43,011 bases of DNA from Rhodospirillaceae bacterium (GCA_029265995.1 JAJUFM010000010.1:1-43011), one strand, 5' to 3'; shown: positions 1 through 43,011, numbered from the stretch's first letter. The notes: generated from the sequence alone by a model not told the origin. Translations and numbers: made by a program.

Positions 1-698
1 AGGCAGATCCAGAGCACCTCGCCCAGGCCCGCCCGCAGGGGCCGCCCCACCATGAAGAGGCCGATGGCGAAGAGCGCGCAGGGGCCCGCGGCGGCACCCA
101 GGATGTCCAGGAAGTTCTTGACCGGCTCCGGCAGGGGCTGCGCACTCGCGGCCCAGAGCAGGCCGGCAATGGCGGAGAGGAAAAGCGGGTTGCGCAGCAC
201 GGCGAGACCGGCCATCCGCAGCGGGCCGGGACCGCTGTCGTCTCGGGCGCGTCCAAGTTCCAGCACGACGATCGCGGCGATGATCACCAGTGTTCCGTGG
301 AGCGCAGTAGTGATGATGGCGGGCAAAAGGCCTTCCTGGCCGAAGGCCAGCATCAACAGGGGCACGCCCATGTAGCCGGTGTTCGAGAAGATGGCGGACA
401 TGCCGTGCAGCGTACTGAGCTCGATGCGGCCGCCTAGCAGGCCCCTGGCGATCAGCGCCGAGGGCAGGAGGACCAGCAAGAGCCCCAGCCCGTAGACCGC
501 AATGAAGTCCCAATGGAGGATGGCGCTCAGCGGGGTATCGGCGAGGGAGCCGAAGAAGAGCGCCGGCAATGCGGCATAGTAGACGAAGCCGTTGAGAGCG
601 CGGCTGGAGTCGAGTCCGAGGATGCCTGCCCGGCCGCTGATGTAGCCGGCGGCCATGATGGCGAAGACCGGCAGGACGACGTTCAGTATTGCTCCCAT
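1..698 (-). CDS. AEC family transporter (auxin efflux carrier type), 3' end cut by window
   Basis: About 232 codons are visible, from an ATG at 698 to the window edge, so the C-terminus is missing. The start reads MGAILNVVLPVFAIMAAGY, the usual opening of AEC permeases. Hydrophobic helices follow in a regular series, with a conserved-looking SAIFSNTGYMGVPLL stretch around residues 105-120, typical of this family's first repeat. AEC proteins are inner-membrane secondary transporters, usually of carboxylates or other small organic anions; the substrate cannot be read here. It lies 87 bases downstream of the RND pump gene on the same strand and may be the last gene of that operon or have its own promoter. 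The family call is firm; the substrate is unknown. Confidence 0.85.
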   Translation of the reverse strand, partial: MGAILNVVLPVFAIMAAGYISGRAGILGLDSSRALNGFVYYAALPALFFGSLADTPLSAILHWDFIAVYGLGLLLVLLPSALIARGLLGGRIELSTLHGMSAIFSNTGYMGVPLLMLAFGQEGLLPAIITTALHGTLVIIAAIVVLELGRARDDSGPGPLRMAGLAVLRNPLFLSAIAGLLWAASAQPLPEPVKNFLDILGAAAGPCALFAIGLFMVGRPLRAGLGEVLWIC

Positions 699-785
699 GG
701 CGCGGCAGACTGTCGCCACAATCGGCGGGTGTCCAGCGCGGATCGCGTTGAGCTGACACGCGCGCTAATCAAAACAATCGGGCCG

Positions 786-3700
786 CTACTCCGCAGCCTT
801 CGGCAGGTCCAAAGGAAGTTCCGGCTGATCGCTGCGCTTGCTGCGCCGACTGAATCGCCGTCGTAGCCAGGCGGCGAGGTTCGCACGGGCTAGGAGGGCG
901 CAGGGCGTCACGATCAGGGTCAGCACGGTGGCGAAGGCAAGCCCGAAGGCAATGGCCATGGCCAGCTGCTGCCACCACTGGGTTGAAGGCGCGCCGAACT
1001 GTACGCTGCGGCCGAGCAAGTCCACGTTCATGCCGAGCGCCATCGGCATGAGGCCAAGGATCGTGGTGATGGTGGTCAGCATAACGGGGCGCAAACGCTG
1101 GGCGCCCGTGCGCAGCAGCGCCTCGTGCAGGTCCATCTTCTCCTGCTTCAGCCGATCGAAGGTGTCGATCAGCACGATGTTGTTGTTCACGACGATGCCG
1201 GCCAGCGCGATCACGCCAATGCCGCTCATGACGATGCCGAACGGCTGGTTGGTGATGAGCAGGCCAAGCATCACGCCGATGGTGGAAAGGACGACGGCCG
1301 AGAGCACCAGGGCGGCGTTGTAGAAGGAATTGAACTGCGTCACCAAAATGATCGCCATCAGAAAGAGCGCGATCACAAAAGCCTTGCCAAGAAAGTCTGC
1401 AGCCGCGCGCTGCTCCTCGTCCTCGCCGCGGAAGGAAACTCTGACCGCCGGGTTGAGGTCGAGACTGCCGATCTCCTGCCGCAGTTCCCGCACTTTATCG
1501 TCGGGCAGCAGCCCGGGGGCGACATCGCTGCGGATCGTCATGGTCCGCATGCCGTCCACGCGACGTAGCAGGGAGGTCTGCGGCACAGGCTGCAGGCTGA
1601 CGAAGTTCGCGATGGGGACATTGCCGCGGTCGGTCTGCACCCGGATGCGCTGCAGATGCGTACTGTTCCGGAACTCCTTGGGCAAGCGCACCACGATGTC
1701 GATCTCTTCTTCCGTGGTGTCCGGGCGGTAGTTGCCGATCTCCATTCCCCAGGTCGCCATCTGGACATAGGAGCCGATCAGTTGGACGTCGGCGCCGAAC
1801 TTGGCTGCCTGAGCCCGATCCACCTGCATTTCCCACTCGAGTCCGGGAACCGGTCGTCCTTCTTCCAGGTCGACAAAACCGCCTACCCGATCCATCACCT
1901 CGAGGATCTGGTCGATCGTCGGTTCGAGAAGACTGGGATCGGACGAACTCAATTGGATCTGGATCGGTTTGCCTACCGGCGGCCCAGCCTCCTGTTCGCG
2001 CAGCTCGATGGTGGTGCCGGCAAGATGCGCCGAGCGTTCCCGGATCTCGTTGAGGATCTCCTGTGCCGGCCGGCGCGCGAACCAGTCGACGAACTCCAAC
2101 TGTATGATGCCGACCAGATCTTCCGGCTCTTCGTCATTTTCACGGCCGGAGCTCGCGACGGAGCGAGCATAGATGGAGTGGAATTCTCCGCGCTCTGCCT
2201 GAAGATCAAGAACCTCCTGCTCCACCTCCCGCACCAGGGCGTCGCGTTCGTGAATGGAGAGGTTGCCGCGACCGTGTACCCAAAGAGATACATTCTCGGG
2301 CTCCACAGCGGGGAAGAACTCGACGCCTCGACCAAAGGTCACGTAGGCACCTTGAACAACTATCAGCAGAGCGAGCGAGGCCAGTAGAATTTTGCCGGGA
2401 TGCCGCAAGGCCACGTTCAATAGCTGTAGGTAGCGGCCGGTTATGCCCTTTACCTGGCGGAGATCTCCTTCCTCCCCGGCGGAAAGCGCACGCATGCGTT
2501 CCGGATCTACGGGCGCACCGGACTTTCCGATCAGGCCACCCAGGGCCGGTACGAACACCAGAGCCATCAGCAGCGAGGCGGTGAGGGTGGAGACCAGAGT
2601 GATGGGCAGGAACTTCATGAACTCGCCCACCACGCCCGGCCAGAAGAGAAGCGGCAGAAAGGCCGCGAGGGTGGTCGCCGTCGCCGAAATTACCGGCCAG
2701 GCCATCCGATTGGCAGCCAGTGCATAGGCCTGGTGTCGCGGCAGGCCCTCCAACAGCTTCCGGTCGGCGTATTCAGTGACGATGATGGCGCCATCGACCA
2801 GCATGCCGACGGCCAGGATCAGGCTGAAGAGCACCACCATGTTGACGGTAAGGCCAAAGATCATCAGCGCCAGGATGCCGGTGAGGAAGGCGCCGGGGAT
2901 GGCGACCCCTACCAGCGCTGCCGAGCGCAGCCCAAGGGCGGCGACGATCACGATCATCACCAGCAGGATCGCGCTCAGCACGTTGTTCTGCAGGTCCGAC
3001 AGCATGGTGGCGATGGTCGTCGACTTGTCCTGGCTGAAGCTGACGTTCATCCCGTCGGACCAGGCGGCGCTTTCCCGCAAAACAAGCGCCTTCACCTGCT
3101 CGATCGTCTCGATGATGTTGGCGCCGGTGCGCTTGGAGATCTCGAGGGTCAGGGCCGGCTGGCCGTTGACCCGAGCCATGTCTTCCGGATCCTTGAAGGT
3201 GGCGTTGAGCCGGCCGACATCGCGAAAGCGGATGACCGTATCGCCAGAGACCTTCACCGGCATGTCGAGAATGTCGTTCAGATTCTCGAAGAGCCCCGGC
3301 ACCTTCACCGGAAAGCGCCCGCGCCCGGTATCCATCTCGCCGGCTGCCACGACCTGGTTGTTGCGGCGCACCGAGTCCAAGATTGCGGTGGCGTCGAGGT
3401 TGTAGCTTTCCAGCGCCAGAGGATCGACGATCAGCTCGACCAGCTCGTCGCGGTCGCCCCCGATTTCGGCCTCCAGCACGTTGGGGATGCCTTCGATCTT
3501 GTCCTGCAGATCGCGGGCCACCTGCAGCAGGGTTCGCTCGGGAACGGCGCCGCCAAGGGTGACCACAAGCACGGGGAAGAGGCTGAGGTTCACCTCGTGA
3601 ACCCGCGGTTCCTCAGCGTCCGCCGGCAGTTCCGCCTTGGCGATATCGACCTGCTCGCGAACGTCCGTCAGCGCCTTGGAGATGTCATAGCCCGCTTCGA

Positions 3701-3986
3701 ACTCGACCAGAACCATGCCGCCGCCCATAAAGGCGGTCGAGCGCATCTCCTTCTTCCCCTCGACCGAGGAAAGTTCCTGTTCAACCGGCTTGATGAGCAG
3801 GCGTTCGGCGTCCTCCGGGGAGATGCCCTGCTGGATCAGGGAGACATAGACGTAGGGGATGTTAACGTCTGGCTCTGCCTCCTTGGGGATCGTGACGTAG
3901 GCATAGGCACCGGCAATCAGGAGCAGGAGCAGCGTCGCGAGAACGGTTCGCGTGTGGCTGAGTATCGCGTCGATCAGCCGGCTCAC
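786..3986 (-). CDS. Efflux RND transporter permease subunit (AcrB/HAE-like)
   Basis: A protein of 1066 residues, full length for an RND pump. It has an N-terminal membrane helix (residues 12-32), a large periplasmic loop, a block of helices around 340-500, a second large loop and a final helix block around 870-1045. RND pumps use the proton gradient to drive substrates out through a trimer coupled to a membrane fusion protein. In helix 4 the usual paired aspartates (VDDA in AcrB) read VDGA (D398-G399), and in helix 10 the AcrB lysine position reads NNN (934-936). Both variants are known in other RND branches, so the pump is probably active but is not a close AcrB relative. The GTG start overlaps the stop of the fusion-protein gene (GTGA), showing translational coupling. 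No outer-membrane channel gene is nearby. Confidence 0.93.
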   Translation of the reverse strand: MSRLIDAILSHTRTVLATLLLLLIAGAYAYVTIPKEAEPDVNIPYVYVSLIQQGISPEDAERLLIKPVEQELSSVEGKKEMRSTAFMGGGMVLVEFEAGYDISKALTDVREQVDIAKAELPADAEEPRVHEVNLSLFPVLVVTLGGAVPERTLLQVARDLQDKIEGIPNVLEAEIGGDRDELVELIVDPLALESYNLDATAILDSVRRNNQVVAAGEMDTGRGRFPVKVPGLFENLNDILDMPVKVSGDTVIRFRDVGRLNATFKDPEDMARVNGQPALTLEISKRTGANIIETIEQVKALVLRESAAWSDGMNVSFSQDKSTTIATMLSDLQNNVLSAILLVMIVIVAALGLRSAALVGVAIPGAFLTGILALMIFGLTVNMVVLFSLILAVGMLVDGAIIVTEYADRKLLEGLPRHQAYALAANRMAWPVISATATTLAAFLPLLFWPGVVGEFMKFLPITLVSTLTASLLMALVFVPALGGLIGKSGAPVDPERMRALSAGEEGDLRQVKGITGRYLQLLNVALRHPGKILLASLALLIVVQGAYVTFGRGVEFFPAVEPENVSLWVHGRGNLSIHERDALVREVEQEVLDLQAERGEFHSIYARSVASSGRENDEEPEDLVGIIQLEFVDWFARRPAQEILNEIRERSAHLAGTTIELREQEAGPPVGKPIQIQLSSSDPSLLEPTIDQILEVMDRVGGFVDLEEGRPVPGLEWEMQVDRAQAAKFGADVQLIGSYVQMATWGMEIGNYRPDTTEEEIDIVVRLPKEFRNSTHLQRIRVQTDRGNVPIANFVSLQPVPQTSLLRRVDGMRTMTIRSDVAPGLLPDDKVRELRQEIGSLDLNPAVRVSFRGEDEEQRAAADFLGKAFVIALFLMAIILVTQFNSFYNAALVLSAVVLSTIGVMLGLLITNQPFGIVMSGIGVIALAGIVVNNNIVLIDTFDRLKQEKMDLHEALLRTGAQRLRPVMLTTITTILGLMPMALGMNVDLLGRSVQFGAPSTQWWQQLAMAIAFGLAFATVLTLIVTPCALLARANLAAWLRRRFSRRSKRSDQPELPLDLPKAAE

Positions 3987-5098
3987 GATCCAGTCCCTTC
4001 GCCGCGGTCGGCAATTTCCGCCTCATCGACGGCCGTTACTGCCTGCCCATCCTGAACGTACTGCTGCCCGACCGTAATCAGCTGAACCTCCTCCGGCAGG
4101 CCGCCAACCCAGACGCCCTCCGGCAGCTGCTCAAGGATTTTGACAGGATGAAACTCCACCACCCCCTCGTCATTCACGGCGCGCACCCCTACCGGCCCTT
4201 CGTCGGACAGAACGAGAATGGCAGGTGAGACCAGGTGGGCCTGAACCTCCCTGAGCGGCAGGCGCAGAGTGGCGGTCATTCCCGCCTTCAAACTGCTGTC
4301 CCCATTGGGAACAGCCACTTCCACGCGAAAGGTGCGGGTATCGGGATCTGCCGTGCGCGCGATGAAGCGAATTGCGCCTTCGCGCTCTTCACCGCTGGCA
4401 AGGATCACGTGTCCCGGCGATCCCAGTTCCAGTTCACCTACATCCCGTTCGTTGACCGTCGCGATGGCGATCAAAGGATCAAGATCGACGAGGCGTCCGA
4501 CGGGATCGCCTACCTGCAGCAAATCGCCGAGTTCGACAGGTCGCTCCTCCAAGATCCCGCCAAAGGGCGCCCTGATGCTTAGCTGTGCCTGTGCCAGCTC
4601 TGCCCGGCGCAAGGCAGCCTGCGCTTGTTCGAGCTGCGCGCGGGTCGCGGCATGCTGTGTTTCCGGTGCGTGACCGCGTTCCCGCAGTTGTGCCGCAGCG
4701 TTGTACTCGAGCTCCCGCGAGGCGACGAGAGCGCGCGCTTCGGCGACGGCGGCGGTGCGGTCGCGATCTTCGAGCTGCGCAATCAGCGTACCTTCCTCTA
4801 CCCGCTCTCCCTTGGAGACCGGGAGTTCAATGACCATCCCGGGCTGTTCGCTGCGAAGCTGCACTTCGCGGTCCGCCTCGGTGCGACCGTTGATAACCAG
4901 TTCGATCACGTGAGGCTCTGCGCGCTGGGTGCGTACTCTTACTTCCGGCCGGCGATCGGCAGCCTCCAGCCGCGCCGCCTCCTTCTGCATTTGCGGCCCG
5001 CCGGAATCACCCAGCAGGGCTCCGGAAAACACCCAAAGGATCGCCCCGACACCGATCAGCAGGGCGATGAAATACGAGCGATTCTTGCGAGGTTTCAC
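3983..5098 (-). CDS. Efflux RND transporter periplasmic adaptor (membrane fusion) subunit
   Basis: A protein of 371 residues starting at GTG 5098, with a GGAG nine bases upstream. An N-terminal membrane anchor (about residues 9-29) precedes a lipoyl-like half (RSEQPGMVIELPVSKGERV), an alpha-helical hairpin rich in Ala, Gln and Arg (about 112-172), the second lipoyl half (IRAPFGGILEERPVELGDLL) and beta-barrel and membrane-proximal domains. This is the standard order of HlyD/AcrA-type adaptors, which join the inner-membrane pump to an outer-membrane channel. The stop codon overlaps the GTG of the pump gene, so the two are made together. The gene lies 23 bases after padR on the same strand, which suggests control by that repressor. 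Confidence 0.92.
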   Translation of the reverse strand: MKPRKNRSYFIALLIGVGAILWVFSGALLGDSGGPQMQKEAARLEAADRRPEVRVRTQRAEPHVIELVINGRTEADREVQLRSEQPGMVIELPVSKGERVEEGTLIAQLEDRDRTAAVAEARALVASRELEYNAAAQLRERGHAPETQHAATRAQLEQAQAALRRAELAQAQLSIRAPFGGILEERPVELGDLLQVGDPVGRLVDLDPLIAIATVNERDVGELELGSPGHVILASGEEREGAIRFIARTADPDTRTFRVEVAVPNGDSSLKAGMTATLRLPLREVQAHLVSPAILVLSDEGPVGVRAVNDEGVVEFHPVKILEQLPEGVWVGGLPEEVQLITVGQQYVQDGQAVTAVDEAEIADRGEGTGS

Positions 5099-5121
5099 TG
5101 AGATCTGCTCCGCTGCTACGG

Positions 5122-5676
5122 CTATTCCGCCGCGCGGTCATGCGGTTCCTGGACTGGGCCCTGAAGTTCGGCCGCAAGGCGCGGCCGGTTCTGCCGGAGG
5201 TAGTCGAGGCAGCTCCGGTAGTAGGCAAGGCCAAGTCCGTGGAGGAAGGCCCCGCTGGGGGATGTGATTGAAGGCTCGCAGTCCTCCATCCAGGCCAGCT
5301 TGCCCTCCAGCTCGGCGATGCGCGCGTCGATGATGGACAGGAGCAGTGGTGGAGGCAGCAGATCTCCATAGAGCAGGGTAAAGAGGAAGTCGGACCGCAG
5401 GCGATCTGGCTGTGGCGGCTGCCCGAGAGCTGCAATCAAACGCTCTCGACCCAGCGGGGTCAGGGAAAAGATCTTCTTTGCCGGTCTTCGATCTTCCACG
5501 AGCGGTTCTGCCGAAACCGCCCCCTCTTCGGCAAGACGCCTCAAGGCCGGATAAATCGACCCAAAGCTCGTGTCCTGGAAGAGCGCGTGCGGCGGCTGTT
5601 CGAGCCGCTTCTTGATTTCATAGCCGCTCGCCGGTCCACGAGACAGAACGGCCAGGCAAAGGATCTTGGCATCCAT
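5122..5676 (-). CDS. PadR family transcriptional regulator
   Basis: A protein of 184 residues beginning MDAKILCLAVLSRGPASGYE, the canonical opening of the PadR winged-helix domain (residues 1-80). The wing region reads PAKKIFSLTPLGRERL. The C-terminal half (about 90-175) is helical, as in PadR proteins with a long dimerisation domain (Vir_act_alpha_C type). PadR proteins are usually repressors released by small aromatic or toxic compounds and often control a transporter next door. Here the gene is first in an apparent operon with an RND adaptor and pump. A perfect inverted repeat 44 bases upstream of the start is a good candidate operator for autoregulation. The inducing molecule is unknown. 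Confidence 0.92.
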   Translation of the reverse strand: MDAKILCLAVLSRGPASGYEIKKRLEQPPHALFQDTSFGSIYPALRRLAEEGAVSAEPLVEDRRPAKKIFSLTPLGRERLIAALGQPPQPDRLRSDFLFTLLYGDLLPPPLLLSIIDARIAELEGKLAWMEDCEPSITSPSGAFLHGLGLAYYRSCLDYLRQNRPRLAAELQGPVQEPHDRAAE

Positions 5677-5719
5677 GGATGGCTGCCTCCGTGCCGCAGT
5701 TCATCAGTGAGGCAGCATA

Positions 5720-5736
5720 TATATCGATCCGATATA
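5720..5736. promoter_or_regulatory. Candidate PadR operator palindrome
   Basis: The sequence TATATCG-ATC-CGATATA is a perfect 7-base inverted repeat around a 3-base spacer, 44-60 bases upstream of the padR start. PadR regulators bind AT-rich inverted repeats and usually repress their own gene. Position and symmetry fit an operator for the padR-adaptor-pump operon. This is inferred from sequence only. Confidence 0.6.
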
Positions 5737-5810
5737 AGATTCGAGTTCGCAGTTGCGCCACTTTGGGCAAAAATCTTGCGTAGCGATTTGTTCCGCCAGG
5801 CCTTTGAAAG

Positions 5811-6605
5811 CTACTTGTCCTGGTTCGCGGGCGAGGGCTTCAAGGCTTGACCGATCAGGTTCATCAAGTCGCCCGGAATGGGGAAAACGATGGTGTTTGA
5901 CCGCTCGTTGGCAATGGAGTAGAGGGCCGAGAAGTAGCGAAGAGTCATGGCTTCGGGATGATCGGCCAGCTGCTCGGCCGCCTCTACCAGCTTTGCCGCG
6001 GCCTGCTCCTCACCTTCTGCATCAATGATGCGGGCGCGACGATTACGCTCGGCTTCGGCCTGGCGGGCGATGGCGCGCACCATCGACTCATCGATGTCCA
6101 CGTGCTTGATCTCGACGTTGGCGACCTTCACGCCCCAGGCATCGGTCTGCTGATCGAGAATTTCCTGAATATCGTTATTGAGCTTGTCGCGCTCCGCCAG
6201 CATGTCGTCCAGTTCATGCTTGCCAAGGACCGAGCGTAGGGTGGTTTGAGCAAGCTCGCTGGTGGCCTGGAGATAGTTTTCCACCTGAATGGTGGCGCGA
6301 TCGGCCTCGATGACGCGGGCGTAGATCACCGCGTTCACCTTCACGGATACGTTATCCCGGCTGATCACGTCTTGGCTTGGGACGTCGATGACCACGACGC
6401 GCATGTCGACCCGGACCATCTGCTGGATGTAGGGGATCAGCAGGATCAGACCCGGGCCGCGGACACCCGTGTAGCGCCCGAGCGTGAAGACCACTGCCCG
6501 CTCGTACTCCCTCAGCACCTTGATCGCTGAGGAAAGAAAGAGGATCAGCAGGACAGCGATCGCGATGTAGGTAAAGATATCGAAGGGAATTTGCATGATC
6601 CTCAC
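5811..6605 (-). CDS. Slipin family protein (stomatin/prohibitin-like, SPFH domain)
   Basis: A protein of 264 residues with one N-terminal membrane helix (about 10-27) followed by an SPFH domain. Typical stretches are [21 protein letters not shown], the [15 protein letters not shown] segment and the oligomerisation segment ending in a helix rich in Ala, Glu and Arg (about 185-230). Slipins form membrane-associated rings and organise or regulate membrane proteases. In many bacteria and archaea the gene sits directly after nfeD, as here, where the two frames overlap. The GTG at 6605 overlaps the NfeD stop and has AGGA seven bases upstream; an ATG at 6596 is an alternative start. The partner is most likely the NfeD serine protease encoded just upstream. 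Confidence 0.93.
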
Positions 6606-8038
6606 TCTTCTTCCTGAAATGTCGGCGCGGCATGGGGTGTTACCTCAAGAACCAGACCCTGCAGATCGGTCACTCTGACTGATCTGCCGGGCTGGAAAGA
6701 CTGGTCGCCGCGCGCTTGCCAGACTTCTCCCTGCACACGGACCCGACCGCTCGTCCCTTTCCACTCGACGACCTTCCCCGTGCTGCCGATCAACTCCTCT
6801 CGGCCCGCCCGGACGGGGCGGCGAAGAGAACGGGAGAAGAGGCGCAGGACCACCGCCAGCAAAAGGAGCGACAGGCCCGTCATGATGCCGATGGTCCACC
6901 AGGAAAGCTCGAAGCCCGGTGCGTCAGCTTCATCGAAGAGCATTGCTGCCCCAAGCGCGAAAGCAATGGCGCCGCCAATGCCCAGAACGCCGATGGAAGG
7001 AACCAGTGCCTCCGCGGTCATCAGGCCCACCCCCAGGAGCAACAAGGCAAGTCCGGCGTAATCGAGCGGCAGGATCGAAAGGGAAAAGAGAGCCAGCAGC
7101 AGGCTGATGGCGCCGACGGTTCCTGGGTAGAGCGCGCCCGGATTGGAGAACTCGAAGATCAGGCCGTAGATCCCAATCATCATCAAAACCAGCGCGAGAT
7201 TGGGATTGCTGATGATGGCAAGGAAGCGGGCGCGCCAATCGGGATCGCGCGTCACGATCTCCATGTTCTCGGTGGAGAGGATGACCTCCCGGCCGCGCTC
7301 CATGACGAGGCTGCGTCCCGTTACGGCAGCGAGCAGCTCTTCCAGATCGCCGGCGACCACATCGATCACCTGCTCCCGCTCCGCTTCTGCCGCAGAGAGG
7401 CTCGCGGCCTGCCGCACCGCCTTCTCTGCCCAGTCGGCGTTGCGGCCGTGTAGCTCGGCGAGTGCGCGGATGTAGGCAACTGCATCCTCAACCATCTTGG
7501 CGGACATGGGGTCGGAGTCGGCGCGCCCCTCTTGCGCCTCCCTATCGGGTTCCTCTGCTTCAGTTGCGGAAGTATCCAGATCTCCCGCTCTGGCGCCCAC
7601 CCGGACCGGTGTGGCTGCACCGAGAGTGGTGCCAGGTGCCATGACGGCCAGATGGCTTGCATAGAGGATGTAGGTGCCGGCGCTGGCAGCGCGCGCACCG
7701 CGCGGCCAGACCCAGGTTGCGACTGGAATGGGGGAGGCCAGAATTGCCTGGATCATCTGGCGCATCGAGGAGTCCAGGCCGCCCGGGGTATCCAGGCGCA
7801 GGATCAGCAAATCATGCTCCTCTTCTGCTGCTTCCTGCAGGCCGCGGAGCAGATAGTCCGCGCTGGCTGGCCCGATCGCGCCTTCCCAGGTGAGGAGCAG
7901 AGCCGTGGGAGCTTCCTCACTCTGTTGGGAGCTTTCCTGCCCATGACCGGGAAGGGTCAGGGCGACCGTCGCAAGCGTAAGCAGCAGGAAGCAGAGCAGT
8001 CTCCTCGCCGTTCTCAAACTGCCCTTGGCCTGCTGCAT
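6602..8038 (-). CDS. NfeD family protein, long form with ClpP-like serine protease domain
   Basis: A protein of 478 residues. A signal peptide (about residues 1-33) leads to a ClpP/crotonase-fold protease domain (about 45-245). The nucleophile is probably the serine in [10 protein letters not shown], and the general-base lysine is probably in [14 protein letters not shown], as in the Pyrococcus 1510-N protease. Several membrane helices follow (about 280-405), ending in a soluble OB-fold NfeD domain that begins near GSTGKVVEW. The family cleaves stomatin-type partners or membrane proteins and acts in membrane quality control. The slipin gene overlaps its 3' end, the classic nfeD-slipin arrangement. 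All expected parts are present, so this is the full-length type and not the short NfeD1b form. Confidence 0.92.
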
Positions 8039-8169
8039 GTGCCTGATGCCTCTGCCGGTTCAAGAGCGGGTTGCCCTCATGCGCGTTCGCGAGCTTCAGA
8101 AGCGGCCGGAAGACTTTCTGAAAGGGCTCACGAGAGCATAGTAGAAAATTATGAACTCCAGGCGGTACT

Positions 8170-9480
8170 TCAAAGGGTTCCGGCCGTCGCGCGCTGCTCC
8201 TTGACGCTGCACAGCACAAGAAAACCGAAAAGAAAAAAGATGACGATCGACGCCATGCCGGCGCGCTGGCTGTCGAAGAGGCCGGTCACGAAAGCCAGAA
8301 CGGCCGGTCCGAGAAAGGCAATGGCCTTGCCAGAGAGGGCATAGAGGCCGAACATTTCGGCTTCCAGTCCTTCCGGCGCCAGTTCCGCCATGAGCGCCCG
8401 GCTCGCCGCTTGCGCCGGGCCGAAAAAGATCCCGAGGAGCAACCCGAAGACCCAGAACCAGAAGAGAGAGTGCAGCAGCACCAGAATGATGCCGATGCTC
8501 ATCATCGCGAGAAGCGAGATCTGCACCGTGCGCTTGCTGCCGATGATGTCGTTGATCCAGGCGAAGGCAAAGGCGCCGAGGCCGGCGGTGACGTTTAGCC
8601 CGATGCCGAAGAGAACGATCTGGTCGAAAGTCATGCCGAAGGTGCCGGCGGCATAGATGGCGCCGAAGGCAAAGACGGTGTTGAGGCCGTCGTTGTAGAG
8701 CAGGCGGGCGAGCAGGAACCGCGCGACGTTGCCATAATGGCGCAGGTTGCGCGCCGTCTCGAAGAGCTGGCGCAGCCCCTTACCGACAGCCTTCTTCAGG
8801 GGCAGGCCGGTGCTTTTTCGGTCTGGGACGAAAAGGAAGAGTGGCAGGCCGAAGACGAGCCACCAGCCCGCCACCAGGAGCGTGGAAACGCGGATGTGCT
8901 CCGCTCCATCCTTGTCCAAACCGAACAGTGGCTCTTCCGGCTGGACAAAGGAGAAGAGGATCAGCAGCAAGAGGACCAGGCCGCCGGCATAGCCTGACGC
9001 CCACCCCCAGCCGGACAGGCGGCCGATGCGCCCGGGGGGCGCCACGTCGGTCAGCATGGCGTTGTAGAAGACGAGCGTCAGTTCGTAGGTCGTTGCGGCA
9101 ATGCCAAAGCAGACCAACGCCCATAGCACGTAGTCCGGTGAAGGTTGGGTAAACCAGAGCAGGGCACAGGCCGCCATGCTGAGACCGGAAAAGGTGGCGA
9201 GCCACGGTTTGCGCCGTCCACCTTGATCAGCAATCGCGCCGAAGATCGGGCTCAGGATCACGATGCAGATACCGGCGAGTGAAAGCGTGTAGCCCCATTG
9301 CGCCGTGCCTTCGACCTGACTGGTCGCTACCGCCTGGGTAAAGAAGGTCGCGAAGATGAAGGTCTCGATGATCGTCGGAAAGCCTTGATTCGCCCAGTCG
9401 TAGAGGCACCAGGCTCCCTGGGCTCGACGGCTGCTTCCCCGCCTCTCTCTTGCCGCAGGTAGGTCGGTCGCTTCGGCCAT
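8170..9480 (-). CDS. MFS transporter, UMF1 (Atg22-like) family
   Basis: A protein of 436 residues starting MAEATDLPAARERRG, with AAGGGA six bases before the ATG. The segment WCLYDWANQGFPTIIETFIF near residue 25 is the hallmark opening of the UMF1/Atg22-like branch of the major facilitator superfamily. About twelve hydrophobic helices follow, with a charged central loop (about residues 205-240). Yeast Atg22 exports amino acids from the vacuole, but the substrates of bacterial members are mostly unknown. It stands 131 bases upstream of nfeD's neighbourhood on the same strand and shares no obvious function with it. The family call is firm; the substrate is not known. Confidence 0.9.
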   Translation of the reverse strand: MAEATDLPAARERRGSSRRAQGAWCLYDWANQGFPTIIETFIFATFFTQAVATSQVEGTAQWGYTLSLAGICIVILSPIFGAIADQGGRRKPWLATFSGLSMAACALLWFTQPSPDYVLWALVCFGIAATTYELTLVFYNAMLTDVAPPGRIGRLSGWGWASGYAGGLVLLLLILFSFVQPEEPLFGLDKDGAEHIRVSTLLVAGWWLVFGLPLFLFVPDRKSTGLPLKKAVGKGLRQLFETARNLRHYGNVARFLLARLLYNDGLNTVFAFGAIYAAGTFGMTFDQIVLFGIGLNVTAGLGAFAFAWINDIIGSKRTVQISLLAMMSIGIILVLLHSLFWFWVFGLLLGIFFGPAQAASRALMAELAPEGLEAEMFGLYALSGKAIAFLGPAVLAFVTGLFDSQRAGMASIVIFFLFGFLVLCSVKEQRATAGTL

Positions 9481-9662
9481 GGCAATCCCTTCGTTGTGCC
9501 GCGAGGAGCTCCCGCGGCGCGCGATAACGAAGCGTCCTTATCCGCTGAATGGTGTCCGGGGGACAAGCGGCGTGGGCTTCCGTCGCTCGCTTTCGGCGCT
9601 TGGGATGCATCCCAATGCACCCCTTCAAGCCTCGGCGGGTGAGCCATATCTTCACGGAGATC

Positions 9663-10673
9663 ATGATCGCCCTCTCCAAGTTTCCAACCTTCCGGCCGCT
9701 GCGTCCCTGGTGGGGCGGAGATCTGCAGACCATCCGCAACGTCGTGATGCGGCGCCGCACCGATCTTTCGCCTTGGCCCGGCCACCGTCTGCAAGTCGAG
9801 CTGGCGGATGGGGATAGGCTCTTCGCGATGCTGCATGAGCCGTCGGTGGCGGCGAAGGGCCCGACGCTCCTGTTGCTGCACGGCCTCACTGGTTGCGAAG
9901 ACTCCCTCTATATGCGCGCCAGCACGGCCTTCTTCTTGCGGCGCGGTTGGCGGGTGATCCGGCTCAACCTCCGTGGGGCCGGCCCGTCTGCTCCCCACTG
10001 CCAGGGCAGCTACCACGCGGGGCGAAGCGAGGACTTGCGCGCTTTTCTAAGCTGGCTTGCCCGCGAGAATTCTGCGGCGACGCGCGATGGCGTCCTGCTC
10101 ATGGGCTTCTCACTGGGCGCTAACCTGGTTCTGAAGTTTCTCGCGGAGGGGGATTTCCCGCTGCCAGTCCCTGCTGCGGTATCCGTCTCGGCGCCGATCG
10201 ATCTGCAGGGCGCCTGGCAGACGATTCAGCGGCCGCGCAACGCCTTCTATCACCGCTATCTGCTCTCGAGCTTGCACCGGGAATTCCGTCAGTGGCCGGT
10301 AAAGTTGAGCGCCGACCTCAAGCGGAAAGTGCTGGAGGCGAGGAGCATCTATCGCTTTGACGAGATCTGGACGGCGCCACGTAACGGTTTCAGCAGTGCC
10401 GACGACTACTACAATCGCTGTTCGACGGCAGGGCGGCTGGAAGACATCCAGGTGCCGGCCTTGCTCATCCACGCGATGGACGATCCCTGGATTCCGCCGG
10501 CGCCCTATCTCGCGGCACGGCGGCGTCTCAAGTCGCCTCTGCGCATCCTGCTGCCGCCCTCGGGAGGCCACGTAGGCTTCCACGCCGCCGACGATCCCCA
10601 GCCCTGGCACGACCGCTGCGCAGAGGTGTTCTTTCGCGAGGTCGTGCCCGTCGCCGTCAGTCGAGACGCGTAG
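9663..10673 (+). CDS. YheT family alpha/beta hydrolase
   Basis: A protein of 336 residues if started at ATG 9663 (MIALSKFPTF); the frame stays open to 9549 and ATG 9615 is another option. Near residues 14-20 it carries RPWWGGDLQTI, typical of YheT/EMB8-type hydrolases. The fold markers are LLLHGLTGCEDS (oxyanion region), nucleophile serine in GFSLGAN, aspartate in HAMDDPWIP and histidine in SGGHVGFH, giving a complete Ser-Asp-His triad. Family members act on esters or thioesters of unknown nature and are related to eukaryotic ABHD1/3 lipases. Its 3' end overlaps the convergent enolase-superfamily gene by 17 bases, so the two transcripts are antisense to each other at their tails. Confidence 0.9.
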   Translation: MIALSKFPTFRPLRPWWGGDLQTIRNVVMRRRTDLSPWPGHRLQVELADGDRLFAMLHEPSVAAKGPTLLLLHGLTGCEDSLYMRASTAFFLRRGWRVIRLNLRGAGPSAPHCQGSYHAGRSEDLRAFLSWLARENSAATRDGVLLMGFSLGANLVLKFLAEGDFPLPVPAAVSVSAPIDLQGAWQTIQRPRNAFYHRYLLSSLHREFRQWPVKLSADLKRKVLEARSIYRFDEIWTAPRNGFSSADDYYNRCSTAGRLEDIQVPALLIHAMDDPWIPPAPYLAARRRLKSPLRILLPPSGGHVGFHAADDPQPWHDRCAEVFFREVVPVAVSRDA

Positions 10674-11766
10674 CCTCGAGCATGTCCTCGTCGAGCTCGA
10701 TCCCGAAGCCCGGCGCTTCGCCCAAAGCGATCCAGCCATCCTCTCCGGCGATGAGGGGTTCGACCATCAGGAAGTCGCGGCGTTCGGGGGTCCAGACCGG
10801 TGGATCGAAGGGGAACTCGAGGTAGGTCGAGCCACCGCAGCCGGCCGCCAGGTGGGCGTTGGCCAGGAGGCCGATGCCGTTGCCCCAGGTGTGAGGCGTG
10901 AATTCCAGGCCGCGGTCGGTCGCCTGCTGCGCGATGCGGCGCAAGCCTGTGATGCCGCCGGTCACGGCAGCGTCTGGCTGCAGCACGTCAAGGCAACCGC
11001 GGTCGATAAGTTCTCGCAGCTCATGCAGCTCACGCGTCATCTCCGCCCCCGCGATGCGGATCGGGGTGCTCTCGCGCAGGAGCCGCATTCCTTCGTAATC
11101 GCCCCGGTGCAGGGGCTCTTCCATCCAGTAGACCTCCAGAGCCTCTAGCTCCTTGGCGACCGCCAGGGCCTGCTTGAGCGTCCAGGGCGGCTTGGTATCC
11201 CAGGGCATACGCCAACCCTGATTGCAGTCCACCATCAGTTCGAGGGAGTCGCCTACGGCCTCCCGCACCGCGGCCAGCGCTTCGACATCGTCTTGCCAGT
11301 TCTTGCGGTGGAAGCGAATCTTGAGAGCCGTGTAGCCCTCCTCGACGACGAGTTGCGCCAGGTCCACAAGCTCTTCCGGCTCCCGCAGACTCCCGGAGGA
11401 GGCATAGGCGCGAAGGCCCTCGGCACGCCCGCCCAGCAGGCGCCAGCAGGCTTGGCCGGTGATCTGTCCAAAGAGATCCCAGAGCGCAATATCGAGGGGC
11501 CAGCAGCGGCCGTAGTGAAAAGAGAGATTCTCGATGACCCGGAAGTGGCGATCCAAATCACGCGGATCGCGGCCGATGAAGAGGTCCTCATGCCCTTCGA
11601 AGCCAGGCATGGCATCGCCCGACCCGACACCAATGAGCCCTTCGTCAGTCTCTACCCGGACCAGATGGATGTCGAAGTGATGCCGCAGCCGCGTATCCCA
11701 GGAAGGCTGGAATGGGGGATCCAACTCGAGGCGATGAACACTGCGTTCTATGGCGATTATCTTCAT
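10657..11766 (-). CDS. Mandelate racemase/muconate lactonizing enzyme family protein (enolase superfamily)
   Basis: A protein of 369 residues from ATG 11766 (MKIIAIERSVHRLEL), preferred over the open frame up to 11805 because AGGGG lies about nine bases before it. It has the capping domain, then a TIM barrel with metal ligands in VDCNQGW, YWMEEPLH and GAEMT, the LQPDAAV aspartate and the TPHTWGNG histidine, which give the His-Asp dyad used by mandelate-racemase-type enzymes. The usual KxK motif on barrel strand 2 reads KIR (149-151), so the second lysine is arginine. It most likely dehydrates or epimerises a sugar acid or related carboxylate. The LuxR-type regulator gene lies 93 bases upstream on the same strand and could control it. 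The substrate cannot be assigned. Confidence 0.88.
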   Translation of the reverse strand: MKIIAIERSVHRLELDPPFQPSWDTRLRHHFDIHLVRVETDEGLIGVGSGDAMPGFEGHEDLFIGRDPRDLDRHFRVIENLSFHYGRCWPLDIALWDLFGQITGQACWRLLGGRAEGLRAYASSGSLREPEELVDLAQLVVEEGYTALKIRFHRKNWQDDVEALAAVREAVGDSLELMVDCNQGWRMPWDTKPPWTLKQALAVAKELEALEVYWMEEPLHRGDYEGMRLLRESTPIRIAGAEMTRELHELRELIDRGCLDVLQPDAAVTGGITGLRRIAQQATDRGLEFTPHTWGNGIGLLANAHLAAGCGGSTYLEFPFDPPVWTPERRDFLMVEPLIAGEDGWIALGEAPGFGIELDEDMLEATRLD

Positions 11767-11859
11767 GCTGGCTGCCCCTGTGAGTCCCGCTAGTGCCCTT
11801 TTCAACGGTCAGCCTGTGGCGGCAGTGCGCCCTGGTCAATTGCCTTTCGAGTATCCGCC

Positions 11860-12984
11860 TTATAGCGAGCCTGAGCCGTCGTCGGAGAGGAGCCGCACCA
11901 GCTCGGCCTGGCGGGTCGTGCCCGTCTTCTCGAAGATTCGGTTGAGGTGGGTATGTGCGGTGGATACCGAGATTCCGCGACGACGGGCTGCGGCCTCTCG
12001 CCCGTCACCCTTGCAGATTTCAAGGGCGAAGGCTGCCTCCGCAGGGGTTAGCTCGTATTGCTCTTGCAGTGTGGCGCAACGATGGGCGGCATCTAGGTCG
12101 GGATCGGTCAGGATACCGATGGCAGTGGGGGACAGGAGGTCGAGCCAGGCTGGCGCGCCTTCCGGCCGTTGCTCCTTGAGGGGCAACAGTGCCAGCTTGA
12201 GGGGAGACCTGCGCCCTTCTCTTGCCAGGCTGACGTTCTCGCCTCTCCCCACCGCCAGAGACCGTCTTGATCCTGGACCGAGCAAGCGGTGAAAGTCGCC
12301 GCCTACTGGTCCAAGGGTGTCGATCATCTGGGCGCCTAGCTCGTTTTCAAAGATGATACGGCCCGCCCCATCCAGCAGCACAATGCCTTTCCGCAGGTGC
12401 TCGAGGGCGCGGAATGCCACATGTTCGCGCAGATGCAGGATGCTGGTCTGCTTTCGAAGCTCGAGCGCTCGTGCGATGTGCCGGGCTAGGAGGGTGACGA
12501 GTTCTCTCTGCTCGTGCTCGAAGGGCTCATCCTGTACGGGCGCTGCCCTGTAAAGCCCGAGTACGGCCTGAGCGCTGCCGGGCTCAGCCACGTTTGCCAG
12601 AAGTGCAGCCGAACCCAGCCCCATCGGTCTGAGCAGCTCGTTGAAGACCGCCGACTGCTTCAAGGCCGACAGGGGGAGGAGGTCCTGCATGCTGACCACA
12701 TCTCCCACCGCGACGCCAGACAGATCCGTAAAGAGAGACGTGCGCCCGGCCCAGTCGTTGCTGAATCTCAGGAGGTCGGCGGGATCAGTGCGAGGCGCGA
12801 TGGCCGTGGCTTGGCGGGTGACGGGATCGAAAAAACCCAGCGCCGGCACGTCCGCTCCGGCAAGTCCTGCCAGACGAAGAAGCACCTGAGGCCAGAGCTC
12901 GTCATCGAAGACCGTTTCATAGACCAGAGCGATCAGATCAGCGACCGGGTTGTCGCTCTTCGTGCCACTTTCTGCAGTCCGCAT
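11860..12984 (-). CDS. LuxR-type helix-turn-helix transcriptional regulator
   Basis: A protein of 374 residues. The last 65 residues form a LuxR/GerE-type DNA-binding domain: YELTPAEAAFALEICKG, then the GISVSTAHTHLNRIFEKTG recognition helices and RQAELVRLL. The N-terminal 190 residues look like a GAF-like sensor, and about 195-290 resemble a PAS-like segment (GIVLLDGAGRIIFENE). No receiver domain or acyl-homoserine-lactone domain is recognisable, so the signal is unknown. It has the same direction as the enolase-superfamily gene downstream and is divergent from the exported-protein cluster at 13125, with 140 bases between the start codons. A palindrome in that gap is a possible binding site. 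It could regulate either neighbour. Confidence 0.85.
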   Translation of the reverse strand: MRTAESGTKSDNPVADLIALVYETVFDDELWPQVLLRLAGLAGADVPALGFFDPVTRQATAIAPRTDPADLLRFSNDWAGRTSLFTDLSGVAVGDVVSMQDLLPLSALKQSAVFNELLRPMGLGSAALLANVAEPGSAQAVLGLYRAAPVQDEPFEHEQRELVTLLARHIARALELRKQTSILHLREHVAFRALEHLRKGIVLLDGAGRIIFENELGAQMIDTLGPVGGDFHRLLGPGSRRSLAVGRGENVSLAREGRRSPLKLALLPLKEQRPEGAPAWLDLLSPTAIGILTDPDLDAAHRCATLQEQYELTPAEAAFALEICKGDGREAAARRRGISVSTAHTHLNRIFEKTGTTRQAELVRLLSDDGSGSL

Positions 12985-13046
12985 CCATCGCCTACATCTG
13001 CTGCCGAGGCGGAATTATCGTCATGCGCGAAGTGATTATGCATAAA

Positions 13047-13064
13047 ATCGACCATTCGGTCGAT
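13047..13064. promoter_or_regulatory. Palindrome in divergent gap between regulator and exported-protein cluster
   Basis: ATCGACC-ATTC-GGTCGAT is a perfect 7-base inverted repeat with a 4-base spacer. It lies about 60 bases from both the LuxR-type regulator start (12984) and the metallopeptidase-like gene start (13125). Size and position fit a dimeric regulator's operator. The binding protein is not proven. Confidence 0.45.
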
Positions 13065-13124
13065 GCCTCCTCGCCATAAGGATGTTAACCCGAACTCGGG
13101 GCTGGAGCGTCTGATGAGGGGCAA

Positions 13125-14840
13125 ATGCTGCAAGTGGCACGCCGACTGGCACTGACCGTCATGGTCTCGGTGGTCAACCTTCTGTTCATTAGCATGGCCG
13201 CAGAAGCGCATTTCGGCGACTGCACCCAGGAGGCCTATCTTCTACAATTCGACGGCCGCCTCTCGGGAACGGGATTTACCTGTGAGGAGCGATTGCGTGA
13301 GGCGGTGGTGACCGAAGAGGGGGTGCGCCACATTCGTCTGGTACATGACCTCCACGTAGGCTGGGCGCTTTCTCCCGGAGCATTGGCCGATTATGAGCGC
13401 GGCCTTCGCGGTGCGGTGGAAGCTCTTCGGCGCATCGGCCCTTTTCGGATGGACGACGTCACGATTCTGCTGATCGATGGCTTGCCGCCGCGCGAGGAAG
13501 GTGATGGCGAGAGCTTCAGCAACATTGCCGGCAGCACCGGCGCCAGCGATAGCGAATGCCGCATCGCGATCCACCTTCTGGCGAGCAGCAGAGCCATCGC
13601 TGACGCGGCCTATGTCGTCGCTCACGAGATCTTCCATTGTGTTCAGTTCGCGAGCCTCTCGTCGGCCCAGATGAGCAGCAGCGGTGAGGGGACAGGCGCG
13701 GGCGGTGATTGGTGGATCGAAGGATCCGCAGACTGGTTTGCCGGCCTGTCGGTGTCAGATCGCGAAGTACTATCCCGACGAGTGGCCGCTTTCGATCGCG
13801 TTTCTGCCACTACGCCTCTTTACGAAATGGCCTATGCGGCTTCGGTTTTCTTTTTCTGGCTTGGCGATGACCAGGCGCCGACCGCCATCTTGCCCTTTCT
13901 TCATCAAATGGCGAGCGGCTCCTCAGCCGCGGCACAGCAGCGGGCAATGCGGGCTGCGCTGGACGCTGATGCCTGGCTGACGTTCGCTCAGGCCTATCTG
14001 GACCAAAGCATACCCTATCCCGACGGCTCGACGCTGCCGAGCAGGCCCTCAGAGGGTGAGACCTGGCGCTGGACGGAAACCCGCGTAGAGACCCTCTCCC
14101 TCGACCCTTTCGTGCTCCGCCGGGGATGGGTCGAGTTCGACTGTGGGCGCTGGCGGTCTTCTGGTGATCCCGAACGCGCCCATGCGGTGCGCGCGGCGCC
14201 TGGTGACTGGGGCCCGCTGCCCGAGCGGCTCGACACACAAGCGGGTGATGAGAGCCGCCTCCGTTTTGTGGGCTTTGTAGCACGGCCCGCCGTTCTCACG
14301 CTCAGGCTTCGGGGTGATCTGGAAGCCGGTTGCGGCACCTGCGGCGGCCTGGAGACCACGGACGCCTGTATCGTGGGGGCCTGGACCCAAAGTGGTGGCG
14401 GTCCGATCGCGTGGATGCAGCGGGAATTGGAGGGGCTGGAAATTCCTCATGGAGAGCGCCGCAACGTCATCGAGGTCTACAGATCGGATGGCTCCTTCTG
14501 GACCGGCGAGCTGACCGCCGACCTCACTTTTGAGGCGCTCGATGACTCCAGGGGTGGAGGGGAAGTCCATGCCAGAAGGGGCGGTCGCTGGTCGGCGGGC
14601 GACGGACGGCTGAATCTGTGTCACGATCACGTCGCGGTGGCAGGGGAAATAACCATGACCTATCCAGACGGGCAGAAGATCAGCGGTTCCATTCCCACTC
14701 CCTCCGCGCCGGAAGTGGTCTCGATGGAATACAGCTGCACAGAAAGCAGTCTCGAAACACGACTGAGCATTCCCGGTGTCGCCGCACCGATGGACACGCA
14801 GTATCGTCGGAGCGGCGATGCTTCGGGATCAGCGCCATGA
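13125..14840 (+). CDS. Exported putative zinc metallopeptidase (HExxH, gluzincin-like)
   Basis: A protein of 571 residues. The ATG at 13125 has GAGG upstream. A signal peptide ends around AAEA-HFGD (residues 27-30). VAHEIFHCVQ places a zinc-binding motif at H167, E168 and H171; WWIEGSADWFAG supplies a likely third ligand, E199, as in gluzincins with WxEGxA motifs. After the peptidase-like region (to about 300) come two beta-rich stretches: about 310-430, ending in the CGTCGG cysteines, and about 430-560, beginning ACIVGAW and reading like a lipocalin-like GxW barrel. Several cysteines suggest disulfides in the periplasm or outside the cell. I do not recognise a named family. The TGA overlaps the ATG of the next gene, so the two are translationally coupled. 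The peptidase role is inferred from the motif. Confidence 0.72.
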   Translation: MLQVARRLALTVMVSVVNLLFISMAAEAHFGDCTQEAYLLQFDGRLSGTGFTCEERLREAVVTEEGVRHIRLVHDLHVGWALSPGALADYERGLRGAVEALRRIGPFRMDDVTILLIDGLPPREEGDGESFSNIAGSTGASDSECRIAIHLLASSRAIADAAYVVAHEIFHCVQFASLSSAQMSSSGEGTGAGGDWWIEGSADWFAGLSVSDREVLSRRVAAFDRVSATTPLYEMAYAASVFFFWLGDDQAPTAILPFLHQMASGSSAAAQQRAMRAALDADAWLTFAQAYLDQSIPYPDGSTLPSRPSEGETWRWTETRVETLSLDPFVLRRGWVEFDCGRWRSSGDPERAHAVRAAPGDWGPLPERLDTQAGDESRLRFVGFVARPAVLTLRLRGDLEAGCGTCGGLETTDACIVGAWTQSGGGPIAWMQRELEGLEIPHGERRNVIEVYRSDGSFWTGELTADLTFEALDDSRGGGEVHARRGGRWSAGDGRLNLCHDHVAVAGEITMTYPDGQKISGSIPTPSAPEVVSMEYSCTESSLETRLSIPGVAAPMDTQYRRSGDASGSAP

Positions 14841-15352
14841 GGAGGTCTCTTAACGAAAAGCGCTTTCGCTTGCTTGCCACTTTAGGCGCGGTGCTGGTGA
14901 GTCAGCTTGTCGGTGCGCCTGCGCAGGCGCTGACGTGCCCCTACCCAGCGCGCAGCGTGGAGCGGATGCTGGCGGTCGACGAATATCGGTCCGCTGACCG
15001 CTTCGTCGCCTATGGCGTGATGATACCTTCTGAGCCGGTTCCGGAGTTCGATCCCGATATCCAGACTCGCCCCGCCTTTGAGGCGCGCTTTGAAGGGCTC
15101 CTGGCGCGGCCCAGTGGTTTCGATACCCATGCAGCCTTTCCGGTGAGTGTCACTTCATCCTGCATTTACCACGACGCCTGCGGCAGCGTGCCAAGTGGCC
15201 CTGAGCCCGCGATGATGGTGATCCGGACACAGGACAGCCAGTTCGTCTTCCATGCTTCGGTCTGCAACGACAACCTTTTGCCGAACCCGACAGATGAAGA
15301 GCTCACGCGGGCAATCGCGTGCCTGGATGGCATGAGCTGCGCCCCTCCATGA
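14837..15352 (+). CDS. Small exported cysteine-rich protein, possibly TIMP/NTR-like
   Basis: A protein of 171 residues with an ATGA overlap to the preceding gene; the start is fixed by this overlap and the signal peptide that follows (cleavage near APAQA-LTC, residue 32). The mature part has six cysteines (TCPYP, SSCIYHDACG, SVCNDN, IACLDGMSC), enough for three disulfides. The order 'CP near the N-terminus, FVAYG strand, a V-S-C...CG turn, late C' recalls the NTR/TIMP-like fold found in small secreted bacterial proteins, though the usual CxC opening is missing. If so, it could bind or inhibit the peptidase encoded just upstream. This is a weak pattern match without a database search; otherwise it is a hypothetical exported protein. 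Confidence 0.68.
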   Translation: MRRSLNEKRFRLLATLGAVLVSQLVGAPAQALTCPYPARSVERMLAVDEYRSADRFVAYGVMIPSEPVPEFDPDIQTRPAFEARFEGLLARPSGFDTHAAFPVSVTSSCIYHDACGSVPSGPEPAMMVIRTQDSQFVFHASVCNDNLLPNPTDEELTRAIACLDGMSCAPP

Positions 15353-15399
15353 GCGTGACGCCGAACCAGGACCGGCGACCTCCGGTGAAGGAGGCGAAA

Positions 15400-15789
15400 A
15401 TGCGCCTGCTGTCCCTCGTTCCGGCTGCCTTCGTTCTTTTCACCGGCTTGGGCCCGCAGCAGACGGCGACTGCCGCCGATATCCGCTTGCTCCAGCCGTC
15501 CTTGGACAGTGTGCCCAGCAGCCTGCTGGGTGCCGATACCGCCGAACTGGCCCATCAGATCGCGCAGGCGCTACGCAAGGAGACTGGCTTCTCCAATCTC
15601 AGAAACTTCTCGGTTTATTGGGAGCGGCCAAGTTTTCAGTGCCTGGTGCATAGCTACGAGTTGGCTCCGGACGTGGAGAGCGGTGTGTGTCTGGTCGAGG
15701 CCGGCGCGTTTCAAGTGCAGGCGACCGCATTGCTCATCAAACGGCGCGGTAGCGTCGAAGTTTCCATTCTCGATCTTCTGGTCGAGTAG
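15400..15789 (+). CDS. Small exported protein of unknown function
   Basis: A protein of 129 residues starting at ATG 15400, chosen because a strong GAAGGAGG lies six bases upstream and a clean signal peptide follows (MRLLSLVPAAFVLFTGL, cleavage near ATAA-DIR). An ATG at 15349 overlapping the previous stop is the alternative and would put 17 extra residues before the signal. The mature part has two cysteines (SFQCLVHSY and SGVCLVEAG) about 17 residues apart, probably one disulfide, and alternating helix and strand. I recognise no family. It sits between the six-cysteine protein and the OmpA-type protein on the same strand, so all four gene products are probably exported together. Confidence 0.65.
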   Translation: MRLLSLVPAAFVLFTGLGPQQTATAADIRLLQPSLDSVPSSLLGADTAELAHQIAQALRKETGFSNLRNFSVYWERPSFQCLVHSYELAPDVESGVCLVEAGAFQVQATALLIKRRGSVEVSILDLLVE

Positions 15790-15835
15790 AGGGGGTGCCA
15801 TAGGGTCGAAGCTTCCGGGTAAGAAGGGGAAGGTC

Positions 15836-16798
15836 ATGAGGCCGGTTCGTTGCTTGCTTCTTTCTATCGCGCTGGTCGGTTGCTGTTATTCCGCCGCGGT
15901 TGCTCAAGACCTGTCTGGGGCGGGCGACCATCCGCTTGTCGGTCGCTACGCGGGCTCTCAAATCAGCTTCCACGAAGTGCGCGCCTATGACGAGGTCGCC
16001 CTGCCGAACCAGATTGTGCCGGCCGGCGAAGATCGGAACCCTGACGCCTGGACACTGCAGCTTGCGGGCACCGTTACCTCGATCCGCTACGATGGTCCCG
16101 AAGGCCGCTCCGGGCTGGAAGTGATGCGCAACTATCAGGAGGCGCTGGAGGGGGGCGGCTTCGAGACACTTCTTTTCTGTGTTCGCGAGGAGTGCACGGA
16201 ACGCGGCGGCATCTCCTCATTCTGGGACAGCGCGCGGGGCATCATCGGAATGCCCACCACATGGGACCGTTCGATCTACTTGCTGGCGCAAAAGAACGGT
16301 GTTTTTGCCAGCTTGCTTTCGGTCGAAACCGGCTCGGGCGCTGCAGTCGTTCCGCATGTTGCCTTGACGCTGGTTGAGACGGACGAGATGGAAAAGGACC
16401 AGATCACCCTCGTAGAGGTTTCGGCCATGGAGCAGGCCTTCGCGGCGGACGGGCGCATTGCCATCTACGGTATCTACTTCGACTTTGATTCCGACGACCT
16501 GCAGCCAGAGTCTGATGCCCAGCTTGCGGAACTGGCGCGCTTACTTGAAGAAAATCCTGACCTGAGGGTCGTGATCGTCGGCCACACGGATTCCTTTGGT
16601 AGCTTCGACTATAATCTCAGCCTTTCCCAGAGGCGGGCGCAGGCGGTGGCCGATGCTCTTGTGTCTGACTACGGCATCGCGGCAGATCGCCTCACCCCGG
16701 CGGGCGCTGGCATGGTTGCGCCGGCATCGACGAACCGGACCGAGGAGGGGAGGGCGCTGAATCGGCGGGTGGAGATAGTGGAATTCTTTAGCGAGTAG
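15836..16798 (+). CDS. OmpA family protein with DUF4892-like N-terminal domain
   Basis: A protein of 320 residues from ATG 15836, after an AAGGGGAAGG ribosome site. A signal peptide ends near AVAQ-DLS (residue 24). Residues 30-200 begin GDHPLVGRYAGSQI and continue with a strand pattern that I associate with DUF4892. The C-terminal 115 residues are an OmpA/MotB peptidoglycan-binding domain: YFDFDSDDLQPES, VVIVGHTDSFGSFDYN, LSLSQRRAQAV and NRRVEIVEF, with the arginine and aspartate that clamp diaminopimelate. The protein is expected in the periplasm or attached to the outer membrane, bound to peptidoglycan. It closes the exported-protein cluster and is followed by a two-way terminator-like hairpin. 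The OmpA call is firm; the N-terminal domain name is from memory. Confidence 0.86.
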   Translation: MRPVRCLLLSIALVGCCYSAAVAQDLSGAGDHPLVGRYAGSQISFHEVRAYDEVALPNQIVPAGEDRNPDAWTLQLAGTVTSIRYDGPEGRSGLEVMRNYQEALEGGGFETLLFCVREECTERGGISSFWDSARGIIGMPTTWDRSIYLLAQKNGVFASLLSVETGSGAAVVPHVALTLVETDEMEKDQITLVEVSAMEQAFAADGRIAIYGIYFDFDSDDLQPESDAQLAELARLLEENPDLRVVIVGHTDSFGSFDYNLSLSQRRAQAVADALVSDYGIAADRLTPAGAGMVAPASTNRTEEGRALNRRVEIVEFFSE

Positions 16799-16830
16799 CC
16801 GGGTTTCAAGGCAAAGCCTTTCCACCCGGC
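16798..16830. terminator. Bidirectional terminator-like hairpin between convergent genes
   Basis: GCCGGGT pairs with ACCCGGC across a loop that itself holds AAGGC-AAA-GCCTT, giving a nested hairpin in the 54 bases between the OmpA-type gene (plus) and the PPOX gene (minus). The symmetry serves both directions. There is no long T-run, so termination strength is uncertain. Confidence 0.5.
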
Positions 16831-16852
16831 ACACGGCAGCTCTTGGGCAGGG

Positions 16853-17470
16853 TCAGTAAAGAGTTTCGCGGTAGGCCTTCTCCAACCTCTCTTCCTGCTC
16901 TCGCTGTTCCAATCCTTTAATCTGGTCGGCCAGGATCTTGCCCAGAGAGGGTAGGGATTTGCGATCCACCTGGGCATCTGGAGACCAGAGCCTGGAGCGG
17001 ATGAGGGCCTTGCCGCAATGGAGGTAGGCCGCCTCCACCTCCACCAGCAGGGCGCTGAGAGGAGGCTTTTCCTGCACGATCATAGCGGCCAAAGTTTCGG
17101 GATCGGTGACGATCCGCCCGCGGCCATTGACGCGCAGGGTCTCGTTCATGCCCGGAATCATGAACAGCAGCCCGACCCCAGGGTTCTCCAGCAGGTTGGA
17201 CAGGCTGTCCAGACGGCGGTTACCCGGTCGGTCAGGGATGAGAAGGTGCTTGTCGTCCAGCACCTTCACGAAGCCCGGCGGGTCGCCGCGGGGGCTTACG
17301 TCCTGTTCGCCCCTGGCGTTGGACGTCCCGACCACCACGAAAGGAGAGGCCGCGATCAGGGTGCGACAGTGCCCGTCCAGGTGATCGAGCTGCTTGCGCT
17401 GCGCGTTGTCGCTGGGATTGCCGTAGTGATCGCGCAGCGCGTCGAGGTGGTCGATGCCGTTCTCGCTCAT
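16853..17470 (-). CDS. PPOX-type FMN-binding flavoprotein (MSMEG_1061-like)
   Basis: A protein of 205 residues with the pyridoxamine 5'-phosphate oxidase-like split barrel. Recognisable parts are [20 protein letters not shown] (strand pair at the FMN phosphate site), [39 protein letters not shown] and the C-terminal [14 protein letters not shown]. This pattern is shared with MSMEG_1061-type proteins, which bind FMN or F420 and probably reduce small molecules; the substrate is unknown. The ATG overlaps the stop of the glutaryl-CoA dehydrogenase gene, so the two are translated together. This pairing gives no clear pathway link. Confidence 0.88.
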
Positions 17471-18693
17471 CCGAAGGCCTGGATGCCGGTCTGGGCTCGG
17501 CCGAGGATGAGCGCGTGGACGTCGTGGGTACCCTCGTAGGTATTGACGGCCTCAAGGTTCATGACATGGCGAATGACGTGGAACTCGTCCGCCACGCCGT
17601 TGCCGCCGTGCATGTCCCGAGACATCCGGGCGATGTCGAGCGCCTTGCCGCAGGAGTTGCGCTTCAGCATCGAAATCGCCTCCGGCATCATCTTGCCTTC
17701 GTCGATCAGCCGCCCAAGTCGCAGACAAGCCTGCAGGCCGATGGTGATCTCGGTCTGCATGTCCGCCAGCTTTTTCTGGATCAGCTGGGTGGCCGCCAGG
17801 GGCTTGCCGAACATCTTGCGGTCCAGAGTGTACTGGCGAGCTGCGTGCCAACAGAACTCAGCGGCGCCGAGTGCGCCCCAGGCGATGCCATAACGAGCCC
17901 GGTTCAGGCAGCCGAAGGGGCCGCGCAGCCCCGTGACGTTGGGCAGCAGGGCGTCGTCCGAGACTTCGACGTCGTCCATCACGATTTCGCCGGTGGTGGA
18001 AGCCCGCAGGGAGAACTTGCCCTCGATCTTGGGGGCAGAAAGTCCCTTCATGCCCTTCTCGAGAACGAAGCCGCGGATCTTGCCTTCCTCGTCCTTCGCC
18101 CAGACGACGAAGATGTCGGCGATGGGAGAGTTGGTGATCCACATCTTGGCGCCCTTGAGCACCCAGCCGCCCTCGACCTTGCGCGCAGTGGTCCTCATGG
18201 AGCCGGGGTCCGAGCCCGCATCTGGCTCAGTCAGGCCGAAGCAGCCAACCCATTCACCGCTGGCCAGCTTCGGCAGGTACTTCTCCCGCTGCGCCTCGGT
18301 GCCGTAGGTGTAGATCGGATGCATCACCAGGGAGGACTGCACGCTCATGGCAGAGCGGTAACCGCTGTCAACCCGCTCGACCTCACGCGCGATCAGCCCG
18401 TAGCTGACATAGTTCACGCCGGCGCAGCCATACTTCTCCGGCAGGGTCGGCCCAAGGAAGCCGAGTTCGCCCATCTCGTTCATGATCTCGCGGTCAAAGC
18501 GCTCGTGGCGGTTGGCCTCGAGCACGCGGGGCATCAGCTTGTCCCGGCAGTAGTCGCGCGCCGCGTCGCGAACCATGCGCTCTTCTTCCGTCAACTGCTC
18601 CTCGAGCAGGAGGGGGTCATCCCAGGCGAAGGGCGTCGCGGTGTCGCTCTTGATCTTGTTCAGATCCTGTGCCGGCTCGGCGGCTGCACTCAT
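17467..18693 (-). CDS. gcdH: Acyl-CoA dehydrogenase, probably glutaryl-CoA dehydrogenase
   Basis: A protein of 408 residues from ATG 18693 ([11 protein letters not shown]), preferred over ATG 18714 because GGAG lies eight bases before it. It is a full acyl-CoA dehydrogenase with FAD contacts in [16 protein letters not shown] and [15 protein letters not shown], and the catalytic glutamate in [16 protein letters not shown]. That last motif and the N-terminal [15 protein letters not shown] are those of glutaryl-CoA dehydrogenases, which turn glutaryl-CoA into crotonyl-CoA and CO2 in lysine, tryptophan and glutarate breakdown and pass electrons to ETF. The CoA transferase often found beside it is absent here. 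The divergent ABC binding protein could supply a substrate, but nothing in the sequence proves that. Confidence 0.9.
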
Positions 18694-18897
18694 CACGAAA
18701 TCTCCGTCTACCATTACCTCAGTGTGCGGCTACCATAGCGCCCGGTAACCAACAAGCGAAGGCTGCTGAAGGATTTGAATTCATCTTATGGCTTGCGTGG
18801 GTGAGTTGCCTCCATTATCGGGCGAAGTTACGCTTCATCGTCGTCTTTTTGCCGGCGGGTTTCATAACAAGATCCAGTAGGAACATCGGAGGAGAGG

Positions 18898-20151
18898 ATG
18901 TCCAACAAGTTACCTATCCGCGTCACGCGGCGTAGCGCCCTCGGGTTTGGCGTTGCCATGGCGGCCACCCTGGCGGTCATGCAGCCGAATGCTTCCTCGG
19001 CACAGGAAACCGTCAAGCTCGGTGCCCTCATTCCGGTGACCGGTGGTTTGCAATCCTATGGTGAAGGCTCGCTGCAGGGGCTTCGCCTCGCGGTGGAGCA
19101 GATCAACAATGCCGGCGGCGTGCTCGACGGTCGCCAGATCGAGCTGATCGTCGGCGACACCCAGACGAGCCCGCAGCCGGCTGTCGAAGCGGCCCAGCGC
19201 CTTGTTTCCGTGGAAGGCGTGGTGGCGATTGTTGGCGCCCTCGGCTCCGGCAATACCATGCCGGTCGCCCAGACCGTGAGCGCCCCGAACCAGATCCCAC
19301 AAATCTCCAATGCTTCGACCGCACCCGCCATCACCACGCTGGATGACGATGATTTCCTCTTCCGTACGACTCCCTCGGACGCCTATCAGGGTGTTGCGGC
19401 GGCACGTCTGGCGGCGGAAGCCGGGGATACCAACGTCGCCGTTCTCTACCTGAACAACGACTACGGCGAAGGGCTTGCCCAGGCTTTTGAAGAGGCGATG
19501 ACGGCGGCCGGCGGCACGGTCACCGCTTCCCAGGCGTTCGAGCCGAATCAGGCTTCCTACCGCAGTGATCTGCAGGTGCTGGCCAACAGCGGCGCCGACG
19601 CCCTGGTGCTTGTCGCCTATCCTGATGACGGTGGGCTGACGATCCTGCGGCAGGCTCTGGAAGAAGGGCTGTTCGATCGCTTCATCCTGACCGACGGAAT
19701 GAAGGCTGAGGGCCTGCTGACGGAGATTGGAGGCGAGTATCTGGAAGGCGCCTACGGCACCGCCGCGCGTGCGGTGGAATCCGATGCGTCCGAGGTCTGG
19801 CGCGAGGCTTTTGAAGCTGCCTATGGAGAGATGCCTCCCGTCCCCTACATCGATGGCGCCTACGATGCCGCCTGGATCCTGATGCTGGCCATCGAAAAGG
19901 CCGGGAGCACCGACGGAACGGCCATCCGCGATGCGATCCGCGAAGTTTCCTCGGCGCCTGGCGAGAAGGTCATGCCGGGCGAATGGGAAAAGGCGAAGGA
20001 GCTGATCGCGGCGGGCACCGACATCGATTACGTCGGTGCGGCGGGCGAGCATGAGTTCGACGAGAACGGAGATGTCTCCGGGACTTTCGAGCACTGGGCC
20101 ATCCTGGACGGCCAGATCCAGTCGGTCGCGGTGTTCGATCCGAGCGAGTAA
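18898..20151 (+). CDS. ABC transporter substrate-binding protein (branched-chain amino acid/LivK type)
   Basis: A protein of 417 residues. A strong GGAGGAGAGG ribosome site runs up to the ATG at 18898. The N-terminus RVTRRSALGFGVAMAATLAV is a twin-arginine type signal, cleaved near SSAQ-ETV (about residue 39). The mature part is a type I periplasmic binding protein: VKLGALIPVTGGLQSYGEGS, GGVLDGRQIELIVGDTQ, IVGALGSGNT and NNDYGEGLAQAF. Such proteins feed LivHMGF-type permeases with amino acids, amides, urea or aromatic acids. No permease or ATPase gene lies in the window, so it is an orphan that uses components encoded elsewhere. It is divergent from gcdH, with 204 bases between the starts. 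The ligand is unknown. Confidence 0.9.
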   Translation: MSNKLPIRVTRRSALGFGVAMAATLAVMQPNASSAQETVKLGALIPVTGGLQSYGEGSLQGLRLAVEQINNAGGVLDGRQIELIVGDTQTSPQPAVEAAQRLVSVEGVVAIVGALGSGNTMPVAQTVSAPNQIPQISNASTAPAITTLDDDDFLFRTTPSDAYQGVAAARLAAEAGDTNVAVLYLNNDYGEGLAQAFEEAMTAAGGTVTASQAFEPNQASYRSDLQVLANSGADALVLVAYPDDGGLTILRQALEEGLFDRFILTDGMKAEGLLTEIGGEYLEGAYGTAARAVESDASEVWREAFEAAYGEMPPVPYIDGAYDAAWILMLAIEKAGSTDGTAIRDAIREVSSAPGEKVMPGEWEKAKELIAAGTDIDYVGAAGEHEFDENGDVSGTFEHWAILDGQIQSVAVFDPSE

Positions 20152-20165
20152 CCCTTGTAGACGCA

Positions 20166-20201
20166 GCCCGGAACGGACTGCAGAGCAGTTCCGCTCCGGG
20201 C
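20166..20201 (+). terminator. Hairpin downstream of the ABC binding-protein gene
   Basis: GCCCGGA pairs with TCCGGGC, and inner bases (GGACTG/CAGTTCC with one bulge) extend the stem. It starts 15 bases after the stop codon. There is no T-run behind it, so it may be an mRNA-stabilising 3' end or a weak terminator, backed up by the stronger hairpin about 80 bases further on. Confidence 0.4.
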
Positions 20202-20279
20202 CGCACGGCCAGTGGGTTTCGCGGGCCGTGATGATGCGATAGAACTTGTGGTCAGATCTTCGGGGCTCCGAGGATCAAA

Positions 20280-20310
20280 GGGTCCGCCGCTTGGCGGACC
20301 CTCGCGTTTT
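20280..20310 (+). terminator. Rho-independent terminator
   Basis: A perfect 9-base stem, GGGTCCGCC/GGCGGACCC, with a 4-base GCTT loop is followed by TCGCGTTTT. It lies between the ABC binding-protein gene and the MATE gene and should end transcripts of the former. Confidence 0.75.
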
Positions 20311-20423
20311 GGAGCAACTGCTGCCGAGCCTTGGTGCGCGGCTTTCTGCTTTCTCTTGTGAACGCGAGCGACCCCTTGGTCCTCGCCAAGCTGTTGCCGG
20401 GTCAAGGAGCCCGACAGTCCGTG

Positions 20424-21839
20424 ATGACCAGGATGGAACTGCGAGGGACCTCGCCGCGTGCGCGGGCGGTGGAGCCGTGGCTCGAGGAACTTCGAGCGAC
20501 CCTTCAGTTGGCTTGGCCACTGGTATTGCTTCAACTGGGGCAAGTCGGGATCCACACGACCGATATCCTGATGATTGCCCGCCTGGGGCCCGAAGCCCTG
20601 GCCGCCGGCAGTCTGGCCATGCACTGGTTCATCCTGCCCTGGCTCTTTTGCCTCGGGATCCTGAGCGGCGTGCCGGCACTGGCTGCCCAGGCTCGGGGCG
20701 CGCGGGATCCAAGAGGCGTGCGAAGAACCGTCAGGCAGGGCTTGTGGCTGGCCTTCGCCATCTCCCTTCCGACCATGTTCCTGCTCTGGCACACGCCAGC
20801 CATCTTGCGACTGGCCGGACAGCAACCGGAGCTGGCAGAGGCTGCAGGTGGCTATGCGCGCGCGGCCATGTGGGGAGTCGCCCCCTCCCTGGGATTCCTG
20901 GTTTTGCGCGGGTTCGTGTCAGTCCTGTCTCGCCCGGGCGTCGCCACCGTGATCATGCTGGGCGGCGTGCTGTTCAACGTGGTCGTGAACTACGGCCTGA
21001 TTTTTGGAAACTTCGGCCTGCCGAGGCTGGAGTTGGTGGGCGCCGGCCTGGGCTCAGCGCTTGTCCATACGATGATGTTTAGCGGCTTGCTCGCCTGGGT
21101 GCTGATCGACCGCCGGTTCCGGCGCTACTATCTGCTGGTGCGCTTTTTCCGCAGCGACTGGCCCCGAATGGCGGCCCTGCTGCGTGTGGGCTGGCCGGTC
21201 GGATTCATCCTGCTGTTCGAGGTAGGGCTTTTCACCACAGGCACCTTCATGATGGGGTGGGTCGGAACGAACGCCTTGGCGGCCAGCGCGCTGGCGGCGC
21301 AACTTACCAACGTGACCTTCATGGTCCCCCTGGGCATCGGGCAGGCGGCCTCAGTGCGCGTCGGTATTGCCGCCGGCGCACGAAATCCGGACGGGGTGCG
21401 GCGTGCGGGCTGGAGTGCGCTGGCGCTGGGTGCGCTTTGCATGAGTGTGGCGGCGGTGTTCTATCTCGCCATGCCCGAAGTGCTGATCGGCCTCTTTCTC
21501 GACCTTTCGGATCCCGGCAGTGCCGAGGTCCTAGCAATCGGCGTGGCTTTCCTGACCATCGCGGCCTTCTTCCAGATTGCGGACGGTTCCCAGGTGATCG
21601 GCAGTTCCATTCTGCGCGGCCTGTCCGACACACGCATTCCGATGTTCTACAGTGCCTTCGGCTATTGGGCGATCGGCTGTTTCTCTGCCTACATGCTGGC
21701 CTTTCCCCTGGGCCTCGGCGGAAAGGGGATCTGGATCGGCTGGGCACTCGGCTTGACGGCAACGGCGATCCTTCTGGTACGTCGTTTCAGCCTGCGCGAT
21801 CGCCTGGGGCTGGTGGAACGGGTTTATGCCGCGCGATGA
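20424..21839 (+). CDS. MATE family efflux transporter (NorM-like)
   Basis: A protein of 471 residues if started at ATG 20424; GTG 20421 and ATG 20433 are close alternatives, with AAGGAG 11-14 bases upstream. The frame is open back to 20331, but that part overlaps the region just after a terminator and does not look like MATE sequence. About twelve membrane helices in two similar halves are visible. The N-terminal half has LAWPLVLLQLGQVGIHTTDILMIARLGP and the second has LLRVGWPVGFILLFEVGLF, typical of NorM-type multidrug/cation antiporters, which use sodium or proton gradients. The stop overlaps the tlyA ATG (ATGA). Drug specificity cannot be read from sequence. Confidence 0.9.
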   Translation: MTRMELRGTSPRARAVEPWLEELRATLQLAWPLVLLQLGQVGIHTTDILMIARLGPEALAAGSLAMHWFILPWLFCLGILSGVPALAAQARGARDPRGVRRTVRQGLWLAFAISLPTMFLLWHTPAILRLAGQQPELAEAAGGYARAAMWGVAPSLGFLVLRGFVSVLSRPGVATVIMLGGVLFNVVVNYGLIFGNFGLPRLELVGAGLGSALVHTMMFSGLLAWVLIDRRFRRYYLLVRFFRSDWPRMAALLRVGWPVGFILLFEVGLFTTGTFMMGWVGTNALAASALAAQLTNVTFMVPLGIGQAASVRVGIAAGARNPDGVRRAGWSALALGALCMSVAAVFYLAMPEVLIGLFLDLSDPGSAEVLAIGVAFLTIAAFFQIADGSQVIGSSILRGLSDTRIPMFYSAFGYWAIGCFSAYMLAFPLGLGGKGIWIGWALGLTATAILLVRRFSLRDRLGLVERVYAAR

Positions 21840-22588
21840 TGAAGCTGAGAGCCGATCGGTTGCTGGTTGCCCGCGGCCTGGTGGAGAGCCGTACGCGCGC
21901 CCGTGCACTGATCGAGGCCAACCTGGTGGAGAGCGACGGTCGCCGGATCGTGCGACCGGGGGATTTGCTCGCTGAGGACGCTCCGCTCACGCTCCTCGGT
22001 CGGGATCACCCCTGGGTCTCGCGTGGTGGCATCAAGCTCGACCACGCTCTGCGACACTTCGGGCTGGAGGTTGAGAGCGCTGTCTGCCTTGACCTGGGCG
22101 CTTCTACCGGCGGCTTTACCGACGTGCTCCTGTCGCGCGGAGCGAAGCGAGTCTATGCGGTCGATGTCGGGCACGGGCAACTGCATCAGCGCCTGCGCGC
22201 CGATCCGCGGGTGGTCTCGCTCGAGGGCGTGAATGCCCGCCACCTTTCGAGGGAGCAGATCCCGGAGCCGATCGACCTCCTGGTCTGCGACGCCAGTTTC
22301 ATTTCTTTGAAGCTCGTCCTGCCGGCTGCCCTGGAAATGGTGAAGCCGGGGGGCAGCCTGGTGGCGCTGATCAAACCGCAGTTTGAACTGAGTGCTCAGG
22401 CGATCGGCAAGGGCGGCGTGGTGCGGGACGTCGCGCAGCATGCCCTGGCCTGTGAGACTGTCACCACCTGGTTGGCGCAGCAGCCCGGCTGGCGGGTGGG
22501 GGAGGTGATCGAGAGCCCCATCACCGGCCCGAGCGGAAACCGTGAGTTCCTGATGCAGGCAGCGAAGGGTATCGCAAGTCAGGTTTAG
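21836..22588 (+). CDS. tlyA: TlyA family rRNA (cytidine-2'-O)-methyltransferase
   Basis: A protein of 250 residues from the ATG overlapping the MATE stop; a second ATG follows at once at 21839. Residues 4-62 form an S4 RNA-binding domain (LRADRLLVARGLVESRTRA). The rest is an FtsJ-like Rossmann methyltransferase with VSRGGIKLDHAL, the SAM-binding LDLGASTGGFTDVLL and YAVDVGHGQL, and KPQFEL near the C-terminus. Mycobacterial TlyA methylates cytidines in 16S and 23S rRNA and so affects capreomycin susceptibility. The old name 'hemolysin' came from expression experiments and is probably misleading. Its TAG and the TAA of the convergent sppA gene share bases. Confidence 0.92.
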   Translation: MMKLRADRLLVARGLVESRTRARALIEANLVESDGRRIVRPGDLLAEDAPLTLLGRDHPWVSRGGIKLDHALRHFGLEVESAVCLDLGASTGGFTDVLLSRGAKRVYAVDVGHGQLHQRLRADPRVVSLEGVNARHLSREQIPEPIDLLVCDASFISLKLVLPAALEMVKPGGSLVALIKPQFELSAQAIGKGGVVRDVAQHALACETVTTWLAQQPGWRVGEVIESPITGPSGNREFLMQAAKGIASQV

Positions 22589-24381
22589 CGCGTGCCAACC
22601 TCTGGTGCCTGAAGCAGCTTTTGTCGGGGATCGGCGGTGAGGCCGTTGAGCGCTTCCACCAGCGGCGCCAGGCGATGGGTGAGTGCCAACAATCCTTCCA
22701 GGCTGGCTTGAGTCCCTGGGGCCTGCTCCAGCACAAGATTCATCAGCTGCTCATAGCCGGCGCCGGCCTCGGGATAGTCGACCAGGCGGTAGCCCGCATC
22801 GGGATCCAGGCCCACGGCCTCGGCCGCCGCCGCAGCGGCTTCAGGCAGGCCGCCGAGGGCATCCACGAGCCCGGCTTCCAGCGCTTGCTCACCGGTGAAG
22901 ATCCGCCCGCCGATCACCGCCTCCAGTGCTTCGCCTTCGAGCTCTCGTCCCTCTGAAACCTTCCGGGTGAAGTCCTCGAAGGTTTGATCCAGGTAGCTTT
23001 GAAACTTGCGCCACTGCTGGGGCGAAAAGTCGCTGTTGAGCGACCAGATATCGGCATTGGGTCCAGCTTGCACGCCGTCCCAGGTGAGGCCGAGGTGCGG
23101 CCAGAAATCCTCCAGCACAGGCTTGCCGCCAGCAACCCCGACGGAGCCAGTCAACGTGCCGGGCTGGGCGAGCAGGGGATGCCCCGCGACGGCGATGTAA
23201 TAGCCGCCGCTGGCCGCGATGCTGCCGAGGGAGATGACGACCGGCTTGCCTTCCTCCCGGATCCGCCGGATTTCGTGCCAGACCATGTCGGAGGCGACGG
23301 CGGAGCCGCCGGGACTGTCGATCCGCAGGACGATGGCCGCGATCTCCGCGTCGTCGGCGGCCGCGCGCAGGGAGTCGACCACCTTCTCCATCCCGGCGCT
23401 CGTCGTGCCGAGGGGATCGCTACCGCCGCCCAACTGGATCGCCCCCTGCAGGTGGAGGAGGGCAATGCGGCTCTCCGAGCCTTCCTCTTCTGGCAGGCTA
23501 TCGAGGTAGTCCAGGACATCGAGGAAGTCGGCTCCTTCTCCGGCGAGCTCCAGGGCTGCCTTTTCAAAGTCGGCCCTATAGCCGAGGCGATCGACCAATC
23601 CTGCCTCCAGGGCTTCGGGAGCCGAGTAGGGGCCACTGTCGATCCGGCGGCGCGCTTCCGCCGGCGTAAGGCCGCGACCCTCAGCCACCGCGGTCGCCAG
23701 CTGTTCATAGAGGGAGTCGACCACTGCCTGCAGGTTCTCCCGAACCGGGGGAGAGAGCTCATCGCGCACGGCCGTATCGATGAGGCCCTTCCATTGCTGA
23801 CGCTGATCCCCCCGCAGGGCGATGTCCCATTCTTCGAGGAGATCGCGGAGGAACGGCTGCTGCAGTTGATAGCCGATGAGGTCGAGGGTGCCAGAGGGCT
23901 GCAGCCAGACTTCATTCGAGGCGGTGGCGAGATGGTAGTGTTCATTGCCATCGCCGGCCTCGCCGAAAGCTTCGGCGAAACCCAGGACGAAGCGCTCACC
24001 GTCTCGGAAGCGCATCAGGATCGAACGCAGCTCCTGCGCCTGAGCGGCCGAGAGGTTGCCGTAGCCCAGTCGCAGCACGATGCCCGCAACACGCTCGTCA
24101 GTGGCGGCCGCTTCGAGAGTCTGCGCGAGATCCCTGAAACTTGGCGTCGTATCGAAGCCGACCAGCGCGAGCGGTCCTTCGGCCGGCCCGTCACGCAGCC
24201 CTTCGGCGAGGTCGAGCTTGAGCACGATCCGGTCCGGGAGAGCGTCGTGGTCTGCAGTGCGCCACTCGGCAAGCTGTTGCCAGAAAAGCCAGCCGCCGAT
24301 GACGGCCACGACCAGCAGCAAGCCAAGTGTGGCCAGGAGGCCCAGGATGCATTTCATCAGGAAAAGAAGGATCCGTGCCAC
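22585..24381 (-). CDS. sppA: Signal peptide peptidase SppA, 67K (long) type
   Basis: A protein of 598 residues, the tandem-domain form also found in E. coli. An N-terminal membrane anchor (about residues 8-32) is followed by two ClpP/crotonase-like domains. The nucleophile is S391 in IAASGGYYIA. The general-base lysine aligns with K198 in QQWKGLID, judged by its distance from RDELSPPVRE, as in the E. coli K209/S409 pair. SppA sits in the inner membrane facing the periplasm and degrades signal peptides after processing. The start is a GTG; an ATG at 24357 has no better ribosome site. It is divergent from the RlmD-type gene, and a 14-base motif 35 bases upstream also occurs before dsbD. Confidence 0.92.
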   Translation of the reverse strand: MARILLFLMKCILGLLATLGLLLVVAVIGGWLFWQQLAEWRTADHDALPDRIVLKLDLAEGLRDGPAEGPLALVGFDTTPSFRDLAQTLEAAATDERVAGIVLRLGYGNLSAAQAQELRSILMRFRDGERFVLGFAEAFGEAGDGNEHYHLATASNEVWLQPSGTLDLIGYQLQQPFLRDLLEEWDIALRGDQRQQWKGLIDTAVRDELSPPVRENLQAVVDSLYEQLATAVAEGRGLTPAEARRRIDSGPYSAPEALEAGLVDRLGYRADFEKAALELAGEGADFLDVLDYLDSLPEEEGSESRIALLHLQGAIQLGGGSDPLGTTSAGMEKVVDSLRAAADDAEIAAIVLRIDSPGGSAVASDMVWHEIRRIREEGKPVVISLGSIAASGGYYIAVAGHPLLAQPGTLTGSVGVAGGKPVLEDFWPHLGLTWDGVQAGPNADIWSLNSDFSPQQWRKFQSYLDQTFEDFTRKVSEGRELEGEALEAVIGGRIFTGEQALEAGLVDALGGLPEAAAAAAEAVGLDPDAGYRLVDYPEAGAGYEQLMNLVLEQAPGTQASLEGLLALTHRLAPLVEALNGLTADPRQKLLQAPEVGTR

Positions 24382-24416
24382 GGTCGCCGTCGCCTTTGCT
24401 GCGGGAGGGGAAGTCA

Positions 24417-24430
24417 GGGGGACTGGTATT
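24417..24430 (-). repeat. 14-base motif shared by sppA and dsbD upstream regions (copy 1)
   Basis: Read toward sppA, the motif is AATACCAGTCCCCC, ending 35 bases before the GTG. An identical copy is at 32432-32445, in the same orientation toward the dsbD-like gene. Both genes encode exported or membrane proteins. It may be a regulator site or a dispersed repeat; chance is not excluded. Confidence 0.4.
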
Positions 24431-24479
24431 TCAGCGTCCTTACCCTATTAGGATAGGTATTCAGGAACCAGCGGATTGA

Positions 24480-25787
24480 ATGGAGAGATGGATGCGAAGG
24501 CGCGCACGCAAGGGCGGCGGCCGACAGGTCGAACTGACCGTGGAGAGTCTTGGCGCGCGCGGCGACGGTATTGCCTTTCATGAAGGACGCCCGGTCTTCG
24601 TACCGCTGAGCGCGGCCGGCGATCGGATGCGCGTGCGCCTGGAAGCTGAAAGGGGCGGGGGCTTCCGGGGCGAGCCGCTGGAACTGCTGGAAGAGGGGAA
24701 AGGACGAGCCGATCCGCCCTGCCCGCACTTCGGCACCTGTGGCGGCTGCCAGCTGCAGCATCTGGATGCTGCGAGCTACCGAGCCTGGAAGGAGAGCCTG
24801 ATTCCAGAGGCGCTTCAGCGGCAGGGTGTCCAGGCAGGGGTGATGCGCCCCGCTATCTACATTCCCCCGGCCACGCGTCGGCGCGCTGCCCTCGCATTCC
24901 GGCGCCAGAAAGATCGCGTGCACCTGGGGTTCCATCAGCGGCAGAGCTCGGCGGTGGTCGATCTCTCCACCTGTCTTCTGCTGACGCCCGAGCTCTTTGC
25001 GCTTCTGGAGCCGCTGCGCCAGTTGCTGCAGAGGTCAATGACTTCGCACCCGCTTGGGGATGCCGTTCTGCTGCATGCGGAGAATGGCTTCGATCTGCTG
25101 CTCTTGACGCCGGAGCCGCCGGATCTGGCGGCGCGAGAGGCTTTCGTCCAGTTTGCCGCGGAGCAGAATGTGGTGCGGATGAGCTGGGCAGCGGATCAGA
25201 AGGTCGCGCCGGAGCCTCTCTTCGAGCGCGAACCACCGCGCCTTACCTTCGGTGAGGTTCCAGTGACGCCGCCACCCGGCGGCTTCGTGCAGCCCTCTGA
25301 AGAGGGCGAGGCGGCGTTGGTTGCGGCGGTTCTCGACGCTCTACCGGAAGAGCCGAAGCGCATTGCAGACCTCTTCGCAGGCTGCGGCAGCTTCACCTTT
25401 CCGCTTTCTGCTCGCGCGCCGGTGACGGCGGTGGAGGGTGACGCGGCCGCCTTGGCCAGTCTCTGGGCCGCAGCGCGGCGCAGCGGGCTGGCTGGGCCGG
25501 TCCTGGTGGAGCAGCGGGATCTGGTTCGCCAGCCGCTTCGCCCGGAAGAGTTGGCCGCGGTCGATGTGGTCCTCTTCGATCCGCCGCGGCAGGGAGCGCG
25601 CGAACAGGCGCGGGAAATCGCCGACAGTGACGTACTGCGAGTGGTCGCCGTTTCCTGTAGCCCCGGCAGCTTCGCCCGCGATGCACGCCTGCTGATCGAG
25701 GGCGGCTACCGCCTCGACTGGGTCCAGCCCGTGGACCAGTTCCCCTGGGCCGCGCATCTGGAACTGGTCGCCTGCTTTTCACGGTAG
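24480..25787 (+). CDS. RlmD/TrmA-family 23S rRNA (uracil-C5)-methyltransferase
   Basis: A protein of 435 residues; ATG 24492 with GGAG six bases ahead is an equally good start. An N-terminal TRAM domain (about 12-65: LTVESLGARGDGIAF) binds RNA. CPHFGTCGGCQ and a later cysteine in STCLLLTPE give the four ligands of a 4Fe-4S cluster. The Rossmann part carries LFAGCGSFTFPL, FDPPRQGA and the catalytic cysteine in SCSPGSFARDA, with the conserved glutamate in HLELVAC. Enzymes of this family put m5U in 23S rRNA or tRNA using SAM; RlmD is the version with an iron-sulfur cluster. The exact target base is not certain. The gene stands alone, divergent from sppA. Confidence 0.9.
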   Translation: MERWMRRRARKGGGRQVELTVESLGARGDGIAFHEGRPVFVPLSAAGDRMRVRLEAERGGGFRGEPLELLEEGKGRADPPCPHFGTCGGCQLQHLDAASYRAWKESLIPEALQRQGVQAGVMRPAIYIPPATRRRAALAFRRQKDRVHLGFHQRQSSAVVDLSTCLLLTPELFALLEPLRQLLQRSMTSHPLGDAVLLHAENGFDLLLLTPEPPDLAAREAFVQFAAEQNVVRMSWAADQKVAPEPLFEREPPRLTFGEVPVTPPPGGFVQPSEEGEAALVAAVLDALPEEPKRIADLFAGCGSFTFPLSARAPVTAVEGDAAALASLWAAARRSGLAGPVLVEQRDLVRQPLRPEELAAVDVVLFDPPRQGAREQAREIADSDVLRVVAVSCSPGSFARDARLLIEGGYRLDWVQPVDQFPWAAHLELVACFSR

Positions 25788-25805
25788 GTGCCGTGGACCG
25801 CAGGA

Positions 25806-25827
25806 GCTCAATCCGCTTGAGCCCTTT
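25806..25827 (+). terminator. Terminator-like hairpin after the RlmD-type gene
   Basis: GCTCAA-TCCGC-TTGAGC followed by CCTTT lies 18 bases after the stop codon, in the 63-base gap before the convergent sulfotransferase gene. The stem is only 6 bases and the tail is short. Confidence 0.45.
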
Positions 25828-25850
25828 CCTGTGTTTAGGACGATAGGAAG

Positions 25851-26975
25851 CTACAGCACGTCGCGCAGCTGGGCTGCGTAGCCGAAGCGTTGCGCGCTGG
25901 GGGCGGTGATCCGGCGGATCATTGCCTCCTCTTCCTGGGTGAAGGACGGGCGGTAGTAGCTTGGGTGCTTGATGCGCTGGGCTGCCAGTTTGGGCAGCTC
26001 CTCCGGCGCCAGGTCGCAGTGTGCGAGAATGCGGGAGAAGACCGTCGAGGGATTCTCGCAGAGGTCTTCGTAGCGCAGCACCATCGCCGCTTCTCGAATG
26101 GCGGCATCGCTTTCCAGAACGTCGGCGACGTGGTCGTAGATCATCGCCCAGTAGTGCGCCCAGCCTTCTACCTCACGCCCCTCGTCCCACAGGGAGACGA
26201 CAAGCTCTACCCGAGGATCGCCGGTATTGATGACCCGCCTGTCCAGGCCGAACTCGAAGTGGCCGCTGCGGCGCATGTGGCGAAGCACCCTGGCGTTCTG
26301 CTCTTCCTCGCGGCAGAAGAGTTGATGCTGCTTCATCAGAGATGCCACGTGCCACAGGGGATCACGCACCGGGATGACGAAGCGAGCATCGGGGAACAGC
26401 TTCAGCAGATAGCCCAGGCGGGTGACGTTGTAATTTCCCTTGGCCAGGTAACGCCTGCCGTTGCGCAGCAGCAGCAGCTTGCGCAGATGGTCCAGGTAGA
26501 AGCTTTCGAACGCCGGATTGCTGGTCATTCCGTCGAGCACGCTGCTGGTTCGTGGATCGTGAGCCTCCGGGAAGTAGGCCGACCAAAGCGGCTCCTCGAA
26601 GGCTTCCGGGCTTTCGGGGGTCACCGCGATACCGTCCTTGTGGGCGCGTTCCTGAGCGGGACCGCCGTTGCTTCCGGCTCGATCCACAAACCAATTCCAA
26701 GCCCAGGGAACCGGAACCGCCGGAAAATCCCGGTAGCGGTGGCTGGCCACCTCGCTGTGCCGAGCCAGGAGTTCGAGAAGAATGGTGCTGCCGGAGCGGG
26801 CGAGACCGGTCACGTAGATTGGCCGGTCTATCGTCACCTGTTCTACCTGTTCGCGCAGGAAGCTGGTTTCCCAGTCGCCCAGACGCAGCCAGAAGCGCGG
26901 GTGTCGCTCGATCCAGCCTCCCAGCCGGTCCTGCCAGCCGGGCACGTGCATGCTGCCGTGAGAAGCCTCGCTCAT
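25851..26975 (-). CDS. Sulfotransferase family protein (PAPS-dependent type)
   Basis: A protein of 374 residues. The 5'-phosphosulfate loop is visible as YVTGLARSGSTILLELLARH (about 55-74) and the 3'-phosphate site as RFVIPVRDPLWHVASLMKQH (about 196-215), both normal for cytoplasmic Sulfotransfer_1/3 domains. The enzyme should move sulfate from PAPS to a hydroxyl or amine on an unknown acceptor. The N-terminal 45 residues contain no signal peptide. Its ATG overlaps the stop of the preceding membrane-protein gene, and the whole unit begins with an arylsulfotransferase-like gene, so two enzymes of different fold with possible sulfuryl-transfer roles are co-transcribed. No sulfate-activation genes (cysDNC) are in the window. 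Confidence 0.88.
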   Translation of the reverse strand: MSEASHGSMHVPGWQDRLGGWIERHPRFWLRLGDWETSFLREQVEQVTIDRPIYVTGLARSGSTILLELLARHSEVASHRYRDFPAVPVPWAWNWFVDRAGSNGGPAQERAHKDGIAVTPESPEAFEEPLWSAYFPEAHDPRTSSVLDGMTSNPAFESFYLDHLRKLLLLRNGRRYLAKGNYNVTRLGYLLKLFPDARFVIPVRDPLWHVASLMKQHQLFCREEEQNARVLRHMRRSGHFEFGLDRRVINTGDPRVELVVSLWDEGREVEGWAHYWAMIYDHVADVLESDAAIREAAMVLRYEDLCENPSTVFSRILAHCDLAPEELPKLAAQRIKHPSYYRPSFTQEEEAMIRRITAPSAQRFGYAAQLRDVL

Positions 26976-27700
26976 TCAATCCGTCGCAGGTACTTCAACA
27001 GAAAGGCGAAGATCATTAGCGCCGCGAAGAAAGTCGGCTCCCACCCCCTGAGCCAGTCAGGCCCGATAGAGAGGACTTCAAGGCGTGGCAGCGCCAACTG
27101 GACCCGATCCACCGGCGCGTCTTCAGGAAGATAACCCGCCGGATTGCCGAGCAGGAGATTCCATCCCTGCCATTTGTGGAGCAGAGGGATCGGTGCCTTC
27201 AGCATCACCTCGGTGACCGTCGTGCCACTCGCATCGGCCACCACTGCGGTAGGTGGCTGATTGGCTGGCCTGTCGAGGCGACCTACCAAGCCTTCGGCCG
27301 GCACCTCCACCGCCACTTGCTCCTGGGCGGTCGGAAAGCGATGCCCGTAGCTCGCATCGAGCCAGACGATCACCATCAGTAGCGGCAAGGAGGCCGCAAG
27401 CGTTGCCGGCAGCACCAACCAGACGCGCCGCAGAGCCAGTCCCAGCACTCGACTGATCAAAGGCCAGGCACCGTCGAAGGGGCCGTCATAGTCGTTCAAG
27501 CTACGCTGCGCTTCCCGAAACTCGACCTTGATCGCAGAGATGCGCTTTTGCGGCGACAGCAGCCGGTAGAGTTCCATGGCCAGCAGGGCGGCTACAATCG
27601 ACCAGAGCAGCAGCCGAGCCGCTGGTGGCAGGAACCCCAATAGCGCCTTGTCGATCCACTCGAAAAGCGGTTGAGGCAAGTTCAGGAGGCCCATGAACAT
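26972..27700 (-). CDS. Membrane protein of unknown function
   Basis: A protein of 242 residues that I do not recognise. It has three hydrophobic segments: about 27-46 (LLLWSIVAALLAMELYRLL), 96-114 (VLPATLAASLPLLMVIVW) and 222-238 at the C-terminus (FFAALMIFAFLLKYL). An amphipathic stretch with KRISAIKVEFREAQRSL follows the first helix, and about 105 residues rich in beta strands, presumably periplasmic, lie between helices two and three. The order 'helix, cytoplasmic amphipathic segment, helix' faintly recalls DUF106/EMC3 proteins of the Oxa1 superfamily, but that is a guess. It is translationally coupled to the sulfotransferase downstream (ATGA), which suggests a joint role, perhaps in presenting or moving the acceptor. 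Confidence 0.75.
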   Translation of the reverse strand: MFMGLLNLPQPLFEWIDKALLGFLPPAARLLLWSIVAALLAMELYRLLSPQKRISAIKVEFREAQRSLNDYDGPFDGAWPLISRVLGLALRRVWLVLPATLAASLPLLMVIVWLDASYGHRFPTAQEQVAVEVPAEGLVGRLDRPANQPPTAVVADASGTTVTEVMLKAPIPLLHKWQGWNLLLGNPAGYLPEDAPVDRVQLALPRLEVLSIGPDWLRGWEPTFFAALMIFAFLLKYLRRIE

Positions 27701-27750
27701 CCCGTTCCGCTAGATGGTGTGCTGGGGCTGATCGCGGATTTCATCGGGGA

Positions 27751-28017
27751 TCAGTGACGCTGAGGCTGAGCGGGCCCGGTCTCGACGCGCGCTGCTGCTG
27801 CGTTTTCTTCCTGTGCGGTCCTTTCTGCCCGACGACGGCGGATCACCTTGCGCAGGGGCCAGGCGACCACGAAGAGAAGGGCGGTGCCCAGGGCAATCAG
27901 CAATGCCCAGAGAGCGCCAAGCAGGCTGAGGCCAGCGCCCGGGCCGACGTAGGCTTGCGCAACGAACGGAAGGCTAAATGTGAGAGCGGCCGCAAGCGCG
28001 GCAAGAAGGTTCTTCAT
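27751..28017 (-). CDS. Small YVGPGAG-motif membrane protein
   Basis: A protein of 88 residues with a signal peptide (MKNLLAALAAALTFSLPFVAQA), then YVGPGAGLSLLGALWALL running straight into one membrane helix (about 29-52) and a basic, then Glu/Ala-rich tail (RKVIRRRRAERT). The glycine-rich YVGPGAG box right after the cleavage site is a pattern I recall from small proteins of many bacteria, with no known function. The ATG overlaps the stop of the arylsulfotransferase-like gene (ATGA), and 50 bases separate it from the next gene. Small size and coupling suggest an accessory subunit of the enzyme encoded upstream. Confidence 0.78.
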   Translation of the reverse strand: MKNLLAALAAALTFSLPFVAQAYVGPGAGLSLLGALWALLIALGTALLFVVAWPLRKVIRRRRAERTAQEENAAAARVETGPAQPQRH

Positions 28018-29426
28018 GGTGCTAAAGTCTCCTTCGCTTCCTGAACTAGCCCAGCTTCGGAAAGCGGAAGCTGGGCCAGGAAGTCCTGTTTGAAGGTTTG
28101 GGGTGAAAGGCGGCGAGCAGAGGCAACGATGGCGACCTGATCCTGTTTCTCGCCGCCACGGGCTGGGTTGATGAACTCCCAGACAAGCTCGCCGTCGGGG
28201 GCGACTTCCAGAATCCGCCCGCCATTGGACTCGACGATCAGCGTGTTGCCATTGTCGAGCCGTTGCTGTTCAGATCGGATGGCACTGTCCAGCGGATGGG
28301 CGTCGCTGCCGCCGTAGGTCCACGCGATTTCCCCAGTCTGCGGGCTGAACTCGATCACGCGCGAAATGCCGGCTTCACTCTGATAACCGCCGTAGTTGTC
28401 GAACAGCAGGATGTTGCCGTTTGGAAGTGGATCAGCATCGTGCTGCCCGAGCCAGGGGCCACGGGTTGCCCAGACAAGTTCTTCCGTCTCCGGGCGAACG
28501 ATGCCCACCGCATTCAGTTCCCGGAAGGAGAGCAGCAGATCTCCTTCTTCCGCAAAGGGGTGGCTTGCCGCGAATTCCGCACCCACGACGTTGACCGCGT
28601 TGGTGTGCAGCGGGTCACCGACGGAATAGGAAGAAACGGTGTGCAACAGATGACGGTAGGGAGACCGCGCAACCATCTCGGTCAAGGGTAGCTTCAGTTC
28701 CTCTTCGCCCTCGGGCGACAGGACGACGAGATAGTCCTCCAGCCAGGCGTCGGCGAGGTTGTCGAAATGCTCCAGGCGATGCTGCACCACGGCATGGGTG
28801 ATCCCATAGATGCGGCCATCGGGGCCGACATCCAAATCGTGATGGGCGCCGCCGTCGTATAGCCAAAGGAGCTCAGAGTCGGCGCCAAGCTTCGCGATCG
28901 CATAGCCGTAGGGGGTGTCTCCGTTGCCTTCGATTACCACGAGAAGGGAGCCGTCCGGGTAGAGATGCGCATTACGGAAGTAGACGAAGGGATCCGGCCG
29001 AGGGCTTTGAATGCGCGTGCTTTGGCTGAGCATCTCGCTGAACGGCAGGTGCCATTCATGCAGTACGTCGCCTTCCGCTGAGAGCAGGCGGGCGACCGTT
29101 TCTTCTCCGGAGGCATAGAGGGTCAGCCCCTCCTGCATTTGCTCTGCCGAAATCCTAGTGACGCCAGACTCGTCTCTACGCGCGGGGAACCAGAGATCGC
29201 CTGCGTAAGGGTCGTCGTAGGCGGTTGCCTGGGTGTAGAGGGCGCGGCCAGCCTCGTAGGCCTGGGCGATCTGAGGCCCAGGAAAGATGCGGGCGGTGCT
29301 AAGCAGCGCGCCAGCAAGGAAGGCGATGGCCAGGAGTGCAAGGATGAAGCCGCCGAAGAAAAGCCGGTCCAGACCCGAATCGCCTGTCGCGGCGCTCTTC
29401 CTTTGGACGCGGTCGTGGGACGGCAT
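28014..29426 (-). CDS. Arylsulfotransferase (ASST)-like family protein, membrane anchored
   Basis: A protein of 470 residues. An N-terminal membrane helix (about 24-46, FGGFILALLAIAFLAGALL) anchors a large domain facing the periplasm. Repeated blade-like strands end in phrases such as DADPLPNGNILLFDN, NGNTLIVESNGG and DLDVGPDGRIYGI, the six-bladed propeller pattern of arylsulfotransferase-like proteins. Two histidine sites, AHHDLDVG and LGQHDADP, are candidates for the catalytic histidines; E. coli AssT uses a sulfohistidine and transfers sulfate between phenols without PAPS. Whether this relative does the same is unproven. It heads a four-gene unit ending with a PAPS-type sulfotransferase. 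Confidence 0.83.
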   Translation of the reverse strand: MPSHDRVQRKSAATGDSGLDRLFFGGFILALLAIAFLAGALLSTARIFPGPQIAQAYEAGRALYTQATAYDDPYAGDLWFPARRDESGVTRISAEQMQEGLTLYASGEETVARLLSAEGDVLHEWHLPFSEMLSQSTRIQSPRPDPFVYFRNAHLYPDGSLLVVIEGNGDTPYGYAIAKLGADSELLWLYDGGAHHDLDVGPDGRIYGITHAVVQHRLEHFDNLADAWLEDYLVVLSPEGEEELKLPLTEMVARSPYRHLLHTVSSYSVGDPLHTNAVNVVGAEFAASHPFAEEGDLLLSFRELNAVGIVRPETEELVWATRGPWLGQHDADPLPNGNILLFDNYGGYQSEAGISRVIEFSPQTGEIAWTYGGSDAHPLDSAIRSEQQRLDNGNTLIVESNGGRILEVAPDGELVWEFINPARGGEKQDQVAIVASARRLSPQTFKQDFLAQLPLSEAGLVQEAKETLAP

Positions 29427-29602
29427 ACCTCTCCTTCCACCTGAACAGACCGGAAATTTCCGTACCTGTTCTAAAGGACAGAAGGCCTAGCCCATCCGAT
29501 CCGTCAGACGTTGTGACACTTGGGGGAGAAAAAGCGGCTCGGCTACTGCGACGGCCAACGGGGGATGTCCCGGGCCAGCAAGCCTTGGCAGCCGCGGATA
29601 GA

Positions 29603-29658
29603 AAAAACAGAGCATAAAGGTCGTAGGCCGGCGAATTGAGTGCCGCGGGCCTACGACC
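29603..29658 (-). terminator. Rho-independent terminator of the peroxiredoxin gene
   Basis: On the minus strand GGTCGTAGGCC pairs with GGCCTACGACC over an 18-base loop that can pair further (CGGC/GCCG). A T-rich tail with six Ts follows (29603-29608). It starts 12 bases after the peroxiredoxin stop. The rest of 29427-29602 holds no gene I can see; it carries the upstream region of the arylsulfotransferase-like gene's divergent side. Confidence 0.8.
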
Positions 29659-29669
29659 GAGGCGCTGAT

Positions 29670-30152
29670 CTACAGCGCGCGTAACATGGCGTCGGCGCTT
29701 GATACCTCGAAGGCACCTGCCTCTTCGACGTTCAACACCTTCACCACGCCGTCTTCCACCAACATGGCGTAGCGCTGGGAGCGCTTGCCCAAGCCCTTGT
29801 CTGTCAGGTCGAAGGTGAGACCGAGTGCTTCCGTGAAGGTGCCGCTGCCGTCTGCAACCATCTGGACCTTGCCATCGACCTTCTGGTCCTTGCCCCAGGC
29901 GCCCATGACAAAGGGATCGTTGACCGAAAGGCAGACAATGGAGTCTACGCCCTTGGCGCGGATTTCCTCCGCTTTCTCCACAAAGCCCGGCAGGTGCTTG
30001 GCCGAACAGGTCGGGGTGAAGGCGCCTGGAACGGCGAAGAGGACGACGCGCTTGCCGCCGAAAAGCTCTTCACTGGTGGTGGTTTCCGGTCCGTTGGGAC
30101 CCGCGACCTGGAGGGTTGCGCTGGGGATCTTGTCGCCAACCTTGATGGTCAT
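29670..30152 (-). CDS. Peroxiredoxin (Prx5-like, redoxin family)
   Basis: A protein of 160 residues, standard for atypical Prx5-type peroxiredoxins. The peroxidatic cysteine is C49 in [17 protein letters not shown], followed by [16 protein letters not shown], with a second cysteine at C74. The enzyme reduces hydrogen peroxide, alkyl peroxides or peroxynitrite in the cytoplasm with electrons from glutaredoxin or thioredoxin. There is no signal peptide, so it is not a direct periplasmic partner of the DsbD-like protein encoded 168 bases upstream on the same strand. That gap is long enough for its own promoter. The 168 bases hold no gene; a small hairpin, ATCGCC/GGCGAT, lies at 30245-30259. Confidence 0.93.
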
Positions 30153-30320
30153 GCTGTGCGCTCCTGTAAATTGCCTGGATGGCTCATCTCAAAGGGTCGG
30201 GTGAGTAGAGCAGATTCATGCGGTGAAGTTGACTGCTTTGCTGAATCGCCTGTGGCGATGTGCTTCCTAGACTTAGGTGAGGTCGCGCGCTTCTGCCAGC
30301 AGCGGTATCAACCCCATCAG

Positions 30321-32411
30321 TCAACTTCGCCGGCCAGCCGCTTCCTCGACGGCGGAGCGCACGGCTTCGAGCGTCAACAGTTCAGGAAGCAGGATGCCGT
30401 CGGGCGCCGCCGGTCCATAGACCACGTTGAAGGGAATGCCGTAGCGGCCATGGCTGGCAAGGTATGCGGCGATACTGGCGTCAGGCCGGGTCCAGTCGGC
30501 GCGCAAGGCGGTGAGAGCCTCGTCCTCCAGGAGGCTCTCGATGGCCTTACTCTCCAGCACCCGCACCTTGTTGACCTGGCAGGTGATGCACCAGTCGGCG
30601 GTAACATCCACCAACACCGTCTGACCCTGGCCAACTGCTTCGGCGATGCGCGCCTGGGTGAAGACCTCCCACTGATCGGCACGGGCGGTCGTGGTCTCGC
30701 TGGGCGGGGCGAAGGCTGCTACGGCAAGCACAGCCGCAACCGCTAGCGAGCCCAGGCCGGCTATCACAGCGCGTGGTGGATTTCGGTATCTCCGGTAGCC
30801 CAGCAGGAGGAGAAGCAGTAGCAGGAGGCCGCCGATCGACAGGGCTGCCGCGCCGCTCACCTGCACCGACAGCACGGAAAGCAACCACAGCGCGGTTCCC
30901 AGCAGCGCAACCCCCAGCAGAAGGCGTAGCCAAACCATCCATCTTCCGGGCCGGGGCAGCAGGCGCGCCAGCCGCGGCCAGGCCGCTACTGCGAGGTAGG
31001 GCAAGGCAAGCCCCACTCCCAACGCGATGAAGATCAACAGGATCTCCGCAGCCCCTCGAGACAGGGCGAAGCCTACCGCCGTGCCGAGGAAGGGCGCTGA
31101 ACAGGGAGTGGCCAGGAGGGTCGCAAAGGCTCCCGTAGCGAAAGCGCCGGCAATACCTCGACCGCTTGTCTTCGATGCCTGATCCGCGATTCCTTGTGGG
31201 AGAAGGATTTCAAAGAAGCCGAAGAGGTTGGCTGCGAACAGCGTCACGATCACGGCCATTGCGGCCAGGAAAATCGGCTGTTGAAACTGGACCCCCCAGC
31301 CAACCGCCGCGCCCGCCGTCTTGAGCGCAATGGTCCCGCCGGCGAGAAGCAGGAAGGAGAACAGGATGCCCGCTGCCGTCGCCAAGAAGGAGATGCGCAC
31401 CGTTCCGGGAAGGCTGCTGCCATGCGAGATCAGGGACATGAGCTTCAGGGAAAGCACCGGCAGGACGCAGGGCATCAGGTTCAGAACCAGCCCCCCGAGC
31501 AGCGCCAGTCCCAGAATCAGCAGCAGGCTCTGTTCTGCCTGCTGTTCCCCGAGCGGTTCGGCCGGCTGGCCCAGCGTGGTCTCTGATTCGAAACCGCGGC
31601 TCCCGTCGACGAGGGTCAGGCGAAGAGTGGACCCCTCCACCGGCTGTCCGTCGGGGGCCGTCACCGGCAGACGGAAGCGAGCGGTCAGGCCGTCGTCGGA
31701 GAGTCGAACCTGCGGGCGGCCAAAATCCAACCCTGGCGGTCCCTCTACCAGAAGGTCGGGTTGCAGGCTGAAGGGAAAGAGGGAACGGGCGCTGGCTTCA
31801 AGGTGCAGCTGTTGGTTCTGGCTGACCAGGCGAACCTCTTCGAGGCTGAGGCCGCTAGCTTCCTCGGTTGCGGGAAGCTGGGAGCGGTAGAGGTCGATGA
31901 GAAAGGCTTCCGGCGCGGGGCCGCCGCTGTCTGCGGGAAGGGTTAGGGACACCTGCTCGCTATAGGGAATGCAGATGTTCTCACAGAGCAGGTAGTCGAC
32001 CTCTGCCACCAGATGAAGCGGCTGCTGCGGGTCTTCTGGCCGCAACCGGATGGGGAAGACGACCTCCTTCTCATAGCCGAAGGTATCCAGCCCGAAGAGC
32101 TCGAAGCGATGTGGCACGGGCCACGCGAGGTCTGCTGCCGCCAGATTCTGCGAGGCGCTCCAGTCGATCGTCAGGGGATAACCAGCGTCTCCGGGCGAGC
32201 GCCAATAGGTCTTCCATCCCTCTGCCAGCTCGAAGTGAAGCCCGGCAGTGAGGCTGTTCGCGCCCTGGATTCCCTCGGCTTCACTGATGAGGCGCAGGCG
32301 CGCGTGCTCGTTCTCTGCCCAATCTCCTGCTGCTGCCCAGGCATTGCTCGCCAATAGCAGAAGGGGAAGAAGCAGGAAGCCGAGGTGCAACACGAATCCG
32401 TGCCCTGTCAT
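30321..32411 (-). CDS. Thiol:disulfide interchange reductase, DsbD/ScsB-like
   Basis: A protein of 696 residues from ATG 32411, which opens a clean signal peptide (MTGHGFVLHLGFLLLPLLLL); the frame also allows ATG 32465. Three redox modules are visible: an N-terminal periplasmic domain with CENICIPYS, a central membrane part of about eight helices with cysteines in LMPCVLPVLS and ATPCSAPFLG, and a C-terminal thioredoxin-like domain with DWCITCQVNK. Electrons from cytoplasmic thioredoxin pass through these pairs to periplasmic proteins. The long N-terminal domain is like that of ScsB of Caulobacter, which feeds periplasmic peroxide and disulfide repair. It is divergent from yqgE. The 14-base motif shared with sppA lies 20 bases upstream of the chosen start. 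Confidence 0.88.
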   Translation of the reverse strand: MTGHGFVLHLGFLLLPLLLLASNAWAAAGDWAENEHARLRLISEAEGIQGANSLTAGLHFELAEGWKTYWRSPGDAGYPLTIDWSASQNLAAADLAWPVPHRFELFGLDTFGYEKEVVFPIRLRPEDPQQPLHLVAEVDYLLCENICIPYSEQVSLTLPADSGGPAPEAFLIDLYRSQLPATEEASGLSLEEVRLVSQNQQLHLEASARSLFPFSLQPDLLVEGPPGLDFGRPQVRLSDDGLTARFRLPVTAPDGQPVEGSTLRLTLVDGSRGFESETTLGQPAEPLGEQQAEQSLLLILGLALLGGLVLNLMPCVLPVLSLKLMSLISHGSSLPGTVRISFLATAAGILFSFLLLAGGTIALKTAGAAVGWGVQFQQPIFLAAMAVIVTLFAANLFGFFEILLPQGIADQASKTSGRGIAGAFATGAFATLLATPCSAPFLGTAVGFALSRGAAEILLIFIALGVGLALPYLAVAAWPRLARLLPRPGRWMVWLRLLLGVALLGTALWLLSVLSVQVSGAAALSIGGLLLLLLLLLGYRRYRNPPRAVIAGLGSLAVAAVLAVAAFAPPSETTTARADQWEVFTQARIAEAVGQGQTVLVDVTADWCITCQVNKVRVLESKAIESLLEDEALTALRADWTRPDASIAAYLASHGRYGIPFNVVYGPAAPDGILLPELLTLEAVRSAVEEAAGRRS

Positions 32412-32431
32412 TCGCCGGAAAAGCGGACGTC

Positions 32432-32445
32432 GGGGGACTGGTATT
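32432..32445 (-). repeat. 14-base motif shared by sppA and dsbD upstream regions (copy 2)
   Basis: Identical to 24417-24430 and in the same orientation relative to its gene. It lies 20 bases before ATG 32411, but would be inside the reading frame if dsbD began at 32465. If the motif is regulatory, it supports the shorter start. Confidence 0.4.
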
Positions 32446-32572
32446 CGCGCATACAGGTCGTACATGCCAATATGATGATGTGGAGTGCAGGAAGAGACAA
32501 CGACGGGACGCGCGTCCTGAAGTCGCGCCGCCGCGCAAGGACAGAAGCCTGCATTGGAGAAGTGGAGTTTGT

Positions 32573-33154
32573 ATGATGGCGAAGCGAGCCGGAGTGCATG
32601 AAGGCTATCTGAACGGAAAGCTTTTGGCAGCCATGCCCACGATCGGTGATCCGCGCTTCGAGCGCACGGTTATCTACATCTGCGCGCACAATGAGGAAGG
32701 TGCCATGGGCCTGGTCCTCAACCGGCTGGTGGAGTCGCTGGATTTCCCGGATCTTCTGACCCAGCTGGGGATCGATCCCGGCGGCTTTGGCGACGAGATC
32801 CGCATCCACTTCGGTGGGCCCGTAGAGACGGGTCGTGGCTTTGTCCTGCATTCTTCCGAATACCTTCAGGAGGGGACTCTTCAGGTCGACGACAAGGTAG
32901 CCCTTACCGCGACCGTGGATATCCTCAGAGACATGGCGGCCGGCCAGGGTCCTCGGCGAAGCCTGCTGGCGCTAGGCTACGCCGGTTGGGGCGCTGGGCA
33001 ATTGGATCGGGAAATCCAAGAGAATGGGTGGCTCACTCTCGATCCTGACGAAGCTCTTATCTTCAGTGAAGCGGTGGACGAGAAGTGGGATCAGGCGATT
33101 GCCAAACTGGGGCTGGACCTGAGCAAGCTCAGCAGCCTGTCGGGCCATGCTTGA
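32573..33154 (+). CDS. YqgE/AlgH family protein
   Basis: A protein of 193 residues starting at ATG 32573 or 32576, with GGAG just upstream. It shows the complete family signature: GKLLAAMPTIGDPRFERTV, YICAHNEEGAMGLVLNR, IHFGGPVETGRGFVLHS and LGYAGWGAGQLDREI. YqgE/AlgH proteins are cytoplasmic single-domain proteins; AlgH was named for an effect on alginate genes in Pseudomonas, but the molecular function is not settled. The start divergent from dsbD leaves about 160 bases of shared upstream region. A glycine riboswitch follows 76 bases after the stop, so it is transcribed separately from gcvTHP. Confidence 0.92.
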   Translation: MMAKRAGVHEGYLNGKLLAAMPTIGDPRFERTVIYICAHNEEGAMGLVLNRLVESLDFPDLLTQLGIDPGGFGDEIRIHFGGPVETGRGFVLHSSEYLQEGTLQVDDKVALTATVDILRDMAAGQGPRRSLLALGYAGWGAGQLDREIQENGWLTLDPDEALIFSEAVDEKWDQAIAKLGLDLSKLSSLSGHA

Positions 33155-33181
33155 GTTGTCGCGGAGGTCCAAGCAGTCTTG

Positions 33182-33209
33182 TTGACTTCGTCCCTGCTTC
33201 CGCTAACGT
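33182..33209 (+). promoter_or_regulatory. Candidate promoter of the gcv operon
   Basis: TTGACT (33182-33187) and TAACGT (33204-33209) are separated by 16 bases. The -35 match is good, the -10 match is moderate. Transcription would start near 33216, just ahead of the first riboswitch aptamer at 33230, which fits. Confidence 0.45.
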
Positions 33210-33229
33210 TGCGCAGTTAGAAAGCTGAC

Positions 33230-33428
33230 TCCCTGCCTGGGAGAGTTCGTGCGACCTGTTGGACGTGCGGCGCCGAAGGAGCAACCGCCCCGGAAACTCT
33301 CAGGCAAAAGGACCGGGCAGGGTAGGCAAATCTGGAAAGCGGGCACGCGCTACCAGTCGATGGCTTGTGCCCCACCGAAGGAGTAAGTCGCGCGTCGCGG
33401 CGAATCTCTCAGGTCCCGGGACAGAGGG
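33230..33428 (+). ncRNA. Tandem glycine riboswitch (two gcvT-type aptamers)
   Basis: Two aptamers lie in the 322-base gap before gcvT. The first (about 33230-33321) has closing stem CCCTGCC/GGGCAGGG, the GGGAGAGTT start, the GCCGAAGGAGCAA core and CTCTCAGGCAAAAGGACCG. The second (about 33329-33428) has TCTGGAAAGC, the ACCGAAGGAGTAAG core and TCTCTCAGGTCCCGGGACAGA. These are the invariant segments of the glycine riboswitch. Glycine binding usually turns on the glycine cleavage genes. No clear terminator hairpin with a T-run lies between the second aptamer and gcvT, so control may act on translation through the ribosome site near 33467-33473. Confidence 0.95.
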
Positions 33429-33476
33429 GCATGGCTCGCCGAGTGGCGGCGGCTGCTTCTGTTCGTAGAAGGATCT

Positions 33477-34589
33477 GTGGTTTTGAGCGACAAGGACCTC
33501 CTGAAAACTCCTCTACATGACCTGCACGTGGAATTGGGCGCCCGCATGGTGCCCTTTGCCGGCTATGCGATGCCGGTGCAGTATCCGGCGGGTATCATGA
33601 CAGAGCATCGGCACTGCCGCGCTTCGGCCGCGCTTTTCGACGTCTCCCACATGGGGCAGGTAAGGGTCACGGGGGAGCAGGCGCAGGCGGGGCTCGAAGC
33701 CCTGATGCCGATCGACCTCTCCACCTTGCCGGAAGCGCAGCAGCGCTACGCTCTCCTTACCAGCGACAGCGGCGGCATATTGGACGACCTGATGGTCGCG
33801 CGGCTGAGTGATGGCTTCATGCTGGTGGTCAATGCGTCGCGCAAGCACGAGGACATGGCGCACCTGAAGCGGGGCCTGAACAAGGGTACGCAGGCCGAGT
33901 TGCTAGAGGAGCAGGCGCTTCTTGCGCTGCAGGGCCCCAAGGCGGCTACCGTGCTGTCTCGCCTGTCGCCCGGTATCGAGAAGCTTCCCTTCATGCATCT
34001 GGCGGACGTGGAGATCGCCGGCTTCCGCTGCACGGCAAGCCGTTCCGGCTATTCGGGCGAAGACGGTTACGAGATCTCCGTGGCCAATGCCGACGCGGAA
34101 ACCCTGGCACGGCGCCTTCTGGAAGAAGAGGAGGTGGCGGCAGCGGGATTGGGTGCCCGCGATTCACTGCGGCTCGAGGCGGGCCTTTGCCTCTATGGCA
34201 ATGACATCGACGAAACCACCACGCCCGTTGAAGCGGGCCTGGTGTGGGCTGTCCAGAAGAGCCGCCGGACCTCGGGGGGCTTCCCTGGAGACAAGGTGAT
34301 CCTGGAGCAGATCGAGAAGGGGGCTGAGCGCAAGCGCGTTGGCTTCAAGGTCCAGGGTCGGGCGCCTGTTCGTGAAGGCGCTGCCCTCGAGGACAAGGAT
34401 GGCAACACGATCGGCCGGATCACCAGTGGTGGCTTCGGTCCGTCGGTGGAGATGCCGATTGCGATGGGCTATGTCCCTGCAGAGATGACCGCACCGGGGA
34501 CGGAACTGGTGGCGCGTGTGCGTAACAAGCCCGTCGCTTTGGAAGTGGTCAAACTACCTTTCCGTGCGCACAACTACTACCGCGGCTGA
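33477..34589 (+). CDS. gcvT: Glycine cleavage system aminomethyltransferase (T protein)
   Basis: A protein of 370 residues. The start is GTG 33477, or TTG 33483, which has better spacing from AGAAGGA. Family marks are LGARMVPFAGYAMPVQYPAG, LFDVSHMGQVRVTG, the SGYSGEDGYEI folate/aminomethyl region and RDSLRLEAGLCLYGND. T protein transfers the methylene group from aminomethyl-lipoyl H protein to tetrahydrofolate and frees ammonia. It is the first gene of gcvT-gcvH-gcvP, directly under the glycine riboswitch. Length and motifs are normal, so the enzyme should be active. Confidence 0.96.
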   Translation: MVLSDKDLLKTPLHDLHVELGARMVPFAGYAMPVQYPAGIMTEHRHCRASAALFDVSHMGQVRVTGEQAQAGLEALMPIDLSTLPEAQQRYALLTSDSGGILDDLMVARLSDGFMLVVNASRKHEDMAHLKRGLNKGTQAELLEEQALLALQGPKAATVLSRLSPGIEKLPFMHLADVEIAGFRCTASRSGYSGEDGYEISVANADAETLARRLLEEEEVAAAGLGARDSLRLEAGLCLYGNDIDETTTPVEAGLVWAVQKSRRTSGGFPGDKVILEQIEKGAERKRVGFKVQGRAPVREGAALEDKDGNTIGRITSGGFGPSVEMPIAMGYVPAEMTAPGTELVARVRNKPVALEVVKLPFRAHNYYRG

Positions 34590-34610
34590 GCCAGAAAGAG
34601 GGAGCTAGCT

Positions 34611-34991
34611 ATGGCTAAGATGTACTACAGCGAAGAACACGAGTGGGTGCGGGTTGAAGACGACGGCGCTGCCGTCATCGGCATCACCGACTACGCACAG
34701 CAGCAACTCGGCGACGTCGTTTTCGTGGACCTGCCTGATGAGGGCAAGGAAGTGGAAAAGGGCGATGAGGTCGCCGTCGTGGAGTCGGTGAAGGCCGCCA
34801 GCGAAGTTTATGCCGCAGTTTCCGGGGCGGTGACAGAAGTCAATGAGGCGCTGGCCGACACGCCAAACCTCGTCAATGAGTCTCCCGAAGGGGAAGGATG
34901 GTTCTTCAAGCTCACTCTTTCCGATCAGAGTGAGCTGGAGGCGCTGATGGACGAAGCGGCCTACGCCAACTTCGTCAAGGGTCTGGACTGA
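34611..34991 (+). CDS. gcvH: Glycine cleavage system H protein
   Basis: A protein of 126 residues, typical for H protein. The lipoyl-carrying lysine is K61 in VESVKAASEVYAAVSG. The N-terminus MAKMYYSEEHEWV and the C-terminal GWFFKLTLSDQSELEALM are standard. H protein shuttles the aminomethyl group and electrons among the P, T and L proteins. It starts 21 bases after gcvT and ends 14 bases before gcvP, with AGGGAG upstream of its ATG, so all three are on one message. Confidence 0.97.
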   Translation: MAKMYYSEEHEWVRVEDDGAAVIGITDYAQQQLGDVVFVDLPDEGKEVEKGDEVAVVESVKAASEVYAAVSGAVTEVNEALADTPNLVNESPEGEGWFFKLTLSDQSELEALMDEAAYANFVKGLD

Positions 34992-35005
34992 GCGGGGTAT
35001 AACGA

Positions 35006-37894
<2,889 letters not shown>

Positions 37895-37924
37895 GGCGCG
37901 AAAAGAACAGGCAGGGGAACCGTC

Positions 37925-37942
37925 CTCTCCTCCAGCCTCGGC
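37925..37942 (+). other. Left arm and part of a 13-base-stem hairpin after gcvP (full hairpin 37925-37962)
   Basis: CTCTCCTCCAGCC (37925-37937) pairs with GGCTGGAGGAGAG (37950-37962) around a 12-base loop, 30 bases after the gcvP stop. No T-run follows, so it is more likely a 3'-end protecting structure or a backup to the terminator downstream. The 311 bases between gcvP and the next gene hold this hairpin, the terminator at 38003-38040 and no gene I can see. Confidence 0.5.
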
Positions 37943-38002
37943 ACAGGCGGGCTGGAGGAGAGACGGGATCAGCTTAATTCTCCGCCAAGCATCATCTTCA
38001 GC

Positions 38003-38048
38003 AAGGCGCTGGATTGGAGAAGGCCCCAATCCAGCGCCTTTTCTGTTC
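38003..38048 (+). terminator. Rho-independent terminator of the gcvTHP operon
   Basis: A perfect 15-base stem, AAGGCGCTGGATTGG with its exact complement, closes an 8-base loop (38018-38025) and is followed by TTCTGTTC. It is 108 bases after the gcvP stop and is the strongest terminator in the window. Confidence 0.85.
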
Positions 38049-38205
38049 GCGCACGAGTGCTCCCCTGTCGCTCGCCGTGACCGTACGACCTACTGCCACC
38101 CTATGCGCTCTCCGCTCTTTGGCGCCATTCGAAAGCCCCTTGTGGATCTTTTGCCTGGGCCAGTTAGGGGCGAAACTGCCGCTACTCTGGGTAAGGGAGC
38201 AAAGC

Positions 38206-39030
38206 ATGAGCGTGACCGTCGAACAAAAACGTCGCCAGTTTCGTGAGTTGCACCAGGCTGGCTGCTTTGTGCTTCCCAATCCCTGGGATGTTGGCTCTGC
38301 GCTCGCCCTCCAGTCTTTGGGCTTCAAGGCGCTGGCCACCACCAGTTCGGGTATGGCCTGGTCCATGGGGCGGCCGGACAATGCGGTTCGGCTCGAAGAG
38401 GTGCTGGCTCACCTAAAGAGCTTGACGGAAGCGGCCGGCGTGCCGGTTAACGCAGATTTCGAAGATGGCTTCGCCCAGGCCCCGGAAGGAGTGGCCACGA
38501 ACGTTCGGCGCGCGGTGGAGACTGGTATAGCTGGTTTATCCATCGAGGATTCGACTGGCAATGCGGCGGCCCCCCTCTATGACTTTGCCCTGGCGGTCGA
38601 GCGGGTAGCGGCGGCCCGCGCCGCCATCGACGAGGCGGGTGCTGATGTCGTTCTGACGGCTCGCAGCGAGGGCTTCTTCGTCGGGGCTCCGGACCTGGAC
38701 GAGACCCTGCGGCGGCTTGAGGCCTTCGCCGAGGCTGGGGCGGATTGTCTTTACGCACCCGGCATCCGCAGCGAACAGGAGATTTCCGCTGTCGTCCAGG
38801 CAGCCGCTCCAAAGCCGGTCAACGTCCTTACCCTGGGCCAGCCTGTCGGAGAGCTGGCGGATCTGGGTGTAAGGCGCATCAGTCTGGGTGGCGCGCTGGC
38901 GCGAACTGCCTGGGGCGAGTTCCTGCGCACCGCGAAGGAGATTGCGAAGGAGGGGCGCTTCGAGCGCCTTGCTCAGGCCGCCAAGGGTGCCGAGCTCAAC
39001 AAGCTCTTTGCGGATCGCCGGGATCGATGA
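38206..39030 (+). CDS. Isocitrate lyase/PEP mutase family protein
   Basis: A protein of 274 residues from ATG 38206, with AAGGGAG nine bases before it; the frame upstream to 38014 overlaps the gcv terminator and is not coding. It follows the PEP mutase/isocitrate lyase barrel: FVLPNPWDVGSALALQSLGF, the metal-binding NADFEDGFA, SIEDSTGN and LTARSEGFFVG. The catalytic KKCGH loop of isocitrate and methylisocitrate lyases is not present, so it is neither of these. Members like this may cleave or hydrolyse a 2-oxo or oxalacetate-like acid, but no activity can be assigned. It is after the gcv terminator and convergent with the dioxygenase gene 39 bases further on. Confidence 0.88.
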   Translation: MSVTVEQKRRQFRELHQAGCFVLPNPWDVGSALALQSLGFKALATTSSGMAWSMGRPDNAVRLEEVLAHLKSLTEAAGVPVNADFEDGFAQAPEGVATNVRRAVETGIAGLSIEDSTGNAAAPLYDFALAVERVAAARAAIDEAGADVVLTARSEGFFVGAPDLDETLRRLEAFAEAGADCLYAPGIRSEQEISAVVQAAAPKPVNVLTLGQPVGELADLGVRRISLGGALARTAWGEFLRTAKEIAKEGRFERLAQAAKGAELNKLFADRRDR

Positions 39031-39069
39031 CGCTCTGGCTCGCCGCTACTCGGCGCGCAGAAGATACAT

Positions 39070-40128
39070 TCAGGCGAGCTCGTCAACGCGCGTCGGTTCC
39101 ACGGCGCGCCAGGAGGGCAAGCCTCCGGCTCGCCTGGCTCGCGCATCCTGCCGCTCCATCCAGGTCAGAAGTGCACGGTCGCGCAAGCGGGTAAGGGGGG
39201 CGATCGCCGGAGGCGTGACCGGCAGGAAGGGGCTGGGTCGCGAAAAGGCCCAGATCTCCAGCCGAGAGCCTGGTTCGCTCGCCTCACCGCGGCGATGAAT
39301 GCCTGAAGTGTCAGCGATGACAAGCGTATTGCGGGCTACGGCAAACTCGCGGGGTGGCGGCAGGCCAAGCTCTTTCAACTCTTGCTCCCGCCACCGCAGG
39401 GAACCGCGGGCCGAGTAGCGAATGGGATCCTTGCGGGCTTCCAGGCTCCGGCGGTATTGGGCGTGGAGCCGGGCTCGGGTCAGCCGGTGGGAGCCCGGCA
39501 CGTAGGTGAAGGGGCCCTTCCGCTCGTCCACATCGTCGAGGAACAGCCAGGCCTTGACCGTCGGGTGGAAGGTGTCCGTGTGCAGGTGCCGCTGCGGATC
39601 CGGCGGTCCTTGGGTGGCAAAATTGAAGATTCTCTGGATGTAGAAAACGGGAGCGCCGGCATGGGCGCCGGCCCACGACAGGGGCCGGCGGAAGGCCGGA
39701 TCCCGGATCAGAGCCCGGGTGGCGGGCAGCTGCTGCAGTGCCGCCTCATCCAGAAGGAGGCGGTGGGTGATGGTATCGCCCTGGTGGCATTCCCAGCCCG
39801 GCGCCCGATAGCGACGGACTTCGTCGTTCAACTGCTCGAAATGAGCTGCCTGCAGGAAGTTTTCCTTTACCAGGAAGCCGTCGCGGCGAAAGGCCGCTCT
39901 GTCCTCCGCGCTGACGGAGAAAGCCAAGGGGGTCCGCCGCACCTCGGCCATTCCCTGAGCCAGGATCATGCGGGCCGGATGCAGGCCAAGGCGGTTGAGA
40001 AGGGGGCTGCCGATGATAGGATTGTTCGCAAAGGACTTGGCCCCCGTCAGGACCGTGGGGAGGTAGAGGGGCAGGGCCAGGTGCCGCAGCAGCTGGCGGC
40101 GACTCGCCGGACGGTCGGTGGTGGCCAT
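39070..40128 (-). CDS. Phytanoyl-CoA dioxygenase (PhyH) family protein
   Basis: A protein of 352 residues. Iron ligands of the double-stranded beta-helix are visible as HTD in RHLHTDTFHPT and as the distal histidine in TSGIHRRGEA, with the 2-oxoglutarate arginine in SRLEIWAF. Other family marks are FRRDGFLVKENFLQ and KGPFTYVPGSHRLTRARL. PhyH-type enzymes are Fe(II)/2-oxoglutarate hydroxylases acting on lipids, antibiotics, ectoine or other small molecules. The N-terminal 60 residues (RRQLLRHLALPLYLPTV and following) are an extension not needed for catalysis. The substrate is unknown. The 197 bases between it and the aminotransferase stop hold no gene I can see. Confidence 0.88.
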   Translation of the reverse strand: MATTDRPASRRQLLRHLALPLYLPTVLTGAKSFANNPIIGSPLLNRLGLHPARMILAQGMAEVRRTPLAFSVSAEDRAAFRRDGFLVKENFLQAAHFEQLNDEVRRYRAPGWECHQGDTITHRLLLDEAALQQLPATRALIRDPAFRRPLSWAGAHAGAPVFYIQRIFNFATQGPPDPQRHLHTDTFHPTVKAWLFLDDVDERKGPFTYVPGSHRLTRARLHAQYRRSLEARKDPIRYSARGSLRWREQELKELGLPPPREFAVARNTLVIADTSGIHRRGEASEPGSRLEIWAFSRPSPFLPVTPPAIAPLTRLRDRALLTWMERQDARARRAGGLPSWRAVEPTRVDELA

Positions 40129-40325
40129 TTCCTTCCTCCCGGATCTCCCTTCCTCTGTTCCGGTACGATGCTGCTCGCTAGGCTTCAGCTTGACCGCAGC
40201 AGGTGAAAGCCGAGACGGATCCTGGGAAACCCGCCTCGACCCACCTCTTAGACCGGATCGCCTCTCATGGGAATGGCTTGGCGATCAGGATAAGCAAAGA
40301 CGCCCGATTTCAGGCGCCGGGCCGG

Positions 40326-41678
40326 TCAATCAAGTTCGTTCAACACACCCTGCAAGATGTCGAACATTTCGTCGATCTGCGCCTTCTCCACGATCAGCGG
40401 CGGAGAAAGGGCGATGATGTCCGCGGTGACCCGGATCAGCAGGCCCTTGTCGAAGCAGCGGCGGAAGGCGTCGTAGGCGCGTGCGCCCACTTTGCCGGGA
40501 CGCGACTCCAGCTCGATGCCGGCGATCAGGCCGAGGTTGCGCAGGTCGATGACATGGCGTGTGCCCTTGAGGGCGTGAACTGCGTCTTCCCAGTAGCCGG
40601 AGAGCTCGGCACAGCGTTCGAAGAGCCCTTCTTCGCGATAGACTTCCATGGTGGCAAGCCCCGCGGCGGCGGCGACCGGATGTCCGCTGTAGGTGTAGCC
40701 ATGGAAGAGTTCGATGGTGTTCCCCGTTTCCTCGGCCCAGTTGGAGAAGGCGTCATAAATGCCTTCGCGGGCGATGACCCCGCCCATGGGGATCACGCCG
40801 TTGGTGAGGCCCTTGGCGACGGTGATGAGATCGGGCTTCACGCCGAAGTATTCAGTGGCGAAGCCTTTGCCGAGTCGGCCGAAGCCGGTGATCACCTCGT
40901 CGAAGATCAGAAGAATGCCGTGCTTGTCGCAGATCTCGCGTAGGCGCTCCAGGTAGCCTTTCGGGGGGATCAGCACCCCGGTCGAACCGGCGACCGGTTC
41001 GACGATGACCGCCGCGATGGTGCTCGGGTCATGCAGGGCGCAGATCCGCTCCAGCTCGTCGGCGAAGTCTGCGCCATGTTCCGGCTGGCCGCGTGTGTAG
41101 GCGTTGCGCTCCAGATCATGGGTGTGGGGGAGGTGATCGACGCCGTTCAGCAGCGGGCCGAAGAACATCCGGTTCTTGACGATGCCGCCGACGGAGATGC
41201 CACCGAAGCCGGTCCCGTGATAGCCCCGCTCTCGCCCAATCAGGCGCGTGCGCTGGGCCTCTCCGCGAACCCGGTGGTAGGCAAGCGCGATCTTCAGGGC
41301 CGAATCGACCGCTTCCGACCCCGAGTTGCAGAAGAACATGTGGTCATAGCCCTGCGGCAGCAGCTGCAGCACGCGCGACGCCAGTTCAAAGGGGAGGGGA
41401 TGCCCGATCTGGAAGGTCGGTGCATAATCCAGGTGTTCGACCGTCTTCTGCACCGCCTGCACGATCTTTTCCCGGCGATGGCCGGCGTTGCAGCACCAAA
41501 GGCCCGCGGTGCCGTCCAGGATCTCTCGCCCGTCCACGCTGCGGTAATGCATGTCTTTGGCGGAGGCGAGCAGCAGCGGATCGCGCTTGAACTGCCGGTT
41601 CCAGGTAAAGGGCATCCAGAAGGACTCGAGGTCGTTCGGCTTGGCGTCGAGATTGATGGGAAAAGCTGAGCCGTCCAT
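40326..41678 (-). CDS. Class III aminotransferase, beta-alanine:pyruvate (omega) type
   Basis: A protein of 450 residues. The N-terminal SFWMPFTWNRQFKRDP and LDGTAGLWCCNAGHRR match omega-amino acid:pyruvate aminotransferases of Pseudomonas in sequence and length. PLP contacts are FFCNSGSEAVDSALK, GRERGYHGTGFGG and LIFDEVITGFGRLG, and the Schiff-base lysine is in TVAKGLTNGVIPMGG. Such enzymes take the amino group from beta-alanine or related omega-amines to pyruvate, giving malonate semialdehyde and alanine. Related amines such as polyamine breakdown products or taurine are possible. The XRE-cupin regulator gene is divergent, 139 bases away, as is common for amine catabolism. The aldehyde dehydrogenase that often follows is absent. 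Confidence 0.9.
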   Translation of the reverse strand: MDGSAFPINLDAKPNDLESFWMPFTWNRQFKRDPLLLASAKDMHYRSVDGREILDGTAGLWCCNAGHRREKIVQAVQKTVEHLDYAPTFQIGHPLPFELASRVLQLLPQGYDHMFFCNSGSEAVDSALKIALAYHRVRGEAQRTRLIGRERGYHGTGFGGISVGGIVKNRMFFGPLLNGVDHLPHTHDLERNAYTRGQPEHGADFADELERICALHDPSTIAAVIVEPVAGSTGVLIPPKGYLERLREICDKHGILLIFDEVITGFGRLGKGFATEYFGVKPDLITVAKGLTNGVIPMGGVIAREGIYDAFSNWAEETGNTIELFHGYTYSGHPVAAAAGLATMEVYREEGLFERCAELSGYWEDAVHALKGTRHVIDLRNLGLIAGIELESRPGKVGARAYDAFRRCFDKGLLIRVTADIIALSPPLIVEKAQIDEMFDILQGVLNELD

Positions 41679-41783
41679 AGGGCCTCTCCTGCAAGAGCAA
41701 TCGTTCTCTCTAGCCTAGCATGCTCATGATAATCGACAAAGACTTCGCGTTCCTCTGGACCTGTTCCCGCTCTTGAGGCAAAA

Positions 41784-41812
41784 CTGTTAAGTATCCTCAA
41801 CAGCTTTAACAG
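41784..41812. promoter_or_regulatory. Candidate operator between aminotransferase and XRE-cupin regulator
   Basis: CTGTTAA (41784-41790) and TTAACAG (41806-41812) form a perfect inverted repeat with a 15-base spacer, and CAACAG inside the spacer gives a third half-like site. It ends five bases before the regulator's ATG and overlaps its ribosome site. Autoregulation is likely; control of the aminotransferase is possible. Confidence 0.5.
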
Positions 41813-41817
41813 GACCC

Positions 41818-42384
41818 ATGAGCGAAATCGTGGAGAAGGAGGAGGATCTCGGAAGGCGGCTGCGCGCCTTGCGCCAGGTCCATGGGCTTTCACAGCGGGA
41901 GTTGGCGAAGCGCGCCGGCGTTTCCAATGCCGTGATCTCGCTGATCGAGCGCAACGCGACGAGTCCGTCAGTGGGGCTGCTGAAGAAGGTGCTCTCCGGT
42001 TTCCCCTTGAGTCTTGCCGACTTCTTCTCCCTGGAGGAAGCGCCCCGGGAGCAGGTTTTCTTCGCCGCGGACGAACTGGTGGAGATCGGGGGTGGCAGGG
42101 TGAGCTATCGCCAGGTCGGACGCGACCTCAGCGGCAAGGCGCTGCAGATGCTGGTCGAATGCTATGCGCCCGGCGCCGATACGGGAGAAGCGCTGCTTCG
42201 TCATGAAGCCGAGGAGGCCGGAGTCGTGCTGGCGGGAGAACTGGAGGTTACCGTGGGGGATCGGCGCCGCGTGCTGAAAGCAGGGGAAGCCTACTATTTC
42301 GACAGTCGCCTGCCGCACCGCTTCCGCAACCTCGGCGAGGAGGAGGCGTGCCTCGTTACCGCCTCCACCCCGCCCAGCTTCTGA
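41818..42384 (+). CDS. XRE family transcriptional regulator with cupin domain (PuuR-like)
   Basis: A protein of 188 residues. Residues 10-66 are a Cro/C1-type helix-turn-helix (LGRRLRALRQVHGLSQRELA, AGVSNAVISLIERNATSPSV). Residues about 110-183 form a small cupin barrel (GEALLRHEAEEAGVVLAGEL and DSRLPHRFRNLGEEEAC). This pairing is that of PuuR, the repressor of putrescine use in E. coli, and of related amino-acid or amine regulators. The cupin part probably senses the amine or a breakdown product. Being divergent from the omega-aminotransferase makes that gene the most likely target. AGGA lies three bases before the ATG, a short spacing. Confidence 0.92.
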   Translation: MSEIVEKEEDLGRRLRALRQVHGLSQRELAKRAGVSNAVISLIERNATSPSVGLLKKVLSGFPLSLADFFSLEEAPREQVFFAADELVEIGGGRVSYRQVGRDLSGKALQMLVECYAPGADTGEALLRHEAEEAGVVLAGELEVTVGDRRRVLKAGEAYYFDSRLPHRFRNLGEEEACLVTASTPPSF

Positions 42385-42412
42385 GGGCATCTGTGATCCG
42401 ACCCAGTCCTTT

Positions 42413-42435
42413 CAGGAGGCCGTCCCTCCTGCTTT
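42413..42435 (+). terminator. Rho-independent terminator after the XRE-cupin gene
   Basis: CAGGAGG (42413-42419) pairs with CCTCCTG (42425-42431) over a 5-base loop, followed by CTTT, 28 bases after the stop codon. The stem is GC-rich, the T-tail short. Confidence 0.6.
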
Positions 42436-42531
42436 GATCTCCTGTCGGGCAGCCTCTATCTCTCCTTAAGGTGAAGGGAGCAGGGGCTGGCCGCTTGCTT
42501 CTAAAAAACACGCGGGCTGGAGGACTCCTAA

Positions 42532-42972
42532 GTGGCGCAGGCGCGTTTGCACCTCATCAAGCTCTCCGTCGGTTCGGAGAGCGTCGACACCCTCGCAGCC
42601 TGGCAGGCGAAGCGCCTCGCGGAGCATGGACGGCTGTGGCACGCGACGCGCATGATGCCGCGCCGCCGGGACGAGCTGCTGGATCCGGCGGCACCCGGCT
42701 CCATCTACTGGGTGATCCGGGGGGTAATACAGGCCCGTCAGCGCCTGGTCGGGATAGAGAGCGGGCTGGACGGGGAGGGGCGTCGAATGACGCTGCTGCT
42801 TCTCGATCCCGAGCTTGTGCGGGTGGAGCCACAGCCGATGCGGCCTTTCCAGGGGTGGCGTTATCTCCCGCCGGAGAAGGCGCCGGCAGACTTGCGGACC
42901 GACGCCGAGGGCCTGGAAGAAGGGCCGCCGCCGGAGCTGCTGGCCGAATTGCGCAGTCTTGGCATCCTTTGA
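42532..42972 (+). CDS. DUF1489 family protein
   Basis: A protein of 146 residues starting at GTG 42532, with GGAGG eight bases before it. The opening ARLHLIKLSVGSESVDTLAAW, the middle SIYWVIRGVIQARQRL and the later FQGWRYLPPEKAPADL are the conserved blocks of DUF1489, a small cytoplasmic family found nearly only in alphaproteobacteria. No function is established; no signal peptide or membrane helix is present. It stands alone after the regulator's terminator. The 39 bases after it to the window end hold nothing I can identify. Confidence 0.9.
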   Translation: MAQARLHLIKLSVGSESVDTLAAWQAKRLAEHGRLWHATRMMPRRRDELLDPAAPGSIYWVIRGVIQARQRLVGIESGLDGEGRRMTLLLLDPELVRVEPQPMRPFQGWRYLPPEKAPADLRTDAEGLEEGPPPELLAELRSLGIL

Positions 42973-43011
42973 TGAAACTAAAATGACGAGAGGTGATTTT
43001 TTCGTTTGACC

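What the first reader, a model, noticed from the sequence alone, without database searches (positions are those of the whole stretch)
13125..16798. Four consecutive exported proteins, possible undescribed peptidase-centred envelope system
Seen: four plus-strand genes in a row, all with signal peptides, the first two with an ATGA overlap, closed by a two-way hairpin and preceded by a divergent LuxR-type regulator and a perfect palindrome. The products are an HExxH protein, a six-cysteine small protein, a two-cysteine small protein and an OmpA-domain protein. Known: OmpA domains bind peptidoglycan; HExxH plus WxEG marks gluzincins. Inference: the set acts together at the cell surface, with the OmpA protein as anchor and the peptidase as effector. 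I know of no described system with this composition.
Basis: partly seen in the sequence, partly recalled or inferred. Interest (0 to 1): 0.6.

Follow-up and report, generated by a model that had tools for sequence, protein, structure and literature searches.

The report
Secreted zinc protease with wall-binding partner
A four-gene unit in a marine alphaproteobacterium makes an exported zinc protease and a cell-wall-binding protein that turn up side by side in several distant bacteria, plus two small exported proteins of which one looks like the animal TIMP/netrin fold; the protease-anchor pairing is real and apparently undescribed, but what it cuts is unknown.

Summary
Four plus-strand genes (13125-16798) encode exported proteins, behind a divergent LuxR-type gene and a perfect palindrome. 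All four are kept in order, with the ATGA overlap and palindrome, in Aquibaculum arenosum, under purifying selection (dN/dS 0.09-0.22). P1 is a gluzincin-fold zinc peptidase (AF2 pLDDT 91) with a C-terminal lipocalin-like domain; its catalytic residues are invariant in 59 sequences. P4 is a DUF4892-like plus OmpA protein. Outside the genus the four-gene set breaks up, but P1 lies beside an OmpA-domain protein in seven further loci from several families, always on one strand, in both orders; the P1 tree needs at least six changes. That pair is the recurrent core. P2 belongs to a six-cysteine secreted family common in one other order, where no such metallopeptidase is beside it; a low-confidence model puts it nearest NTR/TIMP domains. 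P3 is genus-restricted. Best reading: a LuxR-controlled periplasmic or surface zinc endopeptidase, positioned by a peptidoglycan-binding partner, with two accessory proteins that may restrain or assist it. Substrate, complex formation and inhibition are untested. The closing hairpin has no T-run and is not conserved.

The parts
11860..12984 (-). divergent LuxR-type regulator (GAF-like sensor part, C-terminal HTH), 374 aa
   Evidence: weak GerE and GAF hits; homologue L061:15578-16735 has a clear GerE hit; same position in A. arenosum, 67% identity, dN/dS 0.15
13047..13064 (.). perfect inverted repeat ATCGACC-N4-GGTCGAT, candidate operator shared by the LuxR gene and P1
   Evidence: arms identical in A. 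arenosum
13125..14840 (+). P1: exported zinc peptidase; gluzincin catalytic domain about 30-308, beta domain about 310-405, lipocalin-like domain about 410-569
   Evidence: HExxH and the WWxEG Glu invariant in 59 sequences; AF2 pLDDT 91.3; VIA Z 11.7 to collagenase H peptidase domain, Z about 11 to M1 aminopeptidases, Z 10.7 to lipocalin 4gzv for 410-569
14837..15352 (+). P2: exported six-cysteine protein, probable OB-fold, nearest to NTR/TIMP domains; ATGA overlap with P1
   Evidence: family in 95 of 196 genomes of another order, Cys pattern kept; AF2 pLDDT 62 and VIA top rows PCOLCE1 NTR Z 6.7, agrin NtA 5.9, TIMP-1 5.7, TIMP-3 5.5
15400..15789 (+). P3: small exported protein with two cysteines, no known family
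   Evidence: found only in the genus; dN/dS 0.15
15836..16798 (+). P4: exported DUF4892-like domain (Mog1p/PsbP-like in PA1624) plus C-terminal OmpA domain
   Evidence: OmpA 1.1e-22; DUF4892 26.6 bits, just under the cut-off here, above it in homologues L031 and L060 (54.4 and 57.8 bits)
16798..16830 (.). hairpin after P4, no T-run on either side, not conserved

Best explanation
A LuxR-controlled operon for a periplasmic or surface zinc endopeptidase (P1) and the peptidoglycan-binding protein that holds or positions it (P4). P1 is exported, folds with disulfides, and uses H167, H171 and E199 to bind zinc and E168 to activate water; the lipocalin-like domain probably binds a ligand or substrate. 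P4 binds peptidoglycan through its OmpA domain and offers the DUF4892-like domain as the docking surface for P1 or for a shared substrate. P2 and P3, encoded between them, are accessories of this genus that most likely restrain, fold or protect P1. Shown: gene order, conservation, invariant active-site residues, predicted fold of P1, recurrent P1-OmpA linkage, conserved palindrome. Inferred: export by Sec, activity, zinc, peptidoglycan binding, any contact between the proteins, the LuxR protein binding the palindrome, one transcript.
For: P1 catalytic residues invariant in 59 sequences and gluzincin fold at high confidence. An OmpA-domain protein is the most recurrent neighbour in 80 P1 loci: within 3 kb in 9 distinct loci (one of a different OmpA type) against 2 hits in nearly twice as much more distant DNA (the script's p = 0.001 counts L060 twice, about 0.002 by hand without it), every hit on the P1 strand. 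Both orders occur, P1-P4 (L030, L031, L060, L061, L079) and P4-P1 (L038, L051, L094). At least six changes on the P1 tree; the Aquibaculum P4 is not sister to the P4 of its closest P1 relatives (weakly resolved), as if partners had been re-recruited. In 58 genomes 6 have both, 2 P1 only, 2 P4 only, 48 neither (Fisher 1.8e-5, not corrected for kinship). Operon architecture and palindrome conserved in A. arenosum.
Against: Most P1 loci have no P4 within reach (about 70 of 80), and P4 occurs without P1, so neither needs the other. The OmpA proteins of L038, L079 and L094 gave no Pfam DUF4892 hit and that of L051 is fragmentary, so only Aquibaculum, L031, L060 and L061 are clear P4 relatives of the same architecture. 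No sequence match to a solved peptidase, no known substrate.
Confidence: 0.5

Rival explanations
1. P2 is a protease inhibitor: an NTR/TIMP-like OB-fold protein, translated together with P1, that blocks P1 until release, as TIMPs block metzincins. (This can hold together with the main explanation.)
For: The NTR guess was written down before the model was made; the best VIA rows are NTR/TIMP family members ahead of other OB-folds; gene overlap with P1; a metzincin/TIMP-like pair is known in Listeria (PMC8235301).
Against: Model confidence is low (pLDDT 62, two sequences) and Z is below 8. Foldseek ranks other OB-folds first. No hit to PF00965. The likely mature N-terminus is L-T-C, so Cys is at +3 while TIMPs need Cys at +1 (TIMP rule from general knowledge). 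In the other order the family sits near an S41 protease gene and rppH with no HExxH/WxxEG gene close by.
Confidence: 0.18
2. The four genes are separate envelope functions that happen to be neighbours; the P1-OmpA linkage is chance plus kinship.
For: Four-gene set only in one genus; most P1 loci lack P4; P2 is a common stand-alone family elsewhere.
Against: Density of OmpA genes near P1 about nine times that farther out, all on one strand, at least six changes on the tree, both gene orders.
Confidence: 0.2
3. P1 is a nutritional or defensive exoprotease released to the medium, and P4 only protects or stabilises the producer's wall; no physical partnership.
For: P1 has a signal peptide and no evident anchor; closest folds include secreted collagenases; the named relative comes from sea sand.
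Against: The recurrent partner carries a peptidoglycan-binding type domain, which points to the periplasm.
Confidence: 0.12

Closest known systems
M9 collagenase and M1 aminopeptidase peptidase domains (gluzincins)
   Same: fold of P1 residues 30-308 (VIA Z 10-11.7), HExxH and a downstream Glu ligand
   Different: 8-14% identity, no sequence match in Pfam or PDB, no GAMEN motif, different C-terminal domains
MXAN_6640 family putative metalloprotease (NF045524)
   Same: best NCBIfam hit over the HExxH region (E 4.3e-06)
   Different: 26.7 bits against a cut-off of 140; not a member
PA1624 / DUF4892 proteins
   Same: N-terminal domain of P4; PA1624 joins a Mog1p/PsbP-like domain to an OmpA-like domain (PMC7716261)
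   Different: PA1624's OmpA-like domain lacks the glycan-binding motifs, P4 has a full OmpA domain; no peptidase partner was mentioned in the passages read
Listeria mtz-tim pair (PMC8235301)
   Same: secreted zinc peptidase encoded next to a TIMP-like protein, regulators alongside
   Different: metzincin not gluzincin, TIMP-like lipoprotein, phage-derived, no OmpA partner

Membership tests
gluzincin metallopeptidases | HExxH plus downstream Glu ligand | tested here: met
   H167, E168, H171 and E199 invariant in 59 sequences
gluzincin metallopeptidases | thermolysin/M1/M9-like catalytic fold | tested here: met
   AF2 pLDDT 91; VIA Z up to 11.7, 220 residues, rmsd 4.6; prediction only
gluzincin metallopeptidases | zinc binding and proteolysis | not testable with these tools
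   needs protein
M1 aminopeptidases | GAMEN exopeptidase motif | tested here: not met
   absent from the P1 sequence
M9 collagenases | match to the Peptidase_M9 family model | tested here: not met
   only DUF6055 at E 0.02 in Pfam
MXAN_6640 family (NF045524) | score above the curated 140 bits | tested here: not met
   26.7 bits
OmpA family (PF00691) | domain match above cut-off | tested here: met
   80.7 bits against 27.2
OmpA family (PF00691) | peptidoglycan binding | not testable with these tools
   the Asp/Arg pair is present (D252, R267 invariant); its role is recalled from memory
DUF4892 (PF16234) | match above cut-off 28.8 | tested here: inconclusive
   26.6 bits for P4, 54.4 and 57.8 for homologues L031 and L060
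TIMP family (PF00965) | family model match | tested here: not met
   no match at E 10 in the own genome; none among 31 family members in Pfam
TIMP family (PF00965) | Cys at position 1 of the mature protein | tested here: not met
   cleavage site read by eye, AQA/LTC and ALA/LSC, puts Cys at +3
NTR/TIMP fold | five-stranded OB-barrel with terminal helices | tested here: inconclusive
   VIA Z 5.5-6.7 to NTR/TIMP domains with a model of pLDDT 62
Listeria-type mtz-tim pair | metzincin motif HExxHxxGxxH/D in the peptidase | tested here: not met
   P1 has HEIFHCVQFAS and a downstream Glu, no third ligand of the metzincin kind

The most novel reading that the evidence does not exclude
A peptidoglycan-tethered zinc protease complex in which an NTR/TIMP-fold protein, encoded in the same operon, restrains a gluzincin: a bacterial protease-inhibitor-anchor set parallel to animal MMP-TIMP-matrix control.
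Probability: 0.12. Interest if true: 0.75.

Novelty: new variant of a known kind. Interest (0 to 1): 0.45.

Why it matters
It points to an exported peptidase family without a Pfam or NCBIfam model, spread patchily over Pseudomonadota and possibly other phyla, whose most recurrent neighbour is a wall-binding protein. It gives DUF4892-OmpA proteins, so far without function, a candidate partner, and places a widespread six-cysteine secreted family near the NTR/TIMP fold, which can be tested directly.

Tried and rejected
No match of P1 in IMG/VR or plasmids: no sign of a mobile or phage origin. P2 and P3 not found outside the genus in single-sequence searches of 58 genomes. TIMP model search of the own genome empty. 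PDB sequence searches with P1, P2 and P3 profiles gave only chance-like hits. Pfam and NCBIfam over 31 P2 relatives gave no family. The small gene overlapping the end of P1 in Fodinicurvata (L010, L011) is not a P2 relative. The OmpA proteins of L068 and L073 have a different N-terminal part and were not counted as P4. Unpaired P4 genes showed no zinc peptidase next door. The middle domain of P1 and the N-terminal domain of P4 were not folded or searched alone, and P3 was not folded (two prediction jobs only).

Full report
What is there. The window is contig C82 of a genome in the same genus as Aquibaculum arenosum (Rhodovibrionaceae). The four genes are as described: P1 13125-14840, P2 14837-15352, P3 15400-15789, P4 15836-16798. 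In A. arenosum (L009, L030) all four lie in the same order with the same ATGA overlap, at 72, 60, 55 and 82% identity and dN/dS 0.13, 0.22, 0.15 and 0.09, so all four are real, constrained genes. The divergent LuxR-type gene is also kept. The palindrome ATCGACC-N4-GGTCGAT at 13047-13064 keeps both arms in A. arenosum although the rest of the intergenic region has diverged, which makes it a candidate operator. The hairpin behind P4 has no T-run and is missing in A. arenosum, so I do not count it as a terminator.

P1. Pfam and NCBIfam give only sub-threshold hits to HExxH families. The family was collected from 80 loci of species genomes, mostly Alphaproteobacteria and Lysobacteraceae, a few labelled Acidobacteria or Chloroflexota (metagenome bins, so the labels are unsure). 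H167, E168, H171, E199, W196, C145, C172 and C406 are among the columns invariant in 59 sequences. The AlphaFold2 model (pLDDT 91.3) shows a gluzincin catalytic domain (collagenase H peptidase domain Z 11.7, M1 aminopeptidases Z about 11), a beta domain, and a C-terminal lipocalin-like barrel (Z 10.7). The M1 GAMEN motif is absent, so an endopeptidase is more likely. P1 is rare: among 385 genomes drawn from the class, E <= 1e-20 gave the two Aquibaculum, G204, and in G260 a stretch matching only the C-terminal domain (at most three candidates were scored per genome, so this is a lower bound).

P4 and the pairing. P4 has a cleavable signal, a DUF4892-like domain and an OmpA domain. The DUF4892 structure PA1624 is a Mog1p/PsbP-like domain with an OmpA-like domain, function unknown (PMC7716261). 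Clustering of all neighbours within 5 kb of P1 in 80 loci gives the OmpA-domain protein as the most recurrent neighbour. It lies within 3 kb of P1 in 9 loci (one of them, L068, a different OmpA type), all on the P1 strand; beyond 3 kb there are 2 hits in 784 kb, against 434 kb of near DNA (that script counts L060 twice). Order P1-P4: Aquibaculum, Pseudaminobacter manganicus, Tistlia consotensis, Bordetella petrii BT1, Parvibaculum indicum. Order P4-P1: Lysobacter, Acidobacteria and Rhodocyclales bins. On the P1 tree the pairing needs at least six changes; Aquibaculum, Pseudaminobacter and Bordetella form one supported clade, all paired, which points to transfer between families. The P4 tree, weakly resolved, does not put the Aquibaculum P4 with that of Pseudaminobacter and Bordetella, so the partner may have been exchanged. 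In B. petrii BT1 P1 is broken while P4 is open, and in Pseudoxanthomonas sp. NC8 P1 is broken too. Most P1 loci are nevertheless unpaired, and P4 occurs alone.

P2 and P3. The six cysteines are nearly always kept. In many of these genomes the gene sits between an S41-type C-terminal processing protease gene and an rppH-like Nudix gene (named here from their sequences, by eye), with no HExxH/WxxEG neighbour. Before the model was made I noted a resemblance to NTR/TIMP domains. The model is weak (pLDDT 62, two sequences), but its best VIA rows are the NTR domain of PCOLCE1 (Z 6.7), agrin NtA (5.9), TIMP-1 (5.7) and TIMP-3 (5.5); Foldseek alone prefers other OB-folds. The TIMP model does not hit and Cys would be at +3 of the mature protein, so TIMP-type zinc chelation is not expected. 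P3 has no relative outside the genus at the sensitivity used.

Mechanism. I commit to a zinc endopeptidase of the periplasm or surface, positioned by a peptidoglycan-binding partner, under LuxR-type control, with two accessory proteins of the genus. Fold (by prediction), conservation and linkage are shown; activity, location, contact and control are inferred. The inhibitor role of P2 is held at about 0.18.

Novelty. The parts are of known kinds; the peptidase family and its pairing with a DUF4892-OmpA protein appear undescribed in the libraries and papers that I could search (one paper mentions DUF4892, none MXAN_6640). The closest described arrangement is the Listeria metzincin/TIMP-like pair.

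Noticed in passing
window 33228-33325 (+): Glycine riboswitch aptamer, 65.4 bits.
   Followed up: no
L172-L186: The P2 family gene sits in a conserved place between an S41-type processing protease gene and an rppH-like gene; the family is in about half the sampled genomes of that order.
   Followed up: partly
L061:9995-11081 and L066:9962-11630: P1 is broken into pieces in Bordetella petrii BT1 and Pseudoxanthomonas sp. NC8; in the former the neighbouring P4 is open.
   Followed up: no
L062:9968-12170 and L126 (G260:C26:28907-29383): The C-terminal lipocalin-like domain of P1 occurs apart: as a piece before a full P1 in Chelativorans and alone in G260.
   Followed up: no
L068:2768-4363, L073:5077-6654: Rhodobacteraceae P1 loci have a different OmpA protein 2-5 kb upstream, with another N-terminal part that looks PstS-like by eye.
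   Followed up: partly
L010:10170-10616, L011:8881-9315: In Fodinicurvata a small unrelated gene overlaps the end of P1.
   Followed up: no
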